Below, piece after piece: positions 1-64,000 of a DNA stretch of 64,000 nt (the first letter of the stretch is position 1; each line of letters starts with the position of its first letter). A program made the translations under genes and the position numbers. The notes below the pieces were generated by a model that made no database searches, was not told where the DNA came from, and worked only from the letters and a program-made list of their open reading frames with translations. The DNA is from Paracoccaceae bacterium (GTDB lineage Bacteria; Pseudomonadota; Alphaproteobacteria; Rhodobacterales; Rhodobacteraceae), in the NCBI GenBank assembly GCA_020446815.1, contig JAGRDY010000031.1, forward strand, positions 105,362 to 169,361, written 5' to 3'.

Positions 1-1
1 G

Positions 2-253
2 TCGATCGCCATCCTGCCCACGGTGACGCTTCTTGGTATCGGGGTGGGTCAGATGCTGTCCTCGGCCGTCTTCGCCGAGATCGTCTTTTCGCGCCCCGGC
101 ATCGGCAAGCTCGTCTATGACGCGATCCTGACGCGCAACTTTCCGGTGGTGTCGGGCGCGGTGCTGGTGACGACGGCCTTTTTCGTTCTTCTCAATCTTC
201 TTGCAGATCTCATCGTCGGAGCATTGGACCCCCGTGTCAGAAGCAGTTTCTGA
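2..253 (+). CDS. Peptide-type ABC transporter permease (DppB-like), C-terminal part
   Basis: Partial gene; the frame enters from the left edge, so only the last 83 residues are visible. The fragment holds the end of a binding-protein-dependent permease domain: a segment around GQMLSSAVFAEIVFSRPGIG, which matches the C-terminal EAA-loop region of DppB/OppB proteins, then a last membrane helix (VLVTTAFFVLLNLLADLIVG) and the usual LDPRVR end. It is followed with overlap by a DppC-like permease and two ATPases, so it is the first inner-membrane subunit seen of a dipeptide/oligopeptide importer. The periplasmic binding protein is not in the window; it would be expected upstream. Confidence 0.88.
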   Translation, partial: SIAILPTVTLLGIGVGQMLSSAVFAEIVFSRPGIGKLVYDAILTRNFPVVSGAVLVTTAFFVLLNLLADLIVGALDPRVRSSF

Positions 254-1109
254 ACCTGCCGTAAGCCGCGGCAAGACCGCCAGGGCCGCGCTGCGGCTCT
301 TGCGCGAACCGCTGGGCGCCTTTGCGCTGGTGTTGGTGGTGGGGGTGATCGCGGCGGCAGTCTTTGCCGATGTCCTGGCCAGCGCCGACCCGTCGAAGAT
401 CGCCCCGCGCGACAGGTTCATGGCCCCCGGAATGGAACATCTGCTGGGCACGGACCAGCTGGGGCGCGATCTTTTCTCGCGGGTGCTCTTCGGGGGGCGG
501 ATCGCCTTGACCGTCGCACTCGGCTCGACAGGCGTATCGCTGCTGATCGGCGTGGCGCTGGGGCTGGTCGCGGGGTATGGGCCGCGCTGGCTCGACAATC
601 TGCTGATCCTTCTGTTCGATGCGATAAAGAGCTTTCCGACCGTAATGCTGGCGCTGGCCTTCGTGACGCTATTCGGGCCTTCCCTGACGGCGGTGGTCGT
701 GGTGGTGGTGATCGTCAACGTGCCCGGTTACGCGCGCATCATCCGCACCCAGACCATCGCGCTGAAAAGCGCCGAATTCGTGACCGCCGCGCAAAGCATG
801 GGGGCCGGCACGGCGCGTATCCTGCGCGTGCATATCCTGCCCAATGTGATCGGCCCGATCCTGATACTGGCGTCGATGGATATCCCCGTGGTCATCGCCA
901 TCGAGGCAGGGATGAGCTTTCTCGGCCTTGGCGTGCGTCCGCCCACGCCAAGCTGGGGGGCGATCCTGAACGACGGCTTCGCCAATATCCGCGAAACCGT
1001 CTGGATCGTGTTCGCGGGCGGGATGCCGATCATCCTGACCACGCTGGGCTTCACCTTTCTGGGCGAGGCATTGCGCGACATCTTCGATCCCCGGCTCAAG
1101 GCGCGCTGA
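234..1109 (+). CDS. Peptide-type ABC transporter permease (DppC-like)
   Basis: Inner-membrane permease of the dipeptide/oligopeptide family, about 291 residues with several hydrophobic helices. The N-terminal domain typical of OppC (ADPSKIAPRDRFMAPG.EHLLGTDQLGRD) precedes the transport domain; the EAA-like loop is around SMGAGTARILRVHILPN. I chose GTG at 234, which has a GGAG about 12 bases upstream and overlaps the preceding gene by 20 bp. An in-frame TTG at 201 exists but has no ribosome-binding site. The stop shares a TGATG junction with the next gene, so the four transporter genes are translationally coupled. Confidence 0.9.
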   Translation: MSEAVSEPAVSRGKTARAALRLLREPLGAFALVLVVGVIAAAVFADVLASADPSKIAPRDRFMAPGMEHLLGTDQLGRDLFSRVLFGGRIALTVALGSTGVSLLIGVALGLVAGYGPRWLDNLLILLFDAIKSFPTVMLALAFVTLFGPSLTAVVVVVVIVNVPGYARIIRTQTIALKSAEFVTAAQSMGAGTARILRVHILPNVIGPILILASMDIPVVIAIEAGMSFLGLGVRPPTPSWGAILNDGFANIRETVWIVFAGGMPIILTTLGFTFLGEALRDIFDPRLKAR

Positions 1110-2095
1110 TGAACGTACTGGAAATAAACGAGCTCAATGTGTCCTTCGCGACCGAGGAAGGGGTCGTGCATGCCTTGAAGGATGTATCCTTCACCGTTCC
1201 CGAACGCCGGGTTGTCGGCGTTGTGGGGGAAAGCGGCTGCGGCAAGTCCACGCTGATCAACGCGATCCTCGGGCTACTTGCCAAGAACGGCCGGATCGAC
1301 GGGGGCACGATTCTTTTCGAAGCCGGAAGCGACCTGACAAGGCTTGGCCCCGCCGAAATGCGCGCCCTGCGGGGGGTGCGCATCTCGACCGTGTTCCAGG
1401 ATCCCATGGGGGCCCTGAACCCGGTCATCTCGGTCGGCCGGCAGATGGCCAATGTTCAGTACCGGTCGGGACGGTCGCAAGCGGAAAAAATGGCGCTGGC
1501 CGCGGCAATGCTGAGGCAGGTCCGCATCCCCGATGCGACGGCCGCGCTGGGCCGCTATCCGCATGAATTTTCGGGCGGCATGAAACAGCGTATCGCCATT
1601 GCCATGGCGCTGATGATGGAGCCGGCGCTGCTGATCGCGGATGAACCGACAACCGCGCTGGATGCGACTCTCGAGGTGGCGACGATCGAGTTGCTCAGGG
1701 AGTTGCAGGAAAAGATCGGCTGTTCGGTGCTGTTCATCTCGCACCATCTCGGGGTCATCGCGGAGCTTTGCGACGACGTCGTGGTGATGTATGCGGGCGA
1801 AGTGGTCGAACGCGGCACCACACGGCAGGTGTTCAACGACCCGCGCCACCCCTATACCCAACGGCTTCTGGAATGCGATCCGGCGCGGCAGGCGCAACGG
1901 GTGCGCCGACTGCCCACCATCGCCGGTGAAATCCCCGACCTGCGCTGCCGGCCGGCGGGCTGCATTTTCGCCCCGCGCTGCTTTCGCCGGTTCGACGCCT
2001 GCGCCAAGGCGCCGCCCGAACAGGATATCGGAGGCGGCCATGTGGCGCGATGTTTTTTGGCCGAGCAGCCCGAAACGGCAAAGGAGCGGACATGA
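1109..2095 (+). CDS. Peptide ABC transporter ATP-binding protein (DppD-like)
   Basis: Cytoplasmic ATPase of the peptide importer, 328 aa. Visible motifs: Walker A GESGCGKST, signature FSGGMKQR, Walker B LLIADEPTTALD, and a C-terminal oligopeptide-transporter domain with cysteines in GCIFAPRCFRRFDAC plus a further Cys near the end. Equivalent cysteines bind a [4Fe-4S] cluster in some DppD/OppD proteins (family knowledge); that this protein does so is inference. The ATG overlaps the DppC stop (TGATG), and the stop overlaps the next ATG (ATGA). It should pair with the following DppF-like ATPase as a heterodimer. Confidence 0.92.
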   Translation: MNVLEINELNVSFATEEGVVHALKDVSFTVPERRVVGVVGESGCGKSTLINAILGLLAKNGRIDGGTILFEAGSDLTRLGPAEMRALRGVRISTVFQDPMGALNPVISVGRQMANVQYRSGRSQAEKMALAAAMLRQVRIPDATAALGRYPHEFSGGMKQRIAIAMALMMEPALLIADEPTTALDATLEVATIELLRELQEKIGCSVLFISHHLGVIAELCDDVVVMYAGEVVERGTTRQVFNDPRHPYTQRLLECDPARQAQRVRRLPTIAGEIPDLRCRPAGCIFAPRCFRRFDACAKAPPEQDIGGGHVARCFLAEQPETAKERT

Positions 2096-3084
2096 ATGAT
2101 GATCCGATCCTGAAGGTCGAGGATGTCGAGGTTACCTTCACCGTCGGCCGCATCGGCAGGCGCAACGCGATCCTTGGTGTCGCCGGCGTCAGCTTTGAGC
2201 TTCGGCGGGGCGAAACCTTTGCGCTGGTCGGGGAAAGCGGGTCGGGCAAGACCACGCTGGCGCGGGCCGTCAACGGGTTACAGGCGATTTCGGCGGGCGC
2301 GATCACCTTCGAGGGGCAGCGCATCGACGGGCTTGACCGGAAGGCCATGAAACCGCTGAGGCGGCGCATGTCGATGATGTTTCAGGATCCGGTCGGATCG
2401 CTTTCGCCGCGCATGTCGGTGGGCGATATCGTCACCGAACCCTTGCGCATTCATGGCTTCGAGGGCCGCGATCTGAAGGATGAGGCGGCGCGGCTCTTGC
2501 CGCTTGTCGGGCTGCCGCTCGAATATGCCGATCGCTATCCCCACCAGCTTTCGGGCGGGCAGGCGCGGCGCGTCGGCGTGGCGCGGGCCATCGCGCTCGA
2601 CCCGGTGCTGATCATCGCCGACGAACCGACGGCGGGGCTGGATGTATCGGTTCAGGGCGAGGTTCTCAACCTGCTCAATGAGCTGCGCGAAAGGCTGGGA
2701 CTGGCCATGGTGATCATCACCCACAACCTGCATGTGGTGCACCATGTCGCCGACAGGATGGCGGTGATGTATCTGGGCCGGTTTGTCGAGACGGGCGCGA
2801 CGCAAGCCGTCTTCGGCGCGCCCGCCCATCCCTATACGGCGGCGCTTTTGTCGGCCAACCCGGAACCCGACCCGGACCGCGCCCAAAACCGCATTTCCCT
2901 GCCCGCCGAGGTGCCGTCGCTTCTGGCCCGACCGGCGGGGTGCGAGTTTCATACCCGCTGCCCGTGGGCGCGCGACAACTGCCGCACGGTCGCACCGCCG
3001 CGGGTGGCGCTGGAAGACCGCAGCCTGAGCTGTCACTATCCCCTCAAACCCGGCGCGCGCCCGCCACGAAGAGAGCGACCATGA
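2092..3084 (+). CDS. Peptide ABC transporter ATP-binding protein (DppF-like)
   Basis: Second ATPase of the importer, 330 aa from the ATG at 2092, which has AAGGAG about 6 bases upstream and overlaps the DppD stop as ATGA. Motifs: Walker A GESGSGKTT, signature LSGGQARR, Walker B LIIADEPTAGLD. The C-terminal region carries cysteines in GCEFHTRCPWARDNC and SCHYP, as in the partner ATPase. The frame stays open upstream to 2050, but that extension lies inside dppD and has no signal. The stop overlaps the start of a CocE/NonD hydrolase, linking uptake and hydrolysis in one operon. Confidence 0.92.
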   Translation: MNDDPILKVEDVEVTFTVGRIGRRNAILGVAGVSFELRRGETFALVGESGSGKTTLARAVNGLQAISAGAITFEGQRIDGLDRKAMKPLRRRMSMMFQDPVGSLSPRMSVGDIVTEPLRIHGFEGRDLKDEAARLLPLVGLPLEYADRYPHQLSGGQARRVGVARAIALDPVLIIADEPTAGLDVSVQGEVLNLLNELRERLGLAMVIITHNLHVVHHVADRMAVMYLGRFVETGATQAVFGAPAHPYTAALLSANPEPDPDRAQNRISLPAEVPSLLARPAGCEFHTRCPWARDNCRTVAPPRVALEDRSLSCHYPLKPGARPPRRERP

Positions 3085-5099
3085 CCGAGACATTCAAAGA
3101 GATCGAAACCCTGTGGATCCCCATGCCCGACGGCGCCCGCCTTGCCGCGCGGGCCTGGATGCCCGAAGACGCCGCCCAGGCTCCGGTTCCGGCGATCCTC
3201 GAATATATCCCCTACCGGCGCCGCGAATTCACCCGCGTGCGCGACGACAATACCCATCCGCGGTTCGCCCGCGCCGGTTATGCCGTCTTGCGGGTCGACA
3301 TGCGCGGCTCGGGCGACAGCGACGGGCTGATGCATGACGAGTATTCCCAGCAGGAACTCGACGACGGCTGCGCGGTCATCGCCTGGATTGCGGCGCAACC
3401 CTGGTGCGACGGCAATGTCGGGATGATGGGCAAGAGCTGGGGCGCCTACAATTCGTTTCAGGTGGCGGCGATGCGGCCGCCGGCGCTCAGGGCGATCGTT
3501 CCGGTGATGGGCACCGACGATCGCTGGGAGGAGGACATTCATTTCCGTGGCGGCGTGATGGCCACCGACAATTTTTGGTGGGGCTCGATCATGCAGCTTT
3601 TCAACGCTGCCCCGCCCGATCCGGAAATCGTCGGCGATCGCTGGCATGCGCAGTGGCGCGAACGGCTGGAGGCGATGACGCTCTGGACCAATCTCTGGGC
3701 GGAGCATCAGACCAGGGATGCGATGTGGAAACACGGCTCGGTCAGCCAGGATTACACCGACATCCAGGTGCCGGTCTATTTCTTCGGCGGCTGGGCCGAT
3801 CTTTACCGCGACACGCCGTTCCGCATCGCCGAACATCTGAAGGCCCCCTGCAAGGTGCTGATGGGGCCCTGGGCGCATCTGTATCCGCATGACGGCATCC
3901 CCGGCCCGAAGGTCGATTTCGTCGATGAGGCGATACGCTGGTGGGATCATTGGCTGAAAGGCGTGGAAAACGGCATCATGGATGAACCTCGGCTGCGGTT
4001 TTATGTGCAAGACAGCACGCCCCCCGAGACGACGATCACCCATCGCGGCGGGCGCTGGGCCGAAGTGACGGACTGGCCCTCGGCGGATGTGACGCGCCAG
4101 GTGTTGTGGCTGAACGACGGCGGGCTTGGCGCCGCCGCCGATCCTGACGGCGGTGTCATGACCGTGTGTTCGCCCCAGACCTACGGCGCCGCGGGTGGCG
4201 ACATGACCTCGTTCGCGACGCCGGGCGACATGCCGGGCGATCAACGCACCGACGCGGGCGGGGCGCTGGTTTTGCGCTCGGCCCGCCTCGATGGGCCGAT
4301 GGATATTCTCGGCCAGCCGAAGCTCGAACTGGCGTTATCCACCGACCGGCCGCAGGGTTTCGTCGCCGCCATACTGGCCGACGAGGCCCCCGATGGCGCG
4401 CAAAGCGTGATTAGCCGCGGATTTGCCAACCTGACCCACCGGGTCAGCGCCGAGACGCCCGCACCGGTCGTGCCGGGCCAAGAGATGGCGATCACCGTCA
4501 AGCTGCACGGCATGGCCTGGCAGGTGCCTGCGGGCCACCGGCTGGTGTTGCATCTTGCCTCGACCTACTGGCCGATCCTCTGGCCTTCGCCCGAGCCGGT
4601 CACGCTCGGCCTCAGGCCCGGATTGTCGCGGCTGGAAATCCCGGTGCTGGGCGCGCGCGCCGGGGCGCGAGCGCCGCGCAGGCTCGCGCCGCCGCCGCCC
4701 GCAGCACCAGGCCGCACGACCCAGCTTTCCCAGGGGTCGATCGCGCGGGACATCACGACCGACCTGATCACCGGCACGGTGCGAAACCGCATGTTCATCG
4801 ACGGCGGCGTTTTCGGCCCCATCGGCAAGATCCGCTTTGACGCCATCGGCACGGAGTTTCACGATGTGTCGGAACGGATCTACGAAATCCACCCCGACGA
4901 CCCCTTGTCGGCAAAGGCGACGATGACCCAAAGCCGGACGATCGAACGCGGTGCCTGGAAGGTGCGGATCGAAACCTATTCGGAAATGACCGCATCCCGC
5001 GACGCCTTTCACCTGACCGCCCATGTCGAATGCTGGGAAGGCGATGCACCCTTCCACCGTGTCGACTGGTCCCACGAAATCCCCCGAAACGGAATGTAG
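3081..5099 (+). CDS. CocE/NonD family hydrolase 1 (X-Pro dipeptidyl-peptidase S15-like)
   Basis: Predicted cytoplasmic alpha/beta-hydrolase of the CocE/NonD (S15) family, 672 aa, the usual family length. The nucleophile is Ser119 in GKSWGAYNS; Asp240 (GGWADLYRD) and His266 (GPWAHLYPH) fit the other triad positions. The C-terminal half is the jelly-roll X-Pro dipeptidyl-peptidase C-terminal domain (from about residue 375). No signal peptide is seen. The start at 3081 overlaps the ATPase stop as ATGA; an open N-terminal extension from 2940 is shadow. Family members cleave esters, amides or proline dipeptides; the substrate cannot be told from sequence. The context suggests hydrolysis of something imported by the transporter. 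Confidence 0.85.
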   Translation: MTETFKEIETLWIPMPDGARLAARAWMPEDAAQAPVPAILEYIPYRRREFTRVRDDNTHPRFARAGYAVLRVDMRGSGDSDGLMHDEYSQQELDDGCAVIAWIAAQPWCDGNVGMMGKSWGAYNSFQVAAMRPPALRAIVPVMGTDDRWEEDIHFRGGVMATDNFWWGSIMQLFNAAPPDPEIVGDRWHAQWRERLEAMTLWTNLWAEHQTRDAMWKHGSVSQDYTDIQVPVYFFGGWADLYRDTPFRIAEHLKAPCKVLMGPWAHLYPHDGIPGPKVDFVDEAIRWWDHWLKGVENGIMDEPRLRFYVQDSTPPETTITHRGGRWAEVTDWPSADVTRQVLWLNDGGLGAAADPDGGVMTVCSPQTYGAAGGDMTSFATPGDMPGDQRTDAGGALVLRSARLDGPMDILGQPKLELALSTDRPQGFVAAILADEAPDGAQSVISRGFANLTHRVSAETPAPVVPGQEMAITVKLHGMAWQVPAGHRLVLHLASTYWPILWPSPEPVTLGLRPGLSRLEIPVLGARAGARAPRRLAPPPPAAPGRTTQLSQGSIARDITTDLITGTVRNRMFIDGGVFGPIGKIRFDAIGTEFHDVSERIYEIHPDDPLSAKATMTQSRTIERGAWKVRIETYSEMTASRDAFHLTAHVECWEGDAPFHRVDWSHEIPRNGM

Positions 5100-5114
5100 C
5101 CAAGGAAACCCGTT

Positions 5115-7136
5115 ATGCCAGCACTCCCCGTCCGTACCGATTTTCCCCGCAAGGTTCGCGAAATCGAAAACACCTGGATCGAAATGCCCGACGGCGTGAA
5201 ACTTGCCGCACGCATCTGGCTGCCCGAAGATGCCGAGAAAAATCCGGTACCCGCGATCCTAGAATATCTGCCCTACCGCAAACGCGATGGAACCGTCGAG
5301 CGGGACCACCTGACCCACCCCTATTTTGCCGGCTTCGGTTATGCCGGGGTTCGTGTCGACATGCGCGGAACCGGCGACAGCGAAGGCGTATGCAAGGGCG
5401 AATACCTCAGGCAGGAACAGGACGACGGCATCGCCGTCATCGACTGGCTGGCCCGCCAGCCCTGGTGTGCGGGCACGGTGGGCATGATCGGCATTTCCTG
5501 GGGCGGTTTCAACGGGCTTCAGATCGCCGCGCGCAAGCCGCCGGCGCTGAAGGCCGTCGTCACGCTCTGTTCGACCGATGACCGCTATGCCGATGACATC
5601 CATTTCATGGGCGGGGCCTGTCTGACCGACAAGCTGGCCTGGGGCGCCACGGCCTTTGCCATCGCCCATACGCCCCCCGATCCGGCCATCGTGGGCGCGC
5701 GCTGGCGCGACATGTGGCGGCAACGGCTGGAAGGCAACGGGTTGTGGCTGCTCGACTGGTTCGGCCATCAGCGCCGCGACGATTTCTACCGCCAGGGTTC
5801 GATTTGTGAAAACTACGCCGATGTCGACATTCCCGTCTATGCGGTGGGCGGCTGGGTGGACGGCTATACCAACCCGATCTTTCGCATGATGGAAAGGCTG
5901 CCAGGGCCCAGAAAGGCGCTTGTCGGCCCCTGGGGGCACAAATACCCGCATTTCGGCGAACCGGGGCCGCGCATCGGCTTCTTGCAGGAATGCCTGCGCT
6001 GGTGGGACCAGCATCTGAAAGGCATCGACACCGGCATCATGGATGAACCGATGATCCGCGCCTGGATTCAGGATCCGGCCGCGCCGGCGCCCTACCATGC
6101 CGAGCGTTCGGGGCGATGGGTGGCCGAAACCGCATGGAAAACCGCAAACCGCCCCGCGCAGACCTTCACCCTGGCGCCGGGGCGGCTTGAAAGCGGCGCG
6201 GCGGCGGGCGGCGCGATCACGGTCGCCTCACCCCAGACGGCGGGGCGCTACAACCAATCCTGGTGTTCATACGGGGCCGGCCCCGATCAGGCGCTCGATC
6301 AGGCGCGCGAAAGCGGCGAAATGACCATGTTCCTGTCCGACCCGCTGCCCGAAGACGTCGAAATTCTCGGCTTTCCGATGGTCGAGGCCGAAGTTGCCTC
6401 TGACCGGCCCGTCGCCAATCTGATAGCGGTCCTGTCGGCCGCCGAACCCGATGGCACGTCGACATTGGTCAGTTTCGGCGTGCTGAACCTGACGCACCGC
6501 AAATCGCATGGCGAACCCGAACCGATGGTGCCGGGCAAATCGGAACCCGTCGCTGTCCAGTTGAATGTGATCGGGCAGAAGTTCACCAAGGGTCAGCGCA
6601 TCAGGCTTGCCCTGTCGACAAGCCTGTGGCCGATGGTGTTTCCGGCACCCGAACCGGTGACATTGACGCTGCGCGCGGGGGCAAGGCTGACCTTGCCGCT
6701 GCGCCCGGCGCGGCCCGAGGATGCGGATCTGCCCGATTTTCTGCCCGCCGAAGCGGCCGCGCCGCTGGCGTTCGAGCAACTGAGCCCCGGCACCTCGGAA
6801 AGATCCGTCAAACAGGATCTGGTCACCGGCCTGGAAACCTACATCCGTTACGGGGATACCGGATCGGTGCGCCACACGCATACCGCCATGACGGTCCGCT
6901 ACCGGGACGAAGACCGGTTCGTGATCCATCCCGACGACCCGAATTCCGCCCATGGCACCTGCACCTGGAAGAAATCCTATGCGCGCGGCGACTGGCGCGC
7001 CGAGGTCGATGCCACGGTATCGGTGCGGGCGCTTGAAAAGGTCTGGCGGATCAGCGCCGAACTGGTGGCACGCGATGGCGAGAATGAGATTTTCCGGCGC
7101 GACTGGAACGAAGATATCGCCCGCGATCTTGTCTGA
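5115..7136 (+). CDS. CocE/NonD family hydrolase 2
   Basis: Paralogue of the preceding gene, 673 aa, starting 15 bp after it and preceded by AAGGAA. The layout is the same: N-terminal WIEMPDGVKLAARIWLPEDA block, nucleophile Ser128 in GISWGGFNG, Asp249 (GGWVDGYT), His275 (GPWGHKYPH), and a C-terminal jelly-roll domain ending in EIFRRDWNEDIARD. Both copies have complete triads, so this is not a decayed duplicate. Two such hydrolases behind one peptide importer suggest different bond or chain specificities, or a heteromeric enzyme; both ideas are inference. It is the last gene of the operon and converges on the decarboxylase gene. Confidence 0.85.
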   Translation: MPALPVRTDFPRKVREIENTWIEMPDGVKLAARIWLPEDAEKNPVPAILEYLPYRKRDGTVERDHLTHPYFAGFGYAGVRVDMRGTGDSEGVCKGEYLRQEQDDGIAVIDWLARQPWCAGTVGMIGISWGGFNGLQIAARKPPALKAVVTLCSTDDRYADDIHFMGGACLTDKLAWGATAFAIAHTPPDPAIVGARWRDMWRQRLEGNGLWLLDWFGHQRRDDFYRQGSICENYADVDIPVYAVGGWVDGYTNPIFRMMERLPGPRKALVGPWGHKYPHFGEPGPRIGFLQECLRWWDQHLKGIDTGIMDEPMIRAWIQDPAAPAPYHAERSGRWVAETAWKTANRPAQTFTLAPGRLESGAAAGGAITVASPQTAGRYNQSWCSYGAGPDQALDQARESGEMTMFLSDPLPEDVEILGFPMVEAEVASDRPVANLIAVLSAAEPDGTSTLVSFGVLNLTHRKSHGEPEPMVPGKSEPVAVQLNVIGQKFTKGQRIRLALSTSLWPMVFPAPEPVTLTLRAGARLTLPLRPARPEDADLPDFLPAEAAAPLAFEQLSPGTSERSVKQDLVTGLETYIRYGDTGSVRHTHTAMTVRYRDEDRFVIHPDDPNSAHGTCTWKKSYARGDWRAEVDATVSVRALEKVWRISAELVARDGENEIFRRDWNEDIARDLV

Positions 7137-7157
7137 GCGGTGAGGGCATCAATATGC

Positions 7158-7177
7158 GGGGGCGCGCGCGTGCCCCC
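7158..7177 (+). terminator. Possible transcription terminator hairpin
   Basis: GGGGGC at 7158-7163 can pair with GCCCCC at 7172-7177 over a GC-rich loop, 21 bases after the hydrolase operon stop and between convergent genes. Only two T residues follow, so intrinsic termination is uncertain. Confidence 0.3.
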
Positions 7178-7285
7178 CTTGACGTGCGCGGGGCCGCGTT
7201 AGATCAGGCCTCGATATCGGTGTTGCCGCCGCCGTTGCAAGGTGCCTGCCGGTCCGGAGTCGCCAGTGCCAGTTATTTGTGCCGG

Positions 7286-9577
7286 TCATTTTGCCACGCA
7301 GTCGGCGAAATGATGTGTCACGCCGTCGTCACCGGTTTCCTGGACCAGACCGTGAATGTCGGTCTCGAACCCCGGGCATTCGCGGGCGAATTCGCGGTTG
7401 AACCTGAGATACTCGACGATCTTCCTGTTGAACACCTCGCCGGGGATCAGCAACGGGATGCCCGGCGGATAGGGCGTTACCAGGCTGGTGGTGATGCGGC
7501 CTTCCAGATCATCGATCGCAACGCGCTGGGTGGTGCGCCGCGCGATATGTGCAAACGCCTCGCTGGGTTTCATGGCGGGGGTGTGGTCGCTCAGATACAT
7601 GTCGGTCGACAGGATCGCCACGTCATACTTGGCGTAAAGCCTGTGCACATGATCGCACAGATCGCGCAGCCCCATGCGTTCGTAACGCGGGTGCCTGGCA
7701 CAGAATTCCGGCATGGTGCGCCACATCGGCTGGTTTCTGGCATGGTCGTCCTTGAACTGCTGAAGCGCCGTCAGAAGGGTGTTCCAGCGGCCCTTGGTGA
7801 TGCCGATGGTGAACATGATGAAAAAGCTGTAAAGCCCGGTCTTTTCGACAACCACGCCATGTTCGGCCAGATATTTTGTGACGATGGAGGCGGGGATGCC
7901 GGTGTTTTCGAACCGGCCGTCGAGATTGAGCCCCGGCGTGATGATCGTCGCCTTGATCGGATCGAGCATGTTGAAGCCGCGCGCCATGTCACCAAAGCCG
8001 TGCCAGGAATCCGCGCCATCCGATCGCTGCACGCCTTCCGCGTCGGTGCGTTTGAGCACCCAGTCCCTGGCGCTGCCGATGCCTTCCTCTTCGAGCGCCT
8101 CCGGCCCCCAGACACGAAACCACCAGTCATCGTCGCCGAACTCCGCATCCACCTTGCGCATGGCGCGGCGAAAATCCAGCGCCTCGGCGATGCTTTCCTC
8201 GACCAGCGCCGTGCCGCCCGGCGGCTCCATCATCGCGGCGGCAACATCGCAACTGGCAATGATGCTGTACTGCGGGCTGGTGCTGATATGCATCAGATAG
8301 GCTTCGTTGAAAAGCTGCCGGTCAAGCTTTGTGTCCTGGCTGTCCTGCACCAGCACATGGCTGGCCTGGCTTATCCCCGCCAGCAGTTTGTGAATCGACT
8401 GGGTGGCGTATGTCACCGAATGGCGCGGCCGCGCCCGTTTGCGGCCCATCGCGTGGTAGCTGCCGTAAAACGGATGAAACGCGGCATGTGGCAGCCAGGC
8501 TTCATCGAAATGCAGGTTGTCTATATAGCCGTCAAGCATGTCCTTGACGGTTTCGGTGTTGTAAAGCACCCCGTCGTAGGTCGATTGCGTCAGCGACAGG
8601 ATGCGCGGTTTGACGCTATCGGCATCGACACCGTCCAGAAGCGGGTTGGCGCGGATCTTGGCCCTGATCGCATCCACGTCGAATTCCGACTGCTGGATCG
8701 GGCCGATGATGCCATAGTGGTTGCGGGTGGGTTTCAGAAATACCGGAATCGCGTCGGTCATGATGATGGCGTGCAGGATCGACTTGTGGCAATTGCGGTC
8801 CACCACCACCACATCGCCCGGCGCCACGGTATGATGCCAGACCATCTTGTTGGAGGTCGAGGTGCCGTTGGTGACGAAAAAGCAGTGATCGGCGTTGAAG
8901 ATGCGCGCGGCGTTGCGTTCGGAGGCGCCGATGGCGCCATTGTGATCGAGAAGCTGGCCCAGTTCCTCGACCGAATTGCACACATCCGCGCGCAGCATGT
9001 TTTCGCCGTAGAACTGGTGATACATCTGGCCGATCGGGCTTTTGAGAAAGGCCACCCCCCCCGAATGCCCCGGACAATGCCAGGAGTAGGAACCATCTTC
9101 GGCATAGTTGAGCAGCGCCTTGAAAAACGGCGGCTGAATCGCGTCGATATAGGTCTTGGCTTCGCGGATGATGTGGCGCGCGACGAATTCGGGGGTGTCC
9201 TCGAACATGTGGATGAAGCCGTGAAGCTCGCGCAGGATGTCGTTGGGCAGATGGCGGCTGGTCTTGGTTTCGCCATAGACAAAGATCGGCACATCGGCGT
9301 TTTTCCAGCGCACTTCCTCGATGAAGGCGCGCAGGTTCAACACCGCCGGGTCGAGATCGGGGCCGGGGCTGAATTCCTCATCGTCGATGGACAGAACAAA
9401 GGCGCTTGCCCGCGATTGCTGCTGGGCGAACTGGGAAAGGTCGCCGTAACTGGTCACCCCCAGAACTTCGAATCCTTCGGCCTCGATCGCCTGTGCCAGG
9501 GCACGAATACCCAGCCCGGATGAGTTTTCGGAACGGAAATCTTCGTCGATGATGACGATGGGGAAGCGGAATTTCAT
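7286..9577 (-). CDS. Orn/Lys/Arg decarboxylase (class I, PLP-dependent)
   Basis: PLP enzyme of the Orn/Lys/Arg decarboxylase family, 763 aa, full length. Order: N-terminal response-regulator-like wing domain (VIIDEDFRSENSSGLGIRAL, residues 8-27), the PLP fold with Asp358 in HFDEAW and Schiff-base Lys397 in TQSIHK, then the C-terminal domain. It would convert arginine, lysine or ornithine to the matching polyamine precursor and CO2, consuming a proton. The substrate is not decidable here; the length fits arginine or lysine decarboxylase. The ATG at 9577 has AGGAG 6 bases upstream. The gene is monocistronic, with a 291-bp upstream region that contains no other gene. A 789-codon ORF on the opposite strand is a shadow. 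Confidence 0.9.
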   Translation of the reverse strand: MKFRFPIVIIDEDFRSENSSGLGIRALAQAIEAEGFEVLGVTSYGDLSQFAQQQSRASAFVLSIDDEEFSPGPDLDPAVLNLRAFIEEVRWKNADVPIFVYGETKTSRHLPNDILRELHGFIHMFEDTPEFVARHIIREAKTYIDAIQPPFFKALLNYAEDGSYSWHCPGHSGGVAFLKSPIGQMYHQFYGENMLRADVCNSVEELGQLLDHNGAIGASERNAARIFNADHCFFVTNGTSTSNKMVWHHTVAPGDVVVVDRNCHKSILHAIIMTDAIPVFLKPTRNHYGIIGPIQQSEFDVDAIRAKIRANPLLDGVDADSVKPRILSLTQSTYDGVLYNTETVKDMLDGYIDNLHFDEAWLPHAAFHPFYGSYHAMGRKRARPRHSVTYATQSIHKLLAGISQASHVLVQDSQDTKLDRQLFNEAYLMHISTSPQYSIIASCDVAAAMMEPPGGTALVEESIAEALDFRRAMRKVDAEFGDDDWWFRVWGPEALEEEGIGSARDWVLKRTDAEGVQRSDGADSWHGFGDMARGFNMLDPIKATIITPGLNLDGRFENTGIPASIVTKYLAEHGVVVEKTGLYSFFIMFTIGITKGRWNTLLTALQQFKDDHARNQPMWRTMPEFCARHPRYERMGLRDLCDHVHRLYAKYDVAILSTDMYLSDHTPAMKPSEAFAHIARRTTQRVAIDDLEGRITTSLVTPYPPGIPLLIPGEVFNRKIVEYLRFNREFARECPGFETDIHGLVQETGDDGVTHHFADCVAK

Positions 9578-9868
9578 CGAACTCTCCTGTCGGGGGAAGT
9601 CTTGCCCTGGCTACGCTGCGTATCACCAACCGTCCGCCGGCCCGTTCAAGGCCGACTGGGTCATCGACCCGGGCGTTCCTGTTTCCTTCGAGCCGGCCAC
9701 GGTCAATCGTGCCGGTGGGCAGCCCTGCGCCCATCCATTGAATAGCCGCATTGAATTTCCGTGTCCACAATGGCGGCGTGCCGGGCTTGCAAATGCAACC
9801 TGTTGTTTTTCTTTCAATATCTACCGGATCGTCAATTGATACCTGTCCACCCGCGACGCGCGAATCAT

Positions 9869-10648
9869 TCACATTCCGGCGAAAAGCCCGGTCAGGTGCG
9901 CCGCGGCGGCATCGGTCCCGTAAGGTGCGTTCACGATGAACATGCCGCTGCCGACAAGCTTGTGGCCGGGACGGACGCAGGCAAAGCGGATTTCATGGCG
10001 AAGCACCCCGGGCAGGCCGCGCGATTGCAGATCATCGAGCATCGCCAGATGGGCGTTGCGCGTCAAGATCGGGTACCAGACGGCGATGACCCCGACATTC
10101 CATTTGGCATGAATCTTGCCGACCAGACCGGGCAGGGCGGCGTAGTCGGCTTTGACCTCATAGCTGGGGTCGATCAGCATCAGCCCCCGGCGCGGCTCCG
10201 GCGGCGTCAGCGCAAGCGCCATTTGCGGCCCGTCCTGCTGGCGGCACCGGGCGCCGTAATCGGCCATGAGATCGGCAAGGGCGGCAAACTCGGCCGGGTG
10301 CAGTTCGGCAAGCTCGATGCGGTCGCCGGGGCGCAGCGACAGCGCCGCCACGAGAGGCGATCCGGGATAGACCGCCCGGCCAAAGCGCGCCCGCACCCGT
10401 GACAGGACTTTCGCATAGGGGTGGCCGGGGGCGAACCGGCCCCCGATCCGGTCAATTCCCGCCGCGGCTTCGCCGGTTTTCAACGCCTCGGGTGCATCAA
10501 GCCCGTAAAGCCCGCGCCCGGCATGGGTTTCGATGTAACTTAGCGGTTTGTCCTTTCCGGTCATATAGGCCAGCATCGCCGCCAAAAGCGCATGTTTGTG
10601 CACATCCGCGAGGTTTCCGGCGTGATAGCTGTGCTGATAGGAAAGCAT
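9869..10648 (-). CDS. rlmJ: 23S rRNA (adenine(2030)-N(6))-methyltransferase RlmJ
   Basis: SAM-dependent methyltransferase that modifies A2030 of 23S rRNA, 259 aa. The N-terminus MLSYQHSYHAGNLADVHKH is characteristic of RlmJ, which fixes the start at 10648 rather than the longer frame to 10681. SAM-site region SYIETHAGRGLYGL and the catalytic-type motif LIDPSYE (an [DNSH]PPY-like motif with DPSYE) are present. It lies just beyond the infC terminator (18 bases), so it is probably transcribed separately or by read-through from infC. Confidence 0.92.
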   Translation of the reverse strand: MLSYQHSYHAGNLADVHKHALLAAMLAYMTGKDKPLSYIETHAGRGLYGLDAPEALKTGEAAAGIDRIGGRFAPGHPYAKVLSRVRARFGRAVYPGSPLVAALSLRPGDRIELAELHPAEFAALADLMADYGARCRQQDGPQMALALTPPEPRRGLMLIDPSYEVKADYAALPGLVGKIHAKWNVGVIAVWYPILTRNAHLAMLDDLQSRGLPGVLRHEIRFACVRPGHKLVGSGMFIVNAPYGTDAAAAHLTGLFAGM

Positions 10649-10665
10649 CCTGATGCCCCGGAATG

Positions 10666-10692
10666 AAAAAGGCCCTCCCATCAGAGAGGGCC
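10666..10692 (-). terminator. Rho-independent terminator of infC
   Basis: On the minus strand GGCCCTC and GAGGGCC arms (10686-10692 and 10671-10677) flank a short loop, and the second arm is followed by five T (10670-10666). This is a classic intrinsic terminator 22 bases after the infC stop. It lies directly upstream of the rlmJ start, so it may also limit rlmJ read-through. Confidence 0.85.
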
Positions 10693-10714
10693 GGGCGGGC
10701 TGGCGGCCAAAGCG

Positions 10715-11254
10715 TTACTTCGGCCCGATCATCATCACCATCTGGCGGCCTTCGAGGCGGGGCATGTTCTCGATCTTGCCGATCTCGGCGACATCATCGG
10801 CCACCCGGTTCAACAGATCGAGCCCGAGCTGCTGATGGGCCATTTCGCGGCCCCGGAAACGCAGGGTGACCTTCACCTTGTCGCCCCCCTCGAGGAACTT
10901 GATCACCGAACGCATCTTGACGTCATAGTCGTGAACGTCGGTTCCGGGGCGGAACTTGATTTCCTTGATCTCGATGGTGTGCTGTTTCTTGCGGGCTTCT
11001 GCCTCGCGTTTCTGGGTTTCGTATTTGTATTTGCCGAAATCCATGATCTTGCAGACCGGCGGTTGCGCATTGGGCGAGATTTCCACCAGATCCAGCCCGG
11101 CATCTTCGGCCAATGCCATGGCGCGGGCGGGTGTGACAACTCCTACATTTTCACCCCCGGCGCCGATCAGGCGGATTTCAGGTGAACGGATGCGGTCGTT
11201 TACGCGTGGTCCCGTTTCGCGGGTCGGCGGGGCGTTGTGCGGTCTGCGGGCTAT
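10715..11254 (-). CDS. infC: Translation initiation factor IF-3 with ATA start codon
   Basis: IF-3 binds the 30S subunit and checks start-codon/initiator-tRNA pairing. The frame with conventional starts begins only at 11119 and would lack the first 45 residues. Reading on upstream gives [20 protein letters not shown] and then [20 protein letters not shown], the conserved IF-3 N-terminal domain, back to an ATA codon at 11254. AAGGAG lies 8 bases before it, and there is no ATG, GTG or TTG in frame between the two. The protein is 179 aa, normal for the family. A rare start codon (AUU in Escherichia coli) underlies IF-3 autoregulation, so ATA here probably serves the same purpose. No rpmI-rplT follows; a terminator does. 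Confidence 0.93.
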
Positions 11255-11429
11255 GGTGGCACTCCTTCTAGCAATGGCCGGTTTGGTCTGGCGCGCAAAT
11301 TAGTCGGCGCGCGGGCTTGTTTCAAGGCAGATTCCGCCGAGCCCCTATTGGGCGCTTTTACTGGATGCGGATTCGTGCGATAGCCTGCGCCAAGACCAAC
11401 CCACCTCCCTAGGCTAGAAGGTACAGGAA

Positions 11430-11909
11430 ATGAACAAGACCACACTTATCGCGCTACTGGTCGTCGTGCTGGCCGGCGGCGGCTACTGGTATTACGCGGA
11501 CCAGCAGCAAAAGGCCGAAGAGGCCGCGATGGCCCAGAAGGCCGCCGACGAGGCCGCGGCCGCGGCCAAGAAGGCCGAAGAAGAGGCGGCGGCAAAGGCG
11601 GCCGCAGACGCCAAGGCCGCCGAAGAAGCCGCCGCCAAGGCTGCCGAAGAGGCCGCCGCAAAAGCCGCCGAGGAGGCCAAGGCCGCCGCGGACGCCGCGG
11701 CGAACGCCGCCGCTGGGGCTGCCGCATCCGCCGCCAGTATCTTTGATCCGGCCAATTTCGACGCCGTCAAGGTTGCCGCGGCGATCGACGCCTCATCGCT
11801 TGACGACGCGACCAAGACGGCGCTGAAAGCCGCTGTCGACGCGGCCAAAAACAGCCCCGAGGAACTGGCCGCCGTGCTCGACCGGGTCAAGACTGCGCTG
11901 GGGCTTTAA
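11430..11909 (+). CDS. Membrane-anchored alanine-rich coiled-coil protein (TolA-like composition)
   Basis: 159 aa. One N-terminal hydrophobic helix (TTLIALLVVVLAGGGYWYY) serves as anchor or uncleaved signal. A region of about 70 residues follows, almost only Ala, Lys and Glu in a repeating AAEEAAAKAAEE pattern, predicted to be a long helix or coiled coil as in TolA domain II. A small C-terminal segment (FDPANFDAVKVAAAIDASSLDD onward) could be a helical bundle. GGTACAGGAA precedes the ATG. I do not recognise a named family; the architecture suggests an inner-membrane protein reaching into the periplasm. Low-complexity coding can mislead, but the ordered ends support a real gene. Confidence 0.7.
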   Translation: MNKTTLIALLVVVLAGGGYWYYADQQQKAEEAAMAQKAADEAAAAAKKAEEEAAAKAAADAKAAEEAAAKAAEEAAAKAAEEAKAAADAAANAAAGAAASAASIFDPANFDAVKVAAAIDASSLDDATKTALKAAVDAAKNSPEELAAVLDRVKTALGL

Positions 11910-11933
11910 GGGCCGCGAGCGGGCAAATGCGAC

Positions 11934-11957
11934 GCCGCGCAGAGCGATCTGCGCGGC
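11934..11957. repeat. Perfect 10-bp inverted repeat with GCGA loop
   Basis: Arms GCCGCGCAGA (11934-11943) and TCTGCGCGGC (11948-11957) enclose a GCGA tetraloop, between the convergent Ala-rich gene and fpr. It probably forms a 3'-end hairpin for either transcript. There is no T tract on either side, so it may be a stability element or part of a factor-dependent terminator. Confidence 0.55.
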
Positions 11958-11984
11958 CGGACGCCCAATCAGTGACGCGAGATA

Positions 11985-12809
11985 TCAGATTCCGTCGCCG
12001 ACAAAGGCTTTTTCGACGACATATTCGCGCGGATCGCTATTGGCCCCTTCACGAAGGCCAAACCCTTCGAGCACCGCCTTCACATCGAGATTGAAGGCCA
12101 TCGACCCGCAGACCATTGCCCGGTCCTGTGCGGCGTCCATCGGGGGCAGGCCGAGATCGGCAAAGACCTTGCCGGATGTCAGGTTGTCGGTGATCCGCCC
12201 CATCCGGGCGCTTTTTTCGCGCGTGGTCGTCGGATAATAAAGCAGTTTTCCCGCCACCATGTCGCCAATCAGCGGATCGTCGCGCAGACCTTCGACCAAA
12301 CTGCGCCCGTATTCCAGTTCTGCCTTTTCGCGGCAGGTATGCATCATGATCACCTGATCGAATTTTTCATAGGTCTCAGGGTCGCGCATCAGGCTGGCAA
12401 AGGGGGCAATGCCGGTTCCCGTGGCCAGAAACCACACCCGCTTGCCGGGCAACAGGGCGTCATGCACCAGCGTGCCCACGGGTTTGGGGCGAAGGATGAT
12501 TTCGTCGTCGGGCATGATATGTTGCAGTTTCGAGGTCAGAGGGCCGTCCGGTACCTTGATCGAATAGAATTCCAGTTCCTCATCCCAATTGGGCGAGGCG
12601 ATCGAATAGGCGCGCAGCAGCGGTTTGCCATTGTCGCCCAGAAGGCCGATCATGACGAATTCTCCCGACCGGAACCGCAGCGATTGCGGCCGCGTCACGC
12701 GGAAGGAAAACAGACGATCCGTCCAGTGTTTGACCTGCGTGACGATCTGCGCGTCCGGAAGGTGTTTGGGCACGGGCTGGGCTTGGGTCACTTGGGTCAG
12801 TTCATTCAT
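11985..12809 (-). CDS. fpr: Ferredoxin-NADP(+) reductase
   Basis: Cytoplasmic FAD enzyme exchanging electrons between NADPH and ferredoxin or flavodoxin, 274 aa. FAD-binding motif RAYSIAS and NADP-region motifs FLATGTGIAPFASL and MVCGSMAFN are present. The C-terminus ends EYVVEKAFVGDGI, as in bacterial-type FPRs of Rhodobacter. The ATG at 12809 is chosen; a GTG three codons earlier (12818) is possible. It lies about 60 bases downstream of the DUF934 gene on the same strand. It is therefore likely the last gene of the sulfate-assimilation operon, where it could feed electrons to the CysI-like reductase, which has no CysJ partner here. Confidence 0.92.
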   Translation of the reverse strand: MNELTQVTQAQPVPKHLPDAQIVTQVKHWTDRLFSFRVTRPQSLRFRSGEFVMIGLLGDNGKPLLRAYSIASPNWDEELEFYSIKVPDGPLTSKLQHIMPDDEIILRPKPVGTLVHDALLPGKRVWFLATGTGIAPFASLMRDPETYEKFDQVIMMHTCREKAELEYGRSLVEGLRDDPLIGDMVAGKLLYYPTTTREKSARMGRITDNLTSGKVFADLGLPPMDAAQDRAMVCGSMAFNLDVKAVLEGFGLREGANSDPREYVVEKAFVGDGI

Positions 12810-12868
12810 TTGCTTCACGGGCGGTTCTTGCCCATCCTTCTAGAGTCGTTTTCGGCAATGGGAAAGTC

Positions 12869-13249
12869 TCAGGCGTGTGATTTCAGCCGCGCCTGGTAAT
12901 CGAGGTTCTGCCAGTCTGATCGAAACGCCCACTGATCGGCCGGCTGGCGGGCGGCAAGTTCATCGGGGATCTCGACTTCGTCGAACCCGGAACGGCGTGC
13001 CATGGCATATTGGTCGGCGATCAGCGGGCCGGTGGCGCGCATCCGCCCGCCGTAGCCTTTGGCGCGGACATGGCGGGCAAGCGTGAAGCCGCGGCCATCA
13101 CTGCAGTTGGGAAAAGCGATACGCACCAGGGCGACACCGGTGAAATCGCCCGGGATTGCCTCGGGCCGGGTGTCGTGGGCGATGTCGAGCACCGCCGCGC
13201 CGTCATGGTCATCGCCGTGAAAGCCGTCGTCGCGAATGATCACGCTCAT
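12869..13249 (-). CDS. DUF934 family protein of the sulfate-assimilation operon
   Basis: 126 aa from the ATG at 13249 (MSVIIRDDGF), preceded by AAAGGAG. It matches the DUF934 family, which is found almost only next to cysH/cysI in proteobacteria. Conserved-looking patches are FPNCSDGRGFTLARHVRAKGYGG and ATGPLIADQYAMARRSGFDEVE. The biochemical role is unknown; it is assumed to be an accessory factor for sulfite reductase. The start overlaps the cysH stop (ATGA). The longer open frame upstream to 13348 lies inside cysH. Confidence 0.88.
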   Translation of the reverse strand: MSVIIRDDGFHGDDHDGAAVLDIAHDTRPEAIPGDFTGVALVRIAFPNCSDGRGFTLARHVRAKGYGGRMRATGPLIADQYAMARRSGFDEVEIPDELAARQPADQWAFRSDWQNLDYQARLKSHA

Positions 13250-14013
13250 GTGGCGGTCTCCTTTAGGGGGTCTTGCGGTTGCGTGCTGCGGATCAAGCGG
13301 CCGTTGGAAAAGTGAATGCCGCATTCCTGTTTTCCGCTGCCTCGCCAACGGCCTGCGCGCGGATCTTCATTTCCTTTCACCGGGCTGGTGCAGGGCGCGC
13401 AGCCGATCGAAGGATAGCCCTTTGCCACCAGGGGATGGCGCGGCAGGCGGTTGTTGGCGATATAATCCTCGATATCGCCTGCCCGCCAATGGGCGAGCGG
13501 GTTGACCTTGATCCGGCGGTTGTCTTCGTTCTCGAAAAACTCCAGATTCGTGCGCGCCCCCGCCTGAAAGCGTTTGCGCCCGGTGATCCAGCCGTCGAAA
13601 TGTTCCAGCGCCCGCTCAAGCGGCACGATCTTGCGCAGCGCGCAGCAGGCATCGGGTTTGCTGCGGTTCAGCGTTGCGTCCGCGTCATGACGGTCGATGT
13701 CGCGCCGGTCGGCGCGGATGATGCGGATGTCGGTCAGGTTCAGGCTGGCGGCCAGGTCGCGCTGATAGGCGAGGGTTTCGTCAAACAGCATCCGCGTGTC
13801 GATGAACAGAACCGGGGTTCCCGGTGAAATGACCGAAACGAGATGCAAGAGCACGACCGATTCCGCGCCGAATGACGAAACCAGCGCAAGGTTGCCCACC
13901 GCCGCATCGAACAGGGCATGTTCCAGCACATCGGTGGCGGAATGATGCCGGTAGCGATCATTCAGCGCCGCCACCTGTTCGTCGAGCGGCAGGCGCGGTG
14001 TATCAAGCGGCAT
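13246..14013 (-). CDS. cysH: Assimilatory APS/PAPS reductase (CysH)
   Basis: Reduces adenylylsulfate or phosphoadenylylsulfate to sulfite using thioredoxin, 255 aa. The paired cysteines CCALRK and CAPCT mark the [4Fe-4S] cluster of the APS-reductase type, so APS is the likelier substrate. The catalytic Cys is in KQECGIHF near the C-terminus. The PP-loop-like region is LVSSFGAESVVLLHLV. The start at 14013 overlaps the preceding cysI-like gene by 11 bp, and the stop overlaps DUF934, so the genes are tightly coupled. Confidence 0.92.
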   Translation of the reverse strand: MPLDTPRLPLDEQVAALNDRYRHHSATDVLEHALFDAAVGNLALVSSFGAESVVLLHLVSVISPGTPVLFIDTRMLFDETLAYQRDLAASLNLTDIRIIRADRRDIDRHDADATLNRSKPDACCALRKIVPLERALEHFDGWITGRKRFQAGARTNLEFFENEDNRRIKVNPLAHWRAGDIEDYIANNRLPRHPLVAKGYPSIGCAPCTSPVKGNEDPRAGRWRGSGKQECGIHFSNGRLIRSTQPQDPLKETAT

Positions 14014-15673
14014 CGCGTTCGGCCTCCGCCGGATAGAGCGCCGCCTTGAAGGGCGCGGCGCCAAGACGGCGATAGGCGTCGATAAACGGTTCGTCGCCGC
14101 TCATGCGCAAGGCGAGATAGGCGCGCAACAGGCGTTCGATGGCGGGGATGATTTCGTCATAGGCAAAGCCCGGCCCGGCGCGATCGCCGATCACCAGATT
14201 TTCGCTATGATCGCCGCCCAGGGTGATCTGGTAGTTTTCGACGCCGGCCCGATCGAGCCCGAGAATGCCGATATGGCCGATGTGATGATGGCCGCAGGCG
14301 TTGATGCAGCCCGATATCTTGATCTTGAGCTGGCCGATTTCCCGTTCCAGCCCCAGCGCGTTGAAATGCGTGGCAAGGCCCTGCGCCACGGGGATCGAAC
14401 GGGCGGTCGCCAGGGTGCAGTAATCCATGCCGGGGCAGGCGATGATGTCCGAGGCAAGCCCGATATTGGCGGTGGCAAGCGCCGCTTGCTTCAAGGCCGC
14501 GTGAAGGGCGGGCAGGTCGGATTTGTGCACATGCGGCAGAACCACGTTCTGTTCGTGGCTGATGCGCAATTCGCCGTGGCCGAAACGCTCGGCCAGATCG
14601 GCCAGCACCCGCATCTGCGCCGATGTGGCGTCGCCCGGCGTCTTGCCATGCGCCTTCAGTGAAACCGTGACGATGGCATGACCGGGGGCGCGGTGCGCGG
14701 CCAGGTTTGTATCGCACCAGGAGCGGAAAACCGGGTCGGACCGGCGCGCCGCGTCATAAGCGGCAACAGAATCAGTCCTGAACTCGGGCAAGGCGAAATG
14801 GCGGGCGATTTCCGCGATTTTCCTGCTGGAAACGCCTGAGAAATCCTTTCGGGTCTGGGCAAACCGCGCCTCAACCGCGTCGCGGAAAGCTTCCATGCCG
14901 TTTTCGAAGACGGTGATCTTGATGCGCGCCTTGAACTTGTTGTCGCGCCGTCCCATCAGGTTGTAGGTTGACACGATCGCTTCCAGATAGGGCAGAAGAT
15001 CGTCCCTTTTCAGGAACGGGCGGATCACCTGACCCACCATCGGGGTGCGGCCAAGCCCGCCGCCGACGATGACCTCATAGCCGGTCTGGCCTGCGCCGCC
15101 ACGCACGATCCTGAGGCCGATATCGTTGCCCTTGGTGACGACGCGGTCGTTGGGGCTGCCGGTCACGGCGATCTTGAACTTGCGCGGCAGAAACTGGAAT
15201 TCGGGGTGATCGGTCGACCATTGGCGGATCAGTTCGGCGGTCGGGCGCGGATCCTCGATTTCGTCGGCCGCCGCGCCGGCGAAATGATCGGCGGTAACAT
15301 TGCGGATGGTGTTGCCGCTGGTCTGGATGGAATGCATCCGTACCTCGGCCAACGCCTCGAGAATGTCGGGCACGTCGGTCAGCCTGGGCCAGTTGTACTG
15401 GATGTTCTGGCGGGTGGTGAAATGGCCATACCCCTTGTCCCACCTGTCGGCGATCAGCGCCAACTGGCGCATTTGCGCCGCCGACAGCGTGCCATAGGGG
15501 ACGGCGACGCGCAGCATGTAGGCATGAAGTTGCAGATAGAGGCCGTTCATCAGCCGCAGCGGCCTGAATTCGTCTTCCGTCAGCGATCCGTCGATGCGCC
15601 GTTCGACCTGGGCGCGGAACTGGGCGTTGCGGCGGCGAACGAAGGCCGCGTCGAAGTCGGCATATTCATACAT
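14003..15673 (-). CDS. cysI: Nitrite/sulfite reductase, siroheme/[4Fe-4S] type (CysI-like)
   Basis: Six-electron reduction of sulfite to sulfide, 556 aa. It holds the two ferredoxin-like half domains and the siroheme/[4Fe-4S] cysteines CPGMDYC and CINAC followed by GHHH. The start MYEYADFDAAF at 15673 has AGGAGAG upstream and overlaps DUF2849 by 8 bp; the longer open frame to 15775 is inside that gene. The genes between DUF2849 and DUF934 place it in sulfate assimilation rather than nitrite use. No CysJ flavoprotein is encoded here, so electrons probably come from ferredoxin through FPR. Confidence 0.9.
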   Translation of the reverse strand: MYEYADFDAAFVRRRNAQFRAQVERRIDGSLTEDEFRPLRLMNGLYLQLHAYMLRVAVPYGTLSAAQMRQLALIADRWDKGYGHFTTRQNIQYNWPRLTDVPDILEALAEVRMHSIQTSGNTIRNVTADHFAGAAADEIEDPRPTAELIRQWSTDHPEFQFLPRKFKIAVTGSPNDRVVTKGNDIGLRIVRGGAGQTGYEVIVGGGLGRTPMVGQVIRPFLKRDDLLPYLEAIVSTYNLMGRRDNKFKARIKITVFENGMEAFRDAVEARFAQTRKDFSGVSSRKIAEIARHFALPEFRTDSVAAYDAARRSDPVFRSWCDTNLAAHRAPGHAIVTVSLKAHGKTPGDATSAQMRVLADLAERFGHGELRISHEQNVVLPHVHKSDLPALHAALKQAALATANIGLASDIIACPGMDYCTLATARSIPVAQGLATHFNALGLEREIGQLKIKISGCINACGHHHIGHIGILGLDRAGVENYQITLGGDHSENLVIGDRAGPGFAYDEIIPAIERLLRAYLALRMSGDEPFIDAYRRLGAAPFKAALYPAEAERDAA

Positions 15674-15971
15674 GCGTGCTCTCCTGTTTGCCATGGGCGT
15701 AATTGGACGGCCCGAGGGTGCGGAAGCTTTCGCGGAAATGGATCGGCTCCGGCCCGTCCGGCCCGGCCATGGCATCGGCCAGATAGGCGCCGACGATGAC
15801 GTCTTGCTGCCTTACCGCGCGGATCAGGCGCAACTGCGCATGGGCTTCGTCCTCGATCAACTCTGCCTCGGCATGTCGGCGCGACCAGCGGTCATCAGCG
15901 GTGAAATAGACCACATCGCCTTCGATCAGCGCGTTGGCGGTGACGATCTTGGGGGTGAACTGGCGGCTCAT
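15666..15971 (-). CDS. DUF2849 domain protein
   Basis: 101 aa starting MSRQFTPKIVTANALIEGDVVYF at 15971. It matches the DUF2849 family, small alphaproteobacterial proteins encoded directly before the sulfite reductase. Acidic and Arg-rich patches and no membrane segment suggest a soluble accessory protein; its function is not known. First gene of the operon DUF2849-cysI-cysH-DUF934(-fpr), transcribed away from the Lrp-type regulator. Confidence 0.85.
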   Translation of the reverse strand: MSRQFTPKIVTANALIEGDVVYFTADDRWSRRHAEAELIEDEAHAQLRLIRAVRQQDVIVGAYLADAMAGPDGPEPIHFRESFRTLGPSNYAHGKQESTHV

Positions 15972-16019
15972 AGGGTTTCTGCCTTGCATGGAATTCAGGT
16001 ACGACTTTGGCGCAATATA

Positions 16020-16074
16020 GGAAAATGTTCCAGATAAACGCCATACCCTGTTGCCAATAAGGAAGAACGTTCTT
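16020..16074. promoter_or_regulatory. Two palindromic candidate operators between the cys operon and its Lrp-type regulator
   Basis: The 152-bp divergent gap contains a perfect palindrome AAGAACGTTCTT (16063-16074) and a near-palindrome GGAAAATGTTCC (16020-16031, 10 of 12 self-complementary). The centres are 43 bp apart, about four helical turns, which suits cooperative binding by an oligomeric Lrp-type protein. The surrounding gap is AT-rich compared with the genes. That the neighbouring regulator binds here is inference. Confidence 0.5.
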
Positions 16075-16123
16075 AAAAACTTCCAAAATTGAACCATGAT
16101 GCCAAAAATGAGAGAAAGCGCGA

Positions 16124-16585
16124 ATGTCAGTCCGCCTCGATGATCTGGACCGGAAAATTCTTGCGGAACTGCAAGAGGATGCGGGCCAGTCACTGGATGA
16201 AATCGCCCGCAAGGTGGGTTCTTCCAAGACGCCTGTCTGGAATCGTGTGCGCAAACTGCGCGAGGCGGGGGTAATCAAGCGCCAGACGGTTCTTCTGGAT
16301 GCCGATGCACTGGGGCTGGAGGCCTGCTTTTTCGTGCTGATCCGCACCAGCGAGCATGAAGCGGGATGGCAGCGAAAATTCCTCAAGACCCTGCAAAACC
16401 GCCCCGAGGTGCTGGAAGCCCATCGCCTGGCCGGGGATATCGACTATATCCTGAAGGTGCGGGTGCGCAATGCGCGCGCCTATGACACGTTTTATCAGGC
16501 GCTGATTTCCGAAGTGCGCGTCTACAACGTAACAGCGCTTCTGTCGATGGAAGAGATCAAATCCACCACCAGCCTGCCGGTGTAA
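16124..16585 (+). CDS. Lrp/AsnC family transcriptional regulator, divergent from the cys operon
   Basis: 153 aa. The N-terminal helix-turn-helix (LDDLDRKILAELQED ... SSKTPVWNRVRKLREAGVI) is followed by the RAM ligand-binding domain (residues about 65-145). Lrp proteins form dimers to octamers and sense amino acids. Its position back to back with the sulfate-assimilation operon suggests that it controls cysteine/sulfur genes, perhaps with cysteine or a related amino acid as ligand; this is inference from context. Confidence 0.9.
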   Translation: MSVRLDDLDRKILAELQEDAGQSLDEIARKVGSSKTPVWNRVRKLREAGVIKRQTVLLDADALGLEACFFVLIRTSEHEAGWQRKFLKTLQNRPEVLEAHRLAGDIDYILKVRVRNARAYDTFYQALISEVRVYNVTALLSMEEIKSTTSLPV

Positions 16586-16700
16586 TGTTTTTTTCCTGAA
16601 ACCGGCAGATTGCCGCGCCGCCAGGGCATTCGGGCCCGGACGATGCGCCGGTCAAGGCCGTGAAACTGGTAAAGAGCGGCATGGCGCGGCGGCGCAAGCG

Positions 16701-17447
16701 TTATGCGGCATCGAGCGCGGCGACGATGGCGCCGAAATCTCCGGCCGTGAGGCTGGCGCCGCCGACCAGCGCCCCGTCGACATTGGAAACCGAAAAAACC
16801 GCGGCCGCGTTCGACGGCTTGACCGAACCGCCGTAAAGCAGGCGGAAGGTCTCTGCCTCTGCGCCGAACCGGGCCCCAAGCCGGTTGCGCAGGAAATCAT
16901 GCACCTCGGCAATTTCCTCGCGCGTCGGCGTGCGCCCGGTGCCGATGGCCCAGACCGGTTCATAGGCGATCACGGTGTTGGCGCCGGTGGCGGAAGCGGG
17001 CAGCGAGCCGTGCAGCTGGGCGCCGATGGCCGTCAGGGTCGCGCCGCTGTCGCGCTCTGCCTCGGTTTCGCCGACGCAGATCAGCGCCGTCAGCCCGGCC
17101 ATATGGGCCGCGCGGGCCTTGGCGGCAACCAGATCGTTGCTTTCGCCATGATCCGTGCGGCGTTCGGAATGGCCCAATATGACATGGCTGGCGCCGGCAT
17201 CCGCCAGCATGGCGGCGGAAATGTCGCCGGTATGGGCGCCGGATCTTTCGGCATGGCAATCCTGCCCGCCCAGGGCGATCGGCGTCGACAGAAGGGTTTC
17301 GGCGGCCCAGGCCAGCAAGGTTGCAGGCGGGCAGATCAGGATTTCGCATCGCGGGGCGGGGTGGGCGCCGGCAAGGGCCCCGAGTTCGGCGAGGCTGGCG
17401 CGCAACCCGTTCATCTTCCAGTTTCCGGCGGCGATCTTCTGGCGCAT
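16701..17447 (-). CDS. tpiA: Triosephosphate isomerase
   Basis: Interconverts dihydroxyacetone phosphate and glyceraldehyde 3-phosphate, 248 aa, normal length. Catalytic residues are visible: Lys11 in AGNWKMNG, His93 in ILGHSERR and Glu163 in [11 protein letters not shown]. The phosphate-binding LLYGGSVKP and GALVGGASL segments are intact. Monocistronic by spacing; the next gene on the same strand upstream ends only 11 bases before it, so co-transcription with the TfoX-like gene is likely. Confidence 0.96.
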
Positions 17448-17458
17448 TCCAAGCCTTC

Positions 17459-17785
17459 CTAATCGAGATGGGACAGTGCGTCGCGGGCCAGTTTGCAGGC
17501 TGTATCGGGGTCGTCAAGGGCCGCATCGGGCAGACGCCAGTAGGGCATCGCCGCAGTTTTTCCACCGTTGCGCGAATAGATCCAGCGCGTCCAGCTCTCT
17601 GCCGAAATCCTGTCGGCGAATGCGCCTGCCCCCTTGAGCCAGATCGAGCCGTCGCTGTGCAGTATCGAAAAAATGACGTCTTCTCGGTAAAGGCACAACC
17701 CGCCCATCATCTTGCGCGTGCGGATCGGGCCCAGCCCTGCAAAGAGTTCAAGCGCGAAAGCGATATCGGTGTCGGAAACGCTCAT
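17459..17785 (-). CDS. TfoX/Sxy N-terminal domain protein
   Basis: 108 aa starting [19 protein letters not shown] at 17785, which overlaps the upstream Fe-S carrier stop as [24 protein letters not shown] matches the TfoX N-terminal domain. It lacks the C-terminal TfoX domain. In gammaproteobacteria Sxy/TfoX acts with CRP in competence; stand-alone N-terminal domains in alphaproteobacteria have no settled role. Confidence 0.85.
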
Positions 17786-18156
17786 GTGCCGGGGGCGGTA
17801 CTGTCCGGAGCGTCCTTGAACTTGATCGATTCGCCGCAACCGCAGGCTTCGGCTACATTGGGGTTGTTGAACTTGAAGCCGGCTTCGAGAAGCGAGCTGA
17901 CATAGTCGATTTCGGTGCCGAACAGGAACATCTGCGCCATCGGGGCGATCATGACCCGCGCGCCGTCCTGTTCGATGATTTCATCCATGGGTCCGGCTTC
18001 GGTCGCGAATTCCATGGTATATTCCATGCCCGCACAGCCGCCCTTCTTGACCCCGAGCTTCAGGCCATAGACATTGTCGCGGGCCATCAGCCGGTTGATC
18101 TGTGCCACGGCCTTGGGCGTCAGCGAGACGGGCGATTTTCCGGGAATGCCGAACAT
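17782..18156 (-). CDS. A-type iron-sulfur carrier (HesB/IscA/SufA family)
   Basis: 124 aa starting MFGIPGKSPVSLTPKAV. Contains the three cysteines of A-type carriers: one in KKGGCAGMEYTM and CGC in AEACGCGESI near the C-terminus. It would accept and deliver [Fe-S] clusters. It overlaps the SufT-like gene by one base (TGATG), so the two form a Fe-S assembly pair, likely the tail of a suf locus whose core genes are outside the window. Confidence 0.92.
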   Translation of the reverse strand: MFGIPGKSPVSLTPKAVAQINRLMARDNVYGLKLGVKKGGCAGMEYTMEFATEAGPMDEIIEQDGARVMIAPMAQMFLFGTEIDYVSSLLEAGFKFNNPNVAEACGCGESIKFKDAPDSTAPGT

Positions 18157-18521
18157 CACATGAACCCCAGTTCCAGCCGCGCCTCGTCCGACATCATTTC
18201 CATGCCCCATTGCGGTTCGAACGTCATCTCCACGTTGACCTGTTTGACGCCGTCGAGCGGCTCGATCGCGTCGGCAACCCAGCCGGGCATCTCGCCGGCC
18301 ACGGGGCAGCCGGGGGCGGTCAGGGTCATGATCACGCCTACTTCGTTTTCGGGTGAAATATCAATGGTGTAGACCAATCCAAGATCATAGATGTTGACCG
18401 GGATTTCCGGGTCGTAAACGGTGCGGCAGGCTTCCACCACACGTTCATAAAGCGGATGGTCCGTGGTGGATGGCTTGATGAGGGGCATGCCCTCGATGGG
18501 TTCTCTGGATTCGACCGTCAT
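18156..18521 (-). CDS. sufT: SUF-associated DUF59/MIP18 protein (SufT-like)
   Basis: 121 aa starting MTVESREPIEGMPLIKPS at 18521 with AGGTGAG upstream. DUF59 motifs are YDPEIPVNIYDLGLVY and the conserved Cys in LTAPGCPVAGEMP. These proteins help [4Fe-4S] cluster maturation. The open frame upstream to 18698 has no support and is not included. Divergent from katG across 291 bp that hold no other recognisable gene. Confidence 0.88.
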   Translation of the reverse strand: MTVESREPIEGMPLIKPSTTDHPLYERVVEACRTVYDPEIPVNIYDLGLVYTIDISPENEVGVIMTLTAPGCPVAGEMPGWVADAIEPLDGVKQVNVEMTFEPQWGMEMMSDEARLELGFM

Positions 18522-18737
18522 TGTGGACTCACCTAGTTGTTGAGCGATTATATAGGGAATTGCCGGGCCGACGTCCAGTGCGCCTGTCACCTGTGGTGCC
18601 GGCGTTTTCGCATCGCGCGGCAAACCACCGGATGGACGGCGGTGCCGCACCCGCCTTTGCGGTCCATTTGCGATGCTTGCGGGCCGGGCGTGCGCCATTG
18701 ACCTTGCCCGGGCGGCCCGCGCCGCGTAAATCAGTGA

Positions 18738-21011
<2,274 letters not shown>

Positions 21012-21015
21012 ACCG

Positions 21016-21090
21016 GCGGCACGGCAGGGCAGGCTTGTGGTGTTTCGAAAATGACCTGAAACGCCAGGCCCCCCGGGGCGGCCGTGCCGC
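21016..21090. repeat. Large inverted repeat downstream of katG
   Basis: GCGGCACGGC (21016-21025) and GCCGTGCCGC (21081-21090) are perfectly complementary and begin 5 bases after the katG stop. Between them GTTTC (21049-21053) can pair with GAAAC (21067-21071). Likely a 3'-end stem-loop for katG mRNA; there is no T tract. Confidence 0.5.
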
Positions 21091-21216
21091 AAGGGATGTG
21101 GAACGCGACAGGCTCATGTGGCCGGTTTGCCCGGCCCCCGCGCGACATTGACAGAGCATCCGGCCCGGAGATGCGACCGGCCGGATGCCCTGCCTCGACA
21201 AGTGACGCAACCTGCG

Positions 21217-23282
<2,066 letters not shown>

Positions 23283-23415
23283 TCGACGCCCTGCACGGGC
23301 AGGCAGATTTCGGCCATGGACGGTCGGAGTTTGACTGTTATCGGGCAGCGTCCCTGGTGTAAGGTGGCGCGAAACCTGCCGTTACGGCCCTGCGTCAATT
23401 GCCAAGGAGTGACCC

Positions 23416-24543
23416 ATGCCCGCATTGCTGCCCCATATCGACCCGGATGGGCTTGAAGAATTCTCGGTCGTCTTCACCGATCGGTCTCTCAATCACATGA
23501 GTCAGTCTTTCCAAGGGGTTATGCGCGATATTTCAACCATGCTCAAGGAAGTTTACAACGCCGATGCGGTGGCGCTGGTGCCCGGTGGCGGGTCTTATGC
23601 GATGGAATCGGTGGCCCGCCAGTTTGCCGCCGACAAGAAGGCGCTGGTGGTGCGCAACGGCTGGTTTTCCTATCGCTGGAGCCAGATTTTCGACATGGGC
23701 GGATTTGCCGGCGACGTGAGCGTGGCGATGGCCCGGCAAGCGGGCAGCAGCGCACAATCGGCCTTCGCCCCGGCGCCGATCGGCGAAGTGACCGAGACGA
23801 TCCGCAAGAACCGCCCCGATGTGGTCTTTGCGCCGCATGTGGAAACGGCGGCGGGGATGATCCTGCCCGACGATTATCTCAAGGCGCTGGCGAAGGCGGC
23901 CCATGAGGTCGGTGCGCTGTTCGTTCTCGATTGCATCGCCTCGGGCTGTGTCTGGGTGGACATGAAGGCGGTGGGCGTCGATGTGCTGATCTCGGCTCCG
24001 CAAAAGGGCTGGTCGGCGTCCCCTTCGGCGGGGCTGGTGATGATGACCGGGGCGGCGGTGAAGCGGTTGGAGCAAACCACATCGAACAGCTTCGCTCTTG
24101 ATCTCAAGAAGTGGCGCGCGATCATGGCGGCCTATGAGGACGGCGGGCACGCCTATCACGCCACGATGCCGACCGATGCGCTGCGCGCCTTTCGTGACAC
24201 CATGGTGGAAACCCGCGACTACGGGTTTGCGCGGCTGAAAGAGGCGCAATGGCGGCTGGGTTCGGAAGTGCGCGCGATGCTGGCGGCGAAATCGGTACGC
24301 TCGGTCGCCGCCGAAGGCTTTGCCGCGCCGGGTGTGGTTGTCAGCTATACCGATGACCCCGATATCCAGAACGGCAGGAAATTCGCCGCACAGGGCGTAC
24401 AGATAGCCGCCGGGGTGCCGTTGCAGGTGGGCGAGCCAGAGGGTTTCCGCACCTTCCGTTTCGGACTTTTCGGGCTCGACAAGCTTTACGACGTCGAGGC
24501 CACACTGGGCCGGTTGAAACGCGCGGTGGATGCGGTGCTTTAA
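23416..24543 (+). CDS. Class V aminotransferase (alanine-glyoxylate/serine aminotransferase family)
   Basis: PLP enzyme, 375 aa. Schiff-base Lys197 in SAPQKGWSASP and Asp172 in LFVLDCIASG fit fold type I class V. Ser/Ala-glyoxylate or phosphoserine-type transamination are family options; the exact substrate is not decidable. CCAAGGAGTGACCC precedes the ATG. Located after the Lrp pair with a 133-bp gap, so it may have its own promoter, but amino-acid control by the same regulators is possible. Confidence 0.9.
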   Translation: MPALLPHIDPDGLEEFSVVFTDRSLNHMSQSFQGVMRDISTMLKEVYNADAVALVPGGGSYAMESVARQFAADKKALVVRNGWFSYRWSQIFDMGGFAGDVSVAMARQAGSSAQSAFAPAPIGEVTETIRKNRPDVVFAPHVETAAGMILPDDYLKALAKAAHEVGALFVLDCIASGCVWVDMKAVGVDVLISAPQKGWSASPSAGLVMMTGAAVKRLEQTTSNSFALDLKKWRAIMAAYEDGGHAYHATMPTDALRAFRDTMVETRDYGFARLKEAQWRLGSEVRAMLAAKSVRSVAAEGFAAPGVVVSYTDDPDIQNGRKFAAQGVQIAAGVPLQVGEPEGFRTFRFGLFGLDKLYDVEATLGRLKRAVDAVL

Positions 24544-24547
24544 CGTA

Positions 24548-24690
24548 GAGGGCCTTCAAGGCATCGCGAATTTCGCGCGGGCGGGCGCGCGGGCGGGCAA
24601 TCCGCGCGATTGCAGGGCGCATGACCACGATCCGGTCGGAAACGGCAGGCGGCTCTTTCTGATCACGGGTGGCGAGAAGGGCGGCCAGGC
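24548..24690 (-). pseudogene. Remnant of an ABC transporter ATP-binding protein
   Basis: In the 212-bp gap between the aminotransferase and nlpD, one minus-strand frame reads [20 protein letters not shown] followed by RPAIARIARPRARPREI. This resembles the block after Walker B in PotA/UgpC-type ATPases (consensus [22 protein letters not shown]...PREI). Walker A, signature and Walker B are absent, so it can only be a relic. The call rests on about 40 residues and could be chance; no start or stop is proposed. Confidence 0.4.
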
Positions 24691-24755
24691 CGGGTCTTGC
24701 CAAATGCCGCGGATTTCTGCGCGTATCTGCCGGCGCAGTCCCCGCCCCGCGCAAC

Positions 24756-25901
24756 CTATTGCAGATAAGGCATCGGGTCGACGCTGTCGAAGCCCTGGCG
24801 CACTTCGAAATGCAGCGCCGACGGGTCCGCCGCGCGCACCGTGGCAATGGTCTGGCCGCGTTTGACCTTGTCGCCCTTTGCGACCTTGATGTTGTCGATG
24901 CTGGCATAGATGGTCAGCAGGTTGCCTTCGTGGCGGATGACGAGGATAGGCACACCTTTGGTATCCTTGCTGATGGCGGCCACGGTGCCATCATCGGCGG
25001 CGGCAACCGGCGTGCCGGCGCTGGCGGCGATGTCGATGCCGTCATTCTTTTTCTTCTGATAGCCGCGGATGATCTTGCCCTGAACCGGCAGGGCAAGCCG
25101 GGCGCTGCCCGAGGCTTCGGTTTTCTGCGACCCGAGATCGGCGGGTTCGGGCACGGCCACAGGGGTGGCGGCCGGCACGGTCTTTTCATCGGGCAGGGGG
25201 GTGGCCGCCGATGGCGGCGTGGGGGTCGGAGACCCCTGGCCCGGTTCGCTGACCGGTTCGGGCGGCGCGGCCGAGACAACGGGGATCAGCAGCGTCTGGC
25301 CTTCGCGCACCCCGAGATCGGGGCCAAGGCCGTTCCAGTCGGCCAGCGCACGGACGTTGACGTTGTAAAGCCGCGCGATGGAATAGGCGGTTTCGCCGCG
25401 CACGACGCGGTGGCGAATGGGTTCGGCGGCCAGCGGGCTCGAAGTCGGGGTGGTCGCCGGGGCCGTGCCCGGGTCGACCCGGTCGATCGCGGACGAAGCG
25501 ATGGCGGTCACATCGACGCCGCCACCCCCGGCACCACCGATCGGCCCGGCGGGCGGTTCGGCGACGCGGCGCGGCAGGGCCAGCAATTCGCCGTCGCGAA
25601 GTGCCGTGCCGGGGGCGATGGCATTGTAGCTGGCCAGTTCATCCGCGGGCAGGCCGATGCGTGCCGCAACGTTTTCGATCGTGTCGCCGCGGCGGGCGAC
25701 GGCGACCTGATAGCTCGGGTAGGAAATGATTCCGCGGGCATCGGCCGCAGGCCGCGGCGCCGCGAGGTTCTGGGCGGCATCGGAGGTATCAAACCCGGTG
25801 CGGCCGAAACGGCGGAAATCCGGATCGCAGGCAGCCAGCGCCAGGAGACAGGTCCCCATCAAGGTTGCGCGCAGCAGGGGGGTGTGGCTGAAACTGATCA
25901 T
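24756..25901 (-). CDS. nlpD: NlpD-like lipoprotein: two LysM repeats and a degenerate LytM (M23) domain
   Basis: 381 aa. Signal peptide with lipobox LLALAAC (lipidated Cys), first LysM (YQVAVARRGDTIENVAARIG), second LysM (HRVVRGETAYSIARLYNVN), Pro/Thr/Ala-rich linker, then the LytM domain. The zinc ligands of active M23 enzymes are lost: NDGIDIA instead of HxGxD, and SALHFEVR instead of HxH. As in E. coli NlpD it should therefore activate a periplasmic amidase rather than cut peptidoglycan. Start at 25901 (GAGAGG upstream); ATG at 25910 is also possible. Downstream of surE-pcm, the classic nlpD neighbourhood. Confidence 0.88.
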   Translation of the reverse strand: MISFSHTPLLRATLMGTCLLALAACDPDFRRFGRTGFDTSDAAQNLAAPRPAADARGIISYPSYQVAVARRGDTIENVAARIGLPADELASYNAIAPGTALRDGELLALPRRVAEPPAGPIGGAGGGGVDVTAIASSAIDRVDPGTAPATTPTSSPLAAEPIRHRVVRGETAYSIARLYNVNVRALADWNGLGPDLGVREGQTLLIPVVSAAPPEPVSEPGQGSPTPTPPSAATPLPDEKTVPAATPVAVPEPADLGSQKTEASGSARLALPVQGKIIRGYQKKKNDGIDIAASAGTPVAAADDGTVAAISKDTKGVPILVIRHEGNLLTIYASIDNIKVAKGDKVKRGQTIATVRAADPSALHFEVRQGFDSVDPMPYLQ

Positions 25902-25972
25902 TGCTCTCATCCTCTCTTGCCGGCCCTGTTTGTCAGGCCTTGGCACTCTTGTTGCACGGGCGATGGGGTCTG

Positions 25973-26614
25973 TCAGTCCTGCCCCAGCCCTTCGATCAGC
26001 GGCACGAAGCGCACCGGCCGCAATTCGTCATAGTCGTATCCGGCATCGGTGCGCGTCACCCTGATCAGGCTTTGCACCGCGTCGGATTGCCCGACGGGCA
26101 GGACCATGATACCGCCTATCCGAAGCTGAGCCAAGAGCGGACCTGGCGGATCTTCGGCGGCGGCGGTCACGATGATCTTGTCGAAGGGAGCCTGATCGGG
26201 CAGCCCGTGGCTGCCGTCGCCGACCAGGGCGGTGATATTGGTCAGGCCAAGCGCGGCAAAGACGGCTTCGGCCTCGCGCACCAGCCGCCGGTGGCGGTCG
26301 ATCGTATAGACCCGGCGGGCGAGTTTGCTCAGGATCGCCGCCTGATAACCCGAGCCGGTACCCACCTCCAGCACCTTGTCGCGGGGCTGGATCGCCAGGG
26401 CCTGAGTCATCAGGCCAACCACCGAAGGCTGGCTGATGGTCTGGCCGCAAGCGATCGGCAGCGGCATGTCTTCATAGGCGCGGTCGGCGAAATGGCCCTT
26501 TACAAAGTCGCCGCGATCGACATTTTCCATGGCGGTCAGCACCCGCGCCTCGGTCACCCCCTTGGAGCGCAGCGCAAAAAGGAACCGCATCTTCTGCTCG
26601 GCCCGATCGCTCAT
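25973..26614 (-). CDS. pcm: Protein-L-isoaspartate O-methyltransferase
   Basis: SAM-dependent repair of isoaspartyl residues in damaged proteins, 213 aa. SAM motif I is [15 protein letters not shown]; the substrate region [31 protein letters not shown] is characteristic of PCMT. The start at 26614 overlaps the surE stop by 4 bp (ATGA), giving the conserved surE-pcm-nlpD order. Confidence 0.95.
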
Positions 26615-27396
26615 CCGAACTGCGCCTGAAGTTCGGCCAGCGCATCATGCGCGGTAAGGTCGGCGCGCATCGGCGTGACCGAGATGTAGCCGTCGATATT
26701 GACGGCAACGTCGGTGCCGGGGGCGGTGGGCTTGTGTTGCGGCCCGCCCTTGATCCAGAGAAACTTGCGCCCCGAAGGGGACATATGCGGCTCCACCCCG
26801 AAAAACGTATCCGTGCGGTAGCCCTGCGCGGCGATCCTGGTGCCCTTGACATCGGCGGCGGCGACGGGGGGGAAGTTGACATTGTAAAACAGCCGGTAGT
26901 CATCCTTGTCCCACAGACCCTTGGTCAGAAGATCGCGCACCAGCTGCGCGCCATGTACCCGTGCCGCATCGAACGGATCGTCGAGCGTCTGCGTCGCCGG
27001 GCCCATGAACTGCGACAGGGCGATTGCCGGCAGGCCTTGCAGGGACGCTTCCAGCGCGCCGCCGATGGTGCCGGAATAGAGCACGTTTTCAGCGGCGTTG
27101 TTGCCGCGGTTGACCCCTGACAGGATCAGATCGGGCCGCGCGTCCTGCATCACGTCGCACAACCCGGCCAGAACGCAGTCGGCGGGGCTGCCTTCGGCGG
27201 CATAGCGGCGATCCCCGAGCTTGGCGATCATCATCGGGTGGGTGTAGCTGATGCAATGGCCGACGCCGGATTGTTCGAAGGCCGGGGCGACGGTCCAGAC
27301 CTCGCCTTCCGGTCCGGCGATCTCGGCGGCGATTTCGGCCAATACCTCCAGCCCCGGCGCGTTGATCCCGTCGTCATTGGTGATGAGTATGCGCAT
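26611..27396 (-). CDS. surE: 5'/3'-nucleotidase SurE
   Basis: Metal-dependent nucleoside-monophosphate phosphatase, 261 aa. N-terminal [15 protein letters not shown] with the metal-binding Asp pair (D8, D9), and [20 protein letters not shown] with the conserved Asn residues. First gene of surE-pcm-nlpD; the upstream SDR gene on the same strand ends 86 bases before it. Confidence 0.96.
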
Positions 27397-27482
27397 TCTT
27401 GCCCCGTGCTGGCCGTCAGGTTCTGATTAGACTGTCGCCGCGCGGGCGTAAAGGCGGCAACGCCGCGGCGCGCGGCCTGGGG

Positions 27483-28172
27483 TCAGCAATCCTGCAAAAG
27501 CGCCAGAAGCCGCTTTGCTTCGTCCCGGGGATCGCGCAGCGTGGCGCGGTCTTCGCCGGGAAAGAAACGCCCCCGCGTGGCGGTGGGCATCGCAGAAGGG
27601 GTTTCGATCAGCACCCGCGGGCCGATTTTCGCGCATTCCGCCTGCCAGGTTCTGGCCAGGGCAACCTGCGCCGCCTTGCTGGCCCCGTATGATCCGAAGA
27701 ATTTCTCACCGCCGCGCGGGTCGTCGAAAAACAACGCCGTGCCATCTGCGGCCCTCAGCAACGGCTCGATCAACGGGATCAGCGCCGCCGTCGCGCGGAT
27801 GTTGCAGGCGGCGGACTTGTCGAAGTCCTTCAGGTCGAGATGCCCCGCAGGGGCCAGCGGGGCGGCATGTATGGCGGCATGGACCCACAAGCCCAGCCCG
27901 CCCCAGCGCTCGGCGATCGAGCCTGCCAGATGCGCCATCGCCTCGGCATCGGTGATATCCATCGGGGCCAGCGTGGCACTGCCACCCGCCGCCCGAATGC
28001 GGTCGTCGAGTTCTTCGAGGCCGCCGACGGTGCGCGCCACCGCCAGCACATGCCAGCCCGCGGCCGCCAGAGCCTCGGCCAGTGCGAAACCCAGCCCGCG
28101 CGACGCGCCGGTGACGAGAGCGATTCGGGCGGCGGTTCGGGCGGTGGGGGAAGGCGGGGTAGGGTTTTTCAT
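27483..28172 (-). CDS. Short-chain dehydrogenase/reductase (SDR)
   Basis: 229 aa starting MKNPTPPSPTARTAARIALVTG. Rossmann motif TGASRGLGFALAEAL and catalytic Tyr-x3-Lys in GSYGASKAAQVAL; the usual upstream Ser/Asn tetrad is less clear. The substrate is unknown. Start at 28172 chosen because upstream residues to 28277 overlap the bioY promoter region and have no family match; a ribosome-binding site is not evident. A GC-rich imperfect inverted repeat (about 27436-27475) lies just after the stop. Divergent from bioY. Confidence 0.85.
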   Translation of the reverse strand: MKNPTPPSPTARTAARIALVTGASRGLGFALAEALAAAGWHVLAVARTVGGLEELDDRIRAAGGSATLAPMDITDAEAMAHLAGSIAERWGGLGLWVHAAIHAAPLAPAGHLDLKDFDKSAACNIRATAALIPLIEPLLRAADGTALFFDDPRGGEKFFGSYGASKAAQVALARTWQAECAKIGPRVLIETPSAMPTATRGRFFPGEDRATLRDPRDEAKRLLALLQDC

Positions 28173-28279
28173 GGCAACCGTTTGGCATTGGCCAAGCGCA
28201 CATGCAACAGAATAGATTGACACGAAGCTGCGGCGCAGCGAGATTGCCGGGAAAATCCGATAGAGGAAGGAACCCAACG

Positions 28280-28867
28280 ATGACGCTTTCCAAGGCCCTT
28301 GTGCCCTCTCAAACGCTGTCGAGCCGCCTGCTCATGGTTTTGGGCGGATCCGCCTTCATCGCCATTGCGGCACAGGTGTCGATCGGCTTTCCGGTGCCGA
28401 TGACCCTGCAAACGCTGGCGATCCTGATCGTCGGTTTCGCTTTTGGCGCGCGCATGGCGGCGCTGACGCTGCTGGCCTATCTCGCCGAAGGGGCGATGGG
28501 GTTGCCGGTGTTTTCGCACGGCAGGAATTTCGTCGCCTTCTTTGGCCCCACGGCGGGTTTCCTTGTCGGGTTTGTCGGCATGGCCTGGCTGGCCGGTCTG
28601 GCGGCGGATCGGGGAATCAAGGGGCTGGTGCCGGTCGCGGCCGTGGCATTGGTGCTGTCGATGCTGCTCTATGTGCCGGGGGTGGCCTGGGCGATGCTGG
28701 CCGACAAGGTGCTGGGGCTTGATACGGCCAAGTGGGGGGCGGACAATTTTGCCATGATCTGGCAGTATTACATGGCCCCGTTCCTTGCGGGCGATGCGAT
28801 CAAGGCGGTTATCGCGGCGCTGGTGGTCAGTGGCGGCTGGGCGGCGTTGAAAAATCGCAAGACCTGA
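28280..28867 (+). CDS. bioY: Biotin transporter BioY (S component)
   Basis: Integral membrane substrate-binding protein for biotin, 195 aa with about six helices. Family signatures: VSIGFPVPMTLQTLAILIVG and GLPVFSHGRNFVAFFGPTAGFLVGF. BioY can work alone or with ECF partners; bioM/bioN are not adjacent. GGAAGGAA lies upstream of the ATG at 28280, and the open frame before it is not used. Divergent from the SDR gene. Confidence 0.93.
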   Translation: MTLSKALVPSQTLSSRLLMVLGGSAFIAIAAQVSIGFPVPMTLQTLAILIVGFAFGARMAALTLLAYLAEGAMGLPVFSHGRNFVAFFGPTAGFLVGFVGMAWLAGLAADRGIKGLVPVAAVALVLSMLLYVPGVAWAMLADKVLGLDTAKWGADNFAMIWQYYMAPFLAGDAIKAVIAALVVSGGWAALKNRKT

Positions 28868-28886
28868 TCGAAGGCCGGCCGATTTC

Positions 28887-28949
28887 CGAGACACTGGAGG
28901 TCGAGACACACTGGAGGCCGAGACACACTGGAGGCCGAGACACTGGCGC
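28887..28949. repeat. Short tandem repeat, four copies, between bioY and purF
   Basis: Four consecutive units of CGAGACAC(AC)TGGAGGC: 28887-28901 (15 bp), 28902-28918 and 28919-28935 (17 bp each) and a diverged last copy 28936-28949. Units differ by presence of one AC dinucleotide, typical of slippage. A GC-rich hairpin (about 28950-28970) follows before the purF stop. Lies in the convergent bioY/purF gap. Confidence 0.8.
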
Positions 28950-28978
28950 CGTCCCCGCGGGGGGCGGCGTCTTGTGTC

Positions 28979-30442
28979 TTACTCGGCCGCTTTCGTTTCG
29001 AATCCGTTGGCGATCTGGTCGGCGGGGGCGACGGGGTACTGGCCGGAAAAGCAGGCGTCGCAATATTGCGGGGCCTTGGCATCGCGGCCCCCGGCCTGGC
29101 CCACGGCGCGGTAAAGCCCGTCAAGCGAGATGAATTTAAGGCTGTCGACGCCGATCCAGTCGCGCATTTCGTCCTCGGACATTGTGGCGGCCAGAAGTTT
29201 CGAGCGTTCCGGCGTGTCGACCCCGTAAAAGCACGGCCAGGCGGTGGGCGGGGAGGCGATGCGGAAATGCACCGCGGCGGCGCCGGCATCGAGGATCATT
29301 TCGCGGATCTTGATCGAGGTGGTGCCGCGCACCACGGAATCATCGACGAGGATCACCCGTTTGCCCTTGATCAGCGCGCGGTTGACATTGAGCTTCAGCC
29401 GCACCCCCATGTTGCGGATCTGTTCGGTCGGCTCGATGAAGGTGCGGCCCATGTACTGGTTGCGGATGATCCCCATCGCATAGGGGATGCCGCTTTGCTG
29501 GCTGAAACCGATGGCGGCGGGGGTGCCGCTGTCGGGAACGGGGCAGACGAGATCGGCCTCGACGGGCGCCTCGCGGGCCAGTTCCACACCGATCTGGCGG
29601 CGCGTTTCATAAACGGATCGCCCCCCCAGAATTGAATCGGGGCGCGAGAAATAGACATGCTCGAAAATGCAGAAGCGGGATTTCATCGGGCCGAAAGGCC
29701 GGGTGCTGTCGATCTTGCCGTCGCTGATGACGACCATTTCGCCCGGCTCGATTTCGCGCATGAACGCGGCCCCGATGATGTCGAGCCCACAGGTTTCGGA
29801 GGAAAGCACATAGCCGTCATCGGCCAGCTTGCCCAGAACCAGCGGGCGCACGCCCAGCGGATCGCGCACGCCGATCAGTTCGGTGCTGGTCATCGCGATG
29901 ATGGAAAACGCGCCTTCCACGGCGCGCAGGGCATCCTTCATCCGCTCGGGGATGCTTTTCTGGATCGACCGTGCCATCAGGTGGATGATGCATTCGCTGT
30001 CCGATGCGGATTGGAAAATCGCGCCGCGTTCGATCAGGTCGCGGCGCAGGCTGGCCGCGTTGGTGATATTGCCGTTGTGGGCGATGGCGCAGCCGCCCAT
30101 GGCGAATTCGCCGAAAAAGGGCTGCACGTCGCGGATCTGGGCGTGCCCCTTCGATCCGGCGGTCGAATAGCGCACATGGCCGATGGCCAGCGCGCCGGGC
30201 AGGGTTTCCATCAGGCTGGCCTTGGTGAAATTGTCGCGCACATAGCCGAAGCGGCGGGCGGAATTGAACCCCGCCTGCGGATGGTGCGAAACGATGCCGC
30301 CGGCCTCTTGCCCGCGATGTTGCAGGGCATGCAGGCCGAGTGCCACGAAATTGGCGGCGTCAGCGGGGCCCACGACCCCGAAAACCCCGCATTCCTCTTT
30401 CAGCTTGTCATCGTCGAATGGGTGGCTGAGGAATGGGCGCAT
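28979..30442 (-). CDS. purF: Amidophosphoribosyltransferase
   Basis: First committed step of purine synthesis: PRPP plus glutamine to phosphoribosylamine, 487 aa. The catalytic Cys18 in EECGVFGVVG is preceded by a 17-residue propeptide that the family removes. Glutaminase residues are in HVRYSTAGSKG and HNGNITN; the PRPP motif is VILVDDSVVRGTT. Start at 30442 has GGAG 9 bases upstream; a longer frame to 30484 is less likely. Divergent from fabF. Confidence 0.96.
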   Translation of the reverse strand: MRPFLSHPFDDDKLKEECGVFGVVGPADAANFVALGLHALQHRGQEAGGIVSHHPQAGFNSARRFGYVRDNFTKASLMETLPGALAIGHVRYSTAGSKGHAQIRDVQPFFGEFAMGGCAIAHNGNITNAASLRRDLIERGAIFQSASDSECIIHLMARSIQKSIPERMKDALRAVEGAFSIIAMTSTELIGVRDPLGVRPLVLGKLADDGYVLSSETCGLDIIGAAFMREIEPGEMVVISDGKIDSTRPFGPMKSRFCIFEHVYFSRPDSILGGRSVYETRRQIGVELAREAPVEADLVCPVPDSGTPAAIGFSQQSGIPYAMGIIRNQYMGRTFIEPTEQIRNMGVRLKLNVNRALIKGKRVILVDDSVVRGTTSIKIREMILDAGAAAVHFRIASPPTAWPCFYGVDTPERSKLLAATMSEDEMRDWIGVDSLKFISLDGLYRAVGQAGGRDAKAPQYCDACFSGQYPVAPADQIANGFETKAAE

Positions 30443-30716
30443 TGCGCATGTCTCCGAATCCGGGGCAGGGATTTGCACCTCCATTTAGAGAATCGTGCCG
30501 CTTCTGTCACCTGCCCGTTCTGGATAGGCCGTTTGGCGCCCCGGTGAAACCCTTGCCGGATGATTTTTCACACCGCCAAGCGGCATCGAAGCGGTGCAGG
30601 CCGCTGGTATAATTCAGGTTCAGCGGCTTCTTGCCAAAGGGTGCAGTCGTGTTGCGCGGCTATGAGTGGGCGTGTATCACCGAAGTCGACAGGGAATTGC
30701 ATTTGAGGGGGCAGCA

Positions 30717-31979
30717 ATGCGTCGAGTGGTGGTCACTGGTCTGGGGATGGTAACGCCGCTGGCTTGCGGTGTCGAGGAAACCTGGTCGCGCCTGATTGCC
30801 GGGCAGTCGGGCGCGGGGCCGATCACCCGGTTCGATACGGCCAACGTGGTGACGAAATATGCCTGCGAGATCCCGCTTGGCGACGGGACGGATGGCAGTT
30901 TCAATGCCGATGACTGGATGGAGCCGAAGGACCGGCGCAAGGTCGATGACTTCATCCTTTACGGGATGGCTGCCGCGACCCAGGCGGTGCGGGATGCCGG
31001 CTGGGAGCCCGAGGACGAACAAAGCCGCTTGCGCACCGGTGTGATGATCGGGTCGGGGATCGGCGGATTGACGTCGATCGCCGAGACCGCGGTGCTGATC
31101 AGGGAAAAGGGCCCGAAGCGGGTTTCGCCGTTTTTCATTCCGGGTGCGCTGATCAATCTGGTCTCGGGGCAGGTGTCTATCCGGTTCGGGTTCAAGGGCC
31201 CAAATCATGCCGTCGTCACCGCCTGTTCTACGGGGGCCCACGCGATCGGCGATGCGGCGCGGCTGATCCAGTTGGGTGATGCAGATGTCATGATCGCGGG
31301 CGGCACGGAAAGCCCGATTTCCGAGATCGGCATAGCGGGCTTCAACGCCTGCAAGGCGCTGTCGACCAAACGCACCGACGACCCCACCAGGGCCAGCCGC
31401 CCCTATGACGCGGACCGCGATGGTTTCGTGATGGGCGAAGGCGCCGGGGTGGTCGTTTTGGAGGAATATGAACATGCCAGGGCGCGCGGCGCCAGGATCC
31501 ATGCCGAAGTGCTGGGCTATGGTCTGTCGGGCGACGCCTACCACATCACCGCGCCGTCCGAGGACGGCGATGGCGGCTATCGCTCGATGCAGGCCGCGCT
31601 GAAGCGGGCCGCGATCACGCCTGACCGGATCGACTATATCAACGCCCATGGCACGTCGACCATGGCCGACACGATCGAGCTTGGCGCGGTCGAGAGGCTG
31701 ATGGGCGACGCGGCGGCAGCGGCGACGATGTCGTCGACCAAATCTTCTGTCGGGCATCTTCTGGGGGCAGCGGGGGCTGTCGAGGCAATTTTCTGCATGC
31801 TGGCGATCCGCGATCAGGTGGCCCCGCCGACCATCAATCTCGACAATCCCGCGGTTGCATCGAAGCTCGATCTGGCGCCCAACAAGGCGGTGGAGCGCAA
31901 GATAGATGTCGCGCTGTCCAACAGCTTCGGCTTTGGCGGAACCAATGCTTCGCTGATATTGGGGCGGGTGAGCGGTTGA
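30717..31979 (+). CDS. fabF: Beta-ketoacyl-ACP synthase II
   Basis: Fatty-acid elongation condensing enzyme, 420 aa. Catalytic Cys170 in VTACSTGAHA, His311 in NAHGTST and His347 in SVGHLLGAAG form the Cys-His-His triad. The start at 30717 follows GAGGGGG; the frame open from 30666 is not used. A TATAAT hexamer lies at about 30607, with no convincing -35. The stop overlaps the mltG ATG (TGATG). Confidence 0.96.
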   Translation: MRRVVVTGLGMVTPLACGVEETWSRLIAGQSGAGPITRFDTANVVTKYACEIPLGDGTDGSFNADDWMEPKDRRKVDDFILYGMAAATQAVRDAGWEPEDEQSRLRTGVMIGSGIGGLTSIAETAVLIREKGPKRVSPFFIPGALINLVSGQVSIRFGFKGPNHAVVTACSTGAHAIGDAARLIQLGDADVMIAGGTESPISEIGIAGFNACKALSTKRTDDPTRASRPYDADRDGFVMGEGAGVVVLEEYEHARARGARIHAEVLGYGLSGDAYHITAPSEDGDGGYRSMQAALKRAAITPDRIDYINAHGTSTMADTIELGAVERLMGDAAAAATMSSTKSSVGHLLGAAGAVEAIFCMLAIRDQVAPPTINLDNPAVASKLDLAPNKAVERKIDVALSNSFGFGGTNASLILGRVSG

Positions 31980-33139
31980 TGTGGCGGCATGTCGCCTCGA
32001 ACTTCCTGACCATTGCCATCCTGCTGCTGGTGGCGGCGGCGGGGGTGGTCGCCTGGGGGCAGCGCCAATATACCGGGCCCGGCCCGCTGGCCGAACCGAT
32101 CTGCTTTCAGGTCAGGAAGGGGGCGAATCTCAAGTCCGTGGCCAGTGACCTTTCGGGGAGGGGCGCCATCAGATCGGGCTATATCCTCAAGGTAGGGGCG
32201 GATTACCAGGGCAAGGCGGGTTCGATCAAGGCGGGGTCGTATCTGATCGCGCCGAATGCCTCGATGGCCGAGATCGTCGAGGCCATATCGGGGACCGGAC
32301 AGTCGACCTGCGGCACCGAAGTCAACTACCGGATCGGCGTTCAGGCCAGCGAGATGCTGGTGCGCGAGCTTGATCCGGCAACCAACCGCTATGTCGAAGT
32401 CGCGAAATTCGACCCGGCGGAGGAGGCGGCCCCGCAAGCCTATGTCGATATTGCCGATGACATAGATGTGCGGTTTCGCGTGACGCTGGCAGAGGGGGCG
32501 ACGAGCTGGCAGGTGGTCGAGGCGCTCAAGCGGGCGGAGTTCCTTGACGGCGAGATCGGCACGGTGCCGCCGGAAGGCATGCTGGCACCGGACAGCTATG
32601 AAGTGGCGCGCGGCCTGAGCCGTTCGGAATTGCTTGACCGGATGCAGGCGCGGCAGGCGGCGGTTCTGGATGCGCTGTGGGCCAACCGCGCCGATGGCCT
32701 GCCCTATGCTTCGCCCGAGGAAGCGCTGATCATGGCGTCGATCGTGGAAAAGGAAACGGGCCTGCCCGAGGAGCGGCCCAGGGTCGCGAGTGTTTTCATC
32801 AACCGCCTGAAGCAGGGGATGAAATTGCAAACCGACCCCACCGTCATCTACGGCCTGACCAAGGGGCAGGGCGTGCTTGGCCGGGGGTTGCGCCAGAGCG
32901 AGCTGCGCGGACGTACCCCTTACAACACCTATGTGATCGACGGTTTGCCCCCGACGCCGATTGCCAACCCCGGCAGCGACAGCATTGCCGCGGTGCTGAA
33001 CCCCGAGGTGACGGATTTTCTGTTCTTCGTGGCAGACGGTACGGGCGGCCATGCCTTTGCCAGGACATTGGCCGAACACAACGACAACGTAGCCAGATGG
33101 CGCGCGTTGGAAGCCGAACAGCAGGGCGCGGCGAACTGA
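31979..33139 (+). CDS. mltG: Endolytic peptidoglycan transglycosylase MltG (YceG)
   Basis: Inner-membrane enzyme that cleaves nascent glycan strands and ends chain growth, 386 aa. One N-terminal transmembrane helix (LTIAILLLVAAAGVVAWG), a LysM-like region (ICFQVRKGANLKSVASDL), then the YceG domain with catalytic Glu257 in IMASIVEKETGLPEER and RLKQGMKLQTDPTVIYG. ATG 31979 is chosen; a TTG one codon earlier is possible. In rhodobacters fabF-mltG commonly lies upstream of the GTA cluster (recalled, not checked). Confidence 0.94.
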   Translation: MWRHVASNFLTIAILLLVAAAGVVAWGQRQYTGPGPLAEPICFQVRKGANLKSVASDLSGRGAIRSGYILKVGADYQGKAGSIKAGSYLIAPNASMAEIVEAISGTGQSTCGTEVNYRIGVQASEMLVRELDPATNRYVEVAKFDPAEEAAPQAYVDIADDIDVRFRVTLAEGATSWQVVEALKRAEFLDGEIGTVPPEGMLAPDSYEVARGLSRSELLDRMQARQAAVLDALWANRADGLPYASPEEALIMASIVEKETGLPEERPRVASVFINRLKQGMKLQTDPTVIYGLTKGQGVLGRGLRQSELRGRTPYNTYVIDGLPPTPIANPGSDSIAAVLNPEVTDFLFFVADGTGGHAFARTLAEHNDNVARWRALEAEQQGAAN

Positions 33140-33207
33140 GCCGGGGCCGGGTTAACAAGAGATTGACGGTGCGTCCTCCAAGGTATTGATACAGCTTGGT
33201 TTTTTGC

Positions 33208-33236
33208 TTGACTTGGCGAACGCTCCAGGCTATACC
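33208..33236 (+). promoter_or_regulatory. Sigma-70-type promoter upstream of the GTA cluster
   Basis: TTGACT (33208-33213), a 17-bp spacer, and TATACC (33231-33236). The predicted start point is about 33243, which falls on or next to the ATG of a 32-codon ORF. By hexamers and spacing it is the best promoter match I noticed in the GTA region; activity is inferred. Confidence 0.65.
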
Positions 33237-33243
33237 TTCGGAC

Positions 33244-33342
33244 ATGCTAGAAGAAGTGGGCAAGCGGCCCGGGGGCGACCCCGAGCCGCTTTTTCGTTTC
33301 GCTCGTGCGGATTGGCATGAGAGGCGGGCGCATACTCGATGA
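33244..33342 (+). CDS. Putative leader peptide ORF overlapping GTA g1
   Basis: 32 codons, starting MLEEVGKRPGGDPEPLFRF and ending HERRAHTR. Its ATG lies about 7 bases after the -10 element, so the mRNA would be nearly leaderless. The stop (33340-33342) overlaps the g1 ATG (33339) as ATGA, the same coupling used within the GTA operon. Codons 7 to 17 form an intrinsic terminator hairpin, so a translating ribosome would melt it. No homologue is known to me. The open frame could be chance over this short length, but promoter position, terminator position and stop overlap together make it worth listing. Confidence 0.45.
   Translation: MLEEVGKRPGGDPEPLFRFARADWHERRAHTR
33263..33294 (+). terminator. 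Intrinsic terminator/attenuator before GTA g1
   Basis: Stem 33263-33274 pairs with 33279-33290: AGCGGC/GCCGCT outer and CGGGG/CCCCG inner with one C-A mismatch, closed by a GCGA (GNRA) tetraloop and followed by TTTTT (33290-33294). It lies about 20 to 50 bases downstream of the predicted start point and 45 bases before g1. It could terminate a roughly 50-nt RNA or act as a conditional attenuator of the GTA operon. Confidence 0.8.
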
Positions 33343-33662
33343 CAGCGAGAGTTACGGTTGAAGAGCCATCAATCAAGACATTGATCCAGCAGACGGATGA
33401 TCTGTATTTCGTCATCGCCACGGAAATTTCCGCGGCGACCGAAAAAATCAAACAGGGCGAGTTCGATAATCTGAAGGATGCGACGAGATCCTTGAAGGAT
33501 TTGCGCATGGCGTTTCAGCTTGCCGTGGAAGAAAGGGCGAAACTTGCCAAATTCGACAAAGAAAAAGCCGGCGTCGTTTACGACTATGCGCTCGACTTCG
33601 ACGCTGCCCGGGCTGAGATCGGCCGCCGCCTGGCTCTCTTGCGCGAAGCAGGAGACGGTTGA
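33339..33662 (+). CDS. GTA g1, small terminase subunit (TerS-like)
   Basis: 107 aa, mostly helical and charged (SIKTLIQQTDDLYFVIATEI ... NLKDATRSLKDLRMAFQLAVEERAKLAKFDKE). First gene of a complete RcGTA-like cluster. In Rhodobacter capsulatus the protein at this position (g1) was shown to be the GTA small terminase; here the call rests on position, size and helix content. Its own ribosome-binding site is weak (GAGAGG about 15 bases upstream), which fits coupling to the upstream mini-ORF. It overlaps the TerL frame. Confidence 0.82.
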   Translation: MTARVTVEEPSIKTLIQQTDDLYFVIATEISAATEKIKQGEFDNLKDATRSLKDLRMAFQLAVEERAKLAKFDKEKAGVVYDYALDFDAARAEIGRRLALLREAGDG

Positions 33663-34956
33663 CGAATTCCTTGGCGGCCTGAGCGACGAGACCTTGCTGG
33701 CACTGCCCTGGTTATTCGAATTCTGGGCATTGCCGCATCAGCTTGCACCGGCAGGGTCGTGGAAGACCTGGATCATCATGGGGGGCCGGGGGGCCGGCAA
33801 GACCCGCGCCGGGGCCGAGTGGGTTCGATCGCAGGTTGAAGGAGCCAGACCGCTTGATGCGGGGGTGGCCGGGCATGTCGCGCTGGTCGGCGAGACGATC
33901 GAGCAGGTTCGCGAGGTGATGGTCTTTGGCCCGAGCGGAATTCTGGCGTGTTCACCGCCCGACCGGAAGCCGGTCTGGGAAGCGGGGCGCAAGCGGCTGG
34001 TCTGGCCCAACGGGGCGGTGGCGCAGGTGTTTTCGGCCCATGAGCCGGAAAATCTGCGCGGCCCGCAGTTTGACGCTGCCTGGGTGGATGAGCTGGCGAA
34101 ATGGAAAAAGCCGCAGGAAACCTGGGACATGCTGCAATTCGCGTTGCGGATGGGCGTTCATCCGCAGCAGGTCGTGACGACAACGCCGAAGAACACCAGC
34201 GTGTTGAAGGCGATCCTGAACAACCCGTCGACGGTAATGACGACGGCGCCGACCGAGGCCAACAAGGCCTATCTTGCCGCATCGTTTCTCGAGGAGGTGC
34301 GCAGCCGCTATGCCGGAACGCGGCTGTCGCGGCAGGAACTGGACGGCGTCCTTTTGGAAGATGTCGAGGGCGCGTTATGGGCGTCGGCCGGGCTGGAAGG
34401 ATTGCGACGCAGCGCACCGAAAGCGTTCAGCCGTGTCGTCGTCGCGGTGGATCCGCCCGTCACCGGCCATGGCGGATCGGATGAATGCGGGATCATCGTG
34501 GTCGGGGCGCTGACCGAGGGACCGCCGCAGGACTGGCGCGCCTGGGTGCTGGAGGATGCGAGTGTGGCGGGCGCATCCCCGATGGTCTGGGCGAAGGCTG
34601 CGGTCGCGGCGATGGAACGGCATGGCGCGGAGCGGTTGGTGGCGGAAGTCAACCAGGGCGGTGACATGGTTGAAACCGTGATCCGACAGGTCGACCCGCT
34701 GGTGGCCTTTCGCGGTTTGCGGGCGTCGCGGGGCAAGGCGGCGCGGGCCGAACCGGTCGCCGCCCTGTACGAACAGGGCCGGGTCTTTCACTGCGGTGAT
34801 CTGGGCGGGCTGGAAGATCAGATGTGCCAGATGACCACCCGCGGGTATCAAGGGCGGGGCAGCCCGGACAGGGTTGATGCGCTGGTCTGGGCATTGACCG
34901 AAGTGATGGTGCGGCCGGCGGGCAGGTTTCATCGGCCCGCGGTGCGCAGTCTCTGA
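33586..34956 (+). CDS. GTA g2, terminase large subunit
   Basis: DNA-packaging ATPase/nuclease. Walker A GGRGAGKTRAGAEW, Walker B-like FDAAWVDELAKW, adenine and coupling motifs (VTTTPK), and nuclease Asp residues (VAVDPP, NQGGDM, SPDRVDALVWAL). The family match begins about LLALPWLFEFWALPHQL (33694). The frame is open further upstream with no ATG, GTG or TTG between 33586 and 33694. I therefore use ATG 33586, which overlaps g1 by 77 bp; TTG 33694 is the alternative. Predicted to cut host DNA and fill GTA heads without sequence specificity. Confidence 0.9.
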   Translation: MRSTSTLPGLRSAAAWLSCAKQETVDEFLGGLSDETLLALPWLFEFWALPHQLAPAGSWKTWIIMGGRGAGKTRAGAEWVRSQVEGARPLDAGVAGHVALVGETIEQVREVMVFGPSGILACSPPDRKPVWEAGRKRLVWPNGAVAQVFSAHEPENLRGPQFDAAWVDELAKWKKPQETWDMLQFALRMGVHPQQVVTTTPKNTSVLKAILNNPSTVMTTAPTEANKAYLAASFLEEVRSRYAGTRLSRQELDGVLLEDVEGALWASAGLEGLRRSAPKAFSRVVVAVDPPVTGHGGSDECGIIVVGALTEGPPQDWRAWVLEDASVAGASPMVWAKAAVAAMERHGAERLVAEVNQGGDMVETVIRQVDPLVAFRGLRASRGKAARAEPVAALYEQGRVFHCGDLGGLEDQMCQMTTRGYQGRGSPDRVDALVWALTEVMVRPAGRFHRPAVRSL

Positions 34957-35098
34957 GGGGTTCTGATGAGCCGCCGGAGCGGCGTTGCGGCCGGCGGTGC
35001 GGGCACCTTTGACGGGCGAATCCGTATCGGGCGCGAAGCGGCCGCGGCGCGGCGGGCCGCGGCCGGTTTCGGGCCGCGCAACAAGACAGGAGTATGGG

Positions 35099-36271
35099 AT
35101 GGCTTGGAATTTTTTCCGGCGCGCCGAAGCGGCGGCGCCGGAGCAGAAGGCTTCGGCGACGGGGCGGGTTGTGGCCTGGGGATCGTCGGGGCGCGTGGCC
35201 TGGAGCCCGCGCGATACGGTCAGCCTGACCAGGACCGGGTTTTCCGGCAATCCGGTCGGTTTTCGCGTGGTCAAGCTGATCGCCGAGGCGGCGGCGGCGC
35301 TGCCGCTGGTCTGTCAGGACGCGCACCGGCGCTATGACACGCATCCCTTGCTGGAACTGATCCGCAGACCCAACCCGGGGCAGGGGCGCGCGGAGTTGTT
35401 CGAGGCGCTTTATGGGCAGATTTTGCTGTCGGGCAACGGCTATCTGGAGGCGGTCGGCGCGAGCGGCCTGCCGGAGGAGTTGCATGTGCTGCGCTCTGAT
35501 CGGATGTCGCTGGTGCCGGGCCCGGATGGCTGGCCCGTTGCCTATGACTATGCGGTGGGCGGGCGCAAGCACCGGTTTGACATGACAGGGCCTGTCGATC
35601 CGATTTGCCATGTCAGGTCGTTTCACCCGCAGGACGATCACTATGGGTTGAGCCCGATGCAGGCGGCGGCCACCGCCGTCGATGTCCATAATGCGGCATC
35701 GAGCTGGTCCAAGGCGTTGCTGGACAACGCCGCGCGCCCTTCGGGGGCCATTGTCTACAAGGGCGGCGAGGGATCGGCGCAACTGTCGCCTGATCAGTAC
35801 GAGCGGCTGGTCGGCGAAATGGAGGCGCATCACCAGGGCGCGCGAAATGCCGGGCGGCCGATGCTGCTGGAAGGCGGGCTGGACTGGAAGCCGATGGGGT
35901 TTTCGCCCTCGGATATGGAGTTCCAGAAAACCAAGGAGGCGGCGGCGCGGGAAATCGCCATCGCCTTTGGTGTGCCGCCGATGCTGATGGGGATTCCGGG
36001 CGATGCGACCTATGCCAATTACCAGGAGGCCAACCGGGCGTTTTTCCGGCTGACCGTTTTGCCGCTGGCGACGCGGGTGACGGCGGCGGTTTCGCATTGG
36101 TTGTCGGCGCATCTTGGAACGCGTGTCGAGATGCGCCCGGATCTCGATCAGGTGCCGGCCCTGGCGGTGGAGCGGGATCAGCAGTGGAAGCGTGTCGGCG
36201 AGGCGAGCTTTCTGAGCGAAGCGGAAAAACGCAGCCTGCTGGGTTTGCCCCGGCAGCCCAATGAGCGGTGA
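35099..36271 (+). CDS. GTA g3, portal protein (HK97 family)
   Basis: 390 aa from ATG 35099 with AGGAG 6 bases upstream. HK97-type portal features: NPVGFRVVKLIAEAAAALPLV, HPLLELIRRPNPGQGRAELFEALYGQILLSGNGYLEAVG, and FGVPPMLMGIPGDATYANYQEANRAFF. Forms the dodecameric head vertex through which DNA is packaged. The 142-bp spacer before it (34957-35098) is very GC-rich, with no convincing gene. The stop overlaps g3.5. Confidence 0.93.
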   Translation: MAWNFFRRAEAAAPEQKASATGRVVAWGSSGRVAWSPRDTVSLTRTGFSGNPVGFRVVKLIAEAAAALPLVCQDAHRRYDTHPLLELIRRPNPGQGRAELFEALYGQILLSGNGYLEAVGASGLPEELHVLRSDRMSLVPGPDGWPVAYDYAVGGRKHRFDMTGPVDPICHVRSFHPQDDHYGLSPMQAAATAVDVHNAASSWSKALLDNAARPSGAIVYKGGEGSAQLSPDQYERLVGEMEAHHQGARNAGRPMLLEGGLDWKPMGFSPSDMEFQKTKEAAAREIAIAFGVPPMLMGIPGDATYANYQEANRAFFRLTVLPLATRVTAAVSHWLSAHLGTRVEMRPDLDQVPALAVERDQQWKRVGEASFLSEAEKRSLLGLPRQPNER

Positions 36272-36516
36272 GAATGGCGGTGCGCAGCGGCGGGTCACGG
36301 TATCTCAAGGAGCCGTTCGAATGTGTTCATGAACACCGGCTTGATGCGACCGAACGGATCATGGCCTTGCAGTTTCAGACCGTCGAGCGCCGGCTGGAGC
36401 GGATCGAGGCGATGATCAACGGAGTGGAGAAGCGGCTGTGGATGACCGTATTCGGCGTGGTTGGGGTAATTTTGAGCCAGGCCGTGCAATCGGTCATGCA
36501 ATACGGTCCGAAATGA
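36268..36516 (+). CDS. GTA g3.5, small head-formation/membrane protein
   Basis: 82 aa starting at GTG 36268, overlapping the portal stop (GTGA); ATG 36274 is an alternative. A charged helical first half (TVERRLERIEAMINGVEKRLW) is followed by one transmembrane helix (MTVFGVVGVILSQAVQSVM). It matches the small protein known as g3.5 (rcc01685) in RcGTA clusters, which is described as needed for head formation. Its molecular role is unsettled. Confidence 0.82.
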   Translation: MRMAVRSGGSRYLKEPFECVHEHRLDATERIMALQFQTVERRLERIEAMINGVEKRLWMTVFGVVGVILSQAVQSVMQYGPK

Positions 36517-36526
36517 GGAAATGCGA

Positions 36527-37084
36527 ATGATGACAAGCGATCATGGCCTGGAAACGAAGTTTTGCCGGCTGGGCGAAGATATCGCCGTGACGGATGGCAC
36601 CAGGATCGAAGGCTATGCCTCGGTCTTTGGCGTGGCCGACCAGGGGGGCGATATCGTTGAAAAGGGCGCCTATGACAAATCGCTAAAGGCGCTTGGGGCG
36701 CAGGGGCGCCGGGTCAAGATGCTTTGGCAACACGACGCAGCCCAGCCGATCGGCGTCTGGGAAGAACTGCGCGAGGATGGCCACGGGCTTTATGTCAAGG
36801 GCCGTCTGCTGAGCGAAATAGGCAAGGGCCGCGAGGCGGCGGCGCTGATTGCGGCGGGGGCGATTGACGGGCTGTCGATCGGCTATCGCACGGTCGTGGC
36901 GCAACGAGATGCGAAGGGGCGCAGGCTCCTGAGCGAGCTGGAGCTTTGGGAGGTGTCGCTGGTGACTTTCCCGATGCTTCCGGATGCACGGGTGGGATCC
37001 AAGGCGGGTGATGTTGCGGATGCCATTTGCTGTGAGCTGGCGGCAGTCTTCGACGACGCGCGCCGGACCCTTGCCGGGCGCTGA
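36527..37084 (+). CDS. GTA g4, HK97-family prohead protease
   Basis: About 185 aa. Serine-protease-like motifs of the U35 family: His in MLWQHDAAQPIG, Ser in IDGLSIGYR, and ELELWEVSLVTFPMLPDA. It trims the capsid protein delta domain during maturation. Three ATGs lie close together (36521, 36527, 36530); 36527 is best spaced from GAGGA at about 36514. Directly upstream of the capsid gene. Confidence 0.92.
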   Translation: MMTSDHGLETKFCRLGEDIAVTDGTRIEGYASVFGVADQGGDIVEKGAYDKSLKALGAQGRRVKMLWQHDAAQPIGVWEELREDGHGLYVKGRLLSEIGKGREAAALIAAGAIDGLSIGYRTVVAQRDAKGRRLLSELELWEVSLVTFPMLPDARVGSKAGDVADAICCELAAVFDDARRTLAGR

Positions 37085-37124
37085 ATGCCCCGACCCTGAC
37101 ACAACCTTCAAGACAGGTAACAAC

Positions 37125-38321
37125 ATGCCACAAACCGAGACCACCGCTCGGGCCGGGGAAGCCGTGACTTCCCGGCCCGCCCATGAAGTGAAATCCGCCT
37201 TGGCGGGGTTCCTCGCTGAATTCAAGGGATTTCAGGGCGAAATTACATCGAAGCTGCAACAACAGGAAGAGCGACTGACCATGCTGAACGCCAAATCCAT
37301 TTCCGCCGGGCGCCCGGCGCTTTCCGCCGCCGTCGAGTTGGGCGCGCCCCACAAGAAGGCCCTTGCCACCTATCTGCGGACCGGCGACGACGACGGGTTG
37401 CGCGGGCTGGTTCTGGAAGGCAAGGCGCTGAATACCCAGGTGAATTCCGATGGCGGGTTTCTGGTGGACCCTGAAACATCGGAGCGCATTCGCGGTGTGT
37501 TGAAATCGACTTCGTCGATCAGATCGGTGGCAAATGTGGTTAATGTCGAGGCGACTTCCTACGACGTGCTGGTCGATCATACCGATGTCGGGTCTGGCTG
37601 GGCCAGCGAAACCGCTACGCTGAGCGAGACCAGCACCCCGCAGATCGACCGGATCTCGATCCCGCTGCACGAGCTGTCGGCGATGCCGAAGGCCAGCCAG
37701 CGGTTGCTTGACGACAGTGCGTTTGACATCGAAGGCTGGCTTGCCGGGCGGATCGCCGACAAGTTCGCCCGCGCCGAGGCGCAGAGTTTCGTCACCGGCG
37801 ACGGGATCGACAAGCCGACAGGTTTTCTGACCCATCCTGCCGTTGACGACAGCCTGTGGTCCTGGGGATCGCTGGGCTATGTGCCGACCGGGGCGGTGGG
37901 TGATTTCGCGCCGACAAATGCGTCGGATGCCATCGTCGATCTGGTCTATGCACTGAGCGCCGAATACCGGGCCAACGCCAGTTTCGTGATGAACTCCAAG
38001 ACCGCCGGGGCGGTGCGCAAGATGAAGGATGCCGATGGCCGCTTCCTGTGGTCTGATGGATTGGCGGCGGGCGAGCCGGCACGTCTAATGGGCTATCCGG
38101 TGCTGGTTGCTGAGGACATGCCCGACATCGGCGCCGACGCCTGTGCCGTCGCCTTTGGTGATTTTCACAACGGCTACACGATCGCCGAACGCCCGGACAT
38201 GCGGGTTTTGCGTGACCCCTTTTCGGCCAAGCCTCATGTGCTTTTCTACGCTTCCAAGCGGGTCGGGGGCGATGTAAGCGATTTTGCCGCCATCAAGTTG
38301 CTGAAATTCGCGGTGTCGTAA
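37125..38321 (+). CDS. GTA g5, major capsid protein (HK97 fold)
   Basis: 398 aa from ATG 37125 (ACAGG upstream). The N-terminal about 110 residues are charged and helical (scaffold-like delta domain, FLAEFKGFQGEITSKLQQQEERL). Then the HK97 core: NSDGGFLVDPETSERI, SGWASETATLSETSTPQID, ASFVMNSKTAGAVRKMKD, GYPVLVAEDMP. The prohead protease would cut near the start of the core. It is followed by 155 bp of strongly structured noncoding sequence before g6, unlike the tight packing elsewhere. Confidence 0.95.
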   Translation: MPQTETTARAGEAVTSRPAHEVKSALAGFLAEFKGFQGEITSKLQQQEERLTMLNAKSISAGRPALSAAVELGAPHKKALATYLRTGDDDGLRGLVLEGKALNTQVNSDGGFLVDPETSERIRGVLKSTSSIRSVANVVNVEATSYDVLVDHTDVGSGWASETATLSETSTPQIDRISIPLHELSAMPKASQRLLDDSAFDIEGWLAGRIADKFARAEAQSFVTGDGIDKPTGFLTHPAVDDSLWSWGSLGYVPTGAVGDFAPTNASDAIVDLVYALSAEYRANASFVMNSKTAGAVRKMKDADGRFLWSDGLAAGEPARLMGYPVLVAEDMPDIGADACAVAFGDFHNGYTIAERPDMRVLRDPFSAKPHVLFYASKRVGGDVSDFAAIKLLKFAVS

Positions 38322-38337
38322 GGCACGCGAATTGGCG

Positions 38338-38436
38338 CGGGGTCGTCTGACCCCGCCAGCCGGGCGCGGGCCGCCTTTGAACCTGCATTGTCTAGCTGCT
38401 CCCTCCGTCCGAGCAATGCAAGTCTGGCCCGTGCCC
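38338..38436. repeat. Nested hairpins in the capsid-g6 spacer
   Basis: First, CGGGGTC (38338-38344) pairs with GACCCCG (38349-38355) over a GTCT loop, 16 bases after the capsid stop. Second, GGGCGCGGGCC (38362-38372) pairs with GGCCCGTGCCC (38426-38436, one G-U), and inside it TGCATTG (38384-38390) pairs with CAATGCA (38414-38420). No T tract follows. Such a structure could mark an mRNA processing or partial termination point that lets capsid exceed downstream products. Confidence 0.6.
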
Positions 38437-38476
38437 GCCCAAAGTCGAGGGGGGGCTTAGTGAGCGGGGTAATCGC

Positions 38477-39076
38477 ATGATGCTGATCGAGCAGACCAGC
38501 GTGCCCGCCGCGGCGTTGCCGGTGGCGGAATTCAAGGATCATTTGCGGCTGGGAACCGGTTTCGCGGATGATGGCACGCAAGACGCGTTGGTCGAGGCCT
38601 ATCTTCGGGCGGCCCTGGCCGCGATCGAGGGGCGTATTGGCAAGAGCCTGATAACGCGCAATTTTCTTTTGACCTTGACGGGCTGGCGCTGGCCGGAATC
38701 GCAGGCTTTGCCGACCGCTCCGGTCAGCGCGATCGTATCGGTAACGGTGCGCGACAGGGCGGGTGCGCCCGATCTCGTCGATCCGGCGCGGTATCGGCTG
38801 GTACCCGACAGCCAGCGCCCGAAAATCGTCGCCGAGGCCGCGCTGTTGCCTGGCATACCGCCGGGGGGCACGGTCGAGGTGGTCTTTGCCGCCGGGTTCG
38901 GGCCGGCATGGAGCAACGTGCCGGCGGATCTTGCGCAGGCGGTATTCTTGCTGGCCGCGCAATACCATGAAAACCGCCATGAGGCGGGCGAAAGGGTGCC
39001 GGCCATGCCATTTGGCGTGATGGCGCTGATCGAGCGTTGGCGGACGGTACGCACACTGGCGGGAGGGCCGGCATGA
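38477..39076 (+). CDS. GTA g6, head-tail connector/adaptor (phiE125 gp8-like)
   Basis: 199 aa. Connector features: PVAEFKDHLRLGTGFADDGTQDALVEAYLRAALAAIEGRIGKSL, SAIVSVTVRD, and a C-terminal helical part with VFLLAAQYHENRHEAG. Matches the adaptor that docks below the portal. ATG 38477 and 38480 are adjacent; the first is used. The stop overlaps g7 as ATGA. Confidence 0.87.
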   Translation: MMLIEQTSVPAAALPVAEFKDHLRLGTGFADDGTQDALVEAYLRAALAAIEGRIGKSLITRNFLLTLTGWRWPESQALPTAPVSAIVSVTVRDRAGAPDLVDPARYRLVPDSQRPKIVAEAALLPGIPPGGTVEVVFAAGFGPAWSNVPADLAQAVFLLAAQYHENRHEAGERVPAMPFGVMALIERWRTVRTLAGGPA

Positions 39077-39411
39077 GCGCTCCCCGGCTCAATCGCAGGC
39101 TGGTGCTTGAAGAGGCGCAGCGCGTTGCCGACGGGTCGGGCGGTTTTGCCCTGAACTGGGTGGCGTTGGGTGTTCTTTGGGCCTTGGTGCGCCCGGGTTC
39201 GGGGCGCGAACGCGCCGGCGAATTCGTCACGCTGTCGAGCGTGGGCTACAGGATCACGGTCCGGGCGGCGCCCGAAAATGCGCCGTCGAGACCGAAACCG
39301 GATCAACGGTTCCGCGAAGGCGGGCGGGTGTTTCGGATTACGGCGGTGACGGAGTGCGACGCCAGGGGCCACTACCTGACGTGCTTTGCACAAGAGGAGG
39401 TTCTGTCATGA
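39073..39411 (+). CDS. GTA g7, head-tail stopper/head closure protein
   Basis: 112 aa starting MSAPRLNRRLVLEEAQRVADGSGGF at 39073. It resembles phage SPP1 gp16/head-closure proteins: small beta-barrel pattern with EFVTLSSVGYRITVRAAPENAPSRPKPDQRFREGGRVFRI. It overlaps neighbours on both sides (ATGA), as expected in this operon. Assignment rests on fold pattern and position. Confidence 0.85.
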   Translation: MSAPRLNRRLVLEEAQRVADGSGGFALNWVALGVLWALVRPGSGRERAGEFVTLSSVGYRITVRAAPENAPSRPKPDQRFREGGRVFRITAVTECDARGHYLTCFAQEEVLS

Positions 39412-39815
39412 GTTATGGTGCGGCGGCGGCGCTGCAATCGGCGCTCTATCAGCGCCTTGTCGGCGACAGCGTATTGGACGGGCTCGTATCGGGGGCGATC
39501 TATGATTCCGTGCCGCCGGGAACCGTGCCCGGAACCTATGTGTCGCTGGGGCCCGAAGATGTGCGCGACGCTTCCGATCAGGTGGGCCGGGGCGCCTATC
39601 ACGAATTCGTGGTGAGCGTGGTGACGAATGACGCCGGTTTTCAGGTCGCCAAGTCGGTCGCGGCGGCCGTGTCGGATGCGCTTTGCGATGCCACGCTGAG
39701 CCTGGCGCGCGGGCGGCTGGTCGGCTTGTGGTTTCTCAGGGCGCGGGCGCGGCGGGTGGAGAAGGCCGACACGCGGCGGATCGACCTGACATTCCGGGCA
39801 CGGGTCGAGGACTGA
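39408..39815 (+). CDS. GTA g8, tail terminator (DUF3168)
   Basis: 135 aa starting MSYGAAAALQSALYQRLVGDSVL at 39408, overlapping g7. DUF3168 features: PPGTVPGTYVSLGPEDVRDASDQ and a C-terminal region ending RRIDLTFRARVED. It would cap the tail tube at the head side. The frame open from 39177 is inside g7 and is not used. Confidence 0.88.
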   Translation: MSYGAAAALQSALYQRLVGDSVLDGLVSGAIYDSVPPGTVPGTYVSLGPEDVRDASDQVGRGAYHEFVVSVVTNDAGFQVAKSVAAAVSDALCDATLSLARGRLVGLWFLRARARRVEKADTRRIDLTFRARVED

Positions 39816-39842
39816 ACTTGGCGGCACAGGCGTCGGGCGGGG

Positions 39843-39871
39843 TTAGATGCCGCGTCGCGACGCGCATCTAA
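39843..39871. repeat. Long near-perfect palindrome upstream of the GTA tail-tube gene
   Basis: TTAGATG (39843-39849) pairs with CATCTAA (39865-39871), and inside it CGCGTCG (39851-39857) pairs with CGACGCG (39858-39864), leaving one bulged C. The result is a 14-bp stem, followed by TTTAT. It lies in the 131-bp g8-g9 spacer, itself unusual in an operon of overlapping genes. Possible partial terminator, RNA-processing site or translational insulator for the abundant tail-tube protein. Confidence 0.65.
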
Positions 39872-39946
39872 TTTATACAGATCGAACAATATCGGGCGCC
39901 GAAGAAATCATGGCTGCCCATTTTTTGTAAAAAACGGAGAACGGAT

Positions 39947-40360
39947 ATGGCTGCCCAGAACGGCAAGGACCTTCTGATCAAGCTCGACCTGACCGGTGGC
40001 GGGCTTTTTACGACGATCGCCGGGCTGCGCGCGACGCGCATCAGCTTCAACGCGGAAACCGTGGATGTCACATCGCTTGAAAGTCAGGGCGGATGGCGCG
40101 AATTGCTGGGCGGCGCGGGGGTGCGTTCTGCCAGTGTCTCGGGGTCGGGCGTCTTTGTGGATTCGAGCACCGACGATCGGGCGCGGCAGATTTTCTTTGC
40201 CGGAACGGTGGAGGCCTTTCAGGTGATCATTCCGGATTTCGGCATCGTCGAAGGGCCGTTCCAGATCACGTCGATCGAATACGCGGGCAGCTTCAACGGT
40301 GAGGCGACCTATGAACTGAGCCTGGCTTCGGCGGGTGCGCTGACATTCACGGCGATCTGA
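39947..40360 (+). CDS. GTA g9, major tail (tube) protein, TP901-1 family
   Basis: 137 aa; GGAG lies upstream of ATG 39947. TP901-1-type tail protein features: GKDLLIKLDLTGGGLFTTIAGLR, NAETVDVTSLESQGGWRELL, and a beta-rich C-terminus ending ASAGALTFTAI. Hexameric rings stack to form the short tail. The stop overlaps the g10 ATG (TGATG). Confidence 0.92.
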   Translation: MAAQNGKDLLIKLDLTGGGLFTTIAGLRATRISFNAETVDVTSLESQGGWRELLGGAGVRSASVSGSGVFVDSSTDDRARQIFFAGTVEAFQVIIPDFGIVEGPFQITSIEYAGSFNGEATYELSLASAGALTFTAI

Positions 40361-40680
40361 TGGGCAATCCCTGGGCGGGCGAAGTCGCGATCTGGCTCGA
40401 TGGCGAGCGCCGGATCGCCAAACTGACATTGGGCGCGCTGGCCGAACTGGAGGCCGAGTTGAAGACCGGCACGCTGATCGAACTTGCCGAGCGGTTCGAA
40501 TCGGGGCGGTTTTCGACGCGCGATGTGCTGTCGCTGATCGTGGCGGGGCTGCGGGGCGGCGGCTGGCAGGGCACGGCGGCCGATATGCAGACGGCCGAAA
40601 TCGGCGGCGGGCCGGTCGCGGCGGCAAGGGCGGCCGCGGAATTGCTGGCGCGGGCCTTCGCAATACCGGAGCCGCGGTGA
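40360..40680 (+). CDS. GTA g10, tail assembly chaperone-like protein
   Basis: 106 aa. NPWAGEVAIWLDGERRIAKLTLGALAELEAELKTGTLIELAERFESG matches the gene-transfer-agent family (Phage_TAC_11). As with other tail chaperones it precedes the tape-measure gene and probably coats it before tail assembly. Overlaps g9 and the next gene (GTGA). Confidence 0.88.
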   Translation: MGNPWAGEVAIWLDGERRIAKLTLGALAELEAELKTGTLIELAERFESGRFSTRDVLSLIVAGLRGGGWQGTAADMQTAEIGGGPVAAARAAAELLARAFAIPEPR

Positions 40681-40940
40681 GCGGCATTGACTGGCCGGGG
40701 CTGCTGCGGGCGGGGCTTGGCGGGCTTGGGCTCCGACCCGCGCAGTTCTGGGCGCTGACGCCGGCGGAACTGGCCTTGATGCTGGGCAATCCAAAGGCCG
40801 TGCCGCCGATGAACCGCGCGCGTCTGGAAGAGATGGCGCGGGCATGGCCGGACGGGGAAATAGGGCCGGACGGGGAAATGGGGCGGGACAAGGAAATGGG
40901 AAAGCGAAATGGCGATAACCGACGGGATCGACGGGATTGA
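40677..40940 (+). CDS. GTA g10.1, small tail assembly protein (rcc01693-like)
   Basis: 87 aa starting GTG 40677. IDWPGLLRAGLGGLGLRPAQFWALTPAELALMLG is typical of the TIGR02216/Phage_TAC_6 family found in all RcGTA clusters. The tail carries an imperfect repeat (PDGEIG, PDGEMG, RDKEMG) encoded by repeated GGACGGGGAAAT-like DNA at about 40850-40900. The last 32 bp overlap g11, so the C-terminus may be partly an artefact of a lost earlier stop. Confidence 0.82.
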   Translation: MSGIDWPGLLRAGLGGLGLRPAQFWALTPAELALMLGNPKAVPPMNRARLEEMARAWPDGEIGPDGEMGRDKEMGKRNGDNRRDRRD

Positions 40941-41580
40941 CGGCCTGGCCGCACAGGCAGCGGCGCTGGAGACCAATTTGGGCGGTGCGCAGGCAATGGC
41001 GGCGGCATTCGATGCCGAACTGCTGCGGATGCGCGAGAGCATGATTTTTACCGGGCGCGAAGTGAACACGTTGTCGGGCAATATCGGGCAAGGCTTGCGA
41101 CGTGCCTTCGACGGGTTGATCTTTGACGGGATGAAACTGTCGGACGCGCTGAAAAATGTTGCGCGATCCATGGCGGACAGTGTTTTCAATATCGCCCTGC
41201 AACCGATCCAAAATGCCGTCGGCGGCGCGGTGGCCTCGGGGCTGACGAACCTGCTGGGCGGGATGTTTCCTTTTGAAAAGGGCGGTGGTTTTTCGCAAGG
41301 CCGGGTGATGCCTTTCGCGCGCGGCGGCGTCGTTTCCTCGCCCACGGCGTTTGCGATGCGCGGCGGGCGCGGGTTGATGGGCGAGGCGGGACCGGAGGCG
41401 ATCATGCCGCTGGCGCGCGGCGCCGATGGCCGGCTGGGGGTGCAGACCACGGGCGGCGGGCGCGCGATCAATATCGTCATGAACGTGAACACGCCCGATG
41501 TTCAGGGTTTTGCGCGCAGCCAAAGCCAGATCGCAGCACAGATGGCCCGCGCCCTGTCGCGTGGCGAGCGCAACAGGTGA
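40909..41580 (+). CDS. GTA g11, tail tape measure protein
   Basis: 223 aa, short for a tape measure and so consistent with the short tails of GTAs. ETNLGGAQAMAAAFDAELLRMRESMIFTGREVNTL is a helical first part; LKNVARSMADSVFNIALQPIQNAVGGAVASGLTNLLGG is hydrophobic and membrane-active-like; the Gly-rich end (FEKGGGFSQGRVMPFARGGVV ... GEAGPEAIMPLARG) is typical of tape-measure C-termini. Confidence 0.9.
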   Translation: MAITDGIDGIDGLAAQAAALETNLGGAQAMAAAFDAELLRMRESMIFTGREVNTLSGNIGQGLRRAFDGLIFDGMKLSDALKNVARSMADSVFNIALQPIQNAVGGAVASGLTNLLGGMFPFEKGGGFSQGRVMPFARGGVVSSPTAFAMRGGRGLMGEAGPEAIMPLARGADGRLGVQTTGGGRAINIVMNVNTPDVQGFARSQSQIAAQMARALSRGERNR

Positions 41581-41589
41581 GGAGCGGCA

Positions 41590-42222
41590 ATGTCATTTCA
41601 CGAAGTCAGATTTCCCGCGAATTTGAGCTTTGGCTCGGTTGGCGGGCCGGAGCGGCGCACCGAAGTCGTGACCCTGACCAGTGGGTTTGAGGAAAGAAAC
41701 ACCCCCTGGGCGCAATCGCGTCGGCGCTATGACGCGGGCGTGGGGTTGCGCAGCCTGGATGATGTGGCCGCGCTCATCGCCTTTTTCGAGGCGCGCAAGG
41801 GACAGTTGTTCGGATTTCGCTGGAAGGATTGGGCCGATTACAAATCCGGCTTGCCGTCGAGGGATGTGACCTTTGAAGATCAGCCGATCGCGATCGGGGA
41901 TGGCAGCAGAACCGATTTCCAGCTTGTCAAGACCTACAATTCCGGCGGTGCGTCGCAAATTCGCGCGATCACCAAGCCTGTCGCGGGAACCGTCAAGGTG
42001 GGGTTGCAGGGGGACGAACTGGCCGAAGGGGTGCATTTCAACGTCGATACAGGGACCGGCATCGTCAGTTTTGTCAGCCCGCCTGCCGCGGACGAGCGGG
42101 TTACGGCGGGGTTCGAGTTTGATGTTCCGGTGCGTTTCGACACCGACAGAATCCAGGTTTCTGTCGCGTCGTTCCAGGCCGGCGACGTACCCAATGTGTC
42201 GGTTGTCGAGGTTCGGCTGTGA
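41590..42222 (+). CDS. GTA g12, distal tail protein (DUF2460)
   Basis: 210 aa. DUF2460 pattern: FHEVRFPANLSFGSVGGPERRTEVVTLTSGFEERN, ARKGQLFGFRWKDWADYKSG. Forms the ring linking tail tube to the hub. GGAGCGGCA precedes the ATG; the stop overlaps g13 (GTGA). Confidence 0.92.
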   Translation: MSFHEVRFPANLSFGSVGGPERRTEVVTLTSGFEERNTPWAQSRRRYDAGVGLRSLDDVAALIAFFEARKGQLFGFRWKDWADYKSGLPSRDVTFEDQPIAIGDGSRTDFQLVKTYNSGGASQIRAITKPVAGTVKVGLQGDELAEGVHFNVDTGTGIVSFVSPPAADERVTAGFEFDVPVRFDTDRIQVSVASFQAGDVPNVSVVEVRL

Positions 42223-43109
42223 AGGGGTTTGCGCAAGATCTGAAAGCGCATCTGGCGTCGGGAGCGACAACATTGGCCAGGGCATTCGTCGTGACGCGGC
42301 GCGATGGGGTGGTTTTGGGTTTTACCGACCACGACCGCGATCTGAGCTTTGACGGAATTACCTTTCGCGCCGATTCCGGGTTGACGGCCAAGGCCTTGCA
42401 GCAGGCGACCGGGCTGGCGGTCGACAATACCGAGGCCTTTGGCGCGCTGCGTTCCGACGCTATCTGCGAGGCCGATATTCTGGCCGGGCGTTACGATGGG
42501 GCAGAGGTCCAGGGCTGGCTGGTGAACTGGGCCGATGTGGCCATGCGTGTCTTGCAGTTTCGCGGCACCTTAGGCGAAATCACCCGGTCAGCCGGGTCGT
42601 TTACCGCGGAAATGCGCGGATTGACAGAAGCGCTGAACCGGCCGCAGGGGCGTATCTATCATGCGCGGTGTTCGGCGGTCCTGGGTGACGATGCTTGCCG
42701 GTTCGATCTGAATCAGGCGGGTTACCGTGACGAGCGGCCCGTCGAGCAGGTCGCGGACGGGCGGGTCTTTCGCTTTGGCGATTTTTCGGGCTTTGACGAC
42801 CGCTGGTTCGAAAAGGGCCGTCTTTCGGTGCTGAACGGAAAGGCCGCCGGTTTGAGCGGGACAATCAAGAATGATCGGTTGCGGAGCGCTACGGGGCGCG
42901 AGGTCGAGCTGTGGCAGGAATTGCGGACAGCGCCCGCGCCGGGGGATCTGGTGCGCATCGAGGCGGGGTGTGACCGGCGCAGCGAAACCTGCCGGTTGAA
43001 ATTCGCCAATCTGCTGAACTTTCAGGGGTTTCCGGACATTCCGGGTGAGGATTGGCTGATGTCCTATCCGGTCGGCGCGTCGCGCAACGATGGCGGAAGC
43101 CGTCGTTGA
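42219..43109 (+). CDS. GTA g13, baseplate hub protein (DUF2163) with four-cysteine site
   Basis: 296 aa starting GTG 42219. DUF2163/hub sequence: FVVTRRDGVVLGFTDHDRDLSFDG. Cysteines Cys151 and Cys160 (HARCSAVLGDDACRF) plus Cys251 and Cys258 (EAGCDRRSETCRL) match the arrangement that holds an iron-sulfur cluster in the R. capsulatus GTA hub structure (recalled literature). The stop overlaps the TTG start of g14. Confidence 0.92.
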   Translation: MKGFAQDLKAHLASGATTLARAFVVTRRDGVVLGFTDHDRDLSFDGITFRADSGLTAKALQQATGLAVDNTEAFGALRSDAICEADILAGRYDGAEVQGWLVNWADVAMRVLQFRGTLGEITRSAGSFTAEMRGLTEALNRPQGRIYHARCSAVLGDDACRFDLNQAGYRDERPVEQVADGRVFRFGDFSGFDDRWFEKGRLSVLNGKAAGLSGTIKNDRLRSATGREVELWQELRTAPAPGDLVRIEAGCDRRSETCRLKFANLLNFQGFPDIPGEDWLMSYPVGASRNDGGSRR

Positions 43110-43543
43110 GCGGGCCAAGCGCGGAGCGTGCCGTTGCCATTGCGCGGGGCTGGATCGGGACGCCGTATCAGCATCAGGCGTCGCAAAAGGGTGCCGGTGC
43201 GGATTGCCTGGGCTTGTTGCGCGGTGTCTGGCGCGAGCTTTATGGCCGCGAACCCGAACCTGTTCCCGCCTATACGCAGGACTGGTCCGAACCCGAGGGT
43301 GCGGAGCGATTGTGGCAGGCCGCGGCGCGGCATCTGATGACCTGCCACGGGGCTGTCGTCGAAGCCGGGCAGGTCCTGCTTTTTCGCATGCGTCCGGGCG
43401 CGGTGGCAAAACATGTCGGGCTTGTGGCGCGGCAAACGGGCGGGATGACGTTCATTCACGCCTATAGCGGGCACGGCGTGGTTGAAAGCCCGCTTTCGGC
43501 GCCCTGGCTTCGCCGCGTCGTGGCGCGGTTCGAATTTCCCTGA
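43106..43543 (+). CDS. GTA g14, NlpC/P60 cell-wall peptidase
   Basis: 145 aa if started at TTG 43106, which overlaps the g13 stop (TTGA); upstream open codons to 43052 are inside g13. Catalytic Cys34 in GAGADCLGLLRG and His103 in VAKHVGLVARQ are intact. RGWIGTPYQHQASQKG is the typical N-terminus. It would cut peptidoglycan peptides of the recipient cell during DNA entry. Confidence 0.92.
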   Translation: MSGPSAERAVAIARGWIGTPYQHQASQKGAGADCLGLLRGVWRELYGREPEPVPAYTQDWSEPEGAERLWQAAARHLMTCHGAVVEAGQVLLFRMRPGAVAKHVGLVARQTGGMTFIHAYSGHGVVESPLSAPWLRRVVARFEFP

Positions 43544-43555
43544 AGGAGGGTCGGG

Positions 43556-46500
43556 ATGGCGACCATTTTGCTTTCGGCTGCCGGATCGGCGATTGGCGCC
43601 GGTTTCGGCGGATCGGTTCTGGGCCTGTCCGGTGCGGTCATCGGGCGGGCGGTCGGCGCGACACTGGGGCGGGTCATTGACCAGCGGCTGTTGGGGCCCG
43701 GTGCGCGACCGGTAGAAACGGGGCGTGTCGACCGGTTCAGGCTGACCGGGGCCAGCGAGGGAGCGCCGGTGGGGCAGGTCTGGGGGCGGATGCGCGTTTC
43801 CGGGCAGGTCATCTGGGCATCGCGCTTTCTGGAAACGGCGACAACCACGGGCGGTGGCGGCAAGGGCAGCCCCCGGCAACCGAGCGTAACCGAATATTCA
43901 TATTCGGTGAATTTGGCGATTGCGCTGTGCGAAGGGGAGATTACCCGAGTGGGGCGCATCTGGGCGGATGGTGTGGAGCTTGCCCGCGACGAGGTCATGA
44001 TGCGCGTTTACACCGGATCGCCCGACCAGTTGCCCGACCCCAAGATGGAAGCGGTTGACGGCGCGGGGCAGGTTCCGGGATACCGCGGCATTGCCTATGT
44101 GGTGTTCGAAGACCTGGCGCTGGGGCCGTTCGGCAATCGAGTGCCGCAGTTCAGCTTCGAGGTGGTCCGCCCGGCACAGGGCCAAGTGGTTGATGCCGTA
44201 ACCGATCTGTCGCACGGGGTGAGCGGCGTTGCCCTTGTTCCCGGTACGGGGGAATATGCGCTGGCCACGACGCCGGTGCATTTCAACACCGGTGTGGGGC
44301 AGAACCTTTCCGCCAACATCCATACGCCGGGCGGCCAGTCCGACGCGCAGGTATCGCTGGAAAACCTGCGAGAGGAGCTGCCTGCCTGCCGCTCTGTCGC
44401 GCTTGTGGTTTCGTGGTTCGGGGATGATCTGCGCTGCGCGAATTGTACGCTGCGGCCCAAGGTGGAAGACAGTTCGCTGGACGGGGTCGGAATGCCCTGG
44501 ACATCGGGGGGTATCGGGCGCGCGGCGGCCGATGAGGTGGCACGGGTTTCGGGCCGGCCGGTCTATGGCGGCACACCTGCGGATGCGTCGATCATCGAGG
44601 CGCTGGAGGCGTTGCGCGCCGACGGCAAGGAGGTGGTGTTTTACCCCTTCATCCTGATGGCGCAATTGGCGGCCAACGGGTTGCCGGACCCATGGACCGG
44701 TGCGGCCGATCAGCCGGCCTTGCCCTGGCGGGGGCGCATCACGCTGTCGGGCGCGCCCGGCCAGCCTGGTTCGCCCGACAGATCCCCGGCCGCCGAAGCG
44801 GAGGTTGCGCAGTTCTTTGGATCTGCGCAGGCATCGGATTTTGCGGTGGCGGGCGGAAGTGTCAGCTACGCCGGCCCCGCCGAGTGGTCCTACCGGCGGT
44901 TCATTCTGCACTATGCGCATCTTTGCGCGGCGGCGGGCGGAGTGGCGGCGTTCTGCATCGGTTCGGAGATGCGCGGATTGACACAGATTCGCGGCGCCGG
45001 TGACAGTTTTCCGGCGGTGGCGGCGCTGCGGGCGCTGGCGGCGGAAGTGCGGGGGATTCTCGGGGCCGGCACGAAGATCGGATATGCCGCCGATTGGTCC
45101 GAATATTATGGCTATGCGGACAATTCCGGCAATTTCTACTATCACCTCGACCCGCTCTGGGCCGACGCCAATATCGACTTCATCGGTATTGACAACTACA
45201 TGCCGCTTTCGGACTGGCGCGACGGCCTGGATCATGCCGACGCCCATTGGGGGTCGCTTTACGATATCGGGTATCTGCAGGCCAATATCGAAGGCGGAGA
45301 GGGCTATGACTGGTTCTATTCGAGCCCGGCCCACAGGGATGCACAGATCCGCACGCCGATCGCCGACAGCGCTTATGGCGAGGATTGGGTGTTTCGCGTC
45401 AAGGACATCCGCAACTGGTGGCGCAATCCGCATCACGATCGGACAGGCGGCGTCAGATCCCTGAACCCAAGTGTCTGGGTGCCGCAATCCAAGCCGATCT
45501 GGTTCACCGAATTCGGGTGCGCGGCCATCGACAAGGGGGCCAACGAGCCAAACAGGTTCCTTGATCCGAAATCATCGGAATCTTTGTTGCCAGCCTATTC
45601 GGACGGGCGCCGTGATGATCTGATGCAGATGCAGTATTTGCGGGCGGTGGTCGATTACTGGCGTGACGCGGCGAATAACCCGGTATCGGCGATTTACGGC
45701 GGGCCGATGGTCGATATGGAGCGTGCCCATGTCTGGGCGTGGGATGCGCGCCCCTTTCCACAATTTCCCAACAATTCAGATTTGTGGTCCGACGCTGCGA
45801 ACTATGCGCGCGGGCACTGGATCAGCGGACGGGCAACGGCGCAACCTTTGGCGAGCGTTGTCGCCGAGATCTGCGCGCGCGCCGGGATGACCGATATCGA
45901 TGTTTCGGGGCTGTTCGGTGTTGTGCGGGGGTATGCCGTATCCGACAACGGGACCGCGCGAGCGGCATTGCAACCGCTGATGATCGCCTATGGGTTCGAG
46001 GCGCTGGAAAGAAACGGTGTGCTGGTTTTCCAGATGCGTGACGGGATTGCCAATGTGACCGTGGATGCCGGTCAGCTCGCGGTTGGTGATCAGACCGATG
46101 GCTGGATAGAGACGACGCGCGCGACAGAGGCCGAAATCGCCGGGCGCATCCGGTTGAGCTATGTGGAATCGGAAGGGTCGTACGAGGCCCGCACCGTCGA
46201 GGCGATATTTCCGGATGAAAGGACGGCCGGGGTGGCGCAATCCGAATTGGCGCTGGCGCTGACGCGGTCGGAGGGCCAGCGGATCGTGGAGCGGTGGCTG
46301 AGCGAATCGCGCATTGCGCGTGATGGCGCGCGGTTTGCCTTGCCCCCGTCACTGGCGCATCTCGGGGCGGGCGATGTGGTGGCGCTGGGCGATGCAGGTT
46401 CGGCCGGGTGCTTTCGCATTGACAGGATGGAGCAGGCAGGGGCCATTTCGGTCGAGGCCGTCCGTGTGGAACCGGCGGTCTACGAGCCGTCCGACGAAGC

Positions 46501-47473
46501 GGAGGAGCGGGTGACGCCGCGCGATTTTGTTCCACCGGTTCCGGTCTTTGCGTTGTTCATGGATCTGCCGCTTATGACCGGTCAGGAAGTGCCGCATCAG
46601 CCGCATCTTGCGGTCACGGCAACCCCCTGGCCGGGGTCGGTCGCGGTTTATTCCTCGGATCAGGACGCGGGCTATCGGCTCAACAGCCTCATCCCGGCGG
46701 GCGCGGTGATCGGCCAGAGCCAGAGCGTGCTTGACAAGGCCCTGCCGGGCGTCTGGGACCGGGGTGCTGCGTTGCGGGTCAAGCTGGCGCGTGGCGCTTT
46801 GTCGTCGGAAGGACCGGATCGCATCCTGAACGGCGCCAATCTCATGGCGATCGGTGACGGCTCATCGGATCGCTTGGAGCTTTTCCAATTCGCCAGCGCG
46901 ACATTGGCCGGCCCCGATACCTACGATCTGTCCATGCGGTTGCGCGGGCAGGCCGGGACCGATGCGGTGATGCCGGATCAATGGCCGGCGGGCAGCTATG
47001 TGGTTCTGATGAACGGGGCGGCGACGCAGATTTCGCTTGCCGCGTCGGAGCGGGATCTGGCGCGCCATTACCGGATCGGACCGTCCCGGCGCGGCTATGA
47101 TGATGCGTCGTATCTGCATCGGACCGAAGCTTTTTCGGGAATTGGCCTTCGGCCGTTCTCGCCGGTTCATCCGCGCGCCATGCGGCAGGTTTCGGGGGAT
47201 TTGACGCTGAGCTGGGTTCGGCGGAGCCGGATCGACGGCGATAGCTGGTCGTCGGTCGACGTGCCTTTGGCAGAAAGCCGCGAAACCTATCTGCTGCGCG
47301 TCGTTCAGGCGGGGGCGGTGTTGCGCGAAACATCGGTTGCCCAGCCGTTCTGGACCTATGCCGATGCGCAGCAAGTGGCGGATGCTGTCGCCGCGCCTTT
47401 TGAAATTCACATAGCCCAGATGTCGGACGTCTTCGGCGCCGGGCCCTTTGCGAGGATCACGATCAATGTCTAA
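43556..47473 (+). CDS. GTA g15, tail tip/host-specificity megaprotein with TIM-barrel domain
   Basis: 1305 aa, central tail-fibre or hub extension. Hydrophobic Gly-rich start (ATILLSAAGSAIGAGFGGSVLGLSGAVIG), tail-protein domains to about residue 430, then the GTA TIM-barrel-like domain (about 440-740; KIGYAADWSEYYGYADNSG, FIGIDNYMPLSDW, PIWFTEFGCAAIDKG). Next come phage tail/fibronectin-like regions and a C-terminal rcc01698-type domain. The barrel resembles glycoside hydrolases and may bind or cut surface glycans. AAGGAGGG precedes the ATG. Full length, no frameshift. Confidence 0.94.
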   Translation: MATILLSAAGSAIGAGFGGSVLGLSGAVIGRAVGATLGRVIDQRLLGPGARPVETGRVDRFRLTGASEGAPVGQVWGRMRVSGQVIWASRFLETATTTGGGGKGSPRQPSVTEYSYSVNLAIALCEGEITRVGRIWADGVELARDEVMMRVYTGSPDQLPDPKMEAVDGAGQVPGYRGIAYVVFEDLALGPFGNRVPQFSFEVVRPAQGQVVDAVTDLSHGVSGVALVPGTGEYALATTPVHFNTGVGQNLSANIHTPGGQSDAQVSLENLREELPACRSVALVVSWFGDDLRCANCTLRPKVEDSSLDGVGMPWTSGGIGRAAADEVARVSGRPVYGGTPADASIIEALEALRADGKEVVFYPFILMAQLAANGLPDPWTGAADQPALPWRGRITLSGAPGQPGSPDRSPAAEAEVAQFFGSAQASDFAVAGGSVSYAGPAEWSYRRFILHYAHLCAAAGGVAAFCIGSEMRGLTQIRGAGDSFPAVAALRALAAEVRGILGAGTKIGYAADWSEYYGYADNSGNFYYHLDPLWADANIDFIGIDNYMPLSDWRDGLDHADAHWGSLYDIGYLQANIEGGEGYDWFYSSPAHRDAQIRTPIADSAYGEDWVFRVKDIRNWWRNPHHDRTGGVRSLNPSVWVPQSKPIWFTEFGCAAIDKGANEPNRFLDPKSSESLLPAYSDGRRDDLMQMQYLRAVVDYWRDAANNPVSAIYGGPMVDMERAHVWAWDARPFPQFPNNSDLWSDAANYARGHWISGRATAQPLASVVAEICARAGMTDIDVSGLFGVVRGYAVSDNGTARAALQPLMIAYGFEALERNGVLVFQMRDGIANVTVDAGQLAVGDQTDGWIETTRATEAEIAGRIRLSYVESEGSYEARTVEAIFPDERTAGVAQSELALALTRSEGQRIVERWLSESRIARDGARFALPPSLAHLGAGDVVALGDAGSAGCFRIDRMEQAGAISVEAVRVEPAVYEPSDEAEERVTPRDFVPPVPVFALFMDLPLMTGQEVPHQPHLAVTATPWPGSVAVYSSDQDAGYRLNSLIPAGAVIGQSQSVLDKALPGVWDRGAALRVKLARGALSSEGPDRILNGANLMAIGDGSSDRLELFQFASATLAGPDTYDLSMRLRGQAGTDAVMPDQWPAGSYVVLMNGAATQISLAASERDLARHYRIGPSRRGYDDASYLHRTEAFSGIGLRPFSPVHPRAMRQVSGDLTLSWVRRSRIDGDSWSSVDVPLAESRETYLLRVVQAGAVLRETSVAQPFWTYADAQQVADAVAAPFEIHIAQMSDVFGAGPFARITINV

Positions 47474-48176
47474 TACCAGCCGGCTCCGTCTTCCGCTCTT
47501 GCAGCCTGCGCAGGCGCAAAAGCATGTTACCGTGAACGAGGCCCTGACACGGCTGGACGGCATCGTGCAGCTTGCGCTGATTTCCAACAGCCTGGCGACG
47601 CCGCCTTTGGCGGTAATCGACGGCGCCTGCTATGGTGTGCCTTTCGGTGGCGTCAACGAATGGTCGGGCCACGATGGCGAGATTGCCATCGGCAGCAATG
47701 GCGGGTGGGACTTTGTCGTCGCGCAACGGGGCTGGCGGGCGGTGATTCTCGATCGGGGTGTGAGTGCGATTCATGACGGAACGGCCTGGCGCGAAGGGAT
47801 GGTGACACTGTCGCCGTTCAATGCCGGGCTGTCGTTCGGTGTGGCCGAGGCCGATCACGTCGTGGCCGCGGGGGCGGTATCGGCCACGGCGGCAATGATC
47901 CCTGCGAATTGCGTGGTCATTGGCGCGACGGCCCGGGTCATCGCGCCCATCAGCGGCACCCTGACCAGCTGGGCGCTGGGCAACCCCGGCGCGGTCGGCC
48001 GATTCGGGTCGGGGCTGGGATTGGGTGTCGGGGCCTGGGCACGCGGGGTTCTGGGCCAGCCGACCGCGTTTTATACGCCCGAGGTCATGCAACTGGATGC
48101 AGCAGGCGGCAATTTTGCCGGCGGTACGGTCAGAATCGCGGTTCACTATATGGAAATCGCCCTGCCGGACGCGTGA
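47466..48176 (+). CDS. GTA-associated DUF2793 protein (rcc01699-like)
   Basis: 236 aa starting MSNTSRLRLPLLQPAQAQKHVTVNEAL, the DUF2793 signature, overlapping g15 by 8 bp. A beta-rich C-terminal half follows (GVAEADHVVAAGAVSATAAMIPANCVVIGATARVI), as in tail-fibre or receptor-binding tips. It lies at the end of RcGTA clusters; the function is thought to be in attachment, not proved here. Confidence 0.87.
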   Translation: MSNTSRLRLPLLQPAQAQKHVTVNEALTRLDGIVQLALISNSLATPPLAVIDGACYGVPFGGVNEWSGHDGEIAIGSNGGWDFVVAQRGWRAVILDRGVSAIHDGTAWREGMVTLSPFNAGLSFGVAEADHVVAAGAVSATAAMIPANCVVIGATARVIAPISGTLTSWALGNPGAVGRFGSGLGLGVGAWARGVLGQPTAFYTPEVMQLDAAGGNFAGGTVRIAVHYMEIALPDA

Positions 48177-48478
48177 AGATGCGCACCGTTACCCATGGGG
48201 ATGTCGTGGCCGCAGCCTGTGCGGCCATGGCCACGTCTGAGCACGACAGACGCGCCTTTGTCCTTCGGTTGCTGGAACGGGCGCATGTCGCGGATATCTA
48301 CCGAAAACGCACCGGATGCGCCCACCCCCTGTGGGGTGATGGCACATTGATGGCGGTGGCGCGGCAAGGCCAGGCGGCGTTTTCGGAGCCCTTTTTATCC
48401 GATTCCGAGTATCTTGAAACGATTGCGACGGTCATTGACGCCTTGTTGTTCTGGCGGCAGCGGACGCATGCGGCCTGA
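48173..48478 (+). CDS. Small DUF7742-like protein at the end of the GTA cluster
   Basis: 101 aa from GTG 48173 (GTGA overlap with the previous stop) or 99 aa from ATG 48179. MRTVTHGDVVAAACAAMA and CAHPLWGDGTLMAVA resemble a small family I recall beside GTA genes in Rhodobacteraceae. Helical, no membrane segment. The coupling indicates it is the last gene of the GTA operon; its role is unknown. Confidence 0.75.
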   Translation: MKMRTVTHGDVVAAACAAMATSEHDRRAFVLRLLERAHVADIYRKRTGCAHPLWGDGTLMAVARQGQAAFSEPFLSDSEYLETIATVIDALLFWRQRTHAA

Positions 48479-48572
48479 CATTTTTGCGGCCTGACTTTTT
48501 GTGGCGCGCACTTCCGGTTTCGCCGGAAATTCTTATCTGATACCGTAGGGACGGATGTTGGAAGGATTTGTC

Positions 48573-49382
48573 ATGCCCGAAACGAGAGCAAGAGTAGCCG
48601 AAGTGGATCCGGTCTGGTCGCATATCTGCGAAGAGGCCCGTGCCGCGGTGCAGGATGAGCCGCTTCTGGGCGGGTTCATTCATTCCGGGCTGTTGCACCA
48701 TGCCACCCTGGAACGCGCGCTTTCCTACCGGTTTTCGCTGAAGCTCGCCTCGGGCGAGATGAGCGAGCAGATCCTGCGCGAGATTGCCGACGAGGCTTAC
48801 ACCGACGATCCGTTGCTGGGCCAGGCGGCGCGGGCCGATATCGTGGCGGTCTATGACCGCGACCCCGCATGCCACCGGTTCCTGCAACCGGTGCTCTTCT
48901 TCAAGGGGTTTCAGGCGATCCAGGCCTATCGCATCGGCCATTGGCTGTGGCTGAAAGGCCGCAGGGACATGGCCTATTTCGTGCAGATGCGGGTCAGCGA
49001 GGTCTTTGGCGTCGATATCCACCCCGGGGCGGTCGTGGGCAAGGGGGTCATGATCGACCACGCCCATTCCATCGTTATCGGGGAAACCGCGGTTGTCGGT
49101 GACAATGTGTCGATGCTGCATTCCGTGACGCTGGGCGGGACCGGCAAGGCGGATGGCGACCGTCACCCGAAGATCGGCAATGGCGTGTTGATCGGAGCCG
49201 GGGCGAAAATTCTTGGCAACATCAAGGTTGGCGAGTGTTCGCGCATCGCGGCCGGTTCGGTCGTGCTGCATGACGTTCCGCGCTGTACGACTGTTGCGGG
49301 TGTGCCCGCCAGGGTGATCGGCGAGGCGGGGTGTTCGCAACCCGCGCAGACCATGGATCAACTGATCGACGGCGGTATCTGA
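48573..49382 (+). CDS. cysE: Serine O-acetyltransferase
   Basis: Makes O-acetylserine for cysteine synthesis, 269 aa from ATG 48573 (GGAAGGA 8 bases upstream; ATG 48555 is less likely). N-terminal helical domain, then left-handed beta-helix hexapeptide repeats (VDIHPGAVVGKGVMIDHAH ... GDNVSMLHSVTLGGTGK ... IGAGAKILGNIKVG) with catalytic His residues in DIHPG and DHAH. A cysE gene also flanks the GTA cluster in R. capsulatus (recalled). Confidence 0.95.
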   Translation: MPETRARVAEVDPVWSHICEEARAAVQDEPLLGGFIHSGLLHHATLERALSYRFSLKLASGEMSEQILREIADEAYTDDPLLGQAARADIVAVYDRDPACHRFLQPVLFFKGFQAIQAYRIGHWLWLKGRRDMAYFVQMRVSEVFGVDIHPGAVVGKGVMIDHAHSIVIGETAVVGDNVSMLHSVTLGGTGKADGDRHPKIGNGVLIGAGAKILGNIKVGECSRIAAGSVVLHDVPRCTTVAGVPARVIGEAGCSQPAQTMDQLIDGGI

Positions 49383-49766
49383 ATCCGGCCTGCTGGGGGT
49401 CAACCGGCAAACGCTTCGGATTGCTTAGATGTATTGCGGCAACCAGGTGGTGGTCTTTGGAAAAGCGAAGACCGGCGCGCGGATCAAGAACACCACAACG
49501 CCCGCCGGTACATCCGGTTTTCAACGTGGGCGTGCCGGGGCGTGAAAAGATCGCTTGGTAGAGATCGGGGGCGGCGACCAGGGCAGTATCGGGGCCGAAA
49601 TCCCGTGTGCCTTTTTTCCCCGTGTGCCTTATTTCAGGGTGTCGAAGGTCTTGGCGATGGGGAAATACCTCTAGCCGAACGACAGGATGATCGCGCCGAA
49701 AGCACCCATTCGCACGCCTTGGGTCGTCGTATCCGGCCCCGCCCGGTGGCGGGGCGGAATTCTTCG
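49383..49766. other. Intergenic region without recognisable gene
   Basis: 384 bp between convergent cysE and the TerC-family gene. It holds a direct repeat CCCGTGTGCCTT (49602-49613 and 49619-49630) and, near the TerC stop, a hairpin GCCCCGCC/GGCGGGGC (49736-49743 with 49748-49755). I see no protein motif in any frame; frames here are interrupted or of shadow type. It may be decayed sequence, as the TerC upstream side is. Confidence 0.5.
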
Positions 49767-50435
49767 TCAATGTCCCCTGTCCAGAACCATTCCGTCGACC
49801 AGCCCCAGCAAGGGGCCGAGGCCGTGGTCGACATCAAAAAAGCCACGAAACAGCATTCCGCCGGCGACATAGATCAGCACCATCAGGCCCAGCCAGGAAA
49901 TCCACGGATAGCGGGTGAGAAGATTCATGATCAGCGTTGCCGCGAAGGCCATCAGCAAGATCGCCAGCCCCAGTCCGAATACCAGCATCCGCACATTGCC
50001 CTCGGCGATCGCCGCCACCGCCAGAACGTTGTCGAGCGACATCGACACATCGGCGATGGTGATCGACAAGAGCGCCGAGGCCATGGTGCGGCGGGGCGGG
50101 CCGGTATAGCCCTGTTCGGCGCTGTCGGCCACGACCAGTCGGGCGTGGGCTTCTGCGTCGACGCTGTCGCGGATTTCCTGGTAGAGCCGCCAGCAGACCC
50201 AGCCCAGAAGCAGCCCGCCAATGAACAGCAGGCCGGGCAGGCCCAGAAGCTTGGTGGCGCCGACCGCGAAGACGACCCGAAGGCCCGCGGCGATGACCAT
50301 GCCGTAAAAGATCGCCTGTTTGCGCAACTCTGGCGACAGGCCTGCGGCCGCCATGCCGATGATCAGCGCGTTGTCGCCTGACAGAATCAGGTCGGCGATG
50401 ACAATCTGCGAAAAATCAACGAGTTGGCTTAACAT
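49767..50435 (-). CDS. TerC family integral membrane protein (YjbE type)
   Basis: 222 aa with about seven transmembrane helices. TerC signatures: [23 protein letters not shown] and [23 protein letters not shown], each with the conserved SGDN or SLDN acid pair thought to bind metal. YjbE-type proteins are linked to Mn(II) export or metal handling. ATG 50435 with GAGGA about 10 bases upstream. The frame continues unbroken into upstream DNA to 50594, but those residues are the end of a GMC oxidoreductase relic, not TerC. I saw no yybP-ykoY riboswitch upstream. Confidence 0.88.
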
Positions 50436-50754
50436 GCAAAGAGCATCCTCTAGGATCATGTCTGATGCCTTTTCGCCTATCATGATTGTCGGGGCGTTGG
50501 TATTGCCCGACACGATGGTCGGCATGATTGAAGCCTTCTCGACACGCAGCTTCCTGATGCCTTTACGCGAAAGCCCTGTATCGATCACCGCCACCGGATC
50601 GGCGCGGGGCGTGAGAATTGCGGAGCCGATTCAGGCGGACATGGCCATCGGGCCGCCGCGCCGGACGATGGGGCCGGTCACGCGCCTGCCGTCAGGCTCC
50701 AGCCGCCGCACCGGCGTGTTGGCGAAGATTTCCAGGTTGTGGCGCGGGCCGCCG
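50436..50754 (-). pseudogene. Relic of a GMC oxidoreductase (choline dehydrogenase BetA-like)
   Basis: Minus-strand codons 50600-50436 read [20 protein letters not shown], then [20 protein letters not shown] and EKASDMI. They match the C-terminus of BetA-type enzymes (consensus MAVVD...[26 protein letters not shown]). They lack a stop and run in frame into the TerC ATG. A second piece in another frame (50754-50631) reads GGPRHNLEIFANTPVRRLEP and DGRRVTG, the mid-protein FAD-domain style, ending in a stop. Everything else of the about 550-residue enzyme is missing. A deleted and frameshifted gene. Confidence 0.72.
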
Positions 50755-51100
50755 ACGCGCGCACGACTGTCAGTTCCGTGGCCCCCGAAAGCCGCGGGAA
50801 GACCTGTGAGGACCGTGTTGAAACCGGCTGGCCGTTTTGCATCCAGTCACCCATCGGAACCCATGTATCCTTCCATTGCACCGCCAGCGGCACGGTTCTG
50901 CGCTCACCTGCAGCGCCTGTCGATCGACGACGCGGCGGCGTTGTAAGGCCGCTTGATCGAGGCATTGGGGCAATTGACCAACGTCATGTTCGGGCGCGAA
51001 TGATGGCCGGGGCCGGCACCGGCCTGGCCTGCGACGATCCCGCCGCTTGCTCCTTCGGGCCGCTACGCCTAAACCCGGCGCAGCAGCGACAGGAGCGAGC
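50755..51100. other. Gene-poor stretch upstream of the ABC exporter
   Basis: 346 bp. Minus-strand frames contain suggestive but broken pieces (for example NMTLVNCPNASIKRPYN and VQWKDTWVPMGDWMQNGQPV in different frames), probably more decayed coding sequence, whose family I cannot name. The right end must hold the promoter and the AGGAGCG ribosome-binding site of the exporter gene. Confidence 0.45.
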
Positions 51101-52891
51101 ATGGCCAGACAGCCCGAAGCGAACACCGAAAACCGCGCATCGTCCAGGCGGGTGGGGGCGCTGGCGGAGCTCGGGCCCTTCATCAGACCCTACCGCCGGC
51201 TGGTCATGCTGGCCGGCATCGCACTGGTTGCCACCGCCACCATATCGTTGATGCTGCCCCTGGCGGTGCGCCGGGTGATCGACGGATTCAACGAGGGCGC
51301 CGCCCTGCTTGACAGCTATTTCGCCGCGGCACTGGGAATTGCGGCGCTGCTGGCGCTGGGCACGGGGGCGCGCTATTATCTTGTCACCCGTCTGGGCGAA
51401 CGGGTGGTGGCCGACATCCGCCGCGCGGTTTTCGACCGGGTGATCGGCATGAGCCCGGCATTTTTCGAGACCATCATGACCGGCGAGGTGGTCAGCCGCA
51501 TCACCACCGACACGACGCTGATCCTGTCGGTGATCGGTTCGTCCGTTTCGATCGCGCTGCGCAACCTGCTGATCCTGATCGGGGGCATGGTGCTTATGCT
51601 GCTGACGTCGGCCAAGCTGACGGGGCTTGTGCTGTTGATCGTGCCGGTGGTGATCGTGCCGATCCTGACGATGGGGCGGCGGTTGCGCGGGCTCAGCCGC
51701 GAAAACCAGGACTGGATCGCAAGCTCGTCGGGCACAGCGGCGGAAACGCTGTCGTCGGTACAGACGGTGCAGGCCTTCACCCATGAGGCAGAAACCCGCG
51801 CCGATTTCGCCGATGTGACGGAAAAGGCCTTTTTGTCAGCCAAGAAACGTATCGCCACGCGGGCATTGATGACGATGATCGTGATCTTTCTGGTCTTTGC
51901 CGGTGTCGTCGGGGTGCTTTGGGTCGGGGCGCATGACGTGCGGCTGGGCACGATGAGCCCCGGCGAACTGGTGCAGTTCGTCATTTATGCGGTTCTGACC
52001 GCCGGGGCGGTCGCCGCGCTTTCGGAAATCTGGGGCGAGCTTTTGCGCGCGGCGGGGGCAACCGAACGGCTGGCCGAATTGCTGGCGGCGACCGATACGG
52101 TGGCCGACCCGGCAAGGCCGGTCGCCCTGCCGCGCCCGGCCAGTGGCGCGATCACCTTCGAAAACGTCACCTTCCACTATCCCGCGCGGCCGCAACAATC
52201 AGCGCTGACCGGTGTCGATCTGAGTGTCGCGCCGGGTGAGACAGTGGCGCTTGTCGGCCCGTCGGGGGCGGGAAAGACCACCATCATCCAGTTGATCCAG
52301 CGGTTCTATGACCCCGATAAGGGGCGCGTGCTTATCGACGGCATCGCGCTGAGCGACATGGCGCGTGACGATTTCCGCCGCGCCATTTCGCTGGTGCCGC
52401 AAGACCCGGTGATCTTTGCCGCCTCGGCGCGGGAAAACATCCGCTTCGGCAGGCCCGACGCTTCGGACGCCGAAGTGGAAGCGGCCGCCCGCGCGGCGGC
52501 GGCGGATGATTTCCTGACCGCCCTGCCCGAAGGCTACGACACCTATGTCGGCGAACGGGGGGTGATGCTGTCGGGGGGGCAGAAACAGCGTATCGCCATT
52601 GCCCGCGCCATCCTGCGCGACGCGCCGATCCTGCTTCTTGATGAAGCGACATCGGCGCTCGATGCCGAAAGCGAACGCGCCGTCCAGCACGCTGTCGATG
52701 CGCTTTCGCAGGGGCGCACCACTCTCGTGGTGGCGCATCGGCTGGCCACGGTGAAAAAGGCCGACCGGATCGTGGTCTTCGATCACGGCCATATCGTCGC
52801 CACCGGCACCCATGAGGCGCTGGTCGCCGAGGACGGGCTTTATGCGCGCCTCGCCCGGCTGCAATTTGCCACCGCCGACGCCGCCGCCTAG
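51101..52891 (+). CDS. ABC transporter, fused membrane and ATPase domains (MsbA/multidrug exporter type)
   Basis: 596 aa half-transporter that would work as a homodimer. Six transmembrane helices in about residues 35-330, then the ATPase: Walker A GPSGAGKTTIIQ, Q-loop LVPQDP, signature MLSGGQKQRIAIARA, Walker B ILLLDEATSALD, switch His in VVAHRLATVKKADRI. Type IV exporter family; lipid or drug substrate not decidable. ATG 51101 has AGGAG; the open frame from 51047 is not used. A clear terminator follows. Confidence 0.93.
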   Translation: MARQPEANTENRASSRRVGALAELGPFIRPYRRLVMLAGIALVATATISLMLPLAVRRVIDGFNEGAALLDSYFAAALGIAALLALGTGARYYLVTRLGERVVADIRRAVFDRVIGMSPAFFETIMTGEVVSRITTDTTLILSVIGSSVSIALRNLLILIGGMVLMLLTSAKLTGLVLLIVPVVIVPILTMGRRLRGLSRENQDWIASSSGTAAETLSSVQTVQAFTHEAETRADFADVTEKAFLSAKKRIATRALMTMIVIFLVFAGVVGVLWVGAHDVRLGTMSPGELVQFVIYAVLTAGAVAALSEIWGELLRAAGATERLAELLAATDTVADPARPVALPRPASGAITFENVTFHYPARPQQSALTGVDLSVAPGETVALVGPSGAGKTTIIQLIQRFYDPDKGRVLIDGIALSDMARDDFRRAISLVPQDPVIFAASARENIRFGRPDASDAEVEAAARAAAADDFLTALPEGYDTYVGERGVMLSGGQKQRIAIARAILRDAPILLLDEATSALDAESERAVQHAVDALSQGRTTLVVAHRLATVKKADRIVVFDHGHIVATGTHEALVAEDGLYARLARLQFATADAAA

Positions 52892-52914
52892 CCGGGCAGG
52901 GGTGCGATCGCCAA

Positions 52915-52937
52915 AAAAACCCGCGCGGCGGGTTTTT
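52915..52937 (+). terminator. Rho-independent terminator after the ABC exporter
   Basis: AAAAACCCGC (52915-52924), loop GCG, GCGGGTTTTT (52928-52937). Perfect stem with a T tract on the plus strand and A tract before it, so it could work in both directions. It lies 24 bases after the exporter stop and insulates the following operon. Confidence 0.88.
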
Positions 52938-53045
52938 GCGTCAGTGCAGGATGGTTGACCGCGACGTTACGCTTGCCACAAACCCGGTTTGTTCCCATTG
53001 TCGACAGGAAAGGCACGCCAGAATTGGCAAGGGGGGAAATGCCGG

Positions 53046-54980
53046 ATGCGACGGTTCGCCAGCGTAGAAGACCGCAAGGCCCTGGAAGCGGAGATGGCCT
53101 ATGGCGAACGTGACCTGCCGGTCACGCTTTACCAGTTCCTGACCCGGACCCGCGACGCGCATGGCGCGCGCAATGCGGTCAGCTTCCAGATCCTGTCCGG
53201 CGCGGGTGATCCGGCGGCGACGATGTCATGGGCGCGGCTGCACCGGCGCGTGACGCAGGCGGCCAATCTTTTTCGCAGTCTGGGCATTGGGGAAACCGAT
53301 GTCGTGGCATTCCTGCTGCCCAATTGCCTTGAAACCGCCGTGACCCTGCTGGGCGGTGCCGTGGCGGGGATCGTCAACCCGATCAACCCGCTGCTGGAGC
53401 CCGAGCAGATCAGCGCCATCCTGCGCGAAACCGGCGCCAGGGTGCTGGTCACGCTGAAAAGCTTCCCCAAGACCGATGTGGCGCAGAAGGCCGCCGAGGC
53501 GGTCAAACACGCGCCCGCCGTCACGACGGTGCTGGAGGTCGATCTCAACCGCTATCTGACGCCCCCCAAAAGCTGGATCGTGCCGCTGATCCGGCCAAGA
53601 AATGCGGTCGGACACAGGGCGGATGTCAAAGCCTTCAATGCCGAATGCGACAGGATGCCCGATGACCGGCTGAGCTTCGATGATTGCGGCACCGATCGGG
53701 TCGCGGCCTATTTCCATACCGGCGGGACGACCGGAATGCCCAAGGTCGCCCAGCACAAGTATTCCGGCATGATCTATAACGGCTGGCAGGGAAAGACGTT
53801 TTTGTTCGATGAAACGGACGTGCTGATGTGCCCCTTGCCGCTGTTTCATGTGCTGGCGGCCTATCCGGTTTTCATGTCCTGCATCGCCAGCGGCGCCCAT
53901 ATGGTGATGCCGACGCCCGCGGGGTATCGCGGCGAAGGGGTTTTCGACAATTTCTGGAAGTTGATCGAACGTTGGGGGGTGACCTTTCTGGTTACCGTTC
54001 CGACCGCGATCGCCGCCTTGCTGCAGCGCCCGGTCGATGCCAGTGTCGCGACCCTGAAATCGGCGCTTTCGGGATCCGCGCCCCTGTCGGTCGAGCTGTT
54101 CAAACGTTTCGAGGCGGAGACCGGCGTGCAGATTCTCGAAGGCTACGGGCTGACCGAGGCCACCTGCCTTGTGTCGCTGAACCCGCCGGCGGGCGAAAAG
54201 AAGATCGGCTCGGTGGGCATCGCCTTGCCCTATAGCGATGTGCGCATTCTTCATGCCGACGAGACGGGCAGCATCACCAAGGAATGCGCCACCGATGAAG
54301 TGGGCGAAATCTGTGTCGCCAACCCCGGCGTGTTCGAAGGATCGACCTATACCGAGGTGGACAAGAACAAGGGGCTTTTTGCCGGAAACCGTTTCCTGCG
54401 CACCGGCGATCTGGGGCGGTTGGATGCGGATGGCTATCTGTGGATCACCGGGCGGGCCAAGGATCTGATCATCCGCGGCGGCCACAATATCGACCCGGCC
54501 GAGATCGAAGAGGCGCTGATGCGCCATCCCGCGGTGGCGCTTGTCGGCGCCATCGGCCAGCCCGACAGTTTCGCCGGCGAACTGCCCTGCGCCTATGTCG
54601 AACTGGTCAAGGACGCGCGGGTCAGCGTCGAGGAGCTGACGGATTACGCCAGATCCCATATCCACGAACGCGCCGCCATTCCCAAATACATCGAGATTCT
54701 CGATGAATTGCCCAAGACCGCCGTGGGCAAGATATTCAAGCCCGACCTGCGCAAACGCGCCCTTGCCCGTGTCTACAATGCCGCCCTGGCCGAGGCCGGA
54801 TTCGCCGTTCGGGTTGCTGCGGTCATCGAAGACAAGAAGCGCGGGCTGGTGGCGCAACTGGAAAAGACCGGCGAGGTCGATGAAGATGCGATGCGCCGAA
54901 TGCTTGGTCAGTTCACCCGCCCCTGGGAATGGGTGCGCCAGGCACCCCGGGCAGGTGCGGTTGTGCCGGGCAGCACTTGA
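53046..54980 (+). CDS. Acyl-CoA synthetase (AMP-forming, FadD-like)
   Basis: 644 aa. AMP-binding signature YFHTGGTTGMPKVAQ, A5 motif YGLTEATC, A7/A8 TGDLGRLDADGYLWITGRAKDLIIRGGHNI, and the C-terminal catalytic Lys in PKTAVGKIFKP. Activates a carboxylic acid with ATP and CoA; chain length is not clear. It has a longer N-terminus and C-terminal tail than short-chain members. ATG 53046 with AAGGGGGGAA upstream. It lies 51 bases before soxB on the same strand; co-transcription is possible but the metabolic link is not obvious. Confidence 0.9.
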   Translation: MRRFASVEDRKALEAEMAYGERDLPVTLYQFLTRTRDAHGARNAVSFQILSGAGDPAATMSWARLHRRVTQAANLFRSLGIGETDVVAFLLPNCLETAVTLLGGAVAGIVNPINPLLEPEQISAILRETGARVLVTLKSFPKTDVAQKAAEAVKHAPAVTTVLEVDLNRYLTPPKSWIVPLIRPRNAVGHRADVKAFNAECDRMPDDRLSFDDCGTDRVAAYFHTGGTTGMPKVAQHKYSGMIYNGWQGKTFLFDETDVLMCPLPLFHVLAAYPVFMSCIASGAHMVMPTPAGYRGEGVFDNFWKLIERWGVTFLVTVPTAIAALLQRPVDASVATLKSALSGSAPLSVELFKRFEAETGVQILEGYGLTEATCLVSLNPPAGEKKIGSVGIALPYSDVRILHADETGSITKECATDEVGEICVANPGVFEGSTYTEVDKNKGLFAGNRFLRTGDLGRLDADGYLWITGRAKDLIIRGGHNIDPAEIEEALMRHPAVALVGAIGQPDSFAGELPCAYVELVKDARVSVEELTDYARSHIHERAAIPKYIEILDELPKTAVGKIFKPDLRKRALARVYNAALAEAGFAVRVAAVIEDKKRGLVAQLEKTGEVDEDAMRRMLGQFTRPWEWVRQAPRAGAVVPGST

Positions 54981-55031
54981 AATCGCCGGTGATTCCGGTT
55001 TCTGTCTGAGCGCGAAGGGGGGACGAGCCAA

Positions 55032-56282
55032 GTGCATTATTCGGGGTTGAAAGTCATTACCGAAGGCCTTTTCGGCAACAAGGGCTGGAAACCCGTCTGG
55101 CGCAACCCGGCGCCCAAGGCGCAGTATGATGCGGTGATCATCGGCGGGGGCGGGCACGGGCTCTCGACCGCCTATTATCTGGCCAGGAACCACGGACTCA
55201 CCAATGTCGCGGTGCTGGAGAAGGGCTATCTCGGCGGCGGCAACGTTGGGCGCAACACGACGATCGTGCGGGCCAATTACTTCTTGCCGGGAAATCAGGA
55301 ATTCTACAGCCATTCCCTGAAGCTGTGGGAAGGTCTCGAAGCCGATCTGAACTATAACGTGATGCATTCGCAACGCGGCCTGATCAACCTTTTCCATTCC
55401 GACGCCCAGCGCGACGCGTTCGCGCGGCGCGGCAATGCGATGATCAGCCAGGGCGATGACGCCGAGCTGCTCGACCGCGAGGGGGTGCGCCGCTATCTGC
55501 CCTATCTCGATTTCGAGCAGGCCCGCTTTCCGATCCATGGCGGGCTTTTGCACCGGCGCGGCGGCACAGCGCGCCATGACGCGGTGGCCTGGGGCTATGC
55601 GCGCGCCGCCGACCGGCGCGGCGTTGACCTGATCCAGAACTGTGAAGTCACCGGCATCGACATCGAAAACGGCAAGGTCACCGGCGTGCAGACCACGCGC
55701 GGCGCGATCAGGGCCGCAAAGGTCGGCATGATCGTCGCGGGACGATCGGGGCAGGTGGCGGCGATGGCCGGGATGCGCCTGCCGGTGGAAAGCCATGTGC
55801 TTCAGGCTTTTGTCACCGAAGGGCTGAAACCGGTGATCGACCATGTCGTCAGCTTCGGGATGGGGCATTTCTACATCAGCCAGTCCGACAAGGGCGGACT
55901 GGTCTTTGGCGGCGATCTGGATTTTTACGCCTCCTACGCGCAGCGCGGCAACCTGCCGATGGTCGAACATGTGATGGAGGCGGGCATGACGCTGATGCCG
56001 ATGATCGGCAAGGCGCGGGTGCTGCGAAGCTGGGGCGGGATAATGGACATGACGCCCGACGGCAGCCCGATCATCGATCGGACCCATGTCGAGGGGCTCT
56101 ATCTCGATTGCGGCTGGAATTACGGGGGGTTCAAGGCGGTACCCGCCTCGGGGTGGTGCATGGCCCATCTGATGGCGACGGACCAGAGCCACGATTTCGC
56201 CCGCCGTTTCCGGCTCGACCGGTTCGCCACTGGTGACCTTCTTGACGAAGAAGGCACCGGCAGCCAGCACAATCTGCACTGA
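55032..56282 (+). CDS. soxB: Sarcosine oxidase beta subunit
   Basis: 416 aa, GTG start with AAGGGGGG upstream. FAD-binding DAVIIGGGGHGLSTAYYLA; covalent-FMN His182 in GGTARHDAVAWGYA; C-terminal TPDGSPIIDRTHVEGLYLDCGWNYGGFKA. The catalytic subunit oxidises the N-methyl of sarcosine (N-methylglycine) to glycine, formaldehyde equivalent and hydrogen peroxide in the heterotetramer. First gene of soxBDAG. Confidence 0.95.
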   Translation: MHYSGLKVITEGLFGNKGWKPVWRNPAPKAQYDAVIIGGGGHGLSTAYYLARNHGLTNVAVLEKGYLGGGNVGRNTTIVRANYFLPGNQEFYSHSLKLWEGLEADLNYNVMHSQRGLINLFHSDAQRDAFARRGNAMISQGDDAELLDREGVRRYLPYLDFEQARFPIHGGLLHRRGGTARHDAVAWGYARAADRRGVDLIQNCEVTGIDIENGKVTGVQTTRGAIRAAKVGMIVAGRSGQVAAMAGMRLPVESHVLQAFVTEGLKPVIDHVVSFGMGHFYISQSDKGGLVFGGDLDFYASYAQRGNLPMVEHVMEAGMTLMPMIGKARVLRSWGGIMDMTPDGSPIIDRTHVEGLYLDCGWNYGGFKAVPASGWCMAHLMATDQSHDFARRFRLDRFATGDLLDEEGTGSQHNLH

Positions 56283-56293
56283 GGGAGCCCGAC

Positions 56294-56620
56294 ATGCGCA
56301 TAACCTGCCCCCTTTGCGGTAGCCGCGACCGGCGCGAGTTCCATTACTATGGTGGCGCTGTTTATGCCGAGCGACCGGCCGCGGACGCACCGCCCGAGGC
56401 CTGGGACGGCTATCTGCATCTGCGCGACAATCCGGCCGGAGAGACGCGCGATCTGTGGTATCACGAACTGGGCTGTTCGGCATGGATCGAGGTGACGCGC
56501 AATACCGTCACCCACGCGGTTCTGTCGGCCCGGCTGCTGGCGGGGCCGGAGAGGCAGGGACGCTCCGCGAGGAGTATTTTGACAAAGAAGAAGCCGAATT
56601 CCGGAGGGAAGGGCCGATGA
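56294..56620 (+). CDS. soxD: Sarcosine oxidase delta subunit
   Basis: 108 aa. Zinc-binding residues Cys5 and Cys8 (RITCPLCGSR), His57 and Cys61 (WYHELGCSAW). RREFHYYGGAVYAERP is typical of SoxD. GGAG precedes the ATG; the stop overlaps soxA (ATGA). Confidence 0.95.
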   Translation: MRITCPLCGSRDRREFHYYGGAVYAERPAADAPPEAWDGYLHLRDNPAGETRDLWYHELGCSAWIEVTRNTVTHAVLSARLLAGPERQGRSARSILTKKKPNSGGKGR

Positions 56621-59547
56621 GGGTCGCGAGCAGGGGGCTGATCGACCGGGGAGCGCCGGTGAGCTTTCGCTTCGACGGGCGCGAGCATGGCGGTTTTTCG
56701 GGCGACACGCTGGCCTCGGCGCTGTTGGCCGCAGGGGTGCGGGTGATGGGCCGGTCGTTCAAGTATCACCGCCCGCGCGGGGTGATGACGGCGGGGCCGG
56801 AGGAACCGAACGCGCTGGTCACGGTGGGGCGCGGCGCGGCGCAGGTGCCCAATGTGCGTGCGACGGTGCAGGAAATCCATGCCGGGCTCGAGGCCTTCGC
56901 GCAGAATTGCTGGCCGTCGCTGGGGTTTGATCTGATGGCGCTGAACGACCTTTTCGCGCCGTTTATCGGGGCGGGTTTCTATTACAAGACCTTCATGTGG
57001 CCGCGCGCCTTTTGGGAAAGGCTTTATGAACCGGCGATCCGGCGGGCGGCGGGGTTGGGGCGGCTGAGCGGGCTGCACAATCAGGATCACTATGAAAAGG
57101 CCTGGGCGTTTTGCGATGTGCTGGTGGTCGGGTCGGGCCCGGCGGGGTTGGTGGCCGCGCTGACCGCGGCGCGGGCCGGGGCCAGGGTGATCCTGGCCGA
57201 GGAGGACAGCCGTTTCGGCGGGCGGCTTCTGGCCGAGGATGCGGCGGTGGACGGCCTCGGCGGCCCGCAATGGGTGGCGCGGGCGATCGATGAGTTGAAG
57301 AGCCTGGGGAATGTGCGGCTGATGGCGCGCACGACGGTGACGGGGGCCTATGACGGTGGCACCTTCGGGGCGCTGGAGCGTGTCGGCCAGCATCTGGCCG
57401 GGCCGCCGGCGGATCTGCCGCGCGAATGTTTCTGGCGCATCGTGGCGCGGCGCACGGTGCTGGCCTCGGGCGCCCACGAACGCCAGATCGCCTTTCCGAT
57501 GAACGACCGCCCCGGGATCATGACGGCGGGTGCGGTGCGCGCCTATCTGCACCGCTGGGGGGTGGCGGCGGGACGGTCGGTCAGCGTCTTTTGCAACAAT
57601 GACGACGCCCATCGCACCGCGCGCGATCTGGCGGCCGCCGGGGTTGCGGTGGCGGCACTGGTAGATGTGCGCGCCGATGCGGCGCCTTCGGGGGATTTTC
57701 CGGTCTTCGCCGGGGCCCGGGTTATTGGCACCAGGGGGCGCAGGGGGCTGCGCGAGATCACCGTTGCCTCGCACCGGGGCACCGAAAGGATCGCCACGGA
57801 CTGTCTGGCGGTTTCGGGGGGGTGGAATCCGGCCCTGCATCTGAGCTGCCACATGAACGGGCGCCCCGTCTGGCGCGAGGATATCGCGGCCTTTGTGCCC
57901 GGGCCGGACAGCGTGCCGGGGCTAACGGCTTGCGGGGCCGCGGCAGGCATCTTTTCGACGGCGGGCGCGTTTGCCGACGGTGAGCGCGCGGCATTGGCCG
58001 CGCTCGATGCGCTGGGCATCGGGGCGGTGCCCGCGGCACTGCCCGAGGCCGAGGATCAGCCGACCCGCATTCATCCCTACTGGCAGGTCACCGGCGTGCC
58101 GGGGCGGGCCTGGCTTGACCCGGCCAATGACGTGACGGTCAAGGATGTGCGGCTGGCCGCGCAGGAAAACCTCGCCTCGGTCGAGCATATGAAACGCTAT
58201 ACGACACAGGGCATGGCGCCTGATCAGGGCAAGAATTCCTCGGTCGCGGCGCTGGCGGTTCTGGCCGAGGCGACTGGGCGCGGTATCGCCGAGACCGGCA
58301 CGACCACCTTCCGGCCGCCCTATACGCCGGTTTCCATTGCGGCGCTGGGCGCGGGCGGGCAGGGGGCGGGTTTTGCGCCGCAGCGGTTGCTCACCTCGCA
58401 TCAGGCCTCGCTCGAACGGGGCGCGCCGATGGTCGAGGCGGGGCTCTGGTACCGGCCTTCCTATTTTCCGCGTCCCGGCGAGACGACCTGGCGTGCGGCC
58501 TGCGACCGCGAGGTCGGGATGGTGCGCGAAAAGGTCGGTGTCTGCGATGTTTCCACGCTTGGCAAGATCGACTTGCAAGGCCCTGATGCCGCACGGTTTC
58601 TGGATTTCGTCTATACCAATACCCTTGCCACGCTGAAACCGGGCCGGGTGCGCTATGGGCTGATGCTGCGCGAGGACGGCATGGTGTTTGATGACGGCAC
58701 CACCGCCTGCCTGGCGCCCGGCCACTATCTGATGACCACGACGACGGCGGCGGCGGGGCCGGTGATGCGGCATCTTGAGTTCGTCCATCAGGCCCATTGC
58801 GCGGGGTGGAACGTGCGGATGGTTTCGGTCACCGAACACTGGGCGCAGTTCGCGGTGGCCGGGCCGCTGGCGGTTGCGCTGCTCGACTCGATCCTGGAAC
58901 GCCCGATCGACGATGCCGCGCTGCCTTTCCTGGGCTATGTGCCGGTACGGGCGATGGGGGTGGCGGCGCGGCTTTTCCGGATCTCGTTTTCGGGCGAGCG
59001 GGGCTATGAGATCGCGGTGCCGGCGCGTTTTGGCGCGGCGCTGTTTCGCGATCTGGTGGCGCGGGCCGAAAACCTCGGCGGCGGGGCTTACGGGATGGAG
59101 GCGCTGAATGTGCTCAGGATCGAGAAGGGTTTTCTGACCCATGCCGAAATTCATGGCCGCGTCACCGCCTTCGATATCGGAATGCAAGCCATGATCAGCC
59201 GCCAGAAGGATTGCATCGGCAAGGCGGCCAGCCAGCGCCCCGGCCTGAGCGGGCAGCAACGCGAACAACTGGTCGGGCTGAGGCTGACGGGGGGCAGTTT
59301 TGGCGCGGGTGCGCATCTGTACAATGCCGGCGACGATCCGGTGGCCGCCAACGCGCAAGGCTATGTGACCTCGGTCTGCCATTCGCCGACGCTGAAAAGC
59401 CACCTGGGGCTGGGGTTCGTGAAAAACGGCCGCGCCCGGCACGGCGAGCGGTTGCGCCTGGCCGACCCGCTGCGCGCGACGGATGTGCAGGTCGAACTGA
59501 CCCACCCGGTGTTTTTCGACCCTGAAGGAGCGCGCGCCCGTGGCTAG
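56617..59547 (+). CDS. soxA: Sarcosine oxidase alpha subunit
   Basis: 976 aa from ATG 56617; earlier open codons lie in soxD. N-terminal 2Fe-2S-like fold without cluster cysteines (VSFRFDGREHGGFSGDTLASALLAAGV), NAD-binding domain (FCDVLVVGSGPAGLVAALTAARAG), then a C-terminal GcvT-like tetrahydrofolate-binding domain (from about residue 610; ERGYEIAVPARFG) that traps the formaldehyde carbon as methylene-THF. Full length. Confidence 0.95.
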   Translation: MRVASRGLIDRGAPVSFRFDGREHGGFSGDTLASALLAAGVRVMGRSFKYHRPRGVMTAGPEEPNALVTVGRGAAQVPNVRATVQEIHAGLEAFAQNCWPSLGFDLMALNDLFAPFIGAGFYYKTFMWPRAFWERLYEPAIRRAAGLGRLSGLHNQDHYEKAWAFCDVLVVGSGPAGLVAALTAARAGARVILAEEDSRFGGRLLAEDAAVDGLGGPQWVARAIDELKSLGNVRLMARTTVTGAYDGGTFGALERVGQHLAGPPADLPRECFWRIVARRTVLASGAHERQIAFPMNDRPGIMTAGAVRAYLHRWGVAAGRSVSVFCNNDDAHRTARDLAAAGVAVAALVDVRADAAPSGDFPVFAGARVIGTRGRRGLREITVASHRGTERIATDCLAVSGGWNPALHLSCHMNGRPVWREDIAAFVPGPDSVPGLTACGAAAGIFSTAGAFADGERAALAALDALGIGAVPAALPEAEDQPTRIHPYWQVTGVPGRAWLDPANDVTVKDVRLAAQENLASVEHMKRYTTQGMAPDQGKNSSVAALAVLAEATGRGIAETGTTTFRPPYTPVSIAALGAGGQGAGFAPQRLLTSHQASLERGAPMVEAGLWYRPSYFPRPGETTWRAACDREVGMVREKVGVCDVSTLGKIDLQGPDAARFLDFVYTNTLATLKPGRVRYGLMLREDGMVFDDGTTACLAPGHYLMTTTTAAAGPVMRHLEFVHQAHCAGWNVRMVSVTEHWAQFAVAGPLAVALLDSILERPIDDAALPFLGYVPVRAMGVAARLFRISFSGERGYEIAVPARFGAALFRDLVARAENLGGGAYGMEALNVLRIEKGFLTHAEIHGRVTAFDIGMQAMISRQKDCIGKAASQRPGLSGQQREQLVGLRLTGGSFGAGAHLYNAGDDPVAANAQGYVTSVCHSPTLKSHLGLGFVKNGRARHGERLRLADPLRATDVQVELTHPVFFDPEGARARG

Positions 59548-60088
59548 TCTTCTGGAACTTACGCCTTGCGAGGGCCTCTTGCCGGTAACCGCCGGAGGCG
59601 TGACGCTTGCGGAACTGCCGCCCGCCCTCATCACCTCGATCGCGCCTTTCGAGGCAAAGCAGGCGGCGGTGGCCAGGGTGCTGAAGTCGCTTGGCCTTGG
59701 CTGGCCACGGCCGGGGCGCATGATTGCCCGCGGCGATGCCTGCTGTCTGTGGTCGGGGCGTGGGCAGGCGATGCTGATCGGGGCCGGTGCCGCGGGTCTG
59801 GAGGGGATCGCGGCGCTGAGCGATCAAGGCGACGGCTGGGCGCGGATGCGGATCGAGGGGGCGCATTCGGAGGCGGTACTGGCGCGGTTGGTGCCGGTCG
59901 ATCTTTCGCCGGCCGCGTTTGGCAAGGCCGATGTCGCGCGCACCGCGCTGGGCCACATGATGCTGCTGATCGCGCGAACCGGCGGGCAGGCCTTCGATCT
60001 GATGGTGTTTCGTTCGATGGCCCGCACGGCCGTGCATGAACTGACGGTGGCGATGAAGGCGGTGGCGGCGCGCGACAATGCCACCTGA
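59540..60088 (+). CDS. soxG: Sarcosine oxidase gamma subunit
   Basis: 182 aa, GTG start overlapping soxA by 8 bp. GcvT-like half domain: LAELPPALITSIAPFEAKQAAVARVLKSLGLGWP, and DLSPAAFGKADVARTALGHMMLLI with FDLMVFRSMARTAVHEL. Completes the heterotetramer. No glyA, purU or folD follows in this window; dnaG is next after a 108-bp gap. Confidence 0.92.
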   Translation: MASLLELTPCEGLLPVTAGGVTLAELPPALITSIAPFEAKQAAVARVLKSLGLGWPRPGRMIARGDACCLWSGRGQAMLIGAGAAGLEGIAALSDQGDGWARMRIEGAHSEAVLARLVPVDLSPAAFGKADVARTALGHMMLLIARTGGQAFDLMVFRSMARTAVHELTVAMKAVAARDNAT

Positions 60089-60196
60089 CGGCCGCGTGCG
60101 GCCCGGAGCCGCAGAGCCCGCCGGATCGGCGCCGCAGCCCCTGCCGGCGTTGACGGGCCGCTGGACATGCCACCGCCAAAGCCCGATATTTGTGCC

Positions 60197-62155
60197 ATGA
60201 GTCTGCCCGCCGGGTTCCTCGAAGAACTGCGCAGCCGCGCCTCGCTCAGCCATGTGGTCGGGCGCAAGGTGACGTGGGATGCGCGCAAATCCAACCAGGC
60301 CAAGGGTGATTTCTGGGCGCCGTGCCCGTTTCATCAGGAAAAGACCGCGAGCTTTCACGTCGACGACCGCAAGGGGTTTTATTACTGTTTTGGCTGTCAT
60401 GCCAAGGGTGACGCGGTTTCCTTCGTGCGCGAAACCGAAAATGTCGGATTCATGGAGGCGGTTGAAATCCTCGCCCGCGAAGCGGGAATGCAGATGCCCG
60501 CGCGCGATCCCAAAGCCGCCGAGCGGGCCGACCGGGGACGCCTGCTCGCCGAGGTGATGGAGGCGGCGGTCCGCCATTACCGGCTGCAACTCAAGACCGC
60601 CGCCGGGGCGGGCGCGCGTGACTATCTGGCCAGGCGAAAACTGGCCGAGGCCACGCTGGACCGCTTCGAGATCGGCTTTGCACCCGATCTGCGCCAGGGG
60701 CTCTTCGACGCCCTGCGTGCCAAGGGGGTCGCGGCCGAACTTGTCGTCGATGCCGGGCTTTGCGCGCGCCCCGACGGCGGCGGTGCCCCCTATGACCGGT
60801 TCCGGGGCCGCATCATCTTTCCGATCCGCGATGGCCGCGGGCGCTGTATCGGCCTTGGCGGGCGGGCCATGGACCCGCAGGTGCGGGCGAAATATCTCAA
60901 TTCGCCGGAAACCGAGCTTTTCGACAAGGGGCGCAGCCTTTACAACCACGGCCCCGCCCGCGAGGCGGCCGGCAACGGCCAGGCGCTGATCGTTGCCGAA
61001 GGCTATATGGATGTGATCGCGCTGGTCGCGGCGGGATTCGAGGCCGCCGTCGCCCCCCTGGGCACCGCGATCACCGAAAATCAACTGCGCCTGTTGTGGC
61101 GCATACATCATGAACCGATCATCGCCCTTGACGGCGATGCTGCCGGAATCAGGGCCGCGATGCGGCTGGTCGATCTGGCCTTGCCGCTTTTGCAGGCCGG
61201 ACAGGGGCTGCGCTTTGTCATCCTGCCCGAAGGCATGGACCCCGATGATCTGATACGCCAGCGCGGGGCCGGGGCGTTCAGAAAGCTTCTCGATGGCGCC
61301 GAACCGATGGTCAATCTGCTGTGGCGGCGCGAAACCGAGGCAGGCAATTTCGACAGCCCCGAACGCCGGGCCGCGCTCGACAAATCGCTGCGCGCGGCAA
61401 TCGGGCGGATTTCCGACTCTTCGATCAGCGCCCATTACGGCGAAGAGATCAGGCGCCTTCGCGCGGAGCTGTTCGGCGCCCGGCGCGCGCCCGCCAGGGG
61501 CGCTTTTGCCCCGATCGGCAGGCCCGGCAAGGGGCGCGGGCTGCCGCCGCCCGCGGGCGCGCTTTCGGCCACGCGCAGTTCCCTGCTGGCCGCGGCGACC
61601 GGCCCGGAGGTCGAGGAATATCTGCATGAGGCGATGATTCTGGCGATCTGCTATACCCATCCGGCCTGTATCGCGCGTTTCGAAAGCCAGCTCGAAAAGC
61701 TTGGCCTGCATGGCCCCGGCCACGCCCGGATGCGCCACGCGCTTTTGCTGGCATCCCATCAATCGCCTGACGATCCGGCGGAATTTCGCGCCAGAATACA
61801 GCAAGCCGCGGGCGATGACCTTGAAAAGATGCTGGCGCTTGCCCATGTGCGCACGGCCCCCCCGGTGCGCAATGAAAACGATGGTGAACTGGCGATGATG
61901 TGCCTTGCCGAAGAACTGGCCCGGCTGGAGGCACGGCGCGGCGCGCGATCGGAGATCGAGGACGCGGTGGAGGATTTGGCGGGCCTTGCCGATGAGGGCC
62001 TGACCTGGCGCCTGTCGCAGGCCGCCGAGGCGCGCCACCGGGCGTATCGCTCGAAACTGGACGAAACCGAGAGCCTTGGCGAAGACCGCGCCGCGCTGTC
62101 GGCGCAACTGCAAGGGTTGATTGATGCTGCGGCCTGGGTGAAGAAGAAAACCTGA
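60197..62155 (+). CDS. dnaG: DNA primase
   Basis: Makes RNA primers at the replication fork, 652 aa from ATG 60197 (MSLPAGFLEELRSRASLSHVVG); an ATG 10 codons earlier is less likely. Zinc finger CPFHQEKTASFHVDDRKGFYYCFGC, TOPRIM with VAEGYMDVIAL and ALDGDAAG, then the C-terminal DnaB-interaction domain (about 500-640). Followed by rpoD, the usual alphaproteobacterial order. Confidence 0.96.
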   Translation: MSLPAGFLEELRSRASLSHVVGRKVTWDARKSNQAKGDFWAPCPFHQEKTASFHVDDRKGFYYCFGCHAKGDAVSFVRETENVGFMEAVEILAREAGMQMPARDPKAAERADRGRLLAEVMEAAVRHYRLQLKTAAGAGARDYLARRKLAEATLDRFEIGFAPDLRQGLFDALRAKGVAAELVVDAGLCARPDGGGAPYDRFRGRIIFPIRDGRGRCIGLGGRAMDPQVRAKYLNSPETELFDKGRSLYNHGPAREAAGNGQALIVAEGYMDVIALVAAGFEAAVAPLGTAITENQLRLLWRIHHEPIIALDGDAAGIRAAMRLVDLALPLLQAGQGLRFVILPEGMDPDDLIRQRGAGAFRKLLDGAEPMVNLLWRRETEAGNFDSPERRAALDKSLRAAIGRISDSSISAHYGEEIRRLRAELFGARRAPARGAFAPIGRPGKGRGLPPPAGALSATRSSLLAAATGPEVEEYLHEAMILAICYTHPACIARFESQLEKLGLHGPGHARMRHALLLASHQSPDDPAEFRARIQQAAGDDLEKMLALAHVRTAPPVRNENDGELAMMCLAEELARLEARRGARSEIEDAVEDLAGLADEGLTWRLSQAAEARHRAYRSKLDETESLGEDRAALSAQLQGLIDAAAWVKKKT

Positions 62156-62172
62156 ACCTTCGCCGGTACTGT

Positions 62173-62237
62173 GATTCGCTAGAATGATTCGATAGAACGG
62201 CAATACCCGATTCGCGCACCTGATTCGCGCCGATTCG
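62173..62237. promoter_or_regulatory. Cluster of five GANTC (CcrM-type methylation) sites before rpoD
   Basis: GATTCG occurs at 62173, 62186, 62209, 62222 and 62232, all in the 103-bp dnaG-rpoD gap. Each contains GATTC, a GANTC site of the CcrM methyltransferase of alphaproteobacteria. Spacing is 13, 23, 13 and 10 bp. Could make rpoD transcription sensitive to methylation state, or be a simple repeat. Confidence 0.55.
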
Positions 62238-62258
62238 CCCGACCACGAAGGAGCGCCA

Positions 62259-64000
<1,742 letters not shown>

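Follow-up and report, generated by a model that had tools for sequence, protein, structure and literature searches.

The gene transfer agent (GTA) operon in a window of 64,000 nucleotides from a Paracoccaceae bacterium (the whole stretch of DNA that was analysed) is preceded by a conserved leader, in which a promoter is followed by a terminator-like hairpin and by covarying RNA folds reaching the first gene, g1. The leader occurs as one strong copy in its genome, and a GafA-like protein is encoded in the same genome. With a probability of roughly 60%, the leader is read here as a promoter-proximal terminator checkpoint, which would be overridden by GafA in the manner of Q or GafZ. An earlier note had seen promoter and hairpin as a pair placed to switch the GTA operon, and this pair proved to be conserved; the translated leader peptide proposed as the switch found no support.

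GTA production kills the producing cell, and leaky GTA expression is therefore costly. If the checkpoint reading holds, a widespread Rhodobacteraceae leader terminator would name the target of GafA, for which a role in antitermination in Rhodobacter capsulatus has been raised only as a possibility, no terminator being known in that group (PMC11150451). No leader terminator of Rhodobacter GTAs was found described in Rfam or in the titles and abstract openings of open-licence papers, a coverage that makes this no proof of novelty. The leader is a structured RNA matching no family in the Rfam release searched: the window gave no family at the gathering score, and a loose threshold yielded a single chance-level match on the other strand.

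Sequence and folding of the leader

The window carries an RcGTA-type cluster, in which models for portal, prohead protease, major capsid, head-tail connector, tape measure, hub and megatron were matched in order, the RcGTA designation belonging to the tape-measure model; the large terminase gave a Pfam match. For g1, Pfam gave no match, and its role as small terminase was taken from PMC6854486. The genes fabF and mltG (30666-33139) lie directly upstream in the same direction, and apparently the same neighbours were seen by eye in a distant relative (L203). No 16S rRNA match was obtained in the window's assembly (G000), which says little, since the same search matched only 9 of 14 control genomes and failed in the other 5.

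Searches for relatives of g1 gave 32 loci on public genome contigs, many from metagenome bins; one was also present in 22 of 22 genus genomes (the window's own included) and in 337 of 394 family genomes. Upstream DNA was compared at 180 loci, namely the window, 31 from public contigs, 21 from the genus, 27 from the family and 100 further loci. These are the better-scoring ones, lower-scoring or unlisted family g1 matches and two at contig ends (G059, G079) having been left out, and a covariance-model search of whole genomes was therefore run as well. A leader profile built on 50 of the 180 loci recovered 174 of them at E <= 1, of which 172 passed E < 1e-5; 162 of these leaders were unique. Outside these 162 are eight loci failing E < 1e-5 (L071, L141, L152, L165, L170, L176, L178 and L180); rows were also dropped for matches at contig ends (L002, L035), for the window itself (L034, L060) and as duplicates (L072, L081).

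Table 1. Features of the GTA leader in the window
Feature	Position	Strand	Basis
-35 element TTGACT	33208..33213	+	sequence; TTGA[CT] in expected position in 161/162 leaders, a self-selecting count, as this search also served as the anchor
Spacer motif GCG-AA-CG-C-TC, proposed site of the GafA C-terminal domain	33216..33225	+	conservation; likeness to the GCGCCCG half of the GafZ element
-10 element TATACC, weak, last T missing	33231..33236	+	TA within one base of position in 154/162 leaders
Predicted transcription start	33243..33244	+	distance to the -10 only
Mini-ORF, 32 codons, judged chance, outside the conserved device	33244..33342	+	leader comparison
Outer stem, 5' arm (GAAGTGGG)	33253..33260	+	covariation; flank-swap test
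Core GC-rich terminator-like hairpin, GCGA loop	33262..33289	+	sequence, folding, conservation, covariation
T-run (UUUUU) after the core hairpin	33290..33294	+	at least four T in 153/162 leaders
Outer stem, 3' arm (TTTTTCGTTTC), complete only once transcription passes the T-run	33290..33300	+	consensus fold, covariation, flank swap
Second hairpin CTCGTGC / GCATGAG, one base after hairpin 1	33302..33321	+	consensus fold, covariation
g1, GTA small terminase, first operon gene	33339..33662	+	homologue searches; role from PMC6854486

The claimed promoter, with its 17-base spacer between -35 and -10, is present in the window and conserved across leaders (Table 1). Within the spacer, CG-N2-CG with both CG at fixed offsets from the -35 was kept in 137 of the 162 unique leaders and was missing in 25, and the motif reaches an information content of up to 1.85 bits per column. 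Ordinary sigma-70 promoters are not known to carry a motif of this kind in the spacer. The T-run was kept in 134 of 137 leaders with the motif vs 19 of 25 without it (Fisher p = 0.0005, kinship not corrected). The pattern TTGACN4CGN2CGNTC occurs at 8 places in the genome, the GTA promoter included, and once in a backwards control. Immediately after the predicted start, GCTAGAAG is conserved, and that it might serve as a promoter-proximal pause is only a guess.

In R. capsulatus, an interval 76-125 bp before g1 is bound by the C-terminal part of GafA and contains the -10 and the RNA-seq start (PMC6363796), and the same part of the protein binds a fragment holding -35, -10 and start (PMC9638019). 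The equivalent interval of the window, 33214-33263, spans spacer, -10 and start, and by analogy the spacer motif is a candidate GafA binding site.

The core hairpin reads AAGCGGC-C-CGGGG-GCGA-CCCCG-A-GCCGC, followed by TTTTT. The loop GCGA is of the GNRA type, as are the loops of 108/162 leaders, against a shuffle mean of 7.15. Hairpins of -10 kcal/mol or below with a T-run were present in 153/162 unique leaders, compared with 7/162 shuffled leaders (one shuffle each) and 18/162 stretches immediately preceding the promoter; 9/162 leaders lack four consecutive T. The strong GNRA-capped hairpin with five T of the earlier note is thus found in the window and is conserved. The T-run begins 42-50 nt from the predicted start in 151/162 leaders, typically at about 47 nt. 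When 106 nt of the leader were folded alone, -44 kcal/mol was obtained (z = -1.93), and 9 of 200 shuffles were at least as stable. The first hairpin resembles a stop signal built into the leader and is predicted to terminate transcription in vivo. A simple consensus scan of 32200-34200 returned no promoters and did not list the core hairpin, which is attributed to its rules (T as last -10 base, and an unbroken stem with a short loop that a T-run follows directly); it gave one other terminator-like site at 32773.

Folding of 30 leaders by RNAalifold extended the hairpin outward, with the conserved GAAGUGGG paired with the U-run and the bases following it, and added a second hairpin, so that the consensus is one nested long hairpin and a second one. 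In that 30-leader alignment, which was not structure-fitted, the outermost ten pairs showed one-sided changes only or none. When a selected set of 100 leaders was aligned to the model, changes on both sides were seen in 20 of 25 pairs, including 5/8 in the outer stem and 5/7 in hairpin 2, with the reservation that model-fitted alignments lean towards their structure, that kinship was not removed and that the weakest sources of a preceding 100-source search had been left out. Sliding the partners against each other in this alignment lowered the paired cells from 96% to 40-58%. The preceding search had given a right-strand match in 97/100 sources, with two extra wrong-strand rows and none from L146, L167 and L183, and in its alignment 21/25 pairs had changed on both sides. 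Within the long hairpin, the U of the T-run is retained opposite G, with GU in 87/99 at one pair.

Independently of any alignment, the native combination was more stable than 3' flanks swapped among leaders in 103/153 cases (p = 2e-5, kinship not removed) and in 46/60 of leaders with an unusual 5' segment. The effect of the flank is modest, since a shuffled flank still pairs, with a mean of 6.8 pairs vs 8.0 in the native one and at least 4 pairs in 143 vs 152 of 153.

Hairpin 2 overlaps GAGAGG (33319-33324), the most Shine-Dalgarno (SD)-like sequence before g1. In silico, the SD-like core was unpaired with a mean of 0.44 in 86 leaders, and with 0.60 in those with a replaceable 5' arm once this arm was replaced; in the window, replacement raised the value from 0.24 to 0.55. 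The effect is modest, and according to these models hairpin 2 may gate g1. A pairing of the 5' CATGC with GCATG of hairpin 2 was dropped, because leaders with AAG at the start position keep GCATG, as judged by eye.

Two further loci were inspected by eye. A distant family locus (L205) keeps core and T-run, and its outer stem is replaced by GACACG/CGTGTC. In a family member (L141), hairpin 2 is kept, whereas a clear -35 and a T-run are missing.

The proposed checkpoint and its rivals

According to the checkpoint reading, polymerase starting from the GTA promoter would, without GafA, meet an intrinsic terminator with its T-run about 47 nt on, and a short RNA would be released. GafA, a fused form of Caulobacter GafY and GafZ, would bind around the promoter and the -35/-10 spacer and load onto polymerase, resulting in read-through as with lambda Q or GafZ. 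In the read-through RNA, the T-run would be folded into the longer hairpin and the second hairpin would be added over the bases of g1 that are most SD-like; after read-through and refolding, the operon would be transcribed. The presence of the hairpin in 153/162 leaders, the T-run at 42-50 nt in 151/162, the spacer motif in 137/162, the joint retention of motif and T-run, the GafA-like protein and the single strong leader copy in the genome, the binding of R. capsulatus GafA to the equivalent interval and the precedent of GafZ make this the best reading. Against it count the 25/162 leaders without CG-N2-CG, the 9/162 without a four-T run, the lower number of family genomes matching the leader model under strict filters (250) than with g1 (337), the place of the Caulobacter terminator behind the first gene, the missing right half of the Caulobacter palindrome and the outer stem, which needs read-through and which a plain Q-type model does not call for. 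As an extension, the read-through fold of zipped T-run and hairpin 2 could make GafA-modified polymerase resistant to termination over the operon of about 14 kb, turning the terminator into an antiterminator, and this is considered unlikely.

The earlier note had instead proposed a translation-coupled attenuator, in which ribosomes on a 32-codon mini-ORF cover the hairpin and reach g1. The window does hold such an ORF, with its ATG at 33244 and a TGA (33340-33342) overlapping the g1 ATG at 33339 as ATGA, and codons 2-8 vary most at third positions among leaders. However, the start position is ATG in only 87/162 unique leaders, is AAG in 58 and lacks ATG in 75 altogether, and the ORFs of ATG leaders range from 4 to 86 codons. 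The frame of a downstream CATGAG mark relative to the ATG is uniform (21/20/23 across the three frames, p = 0.90) in the 64 of 87 ATG leaders in which the mark is recognisable. The codon-position changes are much alike where there is no start codon (57/36/74 in 57 AAG leaders vs 77/47/107). In the genus, 15/22 leaders including the window keep the ATG, and the overlap with g1 as ATGA is found in the window only, L048 and L050 having TGATG; 39/87 ORFs do end in ATGA, and where they are 24-26 codons long, a length seen in the genus leaders, this is the ATGA within CATGAG and not the one at the g1 start. In L056, from the genome whose g1 is most similar to that of the window (88-90% identical), an in-frame TGA cuts the ORF after 11 codons and the hairpin is retained. 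Lost starts and shifting frames beside a conserved hairpin are the outcome that the earlier note had named as rejecting the peptide. A conserved translated short ORF with a fixed frame over the hairpin was thus not found among the leaders; ATG loss, random frame, spread of lengths and a bias independent of the start codon lead to the conclusion that the mini-ORF is chance, riding on a conserved RNA. The ORF and its overlap therefore exist in the window as had been described, without being maintained in relatives, and a peptide attenuator is highly improbable.

The alternative of the earlier note was a chance ORF beside a promoter-terminator pair that makes an sRNA of about 50 nt, which would act in trans. 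The arrangement fits an sRNA, and the predicted transcript opens with a dozen bases that are conserved without being paired. Conservation is, however, not confined to the terminated transcript and runs past the terminator towards g1, Rfam has no family for the window at the gathering score, and the plain sRNA reading is weakened by covariation between the conserved 5' segment and bases beyond the T-run, which a terminated RNA would not contain; it is very unlikely. Somewhat less so, and still doubtful, is that the hairpin insulates the operon from read-through out of the co-directional fabF-mltG, with GafA merely strengthening the promoter enough to leak through. The simple scan lists no terminator-like site between the end of mltG (33139) and the GTA promoter, and a T-run hairpin just upstream of the promoter was found in only 18/162 loci. 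An insulator would be expected before the promoter, though, whereas the hairpin begins no more than 20 nt into the predicted transcript and the outer stem uses early transcribed bases. The put RNA of phage HK022 has two stem-loops about one base apart right after the promoter and acts on polymerase, and in read-through transcripts the two hairpins of the leader could be an antitermination RNA of this kind. Two covarying stem-loops one base apart directly after the promoter, and an outer stem that forms only once the T-run is passed, speak for it. The T-run kept as U facing G suits a terminator instead, and a literature search for the put geometry found nothing; an RNA acting in this way is improbable. 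The checkpoint reading is preferred over these.

The GafA candidate and related systems

A 381-amino-acid protein with DUF6456 (E 1.1e-63) is encoded elsewhere in the window's genome, as a single ORF outside the window (L187:1468-2613, minus strand); the gene beside it is presumably lipoyl-synthase-like. DUF6456 is taken to be the domain carried by GafZ, and a homologue of the antiterminator is in this sense present in the genome. The domain family was found in 61/61 sampled genomes of the order, those listed being all from the window's family, and, in line with GafZ carrying the domain, Caulobacter vibrioides was the only match among 14 control genomes. Pfam found no N-terminal domain in the 381-residue protein. 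Judged by the end residue of a construct, GafA of R. capsulatus has 382 amino acids (PMC9638019). From its domain, a length near that of R. capsulatus GafA and the domain assumed for GafZ, the protein is taken as the probable GafA. The word "terminator" is absent from the main text of the GafA papers PMC6363796 and PMC9638019.

The nearest precedent is the PgtaT promoter of Caulobacter with GafY/GafZ, which is alike in a related operon and activator and in a terminator to be passed; there, antiterminator activity of GafZ was shown, and its element, GCGCCCG-CTGGCGC, lies between -10 and -35 (PMC11150451). The left half of this palindrome, GCGCCCG, fits the conserved GCG-N2-CG of the leader, whereas no conserved counterpart of the right half is seen here. 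The terminator differs as well: terGTA of Caulobacter consists of three 150-bp repeats after the first gene, and a short intrinsic-type hairpin stands in the leader before g1 here. Caulobacter uses GafY and GafZ, in contrast to one activator protein and a covarying outer stem in the leader described here. Lambda pR'-Q and AlpA of Pseudomonas aeruginosa share the order of promoter and terminator and a loading element inside the promoter, and in PMC11150451 GafZ is reported to have no sequence or structural likeness to the Q and AlpA proteins. Unlike these systems, the leader here is a conserved folded RNA reaching the first gene. As far as its paper title goes, the GTA of Bartonella (BaGTA) is under antitermination control, as is proposed here. 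The leader has in common with HK022 put RNA two adjacent stem-loops directly after the promoter; it differs by the terminator-like core and the T-run within hairpin 1 and by the existence of a protein activator.

Distribution

When whole genomes were searched under strict filters, 250/394 family genomes matched the covariance model at E <= 0.01, whereas 337 have g1. In the window's genome, the leader scored at E 3.6e-22, and the next best match, at another site, at 0.2. Named carriers include Paenirhodobacter, Sinirhodobacter, Thioclava, Frigidibacter and Maritimibacter. In a plasmid collection, five Paracoccus records matched, none over more than 80% of the query, and no phage record matched. 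A search of 195 genomes, among which R. capsulatus may be absent, did not recover the leader of that species. In a sample of the class, the covariance model R1 with strict filters matched 2/289 genomes, both from the window's family; this negative is weak and does not prove a restriction to the family, since at least three family genomes in the sample (G221, G300, G092) were unmatched too.

A rough look upstream of the large terminase was taken at 30 loci, 27 of them from other families. In one of the latter (L215), a partial look-alike was seen, in which a promoter-like TTGAC-CG-N2-CG stretch before the large terminase is followed some 200 bases further along by a T-run hairpin; this may be a related arrangement or may be chance. 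A weaker promoter-like match without a T-run hairpin was seen in L214. Neither was seen upstream of the large terminase in L206, from the window's own family. Two loci with g1 and without the leader (L165 and L178) have upstream stretches that are quite different from it and similar to each other, and these are perhaps another type of control.
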